Shown in pieces: positions 1-35,182 of a DNA stretch of 35,182 bases. The stretch lies in contig JADHOA010000008.1 in the NCBI GenBank assembly GCA_016779185.1, forward strand, positions 1-35,182. The letters are read 5' to 3'. Position numbers and translations under genes: made by a program. Within the stretch, counting starts at the first letter, position 1. Each line of letters begins with the position of its first letter. The notes beneath the pieces are model-generated. The model was not told the origin of the DNA. It saw only the letters and a program-made list of their open reading frames with translations, and made no database searches. The stretch is from Rubripirellula sp. (lineage in GTDB: Bacteria > Planctomycetota > Planctomycetia > Pirellulales > Pirellulaceae).

Positions 1-2
1 AT

Positions 3-1361
3 AATTTTGACTTCCGGCTTTTCCCGAGCGCATTCACAGGATGGCTTGAAGCAGAGTGGCGTCAACCTCTTATGCAAGGTGCTGGAACACAGTTCAATCG
101 TATTGCGGGACCTAATTCGAGAGTTGGGCAATACAACGGTGTGCTTATTGCTCGGATCAATGAGGATGTTTCGCTCGCAGACTTTGAAACCGGTGTGATC
201 CAGATGGTTTCCGACGTGGAGCAAGCCTATTGGAATCTGGTAACCGCTTACCGGTTGCTTGACACCATCGTGAAAGCTCGAGAGGCAGCACTTCAGACAT
301 GGCAAATTCAAAAAGCGAGACTTGAGGTTGGTACGGGGCGCGCCGACGACGAGGCTCAGGCTCGATCGCAGTATTACCAATTCGACGCGCAGGTCAAAAC
401 GGCATTGGCAGGTCAGGGGGGATTGTATGAATCTGAGCAACAACTGAGATACTTGGTCGGCCTGCCTGCGACGGATGGATCTTTGATCAAGCCGACAACT
501 CAACTAACCGACGCTAGGGTGATCTTCGACTGGGAGAGCGCTTTATCTCAGGCCCTTGGTCGACGCGTCGAGATACGTCAACAAAAGTTCCAGGTACAGC
601 GACGTGAGCTTGAACTCACTGCTGCGAAGATGAACTATCGCCCACGGTTAGATTTTCTTGGTCAGTATCGATACCAAGGGATTGGCGATCACCTCGTCCC
701 TGGATTTTACGAAAACCTGCTCGATGGAAATTATCAGGAATGGCAAGCCGGAATCGAGTTGAGCTACCCGGTAGGTTTCCGCGCAGCAGGTTCAGCAGTG
801 GCGCATGCCAAGCTGAATTTGAGAAGAGAGGTCGCCGTTTTGGATCAAACGGAGTATCAGATCAGTCATCTGCTATCGAACGCGGCTCGCGATTTAGAGA
901 CACGCCACGAGCTAATGGAAACGAACTACAACCGTTTGCAGTCTGACTTGAATCAGGTGGATGTTTTGCGGATTCGGTATGAGCAAGGAAGCGATTCGAT
1001 TAATTTCTTACTGCAGGCGCAGCGTCAAGTTGTGAATAGTGCGAATGATTTTTATCGCTCTTTGTCGGACTACAATCTTGCCATTCGTAATTTCCATCGC
1101 GAGAAAGGGTCGCTGTTAGCGTATAACCACGTGGCGCTCGCGGAAGGCGAGTGGGAACCGGGGGCAAAGCGGAGTTCGCATCAGGTTGGACGATATTTGA
1201 CTCCGGTAAAAAAATCAGGAGCCGCAAGGTCGGTGCCAAAGCCTCTAGGAAGTCCGTTTGATCCTTCTGAGATTCAACTGAAATCCCCCATGTCGAGTGG
1301 CGATGTGGAGGCGGCCGAAAGTGAGGTCCAAGAGGTATTCGTTGCACCTCTTCCAGAATAA
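3..1361 (+). CDS. TolC-family outer membrane efflux protein, 5' end missing
   Basis: This frame is open from base 3 with no stop, so the gene begins before the window and about 452 C-terminal residues are present. The product is probably an outer-membrane channel of a tripartite efflux or type I secretion system. Near the start is the motif W-R-Q-P-L-M-Q-G-A-G, typical of outer-membrane efflux proteins. After it come long amphipathic helices rich in Q, E, R and A, and the repeated 'ARLEVGTGRADDEAQARSQY' and 'YEQGSDSINFLLQAQRQV' segments that fit the two OEP half-repeats. The last 75 residues or so are a Ser/Pro-rich tail not needed for the barrel. The internal ATG at 72 is not the real start because conserved family sequence precedes it. 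It converges on trmB with 26 bases between stops. Family assignment is solid; substrate is unknown. Confidence 0.88.
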   Translation, partial: NFDFRLFPSAFTGWLEAEWRQPLMQGAGTQFNRIAGPNSRVGQYNGVLIARINEDVSLADFETGVIQMVSDVEQAYWNLVTAYRLLDTIVKAREAALQTWQIQKARLEVGTGRADDEAQARSQYYQFDAQVKTALAGQGGLYESEQQLRYLVGLPATDGSLIKPTTQLTDARVIFDWESALSQALGRRVEIRQQKFQVQRRELELTAAKMNYRPRLDFLGQYRYQGIGDHLVPGFYENLLDGNYQEWQAGIELSYPVGFRAAGSAVAHAKLNLRREVAVLDQTEYQISHLLSNAARDLETRHELMETNYNRLQSDLNQVDVLRIRYEQGSDSINFLLQAQRQVVNSANDFYRSLSDYNLAIRNFHREKGSLLAYNHVALAEGEWEPGAKRSSHQVGRYLTPVKKSGAARSVPKPLGSPFDPSEIQLKSPMSSGDVEAAESEVQEVFVAPLPE

Positions 1362-1387
1362 AAACGCATAAACCTCATCGAACTTCT

Positions 1388-2038
1388 CTAGCGATCTCTT
1401 TTTTCGTAACGCACGCGATAAACCGGAATCAAGTTTTGACGACTTCTACGTTCAAAATGCGTTCGATAATCAAGATCGTGGGTTGCGGGGATCTTATCCT
1501 CAGGTATCGGAACTCCGAGTATCGGAGAAATTTCAGCGATCAATTCAACCGTGTTCTCAAAGTAGTCAAGGACATCGGTCCAGAAATGAAAGCGGCCTCC
1601 TGGACGCAAGCAACGAGTTAGGTTGAGAATGCTTGACTCATTGAGAACTCGTCTTTTTCGATGTCTTTTTTTCCACCAAGGGTCGGGAAAGTATACGTGC
1701 ACTGCTTCTAGGCTTTCTGCCGATACCAAATTCGCCAGTAGAGGTTCAGCGTTACCGCTGATCATCATCGCATTGGTGGATTGTCGCCGAGCCAGTTTGG
1801 CAGCAGAGTGTTTTGCATACTTGGCAATGATTTCGATACCAAGATAGTTGTGGTTCGGGTTCATCGATGCTGCGTTGTCAATAAACAGTCCTTTTCCCGA
1901 TCCTATTTCCAATTCAAGTGGGAGATGATTACCAAACAAGCTACCGCTGGATAACGTTTCTGGAAGATTGTCGGTGTCGATTAGATGCCGGGATAGATCA
2001 AGGTCTTGTCCCGGACGGCGTAAGGAACTTCTGGGCAT
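1388..2038 (-). CDS. trmB: tRNA (guanine-N7-)-methyltransferase TrmB
   Basis: The enzyme uses S-adenosylmethionine to make 7-methylguanosine at position 46 in the variable loop of tRNAs. The protein has 216 residues, the usual length. The SAM-binding motif E-I-G-S-G-K-G is at residues 44-50, followed by the family's G-I-E-I motif near 67-70. The signature Y-F-P-D-P-W-W-K-K-R-H-R-K-R-R is at about 116-130, where the Asp and basic residues contribute to catalysis and tRNA binding. The ATG at 2038 gives a short N-terminal tail before the conserved core. It stands alone on the minus strand, convergent with the TolC gene and divergent from the hemD-hemE gene. I see no strong ribosome binding site. 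Confidence 0.95.
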   Translation of the reverse strand: MPRSSLRRPGQDLDLSRHLIDTDNLPETLSSGSLFGNHLPLELEIGSGKGLFIDNAASMNPNHNYLGIEIIAKYAKHSAAKLARRQSTNAMMISGNAEPLLANLVSAESLEAVHVYFPDPWWKKRHRKRRVLNESSILNLTRCLRPGGRFHFWTDVLDYFENTVELIAEISPILGVPIPEDKIPATHDLDYRTHFERRSRQNLIPVYRVRYEKRDR

Positions 2039-2359
2039 GTTGAGGTTTTGCTTGGAGATATAAACTCTTGCACGATTAGCGCCACGAGCATCGTCAACAC
2101 ACGGTAAACGATCGATGATTTCACCGTTACCGGTTACCGCTCTTCACCAATTGCATTGGTCGTGGTCGCGCTGGGTGGGTTTCGCTGGGTGGTGTTTGCG
2201 AGGGTCTTGGGGTTGATGGATTGGGGCATGGCAATCTCAAGTTCCAGTGGAATCTCAAACAACAGCCAGCGAACACTTCGGATATCCTAACTTTGCTTGT
2301 TTGTTTCACAATCCAAGAACGCTTTGCGGTGCAAACTTTCCACATTTTGGTGATCGATC
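2039..2359. other. Intergenic region between divergent trmB and hemD-hemE
   Basis: This 321-base stretch should hold the promoters of both divergent genes, but I cannot point to a convincing -35/-10 pair. It contains a close direct repeat of CGCTGGGTGG at 2169-2178 and 2183-2192 in a G-rich patch. A 72-codon minus-strand frame crosses it, but its composition is unremarkable and I do not call it a gene. Confidence 0.6.
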
Positions 2360-4276
2360 ATGGTATCTAAAACTATCAGTTTTCAAGGTTTTCGGGTCGC
2401 GGCGTTGGAGAGTCGTCGTGCGGCCGATATGCAACGATTGATTGAGAAGTATGAAGGCGTGGCATATGTCAGCCCATCGATGCGCGAAGTACCGATTGAA
2501 CCAAATCGATCTGCAATTGACTTTGCTTACCGACTGATCACCGGACAGGTGAGCGTCGTCGTGCTGACCACTGGGGTCGGTTTTCGATACTTATTAAAAG
2601 CGATTGAACCACACCTTGATAAGCAGCGGTTCCTTGACTCGCTTTCTGATGTGATCACCGTCTGTCGTGGACCCAAGCCCGCAGCAGTGATGAGAGAATT
2701 TGGGCTGACACCTTCCCACCGAGTTCCAGAACCAAACACGTGGCGAGAATTGTTGCAGACGATTGACTCTGAGGTTCCGATCGCAAACCAAGTCGTAGGA
2801 TTGCAGGAATATGGAGTTAGCAACAAGTCTTTAATCGCGGGACTGGAGGCGCGAGGGGCCACCGTGGAGCCAGTCCAAGTTTATGGTTGGGATTTCCCCG
2901 TTGACTCGGGGCCTTTGGAAGAGAACGTGCGAGCGATTGCTGCCGGCGAACGCGATTTATTGCTCGTTACCAGTGCCCACCAGGTGGTCAATATGCTCCG
3001 AATGGCCGAGAAAATAGACTTCGTTGAAAAACTTCGAGAGGGGTTACGGGGTACGGTGATCGCTTCAATCGGACCTACAACCTCACAAATGCTGGAAGAA
3101 TGTGAGATTCATGTTGATCTAGAACCCTCGCACCCGAAGATGGGACATCTTGTCGTTGAGACCGCGGAAACTGGAGTTCCCCTGATCGGATCAAAACGAC
3201 GTTGGCAACTCATGATCCCACAATCCCAACCCATGAAACATCCATCAGACGACAGTTTATTCATTCGAGCCTGTCGAGGTGAAAAAACCGAACGAACTCC
3301 TGTTTGGCTCATGAGACAGGCGGGTCGTTACATGCAGGAATATCGCGAGGTTCGAGCAAAGCACTCGTTTCTAGAGCTTTGCCACAATCCGCAGCTGTGC
3401 AGTGAAGTGATGTGTACGGCAGTCGATCGACTAGGCGTGGACGCCGCGATTATCTTCTCGGATTTGCTGCCTATTCTTGTCCCACTAGGTTTCGATCTGG
3501 AGTTTGCAGCCGGTGATGGTCCGGTTATCCATAATCCCGTTCGAGATCGACAAGGTGTAAACCAAGTCAGGGAGTTGCAGGAGCCTCAGGAGCTGGATTT
3601 TGTCTACGAGACCGTGCGCCAAACACGACAGGATTTACCGGACGGAATTCCTGTGATCGGTTTTGCTGGATCTCCATTTACTCTCGCAAGTTATGCGATC
3701 GAGGGTGGTGGTAGTCGAACCTATTTGCACACCAAGAGACTCATGCGTTCGAATGACGGTTCTTGGGAAGTGCTAATGGAAAAGCTCTCATTTGCCATCA
3801 CTTCTTATCTGAATTTCCAGATCGCTGCAGGTGCGCAGTGTGTCCAGCTATTCGACAGTTGGGCCGGATGCTTATCGTCGAGTGACTATGTTCGTTTCGT
3901 GCTGCCTTGGATGAAGCAAATCATTGCTGGAATTACCCCCGGGGTTCCGGTAATCAATTTCGCGACCGGTAATCCTGAGCTTCTTCCGCTTTTAAAAATG
4001 GATCGCCGAACCGTTGTTGGGGTGGATTGGCGCATCCCGCTTGATGTGGCTTGGAAACGAATTGGCCATGACGTTTCGGTTCAAGGGAATCTTGATCCGG
4101 CGATTTTATTAGCTGACCCCGAGGTGATCCGTGAGGAAGTAAGTCAATTACTTGCTTCAGTGGCGGGGCGGGACGGGCATATTTTTAATCTTGGGCATGG
4201 CATCCATAAGGAAACCCCCGTGGATCACGCGATTGCACTCGTCGAATCGGTCAAGGAATTGTCTCGACGCGATTGA
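2360..4276 (+). CDS. hemE: Fused uroporphyrinogen-III synthase / uroporphyrinogen decarboxylase (HemD-HemE)
   Basis: This 638-residue protein appears to join two successive haem-pathway enzymes. Residues 1 to about 265 look like HemD, which closes hydroxymethylbilane to uroporphyrinogen III: T-T-G-V-G-F near 70, L-L-L-V-T-S-A-H-Q near 200, and the late I-A-S-I-G-P-T-T-S motif with H-P-K-M-G-H-L near its end. A linker of about 25 residues follows. Residues 292-638 (347 aa, normal HemE length) are uroporphyrinogen decarboxylase, with L-M-R-Q-A-G-R-Y (Arg319, Arg323), I-I-F-S-D-L-L with the catalytic Asp368, G-F-A-G-S-P-F-T-L-A-S-Y, and the late L-G-H-G-I-H motif. The frame is continuous across the join. 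A separate HemE start at 3233 is possible but lacks a clear ribosome binding site. HemE is certain; HemD is likely. Confidence 0.92.
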   Translation: MVSKTISFQGFRVAALESRRAADMQRLIEKYEGVAYVSPSMREVPIEPNRSAIDFAYRLITGQVSVVVLTTGVGFRYLLKAIEPHLDKQRFLDSLSDVITVCRGPKPAAVMREFGLTPSHRVPEPNTWRELLQTIDSEVPIANQVVGLQEYGVSNKSLIAGLEARGATVEPVQVYGWDFPVDSGPLEENVRAIAAGERDLLLVTSAHQVVNMLRMAEKIDFVEKLREGLRGTVIASIGPTTSQMLEECEIHVDLEPSHPKMGHLVVETAETGVPLIGSKRRWQLMIPQSQPMKHPSDDSLFIRACRGEKTERTPVWLMRQAGRYMQEYREVRAKHSFLELCHNPQLCSEVMCTAVDRLGVDAAIIFSDLLPILVPLGFDLEFAAGDGPVIHNPVRDRQGVNQVRELQEPQELDFVYETVRQTRQDLPDGIPVIGFAGSPFTLASYAIEGGGSRTYLHTKRLMRSNDGSWEVLMEKLSFAITSYLNFQIAAGAQCVQLFDSWAGCLSSSDYVRFVLPWMKQIIAGITPGVPVINFATGNPELLPLLKMDRRTVVGVDWRIPLDVAWKRIGHDVSVQGNLDPAILLADPEVIREEVSQLLASVAGRDGHIFNLGHGIHKETPVDHAIALVESVKELSRRD

Positions 4277-4665
4277 ATGGAGTTCATGTAGTCTGGCTGT
4301 AGGCTAAACGGGAATTTCCGCTTTTCCCCGTTGAACTCTGTCTTTCTTCGTGCAGCTTTGCAGCACTTGGAAATACGAGATTTGCACGATTAGCCACCCG
4401 GCAGAGGGTGCTCGCTTTCTCTGGTCTGGTAGCCGGACGGGTCATCCGATCGGATCTGCGATGCTTCTTGTGTCTTCTATCGGGGCTCTTTTGGGGCCTT
4501 GTGAGCTTTTAAGTGTCCAAGATCGGCTCACGGTCATCGTCGCACAAATGTGGTTGTTTCAAATCATCCATTCAGAGGCTTGACGATTCAGGAAACAATC
4601 CTTACCTTTCATTAGCTGTTTTTTTGCAGCGGATCGCAACTATTAAAATTTCTAATGGATATCTA
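4277..4665. other. Intergenic region between hemD-hemE and lysR
   Basis: This 389-base stretch has no recognisable gene. About 30 bases after the hemD-hemE stop is an imperfect hairpin: AACGGGAA at 4307-4314 pairs with TTCCCCGTT at 4324-4332 with one bulged C. It lacks a T-run, so it is at best a weak terminator. The reading frame of the LysR gene is open upstream to 4513, but that part encodes no conserved LysR sequence. Confidence 0.5.
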
Positions 4666-5640
4666 GTGAATTTCCGGACGCTGGAACTGTTCTGCACGAT
4701 TGCCGATCGACGTAGCTTCTCGCAAGCTGCGGCTGTGCATCAGTTAACACAGAGTGCAGTAAGTCAGGCGATACAGCATCTAGAAGAAAGCGTAGGTGTT
4801 CAGCTGATTAACCGTTCAAAGCGTCCTCTGGTGCTAACCGCTGCTGGAAAGCGGTACTTGTCGGGCGTGCGTGCGATTCTCAGGAGCCACGAGCGATTGC
4901 AACGTGAGGTACGCCAGACAGGTGAACGGCTCAGTGGTCAGATCAAAGTTGGGACGATTGTTTCGGTCGGCTTGAGTTACATGCCGGAAGCTTCCGAAGC
5001 GTTTGCCAAGCTCCATCCTGAGGTTGACGTAAAAACAGAGTTTGGTGCCAACGATCGCGTGATTGAATTAGTGAGTGAAGGGCTAGTCGACTTGGGATTG
5101 GTGAGCTACCCAAAAAGTACGAAGCATCTGCAGTGCGTTCCATGGCAGCAAGAGCCCATGAGGCTGGTTTGCTCGTCCGAACATCCCTTAGCGGGTAAAA
5201 ACGAGGTCGCCCTACGACAACTTCAATCGCTCGACATGATTGGATTTGATCGAGAACTCAAGTTGCGTCGTGAGATTGACCAGTGTTTGTCGCGTGCAGG
5301 CATTTCGGTCAACGTGAAGATGGAGTTCGACAATGCGGATTCAATGATTCGTGCCATTCAGGCGAATCGTGGGATCGGTATCGTACCCGAGGCGGCTGTG
5401 CGTCGGGAAACCGCGAACGGCTCACTCCGAGTGGTAGCGTGTCGAGAATTACGAATCACCCGACCACTCGGAATTATTTTTCGAAGGGCGGGTCGACTTA
5501 GTCGAGCTGCGAGCGAATTCGGTTCACTGCTATTAGGGCGGCCGATTGAAACGGGAAAAAGAATCAAGAGTAGTGGCGGTAAGGCCGCCATCGATGGCGA
5601 ATCGATCGAGGCCCCATTGGGAACTTCGATAGTCGCTTAG
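4666..5640 (+). CDS. LysR-family transcriptional regulator
   Basis: The product is a DNA-binding regulator of 324 residues. Residues 1-60 form the winged helix-turn-helix with the typical L-E-L-F-C-T-I-A start, S-F-S-Q-A-A, L-T-Q-S-A-V-S-Q-A-I-Q-H-L-E, and L-T-A-A-G-K-R-Y-L. A coiled linker and a periplasmic-binding-like effector domain follow (about 90-300), with a short extra Lys/Gly-rich C-terminal tail. I chose the GTG at 4666 because LysR proteins begin only a few residues before this N-terminal helix; the longer frame from 4513 would add about 50 unrelated residues. The gene lies 85 bases upstream of gltB on the same strand. GltC of Bacillus is a LysR-type regulator of gltAB, so control of gltB-gltD is a reasonable inference, but the effector and targets are not visible here. 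Confidence 0.92.
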   Translation: MNFRTLELFCTIADRRSFSQAAAVHQLTQSAVSQAIQHLEESVGVQLINRSKRPLVLTAAGKRYLSGVRAILRSHERLQREVRQTGERLSGQIKVGTIVSVGLSYMPEASEAFAKLHPEVDVKTEFGANDRVIELVSEGLVDLGLVSYPKSTKHLQCVPWQQEPMRLVCSSEHPLAGKNEVALRQLQSLDMIGFDRELKLRREIDQCLSRAGISVNVKMEFDNADSMIRAIQANRGIGIVPEAAVRRETANGSLRVVACRELRITRPLGIIFRRAGRLSRAASEFGSLLLGRPIETGKRIKSSGGKAAIDGESIEAPLGTSIVA

Positions 5641-5686
5641 TAAGCGGCATGCTGATGATTCAGCCAATGTTCCCAATGGTTGGGAA
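5614..5686. repeat. Overlapping inverted repeats in the lysR-gltB junction
   Basis: Three copies of a TTGGGAA element lie across the lysR stop codon. CCATTGGGAAC at 5614-5624 is the exact reverse complement of GTTCCCAATGG at 5669-5679 (11 bp). The latter also overlaps a second perfect dyad, TTCCCAA-TGG-TTGGGAA at 5670-5686. The two pairings exclude each other because both use bases 5670-5676. They could be operator half-sites for a dimeric regulator, or alternative RNA hairpins in the gltB leader. The exact LysR T-N11-A spacing is not present in the 17-base dyad. Confidence 0.5.
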
Positions 5687-5725
5687 GGTCTCTGAATCGT
5701 ACGGCGTGAAGCGTTAGATACGAGA

Positions 5726-8700
5726 ATGAATTACAGGCAACCACTGTCCGAAACGATGGTTAAATCAATGAAGAAAGATCTCTTTCACCTACCCCCTGCT
5801 CAAGGCCTTTACGACCCTGAACTCGAGAAAGATGCCTGTGGCGTAGGGTTCATCGCACACATTAAAGGTGAGCCATCGCATCAGAATGTTCTGGATGCCG
5901 ATACGATTCTAATCAACATGGATCATCGTGGTGCTTGTGGTTGCGAACCCAACACCGGCGATGGATCAGGGATGATGTGTGGCTTGCCTCACAAGTTTCT
6001 GAGGAAAGTTGCGAAGCAAGATTTAGGTGTTGACTTACCAGAACCAGGGCGTTTCGCAGCAGGCTTGGTCTTCTTGCCCCAAGATGAAGCGGAGCGTGTT
6101 GATTGCAAGCAGGGAGTCGAGCGATTAATTGCTGATGCGGGCCAGACACTGCTTGGATGGCGAAAAGTTCCGCAGATGACAGATCTTGCGGATGTTGGAC
6201 CCACAGCACGACAAAGCGAACCCGTCATTGAGCAACTTTTCGTCGCTGCGGCGGATGGATTGGAGGGCGACGCTTTCGATCGAAAGCTTTACATGATTCA
6301 TAAGCAGGCGAGTCATCTACTGCGCGGCAGTGACACACTGCGACAAGCCCTGATGTTCTACATCTGCTCTCTCAGCACCAAGGTGATTATCTACAAAGGG
6401 ATGCTGACGCCCGCGCAGTTGTTGCCCTACTACTCGGATCTAAGGGATGAAGATTTTGAAACCCATTTAGCGATGGTGCACAGCCGCTTCTCAACCAATA
6501 CGTTCCCGAGTTGGGATCGTGCTCAACCTCTTCGTTTTATGAGTCACAATGGTGAAATAAACACGCTACGCGGCAACAAGAACTGGATGAGAGCTCGTGA
6601 GGGTTCAGCAGCGAGTGAGCTGTTCGGAGATGACCTCTCAAAGTTGTTTCCTGTCGTTGAGCCTCACTGTAGTGATTCGGGAACGTTCGATAACGTCCTT
6701 GAGTTTCTGTTGATGAACGGTCGGACGCTTCAAGAAGCAATCATGATGATGGTTCCAGAAGCGTGGCAAAAGCACGATACCATGTCAGAGGACAAGCGAG
6801 CGTTCTACGAGTATTTCTCATGTCTGATGGAGCCTTGGGACGGACCAGCGTCGGTTGCATTCACAGACGGTCATTACATTGGGGCGACACTCGATCGTAA
6901 CGGATTGCGTCCTAGTCGATATTACATCACACACGATGATAGGGTGATCATGGCGAGCGAGGTCGGGGTGCTGCCCGTCGATCCATCAATCGTTAAAGAG
7001 AAAGGTCGTCTGCAACCTGGCAAAATGTTCCTTGTGGATTTCGAAGAGGGGAGATTGATTCCGGATGGGGAGCTGAAAGATGATTTTGCTCGGAAAATGC
7101 CATATGGAGATTGGTTGAGAGAGCAACGGATTCGCCTAGCTGATTTGAAACCAGCGGAAGACTCGCACGGTTTTAATAGTGAAACGCTGCTTGCGAGAAT
7201 GCAGGCATTCGGTTTCACCAGTGAAACAATGAATTTTATGTTGAGGCCACTTGTCGAGCAGTTGCGAGACCCCGTTGGGTCCATGGGCAACGACAGTGCC
7301 TTGGCTTGTCTTAGTGACAAGCCTCGTATGATCTACGACTACTTCAAACAGTTATTTGCTCAGGTGACGAATCCCGCAATCGACTCGATTCGTGAGGAAG
7401 TCATCATGTCGTTGGAATGTTACATCGGTCCCGAAGCCAATTTGCTTGATGCGGCACCCGAGCACTGCCACCGATTATTGATCGAGCATCCAATCCTCAC
7501 GAACGAGGAGATGGCATCCTTAAAGCAGATCGACCACCAAGGTTGGTCAAGTCGAGTGATCGATATCACCTATGATCGTTCCGAAGGTAAGGCGGGACTG
7601 CGTACCGCACTGGATCGCATTTCATCCGAGGCTGAGGCTGCTGCTGATGAAGGAATTCAGCTTGTTATTCTCTCCGATCGAGGTATTTCCAAAGATAAGA
7701 TTCCAGTCAGCGCCCTCCTTGCAGTGGGTTCCGTTCACCATCACTTGGTGAAACAAACCAAACGCACACGGATTGGTTTGCTTGTAGAAACCGGTGAGGC
7801 TCGCGAAGTTCATCATCATTGTCTTTTGATTGGCTACGGAGCCGATGGCATCAATCCGTATCTTGCTTTCGAAGCCCTATGGCAAGCAAGCCGTGACGGT
7901 CTGATGAGTGAGGGAATGAACGATGACAAGATCGTCGCCGCTTATCGCAAAGGTGTTGCCAAGGGCATGCTAAAAGTGATGGCAAAGATGGGGATCAGCA
8001 CACTGCAGAGTTACAAAGGTGCGCAGATTTTTGAGGCACTCGGCTTGCGGGATGAGATTATCAACCAATGCTTCGTGGGAACTGCAAGTCGTATTCAAGG
8101 CGTTTCGTTTGATGTCGTTGCCGAAGAGGCTTTGCGTCGTCATCTTCTCGGCTACCCCGAGAATGAAGACAAGCGACTACCACAACTGCCAAATCTCGGC
8201 GAATATCATTGGCGAGCGGAGGGTGAAAAACATGCATGGTCGCCTGAATCAATTTCTAATCTTCAACTAGCTGCACGTGGTAATGACGAGGCTGCTTACT
8301 GGCGGTTTTCGGACACCATCAATCAGGACAGTCGTAATCGTTGCACACTGAGAGGAGTGTTGGAGTTTGATGAGCAGAAAGTGTCGGCAGTTCCGCTCGA
8401 AGAAGTTGAGTCTGCCAAGGAAATCGTCAAGCGTTTTTGTACCGGTGCGATGAGTTTCGGCAGTATCAGTGCGGAATCGCACGAGGCACTCGCGATCGCG
8501 ATGAATCGCCTCGGGGGTAAGAGTAATACTGGCGAGGGTGGCGAGGATCCGATTCGTTTTCAAACAATGGAAAACGGTGACTCAAAACGGTCAGCCATCA
8601 AGCAAGTTGCTTCCGGACGTTTTGGGGTGACGATTGAGTATCTGACGAACGCCGATGAAATACAGATCAAGGTTTCGCAGGGAGCCAAGCCGGGTGAAGG

Positions 8701-10330
8701 TGGGGAGTTACCGGGAAAGAAGGTTGATAACAATATTGCGAGAATTCGCTATAGCACTCCCGGTGTTGGATTGATCAGTCCCCCGCCTCACCATGATATT
8801 TACTCAATTGAGGATCTCGCTCAGCTTATTCATGATCTGAAAAATGCGAATCGACAGGCTCGGATTAGTGTAAAGCTGGTTAGTGAAGTTGGGGTCGGCG
8901 TGATTGCTTCTGGCGTTGCCAAAGCTCATGCGGATCATATCCTCATTTCTGGTGATACCGGAGGAACGGGAGCATCGCCACTTACAAGTATCAAGCACGC
9001 AGGTTTGCCATGGGAATTGGGGATTGCCGAAACCCATCAAGTGCTTGTTCTGAACGATCTTCGAAGTCGCGTTGTCTTGCAAACGGATGGTGGACTGAAG
9101 ACCGGTAGAGACGTTGTCATCGCAGCTCTTTTGGGAGCCGAGGAGTTTGGTTTTTCAACTGCACCCCTCATCACGATGGGCTGCATCATGATGCGTAAGT
9201 GTCATCTCAATACCTGTCCCGTAGGAATCGCTACGCAAGACCCTGAGCTGCGAAAGAAGTTTAGCGGTAAGCCCGAGCATGTTGTGAACTATCTCTTTAT
9301 GGTTGCGGAAGAAGCTCGCCGACTGATGGCAAAATTAGGCTTCCGAAGCATTGATGAAATGGTGGGGCGATGCGACATATTGAAAACGGATAAAGCGATC
9401 CAGCATTGGAAGTCGGATGGACTGGATCTAACCTCCGTATTGATGCCGGCGAACAAGCCCCATGAAGGGGTTGGAGTCATTTGTTCGCAGGCTCAAGATC
9501 ATGGGCTGGAGAAGTCGCTAGATATCACTACCCTTCTTGTTCAGGCTCAGCCGGCATTGGAGTCGGGGGTTCCAGTCGTGATCGACTCACCCATCATCAA
9601 TATCAACCGAACGGTTGGAACGATTCTTAGTAATGAGGTGGCGAAGCGTTACGGCCAAGCTGGTCTTCCCGAGGACACGATTCAAATCAATCTCACCGGT
9701 TCAGCTGGTCAAAGCTTGGGTGCGTTCTTGTCCCATGGGATCACCATTCGCCTAGAGGGAGACGCGAATGACTATGTTGGCAAAGGACTAAGTGGTGGAC
9801 GAGTCATGGTCTATCCGCCTAAGGAAAGTTCGTTTGTCGCTGAGCAAAACATTTTGATTGGTAATGTTTGCCTCTATGGTGCGACTGGGGGAGAAGCGTA
9901 TTTCCGAGGACGTGCAGCGGAGCGATTCTGTGTTCGCAACAGCGGTGCAAAGACGGTAGTTGAGGGCGTAGGCGATCACGGTTGCGAGTATATGACTGGC
10001 GGCCGTGTGATTGTGCTTGGGTCCACCGGAAGGAACTTTGCTGCAGGAATGTCAGGCGGGATTGCCTATGTCTGGGATCAAAAAGGCGACTTCAATCTCA
10101 ACTGCAACTTGGCATTGGTTGAACTCGAAGCCATTGATTCAGTCGAAGAAGAAAATGAAGTTCGCGGGATGATTGAGAAACATCATCAATACACAGGAAG
10201 TGAAGTTGCTGCGGCAGCATTGTCCGACTGGAAAAAGTTCAAAGAACAATGTGTCAAAGTCATGCCAGTCGACTACAAACGCGTCCTTCTGGAATCAGCC
10301 GCCGCTTCCCAAGCGGCAGGGAAGGCTTGA
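5726..10330 (+). CDS. gltB: Glutamate synthase large (alpha) subunit
   Basis: GltB hydrolyses glutamine and transfers the ammonia through an internal tunnel to 2-oxoglutarate, making two glutamates with electrons from GltD. The protein has 1534 residues, the normal length. The class II amidotransferase nucleophile is Cys38 in K-D-A-C-G-V-G-F, so about 37 residues would be removed as a propeptide. The amidotransferase domain runs to about 430, the central domain to about 780, the FMN/2-oxoglutarate barrel from about 830 to 1210, and the GXGXG beta-helix from about 1290 to 1480. The 3Fe-4S ligands are Cys1153, Cys1159 and Cys1164 in [14 protein letters not shown]. Starts at Met11 (5756) or Met15 (5768) are also possible because the propeptide varies. 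gltD follows after 94 bases. Confidence 0.98.
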
Positions 10331-10424
10331 TCTTTCACTCCCTCTTCTAGCAATCAAATCGTCGCGTCCTCGATGGGTGCGACTCAGAAACGTACACAAA
10401 CCCTCGATAAAACGAACGATAGTC

Positions 10425-11933
10425 ATGGGAAAGCCAACTGGATTCAAAGAGTTTGAAAGAAAAAAAGTCGAATGGCGTTTGCCTGTCGTTCGAATCAACG
10501 ACTACGACGAAATTTATACGGAGCCCAAAGAACAGCATCTTCGCGAGCAGGGCGCGAGATGTATGGACTGCGGTGTGCCTTTTTGCCAATCAGTCACCGG
10601 TTGTCCGATTGATAACCTCATTCCTGAGTGGAATGACTTGGTCTACAACAATCGATGGAAAGAAGCGATTGAGCGGCTTCACAAGACCAATAATTTCCCT
10701 GAATTTACAGGGCGTACTTGTCCCGCTCCTTGTGAAGGGTCTTGCGTGCTTGGGATTACGAATCCACCTGTCACCATTAAGAATATTGAAAATGCCATCG
10801 TCGATCGCGCTTGGGCGGAGGGATGGATTAAGCCCAAAATACCCAATCATCGTACCGGTAAGAAAGTTGCAGTTGTTGGGAGCGGCCCCTCTGGGCTTGC
10901 CGCGGCTGACCAACTGAATCAAGCGGGGCATCAAGTCACGGTTTACGAGCGAGCGAACCGTGTGGGTGGATTACTGCAGTACGGTATCCCAAATATGAAG
11001 CTGTCCAAAGAAGCGGTTCAGCGCCGTGTGGATAAAATGACTACAGAGGGAGTCACCTTTGTGACCGATGCCAACGTTGGACAGAATGTCGATCCGAAGC
11101 AGTTAAATGAAGAGAACGATGCAATTTTGTTAGCGTGTGGAGCGACGAAGCCAAGGGATCTTCCTATTGCAAACCGGGAAGCGAAAGGGATTTATTTTGC
11201 AATGGATTTCTTGACCGCAAACACCAAACAAATGGTTCACGGGGACACGATTGGCGATCAATTTATTAGTGCTGAGGGTAAGGATGTCATTGTGATTGGT
11301 GGTGGTGATACCGGTACCGATTGCATCGCAACTAGCCTGAGGCACGGCTGTCGAAGTCTTGTTAATTTTGAACTCCTGCCCAAGCCTCCACAGGATCGAG
11401 CAGACGACAACCCTTGGCCGGAATGGCCTAGGATTTTTCGAGTTGATTACGGCCACGAAGAGAGTTCCGCAAAGTATGGTCGCGACCCACGAGAATTTCA
11501 GGTGCTAAGTAAAGAGTTTCTCGTTGATGATGCGGGCGACGTCAGAGGGATTAAAACCGTTACAGTTCAGTGGACAAGGAAAGATGATGGTGGATGGGCA
11601 ATGGCTGAGGTGCCAGGATCAGAAAAAGAATGGCCGGCTCAACTAATCCTTCTCTCGATGGGATTTGTCGGTCCTGAGCAGTACTTGGTTGATGCACTCG
11701 GTGTCGATGTGGACGAGCGAAGCAATTTTAAAGCCGAGCATGGACGATTTGCGACAAACCTAGAAGGTGTGTTTGCGGCGGGTGACTGTCGTCGGGGGCA
11801 GAGTCTGGTCGTTTGGGCGATAAACGAAGGTCGTGGTGCAGCACGAGCGATCGATTCGTACCTGCAGGGCTCCAGCGATCTACCAGCCCCGGGAATCACT
11901 CAGGGGTCGAGTATGGAAGTTGTCTCGATTTAG
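10425..11933 (+). CDS. gltD: Glutamate synthase small (beta) subunit, NADPH-dependent
   Basis: GltD oxidises NADPH on FAD and passes electrons through 4Fe-4S clusters to GltB. From the ATG at 10425 the protein has 502 residues. The N-terminal cluster-binding cysteines are Cys46, Cys49, Cys54 and Cys60 (C-M-D-C-G-V-P-F-C...G-C-P) with a second set at Cys99, Cys103 and Cys107 ([10 protein letters not shown]). The FAD-binding G-S-G-P-S-G is at 151-156 and the NADPH-binding V-I-G-G-G-D-T-G motif lies near 290. The frame is open further upstream into gltB, but family members begin with G-F-K-E-F shortly after Met, which fits 10425. The gene forms an operon with gltB and ends just before a strong terminator. 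Confidence 0.97.
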
Positions 11934-11962
11934 CCTGTGAAGATCTGGAAAAGTAACGCAAC

Positions 11963-11998
11963 AGCCACGACCGATTGGAGGTCGTGGCTTTTTTTATT
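11963..11998 (+). terminator. Intrinsic terminator of gltB-gltD
   Basis: AGCCACGACC at 11963-11972 pairs perfectly over 10 bp with GGTCGTGGCT at 11980-11989 across a 7-base loop, and seven T follow (11989-11995). It starts 30 bases after the gltD stop. This is a textbook rho-independent terminator and marks the end of the glt operon. Confidence 0.95.
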
Positions 11999-12266
11999 AA
12001 CAATCATGTTCTGCCCGTTGGCTTGATTGCTTATTTCACAACCAATGTGTTTTGCTAGCAGCGATGGGATTCATGGGCGACTCGAAGTGGAGCTTCCTTT
12101 TTTTCTAGCTGACATTGACTTGACTTACTGACCTTATCTAACGTCCCAGACTAGAGTTCGTCGGGCGATGTTTTCGCGTCGGCACTGCGGAGTTAGGTTC
12201 AATAACCTAGTTTGAAAGTTCGTTGGCGGGTCGTGTGAGACCTGTGTTCCAGTGAAGGTTGCAAGG
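11999..12266. other. Intergenic region upstream of the Ser/Thr-rich lipoprotein gene
   Basis: After the glt terminator about 270 bases carry no gene. TTGACT occurs twice in tandem at 12115-12125, but no well-spaced -10 box follows, so I do not call a promoter. GAAGG about 8 bases before the ATG at 12267 is a reasonable ribosome binding site for the next gene. Confidence 0.4.
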
Positions 12267-13184
12267 ATGCATAAGAAAACGGTTCAAACGAGACTGCCTA
12301 TTGCGTTAACGCTGTTGGTGACTGGTTTCCTTTTCACCGGATGCCGCAGTTTTCCGGGGTCCAGCTTATTGGGTTGGAATAAAGAACCTTCACCAGAAGT
12401 TTTAGCTAACGCCGGACCGGCAGTTACCTACCCTGCCCCGCCAAACGCAAATGCAACGCCTCAGAGTATCGCATCGGTTGCGGGCGGTACCAATTTGCCC
12501 GATTTGGAGATCGATGACGGCGATTTAATCACTCCGCAATTTACCAATACAGCTTCGGACACATCATTCCAGCACGTTGCGAGCACTGACTCCACCGTCA
12601 CCAATCTAGCTGCAGCTCGTGCAAATGGCTTTGCATCACCCGAGCAGGGCTCGATGGCGAGTGATTCTTATCGCGGTCAGCAGAGCACTTCCGGGGGCGA
12701 AGCGTATGCTTTTGGTGACAGAGCTTTCACACCTAAACCAGCCACCGCAGGTTCTTCGTTTGAGTCGGAATCAACAATGGTGCTTCCGACTGCTAGCAGC
12801 GTCGCTCAGGTAGGATCCAGTAATCTCACCAACGGTTTTACACCACCTTCTACAGTGACGGCGAGCGACCCTGTAATGGCGGGTAACACGACGACTGGGT
12901 TTACGCTTCCTACTGACTCTCCATCGTTTGCTAGGATTGAACCATCTTCAAGCAGTACCAGCGGTCCGACTAGTGAAGTCGCCGCAGCAAATTCCTCAAT
13001 CGTGGATTACACAACTGCAAGTCGGTCGAGTGATTTTGCGTCGTCTACCACGGATCAGATTCTCCCGCCAACGGAACCGGTTTCTGAATCGCCAGCCGGG
13101 TATTCTCCGGGTAGTACTGCTTCACGCGTGTCTTATCCAACGAGTACTTCAACACCCACTACCAGCGGTTCTTTTTTCCGGTAG
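12267..13184 (+). CDS. Putative lipoprotein with Ser/Thr-rich low-complexity body
   Basis: I do not recognise a family. From the ATG at 12267 the protein has 305 residues. It opens with basic residues, a hydrophobic stretch and a lipobox ending L-F-T-G-C, so Cys26 would be lipidated after signal peptidase II cleavage. The remaining 280 residues or so are dominated by Ser, Thr, Ala, Pro and Gly, with no cysteine and no visible enzyme motif, and end in S-G-S-F-F-R. This resembles a disordered or surface-exposed envelope protein. A GTG at 12252 in frame would add five residues, but the ATG has the better-spaced ribosome binding site. The gene stands alone between the glt terminator and convergent pyrK. 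Lipoprotein call is good; role is unknown. Confidence 0.75.
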   Translation: MHKKTVQTRLPIALTLLVTGFLFTGCRSFPGSSLLGWNKEPSPEVLANAGPAVTYPAPPNANATPQSIASVAGGTNLPDLEIDDGDLITPQFTNTASDTSFQHVASTDSTVTNLAAARANGFASPEQGSMASDSYRGQQSTSGGEAYAFGDRAFTPKPATAGSSFESESTMVLPTASSVAQVGSSNLTNGFTPPSTVTASDPVMAGNTTTGFTLPTDSPSFARIEPSSSSTSGPTSEVAAANSSIVDYTTASRSSDFASSTTDQILPPTEPVSESPAGYSPGSTASRVSYPTSTSTPTTSGSFFR

Positions 13185-13315
13185 ACACGCACAGTTCAAA
13201 ATGGAGCTGGTTCTTAATCGCGAGTGAAGGTCGAACGGCAGTGACTGACCATCTCTCTGCTCTGAATCCATTTTTTGAGAAACGAGTTTTGCGGTAATAT
13301 CAGTTTGTGGTTCGA

Positions 13316-14194
13316 TCACCAGCAAATCTTTTCTGAATCGAAGATGGGGCCCTCAACGCAGGTGCGTTTGTAATCCCATTGCTCTGGCCCATCTTGTTTG
13401 ACTTTTGCCACGCATGAGAAGCAGATGCCGATACCACACGCCATTGGTGTTTCCATCGATACCTGACAGTCGACATTAGCTGACTCGCAAATCTCTGCGA
13501 CTTTTTCCATCATGATCTCTGGGCCGCAAGTGACAACTCTCACGCGAACTTCGCTGGCCATTGCACTTAATTTCTCGGCCAGAACCTCGGGCACTAGTTT
13601 TTGTTCCCCTTCTGATCCGTCATCGGTGCACAGGTGAACGTCAAAGCCTGCATCGGTAAAATCAGATACCCCCGCAAGAAGCCCTTTGCGTCTAGCGCCA
13701 TAAATCAACGTGACTTGATCGCTCCAACCGTTCTTGCGATTTGGTGAGCCAAATGTTTGTGACCCGAGCGCTTCGCGGCCAAGCAACAGCATCGGGGTTT
13801 GTCCAATACCTCCTGCCACCATGACCAGGTGGTCGCACTCACGGTTCGAAAAGCCATTACCTAGTGGTCCCCAAACGGTAACTTTGGTTTGGAGCGGAAG
13901 ACTTGCCAACGCAGATGTCATGGCTCCCTTACGAAGATAAACCAAGTCAATCCATTTTGGTTTTCCGGATTCCTCATTGATAACGTCGTAAACCGCCAGC
14001 GCCCTACCAATGAGTGGAGCATCGGTGTGGCTCAGCCGAATCATGACGAATTGGCCAGGAACGACTTGTGAAGCGATCTCAGGAGCATCCACGCGAAGCA
14101 GGAAAGTGTCTTCGGCAATCTTTTCGTTACGTACTAGTGGAGATTCGACTTGATGCATCGAATCAGCGTAATAATCTGCGTGTAATTTTGACAT
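13316..14194 (-). CDS. pyrK: Dihydroorotate dehydrogenase electron transfer subunit (PyrK-like) iron-sulfur flavoprotein
   Basis: PyrK passes electrons from the type 1B dihydroorotate dehydrogenase PyrD to NAD+ in pyrimidine synthesis. The 292-residue protein is a ferredoxin-NADP reductase-like module: V-P-G-Q-F-V-M-I at about 45-52, the FAD motif G-R-A-L-A-V-Y near 63-69, W-G-P-L-G-N-G-F at 108-115 and the nucleotide motif V-A-G-G-I-G-Q-T-P at 126-134. The C-terminal 2Fe-2S ligands are Cys253, Cys258, Cys261 and Cys279. The ATG at 14194 shares its A with the TGA of the upstream rluB-like gene (TGATG), so translation is probably coupled. No pyrD lies in the window, so a related role, such as a sulfide dehydrogenase-type subunit, cannot be excluded. 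Confidence 0.85.
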   Translation of the reverse strand: MSKLHADYYADSMHQVESPLVRNEKIAEDTFLLRVDAPEIASQVVPGQFVMIRLSHTDAPLIGRALAVYDVINEESGKPKWIDLVYLRKGAMTSALASLPLQTKVTVWGPLGNGFSNRECDHLVMVAGGIGQTPMLLLGREALGSQTFGSPNRKNGWSDQVTLIYGARRKGLLAGVSDFTDAGFDVHLCTDDGSEGEQKLVPEVLAEKLSAMASEVRVRVVTCGPEIMMEKVAEICESANVDCQVSMETPMACGIGICFSCVAKVKQDGPEQWDYKRTCVEGPIFDSEKICW

Positions 14195-15372
14195 CAAGAT
14201 TTACGTCGTTGCTTCGGGGTGCGTTTGGTTGAGCCTTTGGGAGTCCCACTACGACTACTTTTTCCGCGGCTCGATTTATTCTGATGATTGGTTGCTCGTT
14301 TGCTGGAACGCGTTTCATCGGATGAACGGTTTTTGCGATTTTGATCTTTTGATTGACGTCGTTCGCGATTGTCGGAATCTCCGCCAATCACGGTGCCTAC
14401 TGGGTTCGATTCCTTTGCGCCAAGTAGGAAGGTCGAGCGAGTTCCTCTCGGGTTGGCTAATCGTTTTGTACCACCGCTTTTTGATGGCCCGGTTTTCTTG
14501 CGACCACCGCCCTGCCCTCTCGCTGTGATCTTGCTTCCTCGCTTCTTTGCTCCCACACTTTTTTTCATTGGCGAGTCTGCGGCGGTCTGTTCAGCGATCT
14601 CGACGGATCTCCACAGCTTATCCACTTCTTGTGTACTGAGGAGCCGATAGGCTCCTTGCGGCAGATCTCCTAGTTTCAAGGGACCAACCGCGATTCTCCT
14701 GAGGGTTTGCACTTTGTGCCCCAATCTTGCGAGGATCCGCCGGATTTCCCGATTCTTTCCTTCGCGAAGAATGATCTCCATTTCGGTTGCACGGCTGCGG
14801 GTTTTTAAAAGTTTTGCACCTTCAACTTTTACGAAGCCCTCGGCAATGTAGATGCCTTGTCGCATCTTTTTCATTGACTCGAAATCAACCTTCCCAGCGA
14901 CCGTAACTCGGTAAACTTTCCGCACCCCAAACTTTGGGTGGGTGAGTTTTTGTGAAAGCTCACCGTCGTTGGTCAATAGTAGCAGTCCTTCACTCGATCG
15001 ATCGAGGCGGCCCACTGGGAATACTCGTTCACTCGGAGGAACAAGATCAATGACTCGGGGGCGACCTTGTGGATCTCGGTTCGTCGTCACGAAACCGACA
15101 GGCTTATTCACGGCGTAATAGACTAGCTTTTGTTTCTTTAATAAAACTCCGTCGACTTTCACCTTCTGCGTTTTCGGGTCAACGACTGAGCCTAATTGGG
15201 TCACGATTGAACCATCGATCTCGACTCGTCCCGTTTCAATTAGGTCTTCGCATTGCCGTCGACTGCCAAAGCCTGCAGATGCAAGTAATCGCTGTAATCG
15301 AATGGGATGCTCGCTGGCTGCTTGGCGTTTAATGCGGTTGCTTGTGCGTTTGGACGCGGACTTAGGTGCCAT
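14194..15372 (-). CDS. rluB: Pseudouridine synthase, RsuA/RluB family, with long basic tail
   Basis: The family converts uridine to pseudouridine in ribosomal RNA; RluB acts on 23S rRNA. An N-terminal S4 RNA-binding domain is at about 23-75 (R-L-Q-R-L-L-A-S-A-G-F-G-S-R-R). The catalytic domain begins Y-Y-A-V-N-K-P and carries G-R-L-D-R-S-S-E-G-L-L-L-L-T-N-D, with catalytic Asp124. The motif G-K-N-R-E-I-R-R-I-L follows near 210. From about residue 260 to 392 the protein is a low-complexity tail rich in Lys, Arg, Ser and Gly. E. coli RluB also has a basic tail, but RsuA and RluE do not. The sequence alone does not settle RluB versus RluE or RsuA. It is the first gene of a two-gene unit with pyrK. 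Confidence 0.9.
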   Translation of the reverse strand: MAPKSASKRTSNRIKRQAASEHPIRLQRLLASAGFGSRRQCEDLIETGRVEIDGSIVTQLGSVVDPKTQKVKVDGVLLKKQKLVYYAVNKPVGFVTTNRDPQGRPRVIDLVPPSERVFPVGRLDRSSEGLLLLTNDGELSQKLTHPKFGVRKVYRVTVAGKVDFESMKKMRQGIYIAEGFVKVEGAKLLKTRSRATEMEIILREGKNREIRRILARLGHKVQTLRRIAVGPLKLGDLPQGAYRLLSTQEVDKLWRSVEIAEQTAADSPMKKSVGAKKRGSKITARGQGGGRKKTGPSKSGGTKRLANPRGTRSTFLLGAKESNPVGTVIGGDSDNRERRQSKDQNRKNRSSDETRSSKRATNHQNKSSRGKSSRSGTPKGSTKRTPKQRRKS

Positions 15373-15658
15373 AGTGGTCTCAGCTGTACCGGAAGCGACA
15401 GAATGTCTCTACAGAATACTAGCGATTGGTTTCCAGCGGCAGACGTCACTTCCCTGATCTTTCGAAAATCCACGTCTGCTGGCCAATGGATTCGCGACTG
15501 AATGGCTAGCTGTTTCTGCTTCAGGTTTGGGGTTCTGAGTTGTGGAGGTCGCTAACGCCTGCAGAGAGAACCGATTCAGAAAATGGGAGCTAGCCGATGA
15601 TTCGCTCACCCGTTTACGAGATGAGAAAGCCCAATATCAGAAATACAACCCACTAAAG
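15373..15658. other. Intergenic region upstream of the rluB-pyrK unit
   Basis: This 286-base stretch has no gene that I can support. It contains the long imperfect hairpin at 15425-15487 and an 8-bp inverted repeat, GGCTAGCT at 15504-15511 with AGCTAGCC at 15588-15595. It should hold the promoter for rluB and the end of the small lipoprotein transcript. Confidence 0.45.
15425..15487. repeat. Long imperfect inverted repeat (16 paired bases, two bulges)
   Basis: The right arm at 15472-15487, ACGTCTGCTGGCCAAT, pairs in full with three blocks on the left: AGACGT at 15441-15446, CCAGC at 15433-15437 and ATTGG at 15425-15429, separated by 3-base bulges. The loop has 25 bases (15447-15471). It lies about 55 bases upstream of the rluB start. 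No T-run follows on either strand, so it is not an ordinary terminator; a leader RNA structure or protein-binding dyad is possible. Confidence 0.45.
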
Positions 15659-15922
15659 TTAACGCCCCAGCCAAGGCATTTGGTCGGGAACGATCCGATT
15701 GCGAACCGCTTCTGGTAGAGGTTGTTGGTAGCTTGGTGGGCGTGAGGCAGCATCATAGGGACCGATGTCATTCTGCGGAAACGGATCATGGACCACAGCG
15801 TCGGCTTGTTGTTGATTCATTGGTCCTGCCGGCGGTAGCAATTGCGTGCCTCGGCAACCCGTGATCAAGAAAGGTACTAGAGAGGCTGTGATTAGCAGTA
15901 ATCTCGGAGTAAAACTCGTCAT
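15659..15922 (-). CDS. Small putative lipoprotein (87 aa)
   Basis: I do not recognise the family. The protein starts M-T-S-F-T-P-R, then has a hydrophobic stretch and the lipobox L-I-T-G-C, so Cys23 would be lipidated. The mature part is 65 residues, proline- and glutamine-rich (Q-Q-Q-A-D-A, P-P-S-Y-Q-Q-P-L-P), with no cysteine besides the lipid anchor. Size and composition fit a small anchored envelope protein. It lies between manA upstream and rluB downstream on the same strand, with gaps of about 300 bases on each side, so it is probably transcribed alone. Confidence 0.7.
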   Translation of the reverse strand: MTSFTPRLLLITASLVPFLITGCRGTQLLPPAGPMNQQQADAVVHDPFPQNDIGPYDAASRPPSYQQPLPEAVRNRIVPDQMPWLGR

Positions 15923-16225
15923 GTGATGCTGCTTTGACGGGGAACGGGATAGTCTTGCAAAGGTTATCGATTTACCTGTTCGTTTGCCAAGACGAATCTA
16001 GTTGCTATTCAGTTATCCACTAATGATTCTCATCAGATTTAATCGACGGATTCAGCAATTCACCCCGCGATTATTAAAAATCGATCGTTCATTTCAACCT
16101 CCAATCATCACGTTGTGCTCATCCGATTCATCGTTTCGGAATGCATCACGAAGTGGTGATTCGAAAAATAACGCCCCTGGCTTTACCGATAATCCTAGCT
16201 CTCGAAGATCACCCAAGCTCAATCG
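15923..16225. other. Intergenic region between manA and the small lipoprotein gene
   Basis: This 303-base, relatively AT-rich stretch has no recognisable gene. A short dyad, ATCAC at 16145-16149 with GTGAT at 16156-16160, is too weak to call a terminator. A 75-codon plus-strand frame here has no conserved look and is not called. Confidence 0.45.
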
Positions 16226-17191
16226 CTAGGAGGGAGGGTGCATCTCCATTAAGACGCTTCCCGGAGTAAGGCAAACGCTGACTTTTTGCATCGCAGCGGG
16301 TAGCAACACTGATTGTCCAGTAGGTAGGTGATGTTCTTGCCCATCATATCGAAGGGTTGCCGCGCCCTTGGGAACACTTAGGAGATGAAATCGGTCGTCA
16401 CCTCCAACCTGTTCTTCGCCTGCGGTCAGGAGATTTAAAACAAACTTGTCACAGCGAACCATTTGTTGCCAATCCGAGAAGTCTTTTTTAGCGGATCGCG
16501 GAATGATGGGGCCTCGATTGAAGTCCGTAACTTCTAAGCTTTTTTGAATATGTAATTCACGGGAATTTCCCTCCCCGTCGACTCGGTTCCAATCATAGAG
16601 TCGGAATGTCGTGTCGCTGGATTGTTGAATTTCAGCAACCAATAAACCTGCCCCAAGCGCATGAACTGTCCCGGCAGGAATGTAAATGACATCTCCCGCA
16701 TCAGGGTGAAAGGCGTGGAGGACTTTCTCTGCTTCGCCATTTTCAAGAGCTTCTACAAGATCCCGTTTAGTCACACCGCTCTTTAGGCCAGCGTATACCA
16801 AGCTCTCAGGTTCACTTTCAACGATGTACCAAGCTTCTGTCTTTCCGAGGTCTGGCGGTACCATTCGAAGTGCGTACGAGTCATCCGGATGAACCTGAAC
16901 GGATAAGACTCGATTACAGTCCAAATATTTCAGCAATAGCGGGAAATCTGTGGGCTGTTGATTTACACCGAATATGAAGGTTTTGTCGGCTGTAATGATC
17001 TGCTTGAGCGTCTGTCCCCCAAGCTCTCCATTACAGACGACGCTTTGGTCGGCTCCATGGTCAACGATTTCCCAGCTCTCGGCGTAATCCTCGGCAGAAC
17101 CAAGTTTTTTGTTGAGCTTCGTCTCCAGTCGTCTTCCGCCCCAGATCGTTTGCTTGAGAAGGGGTTCAAATTCGAGCGGGTAGGCCTGCAT
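16226..17191 (-). CDS. manA: Mannose-6-phosphate isomerase (type I, short bacterial form)
   Basis: The zinc enzyme interconverts mannose 6-phosphate and fructose 6-phosphate, feeding GDP-mannose for glycans or mannose breakdown. The protein has 321 residues, the size of the Bacillus-type short form rather than the longer E. coli ManA. It opens with the family start Y-P-L-E-F-E-P and T-I-W-G-G-R. The zinc ligands are visible as Gln99 and His101 (S-V-Q-V-H-P-D-D), Glu119 (G-K-T-E-A-W-Y) and His177 (P-A-G-T-V-H-A-L-G). The motif R-L-Y-D-W-N-R follows in the cupin domain. It is divergent from tatC across a 452-base gap and has no close co-directional partner. Confidence 0.94.
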   Translation of the reverse strand: MQAYPLEFEPLLKQTIWGGRRLETKLNKKLGSAEDYAESWEIVDHGADQSVVCNGELGGQTLKQIITADKTFIFGVNQQPTDFPLLLKYLDCNRVLSVQVHPDDSYALRMVPPDLGKTEAWYIVESEPESLVYAGLKSGVTKRDLVEALENGEAEKVLHAFHPDAGDVIYIPAGTVHALGAGLLVAEIQQSSDTTFRLYDWNRVDGEGNSRELHIQKSLEVTDFNRGPIIPRSAKKDFSDWQQMVRCDKFVLNLLTAGEEQVGGDDRFHLLSVPKGAATLRYDGQEHHLPTGQSVLLPAAMQKVSVCLTPGSVLMEMHPPS

Positions 17192-17643
17192 GGTGTCGTC
17201 TTCTGGGATTCGTCGTTAGGGATTCTCAGTTGAGTGTAGTGGTTTTTCGGCGAAGGGTATCGACCGTCTTCATTTTGCACTATCGAGCGATCTCTTCACT
17301 GCGAAATCGAAGCGTTTAAGTACACTGTAGGCAATTCCAAGTCTTCGAATTATCTTGTGGATCTCCTTTTCTCGCAAAAAATCAATATCGGATCATTAAG
17401 CAATTGGTTCCGCCCATTGCATTTTGCGTTGGAATAATCGGAGAAGCCCCCACCACGGTATCCTGTGAATCAGTTTTTTATTCAAGTGTCAGAGGTTCGT
17501 GGACGTGACGCCAACGGTGGGCCGACAACAAAAAGAGAGTGTCGAGGTTTGGATGTGCTTACTCGGAAGCAAGCTTTTCAGAGTCAAGTGACATAGCACC
17601 GTTTGTGACTAGCGATCTCAATTAGATGTTTTGAGGGTATCCA
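17192..17643. other. Intergenic region between divergent manA and tatC
   Basis: This 452-base region must contain the promoters of both genes, but I cannot assign any clear -35/-10 pair. No tatA-like small gene is present, although tatA often lies beside tatC. A good ribosome binding site, TGAGGG, precedes the tatC GTG by about 7 bases. Confidence 0.5.
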
Positions 17644-18867
17644 GTGGACCGATTGGCTCAGCCAAAAGATGACCTGTTTGAAAACTCGACGATGACCTTC
17701 CGGGAGCATCTCGATGAACTTCGTCACAGTTTGGTTCGGGCCGTTTTGTGGTTGGCCGCCGGATTGGTGATCGGATTGCTGTTCGCCGACCGGGTGGTGC
17801 TATTCGTTCAGTCGCCACTTCAGACCGCGATTCGCGAATACATGGCAGATCGTGACCTCTTTCGACTTGGTTACGATCCAATGGATCCCGCAAATGCTCC
17901 CCTCAAAGAATTCTTGGCGACGAACGCCTTGGTTTGGGAAATCATTTATGACGTACCAGACGAATATCAAACCTTAACCATGGACTCGCTAGTTCTCTCT
18001 AGCAATGTGAATGATCCAGCGTCTGCGGCAGGTACGGTTGAAGCCACTGTCAAATCTGGAGTGGATTCGAATCTTTCGGAAGCTAACAGCAAGGAAAAAA
18101 GCCAACCGAAGGTTGAAACGGACAGTGCTTCGGAAGACCGAAATCCAGAGGCTGATTCAATTCTCGAGAAGTTGAATTTCACACAGGGATCAATCAAGCC
18201 GGTTGAGATGGCAAAGTTGTTGCAATCGCTTCCCGACCCCAGTGTTTTAAAACCAAAGGTTCAGTTGCGGCAGAATAAGACCGGCTTGAGTTCTTTGAAG
18301 ATGGAAGAACCGTTCATGATCTGGGTGAAAGCCGGTTTGATTGTGGGTGCGGTATTAGCATCGCCAATGATCTTTTATCATCTATGGAGCTTTATTGCCT
18401 CTGGCTTGCACGCTCACGAACGACGGTATGTTTATATCTACCTGCCACTTAGCGTATTGCTTTTTTCTTCGGGTGTAGTCTTAGCGTTTTTTGTCGTGCT
18501 TAACTACGTCTTGACGTTCCTACTTGCTTTTAATGGTAGTTTGGATGTCGCTATCGAGCCACGTTTAACCTATTACGTCAACTTCGTATTGCTTCTACCT
18601 CTAGGTTTCGGAATCGCCTTTCAGTTGCCGCTTGTCATGTTGTTTTTGCAGCGGATTGGCTTGTTCGAGACTGAGGCTTATGTATCCAGTTGGCGGCTCG
18701 CTGTTTTGGTGATTTTTCTCGTCTCGATGATTTTGACTCCCGCTGACGTCACCAGTATGTTTGCGATGGCCGTACCTCTCGTGTTCCTGTACGGCTTGGG
18801 GATTTTGATGTGCAAGTTCATCCCCAGAGGGCGGGGCTTAGGTACCGCAGCTTACGACCCGGCCTAG
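17644..18867 (+). CDS. tatC: Twin-arginine translocase subunit TatC with enlarged first periplasmic loop
   Basis: TatC is the membrane receptor for twin-arginine signal peptides on folded proteins. The N-terminal motif F-R-E-H-L-D-E-L-R (Glu25) precedes the first membrane segment at about 32-48. The conserved block E-P-F-M-I-W-V-K-A-G at 222-231, the P-M-I-F-Y-H-L-W-S-F-I motif, and H-E-R-R (Glu259, equivalent to E. coli Glu103) follow, then four more membrane segments to about 388. The protein has 407 residues against about 250 normally. The extra length, about 150 residues between 62 and 215, lies in the first periplasmic loop and is Ser/Glu/Lys-rich with a predicted unstructured centre. 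The GTG start at 17644 has TGAGGG ahead of it; the in-frame ATG at 17692 would also keep the HLDELR motif. The stop shares CTAG with the convergent ligase gene. Confidence 0.93.
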   Translation: MDRLAQPKDDLFENSTMTFREHLDELRHSLVRAVLWLAAGLVIGLLFADRVVLFVQSPLQTAIREYMADRDLFRLGYDPMDPANAPLKEFLATNALVWEIIYDVPDEYQTLTMDSLVLSSNVNDPASAAGTVEATVKSGVDSNLSEANSKEKSQPKVETDSASEDRNPEADSILEKLNFTQGSIKPVEMAKLLQSLPDPSVLKPKVQLRQNKTGLSSLKMEEPFMIWVKAGLIVGAVLASPMIFYHLWSFIASGLHAHERRYVYIYLPLSVLLFSSGVVLAFFVVLNYVLTFLLAFNGSLDVAIEPRLTYYVNFVLLLPLGFGIAFQLPLVMLFLQRIGLFETEAYVSSWRLAVLVIFLVSMILTPADVTSMFAMAVPLVFLYGLGILMCKFIPRGRGLGTAAYDPA

Positions 18868-20330
18868 GTTTCAAATCGATTTTTGATGATTTGAGCACGG
18901 CGCGTGGTGCCCTTGGAGGTAATTTCATTGCCTTCAAGTCGATGAGAAAAAAAGTGGACCGCATAAGGGTGTCCACCAATATTGGTGCCCACAACGGCTG
19001 CGACTTGTTCCCGGATCAATTCCTGGTGGTCAATAATGGTCGTTTGCTGATCTTGAAGGTCGATCCATAATTGGAGAGACCTTTGATAAATTAAGATTGA
19101 GCGGCTAATTCCTTCAATCGTGTCAACAATTTGTTCGATCGTCCGAGGATGGATTTTTACTGCGTTGTCCAGGACGATGACTTCGTCTACTCGTCCAAGA
19201 ACCTTGATTTGATTTGTCGCTGGGTCAATTTCAACTTCGTCCCCAGTTGCAAGCCAGCCTTCAGAATCAATTTTTGCGTTTGTTGCCTCGGGGTCGTTCC
19301 AGTAGCCGAGCATCACATGTGGACCACGGACATAAAGTTGCTTGGATACGATTTTGTGCTCCCATCCTTCGACAAAATCACCAACCAACCCACACGCGTT
19401 CTTCTGGGGAGTGGCGCTGCAAATGACCGGTGCCGTCTCAGTTAATCCATAACCCTGGATGACGGTAACTCCGCGATTCATCGACCATTGCAGATAGTCG
19501 TCGCGTGACAAAGCGGCTCCACCACATCCGAGTAGCTTGAGTTCTTGAAGTCCGTCAATATTGCACTCTTTCAGCAGACGTGACGCGAGACTAGGCACCA
19601 GATTCATCAATGTTGGACGAACGCGAGGGGCATATTTCTGAATACCCTGATAGCCCAGCGACACCACGAGTGTGCATCCGCTGATTAACCATGTTCCCAA
19701 ATCACAGGTGCGAGCATAGCCGTGGCAGAGTGGTAAAACGCAAAGACGGCGGTCATCTAGGTCTTGGGGTGCGGCTTTGAGTTTGGCTAGTGCGTTACCT
19801 AAAAGATTATTGCCGGACAAAGTCACACCCTTGGGTTTACCCGTTGTGCCGCTGGTCCAAAGCACGAGCGCCGGCGAGTCCGCAGAATGTTTTCTGTCTC
19901 GCAGCAAACTTGATAGGTCAGGGATTCCGGATTCGCAGTGAATCTGTTTTTCAATGATGTCTGATGTTAGCCATAGTCCGCCGATAGGGTCCCAACGTTT
20001 TTTGATTTCTGCATCACCGAGGCGATGGTCAAATGGAAACTCAATTAAGCCAAGATTCATGCAGGCCAGAGCAGTCACAACCGATCCAATTGAATTTTCG
20101 CATCGATAGCCAACGCAATTGGTCTCTCGTTTTTCTATTCGTGGATTTGACGCTATCCATGCAGACATCGAACTCACGACCCGACCCAGTTCAAGCCAGT
20201 TCAGCGACACGTTCTCCCGATGATGTGTATTGCCAACGAGAGCAGGTCGTTGGTCTTGATCGATCACTCGGTTCCGTAAGTAATCAATCAATGTAGGTAG
20301 TTTCTGATAACAACTCATTCGGACGCTCAT
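18864..20330 (-). CDS. AMP-forming acyl-CoA synthetase / ligase
   Basis: The enzyme activates a carboxylic acid with ATP to an acyl-adenylate and usually transfers it to CoA; the substrate is not predictable from sequence. From the ATG at 20330 it has 488 residues. The P-loop W-T-S-G-T-T-G-K-P-K-G is at 158-168. Further on are Q-G-Y-G-L-T-E-T-A-P, W-L-A-T-G-D-E and the hinge G-R-V-D-E-V-I. Near the C-terminus I-T-S-K-G-T-T-R-R contains a Lys that fits the A10 catalytic lysine. The frame stays open upstream to 20510, but that would cross the fbaA terminator and the fbaA 3' end, and those residues look unrelated; 20318 is a second possible start. Confidence 0.85.
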   Translation of the reverse strand: MSVRMSCYQKLPTLIDYLRNRVIDQDQRPALVGNTHHRENVSLNWLELGRVVSSMSAWIASNPRIEKRETNCVGYRCENSIGSVVTALACMNLGLIEFPFDHRLGDAEIKKRWDPIGGLWLTSDIIEKQIHCESGIPDLSSLLRDRKHSADSPALVLWTSGTTGKPKGVTLSGNNLLGNALAKLKAAPQDLDDRRLCVLPLCHGYARTCDLGTWLISGCTLVVSLGYQGIQKYAPRVRPTLMNLVPSLASRLLKECNIDGLQELKLLGCGGAALSRDDYLQWSMNRGVTVIQGYGLTETAPVICSATPQKNACGLVGDFVEGWEHKIVSKQLYVRGPHVMLGYWNDPEATNAKIDSEGWLATGDEVEIDPATNQIKVLGRVDEVIVLDNAVKIHPRTIEQIVDTIEGISRSILIYQRSLQLWIDLQDQQTTIIDHQELIREQVAAVVGTNIGGHPYAVHFFSHRLEGNEITSKGTTRRAQIIKNRFET

Positions 20331-20346
20331 TGGTCGGAAAGCATCG

Positions 20347-20386
20347 AATAAAAAACCCCTTTGCATCGTCACGTGACGCAAAGGGG
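20347..20386 (-). terminator. Intrinsic terminator of the fructose-bisphosphate aldolase gene
   Basis: On the minus strand CCCCTTTGC pairs with GCAAAGGGG (20378-20386 with 20356-20364), and the stem continues inward through the palindrome GTCACGTGAC with two bulged bases. Six T follow on the minus strand (20350-20355 region) before ATTC. It lies 55 bases after the fba stop. It separates fba from the downstream ligase gene and fixes that gene's start to below 20347. Confidence 0.93.
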
Positions 20387-20440
20387 CAGTGATTGATATA
20401 ACAATCGCGTGCAGCGGTGTTGCGAATCCTTGCGAGCAGC

Positions 20441-21466
20441 TTAACCGATTTGTTGTCGAAGTTTTGCACCGTTGCCAGCTTGGCCAAACGCAGTCATTCT
20501 TGCGATGCAAACTTCTTTCATTGCTGCTCGGGCTGGCTTCAGGTATGCCCGGGGATCAAATGCGGAGGGGTCTTCAGTGAGAACCTTTCTGATTGCTCCC
20601 GTGATTGCCATTCGGCAGTCGGTGTCTACATTGATTTTTCGAACCCCACTCTTGATACCACGTTGAATCTCTTCTACAGGTACGCCGTAAGTCTGCTTCA
20701 TCTTACCGCCGAATTGATTGATGATGTCTTGCAGATCTTGTGGGACGCTGCTGCTACCATGCATCACCAAGTGTGTGTTCGGCAACTTTGCATGGATTTC
20801 TTCAATTCGCGACATTGCAAGAACTTCGCCAGTTGGCTTGCTGGTGAATTTGTAAGCTCCATGGCTTGTTCCAATCGCAACCGCTAGTGCATCGACTCCT
20901 GTTTCTTCAACGAAACGTGCCGCTTCATCGGGATCGGTCAAAAGTTGGTCACGAGATAACTCACCTACTGCTCCATGGCCATCCTCTTGTTCACCCTCAC
21001 CTGATTCGAGAGAGCCTAAGCAGCCTAATTCGCCTTCGACGCTGACGCCTTGAGCATGCGCCATTTTCACAACTTCAGCGGTAACCCGCACGTTGTAATC
21101 ATAATCAGCAGGCGTTTGACCATCTTCCATAAGTGACCCGTCCATCATGACACTGGTGAATCCATTGTCGATGGCCGATTGACACGTCTCAGGACTGTTA
21201 CCGTGATCCTGATGCATGACGATAGGAATTTGTGGATAGAGTTCAGTAGCTGCAAGCATGAGGTGTCGAAGATAAGCATCCTGAGAATAAGATCTCGCAC
21301 CTCGGGAAGCCTGAATGATTACTGGCGAGTCGGTGGATTCAGCCGCTTCCATGATCGACTGAATTTGTTCCATGTTGTTGACATTGAACGCTGCAACCCC
21401 GTAGTCATTTTCAGCAGCGTGATCGAGAACAACGCGGAGAGGAACCAAAGGCATAACGGAACTCAT
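20441..21466 (-). CDS. fba: Class II fructose-bisphosphate aldolase (Calvin-cycle/CbbA subtype)
   Basis: The zinc enzyme splits fructose 1,6-bisphosphate to glyceraldehyde 3-phosphate and dihydroxyacetone phosphate, in glycolysis and gluconeogenesis. The protein has 341 residues. The catalytic Asp87 and zinc ligand His88 are in V-M-H-Q-D-H-G-N. Further on are [33 protein letters not shown] and the phosphate-binding K-I-N-V-D-T-D motif. The length and the [11 protein letters not shown] insert match the subtype first described from Calvin-cycle operons, but that subtype is widespread and no other carbon fixation gene is present. The gene has its own strong terminator. Confidence 0.96.
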
Positions 21467-21682
21467 GCGATAGAGAGGAATCGAACGAAATAAATTACGA
21501 ATTGAGTGCGATTATCCCCGCGAAACCGCCGATCGCAAGGGTATTCCCCGGTTCGAGGGAGAGCGAATACCATCTAAGGTGGCTGGGCTCGCAGGTTTTT
21601 TCGCTCAGCGTGAATTTCCGGACCCGTGCGGATTGTTTAATTAGGGGTGAATCATCATCCGGGGAGACGATCATTATGTAAA

Positions 21683-23653
21683 TCAGGACGTCTTGATGGA
21701 ATCATGCTCGTTCCCACCCGAGCCATTTAGGCGTTCAATGATCGCATCGACGTCGTAAACGCATCCCCCCCAGGTGCCACCTCCAGCTTGTTGTAACGCC
21801 GCCCAGAGTCGAGTGTCGTCAGGCATACTCGGGTCAACTTTTAGCTCCGGGTGAGGGTCACGAAGGGACAGGATTTGATCAGCATTAGCATTTCCGCTTT
21901 GATCATGAATTAGATTGACTTTTCCGATCAATTGATTTCGGTCAATCTCAATTTCAATCAAATCTCCATCGCGAACTTTGGCGATAGGCCCCCCCGCAAG
22001 TGCCTCTGGACCAACGTGACCGATGCAAGCCCCTGTGCTAACGCCGGAAAATCTAGCGTCGGTGATCAACGCAACTTCTTTGCCGAACGAGAGGTACTTT
22101 AAAGCTGAGGTGATTTGGTAGGTCTCCTCCATACCACATCCCAGTGGTCCGCGACCGATTAAAACGATGATATCACCGGCTTTGATTGGGCTATCTGTTT
22201 GGCCTTTGATTGCGGCAATCGCATTGGGTTCTGAGGTAAAGACTCTGGCTGCCCCTCTTTTTCGGTAGACACCATCTTGGTCGATGACGGATGGATCGAT
22301 CGATGTTGATTTGATGACAGATCCTTCGGGACAAAGATTTCCTTTTGGGAAGCAGACCGTGCTCGTCAATCCCCGTCGCTTTGCCTCGTCGGGATTTAGA
22401 ATCACGTTGTCAGGGTCGACTCCATCGACTTCTTGAAGATGTTCTCGGCAGACTCGTCGGCGCTCAGATTGGTGCCAAATGTCGAGGATTTCATTCCAGC
22501 TGAGACCGGAAACGGTTTTGGCATGTGCTTTTAAAAGTCCCAGTTCTCTCAGGTGCCATGCCACTTCTGGTACTCCTCCTGCTAGGAAGAGTTGCACGGT
22601 TGGGTGACCCACGGGACCATTGGGAAGGCAGTCGACAAAACGGGGCACCAATCGATTGATTTCGCTGAAGGTTTCTGCGGTTGGTCGAGTTAGCCCAGCC
22701 GATGCCGCTATCGCAGGAATGTGAAGCAGCAGATTGGTACTTCCGCCCACAGCTGCATGGATAAGCATCGCGTTGAAGAGGGCATCGTCGGTCAGGTAAT
22801 CGCGGAGCGTGTCACCTCGTGCTTGCATCGCAATGGATGCGGCTGCCGAGTCGCGAGCTAGTTTTGTCCAAACTGGCTGGCCACTTGGTGCCAACGCAGC
22901 ATGGGGAACCGTCATTCCAAGAGCCTCGGCTACGACTTGACTTGTTGCCGCGGTCCCAAGGAATTGACAACCTCCTCCCGGTGTGCCACAGGCTCGGCAA
23001 CCTTCAAGTGATGCTTGTTCGAGCGTCATCTCACCACGACTGTACCTTGCGCCGATGGTTTGTACTTTTCCCGCGTCTTCACCCACGGTAGGTGGGAGCG
23101 TCACGCCTCCGGGGACAAGAACATTCGCAAGATCACTACAGCCGGCCAACGCCATCATCATAGCAGGCAACCCCTTGTCACAAGTTGCAATGCCAATGAC
23201 TCCCTTTCGACGCGGTAGGGATCGAATAAGACGCCGCATTACCATCGCTGCATCATTTCGATACGGCAGCGAATCAAACATTCCCTTTGTGCCTTGGCTT
23301 CGACCATCGCATGGATCGCTGACATAGGCAGAAAACGGCACACCCGATTGTTCCGATATTTGTTCTGCTGCAGCTTGGACCAGAAGGCCAACTTCCCAGT
23401 GACCGGTGTGGTAGCCAAGTGCCACGGGGCTGCCATCAGGATTACGCACACCTCCCTGAGTACTGAGGATTAGGTATTGATCTCCGAGTGCTCTTGCGGG
23501 ATCGAGTCCCATTCCAACACTTTGTGTCAGTCCGAATAAGTCTCCGCTGCTCCAATTACGAAGGATTTCATCACTGAGAGGTAACTTGCCCTCGGGCCCT
23601 TGAGCGTGAGTTGCGAGTGTTTCTGGAGAGGGTGCTTCAAAGAAAGAGTTCAT
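21683..23653 (-). CDS. D-xylonate dehydratase, YjhG/YagF type (IlvD/Edd family)
   Basis: The enzyme removes water from D-xylonate to give 2-keto-3-deoxy-D-xylonate in oxidative pentose breakdown. The 656-residue length matches E. coli YjhG/YagF (about 655), and long blocks are the same as I recall from those proteins, e.g. [36 protein letters not shown] and [17 protein letters not shown]. Fe-S ligand candidates are Cys115, Cys158 and Cys222/Cys229. This separates it from dihydroxy-acid dehydratase IlvD and phosphogluconate dehydratase Edd, which differ in length and loops. A sugar ABC transporter lies a few genes away on the same strand. The substrate is inferred from the subfamily and could be a related aldonate. 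Confidence 0.9.
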
Positions 23654-23869
23654 AACTGCTGTGTTCTAATTGTTTCGTGGCGAAGCAATTGGGTGGAGAG
23701 TGCGAGGAGACAGCCTCGAGTAAAAGGTACTCATCGAATTGTTTGAAGGTGTTCGTTTAAACGACACTTCTCACTTGCTCGTTTGGCAAAGGCAAGAGAT
23801 TTTGTTGACTGCTGGCTAAGAGTTTTCGAGCAACCCTCTATCGCAGTGCGCTTTGTGGTAAAGAGACAA

Positions 23870-23890
23870 ACTTACGGAGGCATCGTAAGT
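23870..23890 (-). terminator. Weak terminator candidate after the helicase gene
   Basis: On the minus strand ACTTACG pairs with CGTAAGT across a 7-base loop, ending ten bases after the helicase stop and followed by TTGTCTCTTT. The stem is only 7 bp and not GC-rich, and the T-tract is broken, so this is tentative. Confidence 0.4.
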
Positions 23891-23899
23891 CACTTGACC

Positions 23900-25150
23900 T
23901 TATCTTCGCCGTCGAACCTTTCGATGCATGGGGTTTAATTTTCGTTTGGCGGGGCCGGTTTCTTCTTCTGTCGGTGCAATGACAGGAGGTGGCGCTACGG
24001 CCTCAAAACCTTCGATGTGATCCCGCTTTAGCTGTTTGTTAATTCTTTGTTCAATACTCGTCAGGAATTCGCCTTCACCGGGAACGACAAACGTGAATGC
24101 GATTCCATCACGCCCCATGCGCCCCGTACGTCCCACTCGGTGTACATAGTCGTCGCAATCTTGTGGCACGTCATAATTGACGATGTGAGAAATGGTGCTG
24201 ATGTCGATGCCACGTCCGACGACGTCCGTTGCAACAAGAATTTTCAACTTTCCATCTCGAAGCTTTTGCAGGACTCGATCTCGTTCCCGTTGAGCCATAT
24301 CACCATGCATGCTGCCGCAGTCGGGATGGCGATGACTGAGTTGTCGGTATAGCCGATCGGTACCCCGCTTGGTTCTACAAAAGATGATCGCCTGCTCTGG
24401 TTTTTCTCTTTCGAGAACCAAATCCAATAAATCAGATTTTCGGTCTTGGGCAACGGTAAAATAATGCTGCTCAATGGTCTCGACAGCCATCTCATTTTTA
24501 CTGCAGTCAATGACAACGGGGTCAGACATGTAAGACTCAGCCAGTCTGCGAACTCCATTGGGAAGGGTCGCGGAGAGCAGTAGCGTTTGTCGGTCTCGAG
24601 GGCACTTGCGAAGGATTCGCTCAATCTGTGGTCTGAAACCGATGTCCAACATCCTATCGGCTTCGTCTAAAACCACGCACCAAACGCTTCCGGTGCGTAG
24701 CGAGCGACGTTGAAGGTGATCGTGAATACGTCCAGGTGTACCGACGACGATCTGTACACCATTTTCTAGCTGTCGAAGTTGGCGATTGAGGTTTTTGCCG
24801 CCCGAGAGAACCGCAATCTCTGTCTCTACCCCGTCAGCCAGTCGCTCCGTTTCTTTGGCGACCTGATCTGCCAATTCCCGAGTGGGAACGACGATAATCG
24901 CTTGAGGGTCTTTGCAGTCTTCTAGTGAATCAAGTTGTTCCAAGATTGGAATGGCAAAGGATGCTGTTTTGCCGGTTCCAGTCCGTGCTTGACCAATGAC
25001 GTCTTCACCATCAAGGGCTAGCGGGATTAATTGTCCCTGAATGGGAGAGGGTTGAGAAAAACCCGCGCGTCGCAACGCTCTTCTCATCACGGGTGATAGG
25101 TCTAGATCGTCGAATGAATCGGTTGATTCCGTTTTACTGTCTTGTTTCAT
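23900..25150 (-). CDS. DEAD-box ATP-dependent RNA helicase (RhlE-like)
   Basis: The product unwinds RNA duplexes, probably in ribosome assembly, RNA decay or cold adaptation. All helicase motifs are present in order: the Q motif at F-S-Q-P-S-P-I-Q, Walker A A-R-T-G-T-G-K-T, P-T-R-E-L-A, G-T-P-G-R-I, D-E-A-D, S-A-T-L, I-I-F-C-R-T-K, A-T-D-V-V-G-R-G-I-D and H-R-V-G-R-T-G-R. A short basic C-terminal tail (P-M-H-R-K-V-R-R-R-R) is typical for RNA-binding members such as RhlE. From the ATG at 25150 the protein has 416 residues; a GTG at 25186 would add a hydrophobic stretch unusual for this family. Neither start has a strong ribosome binding site. The gene lies between the sugar transporter and the xylonate dehydratase without an obvious functional link. 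Confidence 0.93.
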   Translation of the reverse strand: MKQDSKTESTDSFDDLDLSPVMRRALRRAGFSQPSPIQGQLIPLALDGEDVIGQARTGTGKTASFAIPILEQLDSLEDCKDPQAIIVVPTRELADQVAKETERLADGVETEIAVLSGGKNLNRQLRQLENGVQIVVGTPGRIHDHLQRRSLRTGSVWCVVLDEADRMLDIGFRPQIERILRKCPRDRQTLLLSATLPNGVRRLAESYMSDPVVIDCSKNEMAVETIEQHYFTVAQDRKSDLLDLVLEREKPEQAIIFCRTKRGTDRLYRQLSHRHPDCGSMHGDMAQRERDRVLQKLRDGKLKILVATDVVGRGIDISTISHIVNYDVPQDCDDYVHRVGRTGRMGRDGIAFTFVVPGEGEFLTSIEQRINKQLKRDHIEGFEAVAPPPVIAPTEEETGPAKRKLNPMHRKVRRRR

Positions 25151-25308
25151 TGCAGCAGTGTAACTCGGAATAAGGAGAATCACCACGGAGCGTTGATGAT
25201 CTTGTTGATCAAATCAATGAATTGTCCCTTGGTTTTAAAACAGAAGTGGCGGGATTTATCAAATAAAGCGAGGGCGATGGAGACGCTGTGGATGTATTCC
25301 CAATTCCC

Positions 25309-26295
25309 CTACTCCACCCGTTGTGCTACTTGCGACCGCCGTTGGGCGGCAATTCTCTTCACGAATTCGTCAGTTACAACACCAGCAAGAATCACCGCAC
25401 CGATTACCGCGTATTCAATGTTCGTTGGAATTGCATCGACAAGCGTAATGGTGTTTTTGAGTACCTGCATGACGGCTGCTCCAATCACGACGCCAAGGAT
25501 GGTTCCTTGGCCTCCACGTAAACTGCATCCACCCAAGACAGCGCCTGCGATCGCGTACAGTTCATAAAAATTACCAAAATCGACTGGCTGAGCACTCCCA
25601 ACATCTAATACAAACAACAATCCACCCAAACCGCTAAGTAGCGCGCAGATGACGTATGCCAAAATGGTGATTCTGTCGGTGTTGATGCCGCTGAATCTTG
25701 TCGCTGTTTCGTTTCTTCCAAGTGCCAACATGTAGCGGCCGTAAACAGTGAAATTCAAGAGGATAATTGCTGCGATCGCAACGACGACAAGAATAAGGCA
25801 GGGATTAGGGATTCCAAACTCGGTGCCAGGGATCGGTAATTGCCCTTGCGATAAGACACGAAGCCCAGAAAAGCCGCCACGGAATCCTTGGGTTTGATCA
25901 TGGACAATTCCACGCGTTAAGCCGCGATAAAAAAGCAGACCACAAAGTGTGACGACAAACGGCTGAAGTTTAATTTTTGTTATCAGCAATCCATGTGTGA
26001 AGCCGATCAGTAGCGACACCGCTAGAACCGCGAATAATGAAACGGGGACAGACATCCCGCGTTCCACAAGCATCCAAGGTAGTAAGCAACCGATCAAGCA
26101 AACAACAGAGCCAATGGAGAGATCAATGCCGGAGGTAATGATCACAAATGCCGCACCGATTGAAAGGATGCCAAATAACGCACTGCGCCTTATCAAGTTT
26201 TCAATGTTGAACTCGGTAAGAAAGGCATCGCTCATTATGTGGGTGGCGATACAAATGAAAACCAGCAAACCAAAGATGCCTAAAACCTTTTTCAT
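25309..26295 (-). CDS. Sugar ABC transporter permease (RbsC/XylH family)
   Basis: This is the membrane component of a ribose/xylose-type importer. The 328-residue protein has about eight to ten hydrophobic segments and the family's early motif S-I-G-A-A-F-V-I-I-T-S-G-I-D-L-S-I-G-S. A later conserved block is Y-E-L-Y-A-I-A-G-A-V-L-G-G-C-S-L-R-G-G, the coupling region of RbsC-like permeases. Its ATG overlaps the stop of the ATPase gene by four bases (ATGA), so the two are translated together. The C-terminal tail is basic and cytoplasmic. The transported sugar cannot be read from the permease. Confidence 0.93.
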   Translation of the reverse strand: MKKVLGIFGLLVFICIATHIMSDAFLTEFNIENLIRRSALFGILSIGAAFVIITSGIDLSIGSVVCLIGCLLPWMLVERGMSVPVSLFAVLAVSLLIGFTHGLLITKIKLQPFVVTLCGLLFYRGLTRGIVHDQTQGFRGGFSGLRVLSQGQLPIPGTEFGIPNPCLILVVVAIAAIILLNFTVYGRYMLALGRNETATRFSGINTDRITILAYVICALLSGLGGLLFVLDVGSAQPVDFGNFYELYAIAGAVLGGCSLRGGQGTILGVVIGAAVMQVLKNTITLVDAIPTNIEYAVIGAVILAGVVTDEFVKRIAAQRRSQVAQRVE

Positions 26296-27848
26296 TTGAT
26301 ATTTCCTGTTTTTGAAAAGTCTTGCACTTGCCCACCAGTTGCTAGATGCATGATCGCTTCTTCCGATGCGTGCTCCCTTGCCAGCTCACCACTGATACGT
26401 CCTTCGTGCATGACAATCACGCGGTCCGACATGCTAATGACTTCTTCCATTTCACTGGACACAAATAGGATCGCAACTCCCTCCGAGGCAAGTTCTTCCA
26501 TTAGTCGATAGATTTCCTGTTTCGCGCCGATGTCCACGCCTCGTGTTGGCTCGTCAAGTAACAGGATTTTGGGTTTCATCGATAGCCATTTTCCGATGAC
26601 TACCTTTTGCTGGTTTCCGCCCGATAGATATCTGACGTGTTGCCAATCACTCGGGGTTTTGATGTGCATCTCTCGGATCATCTGATCGGATGCTTCTCTC
26701 TCTCGAGATGCATTGGCAAAGATTCCAGCGGTGCGATATCGGTCTAATGCTGGCAGACCGATATTTTGGCGAGTGCCCATTTCAAGAATCAGACCCTCTG
26801 TTTTGCGATTCTCGGGAACCAACGCCATCCCAGCCGAAATTGCGTCTCGACATTTGTGACCCGAAAATCTTTTATCCGCGATCATTACGGACCCAGATTC
26901 CGATTTGTCGATTCCAAAGACGGCCCGTAATAATTCTGTGCGGCCCGCACCGACTAATCCTGCAATCCCGACCATCTCGCCAGCCTTCACTTCTAGGCTA
27001 ATTGCGTGTTGAGGCCAAGCAAGCGTCCTTAGTTCTTTAACTTCAAGCAGAGTCTCGCCTGGTTCGCATCTCTTTCTCGAATAGAACTGTGAGATGTTTC
27101 GGCCCACCATGGCTTCGACCATTGTGTCATGTGAGATCTCGTCTTTCTCAAGTATCCCAGCATTCTCGCCATCTCGCAAAACGGTAACTCGGTCAGCAAT
27201 GGTTTCGATTTCAAATAGCCGATGTGAGATATAGAGAATCGTGACACCTTGTGATTTGAGTTTCTCAATTACTCGAAACAGCTCTTCGGTCTCACGGTGT
27301 GAAAGACTGCTGGTCGGTTCATCCATAATCAGCAGTCTGGCATTCACAGAGAGAGCTTTTGCAATTTCAACCATCTGTTGCACACCAATAGGAAGTGTTT
27401 CGACTAGGGTGCGAGGATCGATGTCGAGGCCAACCATGCTGAGAAAATGCGAAGCTTGAGACTCAATTTTTTTCGAGTCAATCAAGCCAAGGCGAGTGGG
27501 TTCGCGACCGAGAAAGATGTTTGAACCGACATCAAGATTGTCGGCTAGATTAAGTTCCTGGTGGATCAGTGCAATGCCCTGAGCGAGGGCTTGATCTACA
27601 CCATTGAGTACGATGGGGACACCGTCAATTAGAATTTGACCTTTGTCTTGCGGTTGTACACCCGCAAGAATCTTCATGAGCGTGCTCTTCCCTGCACCGT
27701 TTTCACCAATGACCGCGTGGACTTCTCCTTGCTCCACTGAAAGAGATACGCCACTGAGCGCGGTTACTCCGGAGAAGCCTTTGGTGAGTCCACGAGCCTG
27801 TAAAAATGGAGTGGATGGCGATTCAGTCATTCCCGTGCTACTGCTCAC
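26292..27848 (-). CDS. Sugar ABC transporter ATP-binding protein, double domain (RbsA/XylG family)
   Basis: This 518-residue ATPase powers the importer and carries two ABC domains in one chain, as in RbsA, XylG and MglA. The first has Walker A G-E-N-G-A-G-K-S-T, signature L-P-I-G-V-Q-Q-M-V-E-I-A and Walker B L-L-I-M-D-E-P-T-S. The second has the typical degenerate Walker A G-L-V-G-A-G-R-T-E, the signature L-S-G-G-N-Q-Q-K and Walker B I-L-L-L-D-E-P-T-R-G-V-D. The GTG at 27848 overlaps the binding protein gene by 11 bases; an in-frame ATG at 27830, just after that gene's stop, is an equally plausible start. It overlaps the permease gene by 4 bases at its other end. Confidence 0.95.
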   Translation of the reverse strand: MSSSTGMTESPSTPFLQARGLTKGFSGVTALSGVSLSVEQGEVHAVIGENGAGKSTLMKILAGVQPQDKGQILIDGVPIVLNGVDQALAQGIALIHQELNLADNLDVGSNIFLGREPTRLGLIDSKKIESQASHFLSMVGLDIDPRTLVETLPIGVQQMVEIAKALSVNARLLIMDEPTSSLSHRETEELFRVIEKLKSQGVTILYISHRLFEIETIADRVTVLRDGENAGILEKDEISHDTMVEAMVGRNISQFYSRKRCEPGETLLEVKELRTLAWPQHAISLEVKAGEMVGIAGLVGAGRTELLRAVFGIDKSESGSVMIADKRFSGHKCRDAISAGMALVPENRKTEGLILEMGTRQNIGLPALDRYRTAGIFANASREREASDQMIREMHIKTPSDWQHVRYLSGGNQQKVVIGKWLSMKPKILLLDEPTRGVDIGAKQEIYRLMEELASEGVAILFVSSEMEEVISMSDRVIVMHEGRISGELAREHASEEAIMHLATGGQVQDFSKTGNIK

Positions 27849-28881
27849 CTAGGTTCTTTTTTAGCTCGGCCCAAAAGGTCTCCACGTTTTCACTGCGGAT
27901 TTGATCTGCTTCGATATTCAAAAATCCGCTTTCAGGAATGCCGAGGTCCGTAAGCGATTCTCCACGAACTAGCCCCGCAAGTACTCGAACTGACTGACGA
28001 CCATACTCATAAGGATTTTGAACCACCGTGCCGTGTACATTACCGTCGATGATACCCTGCAAGGTTTCATCTGCTTCATCGAATCCGATTACCTGAACAT
28101 CACCCAGTTTATCCGCCTGCTTGAGGGCTTCCAAAATTAAGGGTGGGTTATAAGCAAACAATCCAACCATGCCTCCCAGATCTGGATGACGCGACAATGC
28201 ATCCTCTGCGTTAGATTTTCCTTGGGCTCGATCGAACTGGTCGGTGTAGGTTCCAACAATATGCCAGTTTCCCTCTTTGATCTCGGCATCTGGCAGATCA
28301 AACCGCGATGGGTCTTCCGATCTTCCCAGGATGGCGTCGATCACGCCCTGCCGTCGTCGCTTTGCGTTGTCTTGTTCCAAGCGTCCAATGAAGATTGCCA
28401 ATTTACCGCCGTTCGGCATCGCTTCTTTTACCAGTTCACCACACATTCGACCCGCTAGGTAGTTATCCATTCCTATATAGCAAAGACGATTCGAGTCAGG
28501 AGCGTCACTGTCGTGCGTGATTAATTTCGTGTACTTAGATGCTTGGTTGAGCAGTTCCGTTTGATTGACAGGGTCAATTGGGCTGACAGCTATGCCGTCG
28601 ATCCCTTTTGTGATCAGGTCTTCAATCATTCGTTTCTGATCACTGATCCCTTCTGCTGGCATCAAAACTTGGGTCTCAGCATCAAAGTCTTCGCCCCCTT
28701 GCTTGACGCCAGACTCTGCAATTACCCAGAAGGACGCCACACCGTTGGTGACGTATGCCACTTTCGGTTTATCGTTCACACCGTTGGCCTGGTCGTCACC
28801 TGCGGACGGAGAAGAGGGGTTGCAGCCAATCGAGAAAAGACACAACAAAGCGAAGGCCTGAAGCCAGAACGAGCGTTTCAT
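27838..28881 (-). CDS. Sugar-binding lipoprotein of the ABC importer (RbsB-like)
   Basis: This 347-residue periplasmic binding protein would capture the sugar and deliver it to the permease. It starts with a signal peptide and lipobox, L-F-S-I-G-C, so Cys20 is probably lipidated, followed by a Ser/Pro/Gly-rich linker. E. coli RbsB and XylF are soluble, so anchoring is a difference worth noting. The type 1 fold is visible as K-V-A-Y-V-T-N-G-V at about 39, the aromatic F-W-V-I-A-E-S segment, T-H-D-S-D-A near 140, I-G-M-D-N-Y-L-A-G, and the hinge Q-V-I-G-F-D-E-A-D. It is the first gene of the binding protein-ATPase-permease operon and overlaps the ATPase gene. Confidence 0.93.
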   Translation of the reverse strand: MKRSFWLQAFALLCLFSIGCNPSSPSAGDDQANGVNDKPKVAYVTNGVASFWVIAESGVKQGGEDFDAETQVLMPAEGISDQKRMIEDLITKGIDGIAVSPIDPVNQTELLNQASKYTKLITHDSDAPDSNRLCYIGMDNYLAGRMCGELVKEAMPNGGKLAIFIGRLEQDNAKRRRQGVIDAILGRSEDPSRFDLPDAEIKEGNWHIVGTYTDQFDRAQGKSNAEDALSRHPDLGGMVGLFAYNPPLILEALKQADKLGDVQVIGFDEADETLQGIIDGNVHGTVVQNPYEYGRQSVRVLAGLVRGESLTDLGIPESGFLNIEADQIRSENVETFWAELKKNLGEQ

Positions 28882-29321
28882 GGGTGATGCTGCAAATGAA
28901 GGTGTGGGATCTGAATAGTGAGCAATGGAGAAGAAATCGTCGCCTCGGGCTAGATGTGTTGTGAGATCGGATCAGCAACAGAGCCAGAGGTTCAGGATGT
29001 ATTGCATCCAAAGTAGGCGGGAGAACGTGTCGGCTCGGTCGAAACTGTCTTGCAGCAAGAAATCACCAACGATTCATTGGGGTTTTGAATCAACATGGAA
29101 GCCCAAGGCAAATCGACCACTCCAAGTTATAAGGAGGGACGCGTGTAATCGCAAGGATTCTGTGCCGACAGTTCCTAATCGGTAGGCGACCGTTTCGAGT
29201 GTGACTTCGCGAATGGCTATTTTTTGCGGGATATTTCCGATTAAACAGAATCAGCCTCCCGCATGATTCTTTGGGAGGCTGATTTTCAATATTAATATTC
29301 GTGGAGTTCAGCGGCTGCTGC
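28882..29321. other. Intergenic region upstream of the sugar transporter operon
   Basis: This 440-base stretch has no recognisable gene. It should hold the promoter and regulatory sites of the transporter operon (minus strand) and, at its far end, the 3' hairpin of the coiled-coil protein gene. No regulator gene of the sugar operon is next to it. Frames of 86 and 71 codons here look random. Confidence 0.5.
29249..29284 (-). terminator. Terminator hairpin after the coiled-coil protein gene
   Basis: AATCAGCCTCCC at 29249-29260 pairs perfectly over 12 bp with GGGAGGCTGATT at 29273-29284 across a 12-base loop. It starts 38 bases after the stop of the minus-strand gene ending at 29322. The minus-strand tail is CTGTTTAATC, with only a weak T-tract; the plus-strand side reads GATTTTC. 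The stem is strong, so a terminator or a 3' stability hairpin is likely. Confidence 0.7.
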
Positions 29322-30800
29322 TCACGGTTCGAGCACCTTATTTCCCTGTTGCATACGCTCACGCTGAGCTTCATAGATGGGAGCCCGATCGTTCGGCAAT
29401 CGCCTTGAATCGATCGACGTTTCAGGCGGGAAATCTTCTCCTCGCACCGCAGACCCGAGAGGCGTCGTGACGGTGTCATCGATCGTCTTTAGATAAGCTT
29501 CAAGTTTCCAAGCAGGGATCACGGTGAGGCCTAGTTCAGCGGCGCGTGCTTTCACATTACCCATTGTTGCGATTACAGCGGCGTTTTGATCGTTGCTTGC
29601 GTCGGGGTCTTGTCCGACTACGAGGAAACGGATGGTGGGGTCGAGTTGTCCTGTGACTGCCCCTGTCGATGAAATCTCTGCAGCCACCTGAGCTCCAGCA
29701 GCTAAGATTTGCCCTTTGATCGCAGCATTGTCATTACGTCCATCACCATCAATGTCGATATCGCCAGCCAAAGCGATCTTTACGACACGCCCCGGAGCCC
29801 AGAACGGCGAGAAAATCTTATCTCCCGGAATGATTGGACTCGAAATGTCTGGTCGAGCGACAACACGACCTAGGGCCAAGTGTGGCCCTTGTACTTGGCT
29901 AACTTGAATGGTTGCTTTGACTTTCGCATCTTGAAGCCGAGTTTCATCGCCATCAATCACCCCAAAAGTAACTCCCGGTCGGAGTTCGTCTGCGGACCCG
30001 AGATTGATCGTGACAACGTTTCCCCCAGCAACCACGTACCGGACCTCACCTTGAGTGGTTTCAAATTTGTCGGCACGAAGTTGATTGAGTTGAAGCTTCT
30101 GAGTGTTAATCGTACTCTGCATTTGCTTTGTTTTGCTAACCAGTTGGTTTGCTTCCGTCCTTGCCGTTTGTCGGAATGAATCGAAGTCCTGAGAGGTCTT
30201 GGTTAGCTTGTCTCTATTTTTCTCGTTGTCCTCATTCATTCGCGCGCGATCTTCATCGAACTGTTGTGAAAGCGTTGCTACTTTCTTGTTGGCATCGTCA
30301 CGTTCCTGCTCAGCAAGTTGCTGCTGTGTCCTGGCGTTTTCAATGTCTGCGTCAGCGTCGGTGCGGATTTTGGTCGCTTCATCTCGCGCCATCCCATACT
30401 GCTCGTTCCTGGAGCGGATCGCAGTCACGAGATATTCTGGGAGTGCGGGGTAGTTGCGGTTTTGTGCCTCAACTTCGGCTCCGAAATACGACATATCCTT
30501 TGCATACTGATCCTCGATCGCCTGCATCTCAGGGTCTTCAGAGGCGTTTTGCTTCATTTCGTCGATTTCCGCCTGAGTAAATCCCCCGATTCCCAGCATG
30601 GCTTTTAAGCGTTGAAGCTGATTTTCCTTTGTGGAGACGTCTCTTTGAACGTTGGCTAGTCGATCACCCGCCGAAGTCGCGTCAGCGCTTGATGTATTGG
30701 CCGATCGCCAAAGGAAGAAATTCAGCGCAAGGGAGAGCACCAAAAAGATAAGGCAGGCAATTAAGCTGCCGCGAATGACTGAATCGTCGCGAGCCACCAT
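29322..30800 (-). CDS. Membrane-anchored coiled-coil protein of unknown function
   Basis: I do not recognise a named family. The 492-residue protein has a short basic start and one membrane segment at about 11-31, so most of it is outside the cytoplasm. Residues 45-80 and about 135-245 are heptad-like, rich in Glu, Lys, Gln and Ala, and should form coiled coils. From about 248 to 345 is a beta-rich domain (G-E-V-R-Y-V-V-A-G-G, V-T-I-N-L-G-S-A-D-E-L-R-P-G) like small barrels in envelope proteins. A calcium-loop-like motif D-x-D-x-D-G-x-x-D is at 349-357. Residues 388-440 (I-R-F-L-V-V-G-Q-D-P...A-E-L-G-L-T-V-I-P-A-W-K-L) faintly recall a BRCT-type fold. It is divergent from the pseudopilin genes and may be functionally tied to them, but that is only context. 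Confidence 0.8.
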   Translation of the reverse strand: MVARDDSVIRGSLIACLIFLVLSLALNFFLWRSANTSSADATSAGDRLANVQRDVSTKENQLQRLKAMLGIGGFTQAEIDEMKQNASEDPEMQAIEDQYAKDMSYFGAEVEAQNRNYPALPEYLVTAIRSRNEQYGMARDEATKIRTDADADIENARTQQQLAEQERDDANKKVATLSQQFDEDRARMNEDNEKNRDKLTKTSQDFDSFRQTARTEANQLVSKTKQMQSTINTQKLQLNQLRADKFETTQGEVRYVVAGGNVVTINLGSADELRPGVTFGVIDGDETRLQDAKVKATIQVSQVQGPHLALGRVVARPDISSPIIPGDKIFSPFWAPGRVVKIALAGDIDIDGDGRNDNAAIKGQILAAGAQVAAEISSTGAVTGQLDPTIRFLVVGQDPDASNDQNAAVIATMGNVKARAAELGLTVIPAWKLEAYLKTIDDTVTTPLGSAVRGEDFPPETSIDSRRLPNDRAPIYEAQRERMQQGNKVLEP

Positions 30801-31312
30801 AGTTCTTCAGTGCGATCGAGTAGGCGGGATGATGAAGCAGCAAAAACCAAAAAACTGGCAAGTCTTTTACCAGAACTGCCTCAATATAATATTTACACCA
30901 GACTATCATTCTAGTTTGTGACGGGCGGATTTCCCGAACCTCTCGGAAGATTCTTTGGACTTTTACTGTTGCTTACCAACAGCGGTCGGCCATTTACTTC
31001 CGAATACACTACAAACACCCACGTCTTACTATGAGCAGTAGCTTGATATTTGACTGGTGGAGGTGGACATCTGTTTACATTTGGTTGCAGGGTCAATCCC
31101 CGTAACCGTGAAAACAGGAGTCCTTGAGAGATTTCGTCCGATTGAGTTCGGAACCTTCGACGAAAACGTCGGTTATTAGGAAATAGCAAGTCGTCGCGGT
31201 CAATACATACCTCAGGTTGGGGGCGTCCGTGGATATTACCCTTGCTTCCAGCACAGATCCGCCGTTCCGTTTCTGTTTTGTTCACACTTTTAATTAGTAC
31301 CGCTACAAAATA
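30801..31312. other. Divergent intergenic region between the coiled-coil gene and gspG
   Basis: This 512-base region has to carry both promoters. An AT-rich island around 30883-30902 (AATATAATATTTAC) stands out and could supply a minus-strand -10 box, but no good -35 is at the right distance. A 135-codon minus-strand frame at 30911-31318 fills most of it, but it has no signal, domain or ribosome binding site and overlaps gspG, so I treat it as chance. Confidence 0.5.
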
Positions 31313-31744
31313 ATGCAATCACGTCCACAGCATCGTCACCGTAAAGTGACCCGCCCACGTACCGGCTTTACTCTGCTTGAGCTTCTCTTGGTTCTTGCGA
31401 TTCTTGTCGTGATCGGGGGCATTGCCCTGCCGAACTTCCTCGGTGCTGGTCAGGAAGCGAAGGCAAACGCTACAAAAGTTCAGCTGAATTCGCTGAAGCA
31501 GAGCATTGACTTGTTCCAAGTTCGAATGAACAAACTGCCTGAAACTTTGGAAGAGCTTAGGGATGGGCCAAGTGACGCTGCTGGAAAGGCAAAGTGGGTA
31601 GCGCCAATCATTTCGGAAATCCCTACCGACGCTTGGGAAAATGCACTCACCTATTCGAAGAATGGGAACACTTATGAATTGCGAAGTGCAGGGATTGATG
31701 GTCAGGTCAACACCGACGATGACATCCTGCTTGAAGGAGCATAG
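31313..31744 (+). CDS. gspG: Type II secretion major pseudopilin (GspG-like)
   Basis: This 143-residue protein would be the main subunit of the type II secretion pseudopilus. The prepilin signal is clear: a basic leader, then R-T-G with cleavage after Gly18 before F-T-L-L-E, giving Phe19 as residue 1 and Glu23 as the conserved +5 glutamate. A hydrophobic helix follows. The C-terminal part has the GspG pattern: P-T-D-A-W-E-N-A-L-T-Y, then Y-E-L-R-S-A-G-I-D-G and D-D-D-I, the region that binds calcium in GspG structures. The tryptophan and Asp-rich end are kept. It is followed by about 400 bases before the next pseudopilin gene, so it may be transcribed on its own. Confidence 0.92.
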   Translation: MQSRPQHRHRKVTRPRTGFTLLELLLVLAILVVIGGIALPNFLGAGQEAKANATKVQLNSLKQSIDLFQVRMNKLPETLEELRDGPSDAAGKAKWVAPIISEIPTDAWENALTYSKNGNTYELRSAGIDGQVNTDDDILLEGA

Positions 31745-32142
31745 ACAACTCCATTTTGTCGAGGGACTTTCGCTTCACTGACTGACTGACAGACTCGGTG
31801 GGCAATTGAAAGATCGTTTCAGCGTGGTCAGGCGGTACAGAGTTTAGTTGATCGAAGGCCTCGTTCCCGCCGTCTGCGAGATTCCTTACCTCTTGATTCA
31901 AGTTCAAACTTCGTGAAGCTTCGATGTTAGGAACTAGTGGGTTTAGCGTCGGTGATTCGATGCTTCCGATGGAACGCTGGGTTGGTGGAGGACATTCGAT
32001 TGGATCGCGAGCAAGAGTTCAGGCGTCCGACGACGCGTCAAAGGATGGCTTTAACGGGAGGATGTTTCTGGTCCGTTTAACGCAAGCAGTTGTGCGAGCT
32101 TTTGGTCAAACTTTGCAAGACTCAAGTTAGGGTTCGCAAATC
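31745..32142. other. Gap between gspG and gspH with an uncertain small frame
   Basis: This 398-base gap interrupts an otherwise tight pseudopilin run. It has a short CTGA-type tandem around 31778-31792. A 68-codon plus-strand frame at 31924-32130 ends 12 bases before gspH and could be a small gene, but it shows no signal peptide, membrane segment, known motif or clear ribosome binding site, so I do not call it. No terminator hairpin after gspG was found by eye. Confidence 0.4.
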
Positions 32143-32748
32143 GTGAAAAATAATTTAGCCTTCACTCTTCTCGAGTTACTTCTCACTCTTGCGGTTCTTG
32201 CTGCCTTGACCGCTGTCGCAATCCCGCAAGTTGGGCTTTTAGCGGGAGATCGTCGTCTTGTTCGGGGTGGTGATTTACTACGCGTCGAAATGACTCGACT
32301 GAGGGTTGATGCGATGCGTGAAGGTCGAGTCTTGATGCTGGAAGGTTTATTAGAAGGCAATTCGTTTCGAACTCGCCCTTACTATTCAGCCAGCGATGCT
32401 ACCGAGGCTTTGGACCAAACGGGAACGCAGACTAGTCTGTTGACTGGCGCATCGGAGGGGGTGGTTACCATTCTGGAGCAACCATCAGAGTCGCAAGAAT
32501 CGATTGATCTACCAGAAGATATTACTGTCGAAGCGGTTGGTGTTGTGTCGGCCGCCAGGTCGATGGAGATCGAGCAGTTAACGGAGTCTGATCGGTCTGA
32601 GGGTTGGAGTCGGCCAATTTTGTTCTACCCGGATGGTTCCACAAGCACCGCAGTGGTGACCTTATCAAATCCAAAGTTGGGACGAATCGTGGTTCGATTA
32701 CGTGGTATTACGGGTGATGTGACCGTGAGTGAGGTTTTGCCGCTGTGA
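32143..32748 (+). CDS. gspH: Type II secretion minor pseudopilin (GspH-like)
   Basis: This 201-residue protein is a prepilin: short leader M-K-N-N-L-A, then F-T-L-L-E-L-L-L-T-L-A with Glu11 at mature position +5. The residue before the cleavage site is Ala6, not the usual glycine. After the helix, a region with R-G-G-D-L-L-R-V-E-M-T-R-L-R-V-D-A-M-R-E-G fits the GspH pattern of a conserved helix with basic residues, and the late segment W-S-R-P-I-L-F-Y-P-D-G-S-T-S is the common GspH C-terminal block. The start is GTG. The last codons overlap the gspI start by four bases (GTGA). It would act with GspI, GspJ and GspK at the pseudopilus tip. Confidence 0.85.
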   Translation: MKNNLAFTLLELLLTLAVLAALTAVAIPQVGLLAGDRRLVRGGDLLRVEMTRLRVDAMREGRVLMLEGLLEGNSFRTRPYYSASDATEALDQTGTQTSLLTGASEGVVTILEQPSESQESIDLPEDITVEAVGVVSAARSMEIEQLTESDRSEGWSRPILFYPDGSTSTAVVTLSNPKLGRIVVRLRGITGDVTVSEVLPL

Positions 32749-33233
32749 GAAAAAAGCACTCGCTTCGTGGCGGTTTCTCGCTGCTTGAAATACTTCTAGC
32801 TCTTGCCATCTTAGGTGGTGCTTTGGCGATCCTGAGTCGGATTGTCGACACCGGTATGGTCGCAGCGAGGGAATCCCGTGATCTCTCGGCGGCTAGGATT
32901 CTTACTCAAACGAAAATAGCTGAGATCTTGCTCGAGGCTCAGGCCGGAATTTCTCCCCAGTCCGTGACCGCTGCTGAATTTCAAACGCTTTTTGATTCCC
33001 AGTCGAATTCGGATTTTCAATATAGTGTTGAAGTGAATCCCGCAGCGATGGATGGAATGTTGGCGATCAGAGTAACCGTTCAATCAATTGATAAAGATCT
33101 CGGCGAGGCAAGAACAACTTATTCCCTAGTGCGGTGGGTGATTGATCCAATGCTCGGCTTGGAAGAGGCCGAAGCTGAGGAAGACGCCTATTTGGAGGAA
33201 AAAGCGGCATTAGCATCTGGGGGTGGAGCATAA
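32745..33233 (+). CDS. gspI: Type II secretion minor pseudopilin (GspI-like)
   Basis: This 162-residue protein begins with a basic leader ending R-G-G, cleavage after Gly10 and F-S-L-L-E with Glu15 at +5. A hydrophobic helix (I-L-L-A-L-A-I-L-G-G-A-L-A-I-L) and the GspI-type segment with S-R-D-L-S-A-A-R-I-L-T-Q-T-K-I-A-E follow, which corresponds to the alpha-helical region that contacts GspJ and GspK. The C-terminus is glutamate- and alanine-rich (E-E-A-E-A-E-E-D-A). It starts with GTG overlapping gspH by 4 bases and its stop overlaps the gspJ ATG by one base (TAATG). Assignment to GspI rests on gene order and the segment above. Confidence 0.85.
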   Translation: MRKKHSLRGGFSLLEILLALAILGGALAILSRIVDTGMVAARESRDLSAARILTQTKIAEILLEAQAGISPQSVTAAEFQTLFDSQSNSDFQYSVEVNPAAMDGMLAIRVTVQSIDKDLGEARTTYSLVRWVIDPMLGLEEAEAEEDAYLEEKAALASGGGA

Positions 33234-34261
33234 TGTTTTTCTGCGCCCCAAATCCAATGCTGCAGTTTGTTATTCAACAAAGAAAAAATCGCATTGCCTT
33301 CACGCTTCTAGAACTAGTCTTGGCTTTGTCGATGTCCGTCGTCCTGATGGTTTTGATTGGCAGTACGCTTCAATTTTACGCACGTGATATGAACGTGCGG
33401 GATATGGATATTCGTCAGACGCAATTGGCTGCTTCGATCATGCAAATGATTGAAGATGATTTGCGTTCAACTTTACATCCACAGCCCGTAGATACCGGGG
33501 CACTCGAAGAATTGTTAGCAGCAACCTCAGGCGCAGATACCGGGGGAAGCAATGCCGCCGAGGGGCAAGACCTTAGTGCGGCGGGAATTGATTCAAATTT
33601 GGATAGCGATTTGTTGTTGGATGAAAGTCTTATGGAAGTTGATCTTTCCACTGGGGTTTCTGTCCTCACCACACCGGGGCTAATCGGTAACCAAAGTCAG
33701 ATACAGATTGATGTGAGTCGTCTGCCGCGATTGGAGGAGTATGTTGCGTTAATCGACACGAATACTTCAGACCTCGATGATATTCCTAGTGATATTAAAA
33801 CCGTGGCTTATTTTGTGCAGTCTGCCGACGTAATAGGTGGTGTTCAGGACGCTTTGGCAAATGCCACAGCGGAGCTCGGATTAGAGACAAGTTTAGATAG
33901 TGGAGGGCTCGTAAGACGCTCACTTGATCGAGCAGCAACTGTAGAAGCCGCGAATACGGGTAGTCTGTCTTTGTTGAATCAGACAGGTGATTTGCTCGCC
34001 CCAGAAGTCGTTGGGATCGAGTTTTCATATTGGGATGGAGTGACTTGGCAGCTTGAGTGGAGCAGCGACACCTATGAAGAACTACCTCTTGCAATCAGTG
34101 TCTCATTGACGCTCAAAGCAGAGGGTCAAGAAGAGTCTGGGGTTGTGTCGAGCGATGGCCTACCCGGTTCAGCTAGAGTCTTCACTCACATTGTTCGTTT
34201 GCCTCTTGCGAAGCCGATTGACCAGACGGATGAAGAAGATCTATCGGAGGCCGGGCTATGA
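33233..34261 (+). CDS. gspJ: Type II secretion minor pseudopilin (GspJ-like)
   Basis: This 342-residue protein has a prepilin signal: leader, then N-R-I-A before F-T-L-L-E, so cleavage would follow Ala22 and Glu27 is +5. The residue before cleavage is again Ala. It is longer than proteobacterial GspJ (about 200). The extra length is a Gly/Ser/Asp-rich middle part (about 85-155) that looks unstructured. The end is GspJ-like: V-G-I-E-F-S-Y-W-D-G-V-T-W-Q-L-E-W and L-P-L-A-I-S-V-S-L-T-L. The ATG at 33233 overlaps the gspI stop by one base; Met9 at 33257 is another possible start. The stop overlaps the gspK ATG (ATGA). Confidence 0.87.
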   Translation: MFFCAPNPMLQFVIQQRKNRIAFTLLELVLALSMSVVLMVLIGSTLQFYARDMNVRDMDIRQTQLAASIMQMIEDDLRSTLHPQPVDTGALEELLAATSGADTGGSNAAEGQDLSAAGIDSNLDSDLLLDESLMEVDLSTGVSVLTTPGLIGNQSQIQIDVSRLPRLEEYVALIDTNTSDLDDIPSDIKTVAYFVQSADVIGGVQDALANATAELGLETSLDSGGLVRRSLDRAATVEAANTGSLSLLNQTGDLLAPEVVGIEFSYWDGVTWQLEWSSDTYEELPLAISVSLTLKAEGQEESGVVSSDGLPGSARVFTHIVRLPLAKPIDQTDEEDLSEAGL

Positions 34262-35182
34262 AATCCGATACAGAACTCGTTTCGAAATGTTCAGAAACAC
34301 GGTGCCGCCGTTCGCTTCACAGGAAACCGCAACGCGGCGGATTTTTCCTCGTCTTGGTTCTGATCGTAATTGTGGTCGCAACCATGGCTGTTTACTCGTT
34401 CACGGATCTAATGGTTGCGTACGATGATGCTGCGTACCTGTCTGGCGATTTAGTTCAGGCGCGTGTGACAGTTGAATCTGGAGCAGAGGCGATGCGACTG
34501 ATTCTCGCGCAACCCCCCAATGCACGACGCGACATCGGCGGTGTCTTCAATAACCCGCAGTTGTTCCAAGCAGTCACCGTTTCGGCGGATGCTCAGCAAG
34601 AAAATTTATCGAACTATAGCGTGATCGCGTCTGGGCTAAGTCCGACTCTCGGATACGCCGGCATACGCTTTGGATTGCAAAACGAATCCGCTCGTTTAAA
34701 CATCAACACATTGACTGTACTTGAGCAAAATTCCGAACTGTTTGAGGCAGCCTTAGCGCTTGCGGGTGAGCAGGGTGACGATACAGAGGCTCAAGCACTT
34801 GGGATTGCCGATTCTTTGCTAATGTCACTTCCTGGAATGACACAGGATACGGTGGATGCAATCCTTGATTGGCTTGATTCCGATGATGAATCTAGGGAAT
34901 TTGGCGCCGAAGCCGAGTACTACAACTCTTTGCCAACTCCTTATTCTCCCGCGAATGGTCCGCTGCAAACCGTTGAAGAGTTATTGTTGGTTCGTGGAGT
35001 CACCCCAAACCTTCTTTTTGGCGCGGACATCAATCGTAATGGTGTAATCGATGCAGACGAACAGCAGCGATTTGGCGTAACGGCAGATACGCTGGGGGCG
35101 TTCGGCTGGGCCTCTTATCTTACGGTTCATGGAGCGGAGGCTAATCGAAAGTCGGACGGCACTCTTCGAGTAAATGTCAATC
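34258..35182 (+). CDS. gspK: Type II secretion minor pseudopilin (GspK-like), 3' end missing
   Basis: The frame is open from the ATG at 34258 to the window end (308 codons), so the gene continues beyond. The leader has R-G-G before F-F-L-V-L; Leu33 occupies +5, which is normal because GspK lacks the +5 glutamate and so caps the pseudopilus. Further on are R-F-G-L-Q-N-E-S-A-R-L-N-I-N-T-L and L-P-G-M-T-Q-D-T-V-D-A-I-L-D-W-L-D, the GspK helix-hairpin-helix-like block, then Y-Y-N-S-L-P and T-V-E-E-L-L-L-V-R-G-V. At 257-268 is a complete EF-hand loop, D-x-N-x-N-G-x-I-D-x-x-E. The 4-base overlap with gspJ makes this part of the gspH-K unit. Confidence 0.9.
   Translation, partial: MKSDTELVSKCSETRCRRSLHRKPQRGGFFLVLVLIVIVVATMAVYSFTDLMVAYDDAAYLSGDLVQARVTVESGAEAMRLILAQPPNARRDIGGVFNNPQLFQAVTVSADAQQENLSNYSVIASGLSPTLGYAGIRFGLQNESARLNINTLTVLEQNSELFEAALALAGEQGDDTEAQALGIADSLLMSLPGMTQDTVDAILDWLDSDDESREFGAEAEYYNSLPTPYSPANGPLQTVEELLLVRGVTPNLLFGADINRNGVIDADEQQRFGVTADTLGAFGWASYLTVHGAEANRKSDGTLRVNVN

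Follow-up and report, generated by a model that had tools for sequence, protein, structure and literature searches.

The BRCT fold has its usual home in DNA-repair proteins, and the domain is known from inside cells. In the titles and abstract openings of the openly licensed literature, we found no description of a planctomycete BRCT or of a periplasmic or membrane-anchored one. The closest working analogy to the protein family described here is SteB/MctB (Rv1698) of Mycobacteriales, which has a membrane helix, a coiled coil and a periplasmic core, the periplasmic part of SteB positioning a wall hydrolase (PMC12977500). Acidic loops with the motif Dx[DN]xDG are strongly biased to the periplasm, the cell surface or secretion, and the word BRCT is absent from the main text of the source on this motif (PMC3123361). 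Within the Planctomycetota, which are noted for division without FtsZ (PMC12283558), P. limnophila has 108 essential phylum-specific proteins of unknown function, and the type II secretion operon Plim_0401-0410 places planctomycete-restricted proteins of unknown function beside secretion genes (PMC10632474).

We analysed a 35,182-nucleotide stretch of a Rubripirellula genome (the window) in which the open reading frame list and translation give a 492-residue product on the minus strand (Table 1). This frame is a real, conserved gene that carries no annotation: in a 26-sequence alignment of full-length relatives, the M1 start and the order of the parts are kept, and the invariant residues other than M1 all lie in the head (G251, V256, G268, L273, K295, A309, P322, G326, D327, D353, D357, G369, A420 and G424). 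The assembly, 66% complete, contains no other family match. Searched alone against Pfam, NCBIfam and the PDB, the query gave just weak matches, mostly to coiled coils. It bears no Pfam or NCBIfam name; its constituent domains are already known. NCBIfam matches of the 26 full-length members to SMC, TrlF and similar models were set aside as helix-rich noise. The C-terminal tail is modelled by AlphaFold2 at a pLDDT of ∼39 to 54 per ten-residue block and is conserved little outside close relatives.

Table 1. Features of the family gene and its flanks, in window coordinates
Feature	Position	Strand	Basis
Family gene (492 aa: membrane anchor, stalk, barrel and BRCT head)	29322..30800	-	Open reading frame, translation, 26-sequence alignment
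N-terminal transmembrane helix, aa 11-31	30708..30770	-	Hydrophobic window in 72/73 relatives' rows
Modelled helical stalk, aa 33-244	30069..30704	-	AlphaFold2 model and TM-to-barrel distance in relatives
Predicted small beta barrel, aa 248-335	29796..30059	-	F1-ATPase N-terminal barrel match; weak FlgT_C matches
BRCT domain, aa ~339-440	29481..29786	-	hhalign, Pfam BRCT, strand/helix order, structural matches
EF-hand-like D-x-D-x-D-G-x-x-D loop, aa 349-357	29730..29756	-	Conserved acidic positions
C-terminal tail, aa 441-492, poorly ordered	29325..29480	-	Low pLDDT, low conservation
Intergenic region of 512 bases, family gene to divergent gspG	30801..31312	.	Sequence
Perfect 12-bp inverted repeat, possible terminator hairpin	29249..29284 (29249-29260 / 29273-29284)	.	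Read from sequence

The AlphaFold2 model of the full protein (mean pLDDT 75.6, pTM 0.38) predicts helices at residues 8 to 68, 76 to 84, 90 to 103 and 119 to 244, strands from residue 251 and an alpha/beta unit at 341 to 438. A preliminary description of this DNA had proposed one membrane anchor, a beta-rich module and long coiled coils. The model bears out the first two, with a single hydrophobic N-terminal helix (the membrane segment lies within helix 8-68) and a strand-rich part beginning at residue 251. The third fared less well: one long helix is indeed modelled, 119-244 being the longest, but it shows no strongly hydrophobic heptad register, the best having 36% hydrophobic residues at the a and d positions versus 29% overall. 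Among 73 relatives, the distance from the membrane segment to the barrel is 196 to 248 residues (median 209, standard deviation 10), a near-constant length that fits a spacer. In the hydrophobic-window and charge rows (n = 73), that of L022 is the wrong segment, and L003 is excluded, being without a start on its contig; the cysteine and stalk-length counts (n = 73) drop L022. Nine loci duplicating genomes with longer flanks were removed before the charge, cysteine, stalk-length and loop counts.

The beta module is predicted to fold as a small barrel like the one at the N terminus of F1-ATPase. In structural comparisons of the AlphaFold2 model, F1-ATPase subunit barrels matched at Z ∼9, and the strands after residue 251 resembled 5dn6_D at Z 9.3 (2.4 A over 76 residues). 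The Pfam model FlgT_C, searched at E up to 10, found 4 of 21 members, the strongest at 8.8e-4, and the query stayed under the cut-off for the FlgT C-terminal domain (PF16538), at 13.3 bits versus 27. The predicted small barrel is what the planctomycete family has in common with FlgT and F1-ATPase; unlike F1-ATPase, it has no catalytic domain.

Beyond the barrel lies a BRCT domain with an EF-hand-like loop inside it. The preliminary description had noted a weakly BRCT-like segment at residues 388 to 440; the likeness is real, but that segment is just the back half of a domain spanning residues ∼339 to 440. The evidence from sequence is firmer than that from structural matches. Using hhalign, we compared a profile of the family's BRCT part (62 of 64 sequences, L082 and L101 being omitted as near-duplicates) with 18 BRCT domains of the ligase type taken from relatives and assigned to LigA from length and sequence, and obtained a match of 97.8% with an E-value of 1.1e-12, which is a single-pair and not a database-scale value. 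These 18 came from 30 stretches, of which 11 ran past a stop codon and one more, L128, was also omitted. A head-only family profile scored 96.6% against the ligase-type domains, and the control folds RibH (five of six sequences) and CoaE (seven of eight) scored 0.7% and 1.2% against the family BRCT profile. Against the PDB, the family profile found the BRCT domains of DNA ligase (7.6e-4) and RFC1 (9.3e-4). At E up to 1, the Pfam BRCT model found 19 of the 62 members, the strongest at 7.3e-9; the query is not one of them. A relative in genome G025 exceeded the cut-off of this model (33.5 versus 21.3 bits). Other Pfam matches in this part, among them GT4-conflict, Flagellin_IN and MutS_IV, were weak and scattered over few members, and we rejected them.

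The modelled order of strands and helices is that of a BRCT domain, beta-alpha-beta-beta-alpha-beta-alpha (strands 341-345, 371-376, 390-395 and 426-429; helices 358-367, 404-423 and 430-438), with an extra short strand at 382-384 within a loop of the domain in the AlphaFold2 model. Residues 331 to 439 matched the BRCT of the ligase DnlJ in 9a6z_B, itself an integrative model, at Z 8.9 (1.8 A, 76 residues, 25% identity). When the BRCT part was modelled alone (pLDDT 83.5, pTM 0.74), the first nine rows of its structural list were BRCT domains of RFC1 or Rad4, with a best Z of 8.3, near values often reached by models without a clear match; RFC1 matched at Z 8.2 (2.4 A over 80 residues), and most of the best 50 matches listed were BRCT structures. 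Plain Foldseek on this model returned no match at E 0.001 or better; its best row was the Dbf4 BRCT (2.6e-3), and unrelated folds were interspersed with the BRCT rows. These comparisons establish the domain make-up of the head. The family shares with the LigA BRCT its strand-helix order, a G-G before strand 2 and a T-x-[YF]-L-V-x-G segment. It differs from it in being borne on a membrane stalk, in the insertion of an EF-hand-like loop after strand 1 and ahead of helix 1, in a longer variable loop ahead of helix 2, and in a strand-1 end without a conserved T.

Because of this kinship with ligase and RFC1 domains, we kept in play the reading that the head is cytoplasmic (N-out, C-in) and that its BRCT binds DNA or a replication or repair protein, tethering it to the membrane; we regard this as rather unlikely. 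In phospho-binding BRCT domains, strand 1 ends in the Ser or Thr of the phosphate pocket, although this is not required of every BRCT. In the family, the corresponding column 345 holds mostly A (23) and V (19), with S in 8 and T in 4 of 64 members, so that just 12 of 64 have Ser or Thr. Judged from these residues, the pocket speaks against ordinary phosphopeptide binding and, with it, against such a tether.

The acidic loop is an established, conserved feature. The D349-x-D351-x-D353-G354-x-x-D357 pattern given in the preliminary description is exact, and D353 and D357 are invariant in 26 of 26 aligned sequences. Of 64 members, 57 keep D, D/N, D/N and D at the four acidic positions, and 60 keep the first three. 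The loop lies between the first strand and the first helix of the BRCT domain, and we read it as an insert because L113 and L114, which are without it, show a compact BRCT sequence there. As in EF-hands and other Dx[DN]xDG loops, D-x-D-x-D-G-x-x-D is followed by a helix, and the family profile matched the EF-hand protein 1jfj at 8.1e-5 over the whole chain, the best single stretch reaching 0.85. Unlike an EF-hand, the loop is single and has no entering helix, and the query has no acidic residue at position 12; unlike other Dx[DN]xDG loops, it is embedded in a BRCT domain. We infer that the loop binds calcium.

Two features of the sequence, scarce cysteine and the calcium-type loop, suggest that the head lies outside the cytoplasm, and both count against a DNA-tethering head inside the cell, the loop because its motif is biased to the cell exterior (PMC3123361). 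The head has 9 cysteines in 15,478 residues (0.058%), and 65 of 73 members have none at all. As a yardstick, which consists of neighbouring gene families and window proteins and not of matched, proven periplasmic proteins, cysteine makes up 0.64 to 2.06% of nine neighbouring gene families (4 to 11 sequences each) and, among single window proteins, 0 to 0.65% of the pseudopilin-like ones, 0.39% of an RbsA-like cytoplasmic ATPase and 1.15% of an RbsB-like binding protein. A TolC-like window frame (452 aa) and 1 of 10 Rho sequences are free of cysteine too.

Charges flanking the membrane helix are weakly biased and lean slightly toward N-in, with a mean of 1.38 K/R versus 0.95 D/E in the N-tail and 3.03 versus 3.36 in the 20 residues after the helix. 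Many N-tails carry just one K/R, a point in favor of the cytoplasmic-head alternative. A short paralogue in genome G017 (L051:1516-2028, minus strand) encodes a headless protein of 170 residues that resembles residues 18 to 124 alone (36% identity) and has a longer N-tail; this tail, of ∼36 residues, ends in K-P-I-R-R-P-L-P-H ahead of the corresponding helix, and its K-P-I-R-R stretch also suggests an N-in orientation. A similar partial match occurs in a second genome (G010:C310:4544-4900).

The family is widespread in the Planctomycetota. Its head-only profile matched 227 of 294 sampled genomes of the phylum at E 0.001, which establishes the phylum-wide spread. Another count found it in 28 of 30 genomes, the window's own included, and patterns drawn from the query alone recovered 21 loci in named contigs, all from close relatives. 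What held of the preliminary suggestion is a membrane-anchored factor, widespread in the planctomycete genomes searched and including a BRCT domain. One family-level group, f47, has no match to the family gene in any of its 26 genomes, and the gene is therefore not needed everywhere in the phylum. Two contigs (G315:C64:15380-17561 and G088:C282:5121-6774) each carry two close family matches, suggesting tandem copies.

The other half of that suggestion, an accessory role in type II secretion alongside the divergently encoded pseudopilins, found no support across the phylum, and we consider it very improbable. In the window, the gene is divergent from gspG, as described; gspG lies 512 bases away at 31313-31744 (Pfam T2SSG, 7e-18), and behind gspG, Pfam recognizes one N_methyl, one T2SSJ (below cut-off) and one T2SSK gene, the gspI-like gene having no Pfam match at 0.001. 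Close relatives were taken as 24 loci of 53% identity or more, with L003 and L020 excluded since their contigs end on the gspG side; in 18 of the 22 informative loci, including Stieleria and Roseiconus, the head-to-head arrangement with gspG to gspK is kept. L016 to L019 are without gsp neighbors, and L008 shows the gspK edge alone. Beyond these relatives, tblastn with the window's gsp proteins, which diverged gsp genes may escape, found none beside the family gene in 30 more distant loci, a set in which L056 and L058 have fewer than 450 bases upstream and L095 and L096 come from f1, the family of the window itself. Outside the close relatives, the conserved gsp neighborhood is thus absent, the outcome that the preliminary description had named as refuting its suggestion, and the arrangement is confined to close relatives of the window.

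Gene content agrees with this. T2SSG is present in 278 of the 294 genomes; 217 have both genes, 10 the family alone, 61 T2SSG alone and 6 neither, giving no co-variation (Fisher p = 0.21). Of the 16 genomes lacking a T2SSG match, 10 have the family; it is missing from f47, in which 25 of 26 genomes have T2SSG. Among the matches listed for both genes (56 genomes, both lists being limited by E-value), every T2SSG gene is more than 10 kb from the family gene, one being 18.9 kb away, and the query has no Gsp match at E up to 10 in Pfam or NCBIfam. The family is therefore independent of type II secretion genes.

The most frequent neighbor of the family gene in the sampled genomes is polA, which would set the family apart from the Plim_0401-0410 operon; in P. 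limnophila, DNA polymerase I is Plim_3011 (PMC10632474). Among the matches listed, polA stands beside the family gene in 31 of 68 genomes from eight family-level groups, head-to-head in all 31. In 10 of the 68 the two genes share a contig but are more than 300 kb apart, and in 27 they are on different contigs, in some of these perhaps because of fragmented assemblies; in the window's assembly, too, polA is on another contig. The polA cluster was seen in 11 of 33 loci, and Pfam matches assign polA, coaE and rho to L054 and ribH to L053. This neighbor is the second reason for keeping the cytoplasmic DNA tether in play, but beyond polA sit coaE, rho and ribH, and the surroundings are therefore those of a general housekeeping neighborhood.

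In the flanking DNA, we found no sigma-70-like promoter at 28880-31320 (1.7 expected), five terminator-like sites in the same interval versus 2.6 expected, and nothing at Rfam gathering scores over 28800-32200. The inverted repeat in Table 1 lies between the family gene and a sugar-binding protein gene, and its loop of 12 exceeds the limit of the terminator scan. Comparison of window positions 30800 to 30920 with L002, L004 and L005 shows short conserved blocks upstream, TATTTACACCAG and CATTCTA, which may be a promoter region. Elsewhere in the window, a 638-residue frame at 2360-4276 (plus strand) is presumably a fusion of uroporphyrinogen-III synthase and uroporphyrinogen decarboxylase (HemD-HemE), and a Ser/Thr-rich frame of 310 residues at 12252-13184 (plus strand) has no Pfam match at 0.001.

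The explanation that we prefer, to which we give about an even chance, is a single-pass inner-membrane protein with a periplasmic stalk and a barrel-BRCT head that serves as a docking scaffold in the envelope. The short N-terminal tail would stay cytoplasmic and the long helical stalk would rise into the periplasm, bearing at its tip the small barrel and then the BRCT domain with its grafted calcium-type loop. The stalk would set the distance, calcium would stabilize the head, and the barrel-BRCT head would dock a partner protein or an envelope polymer; we infer this docking role, as we would any dimerization.

A narrower form of the docking scaffold, a regulator of peptidoglycan hydrolases like SteB/MctB of Mycobacteriales, strikes us as distinctly unlikely. 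The order of parts is similar, with an N-terminal membrane helix, a coiled coil and a periplasmic core (PMC12977500), and the BRCT parts of 2 of 62 members match Pfam MctB weakly (best 0.0035). These matches carry little weight because the same model matched 10 of 14 control genomes at E 10, over the cut-off in one. The query has no match to MctB (PF11382), the window's genome has none at E 10, and no hydrolase was found among the recurrent neighbors searched. The family's neighbors differ from those of SteB/MctB, and the accessible parts of the SteB account mention neither a barrel nor a calcium loop (PMC12977500).

With this analysis, a widely conserved planctomycete protein gains an identity, and a tempting lead toward secretion is corrected, the gsp neighborhood being restricted to the window's close relatives. 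Our broader proposal, offered tentatively and at somewhat less than an even chance, is that in the Planctomycetota a BRCT domain came to serve as a widespread envelope scaffold, extracytoplasmic, loaded with calcium and carried by a barrel and a stalk of ∼200 residues. Should the head truly lie outside, this would be a case of BRCT function remote from DNA, with a concrete handle on how the planctomycete envelope is organized.
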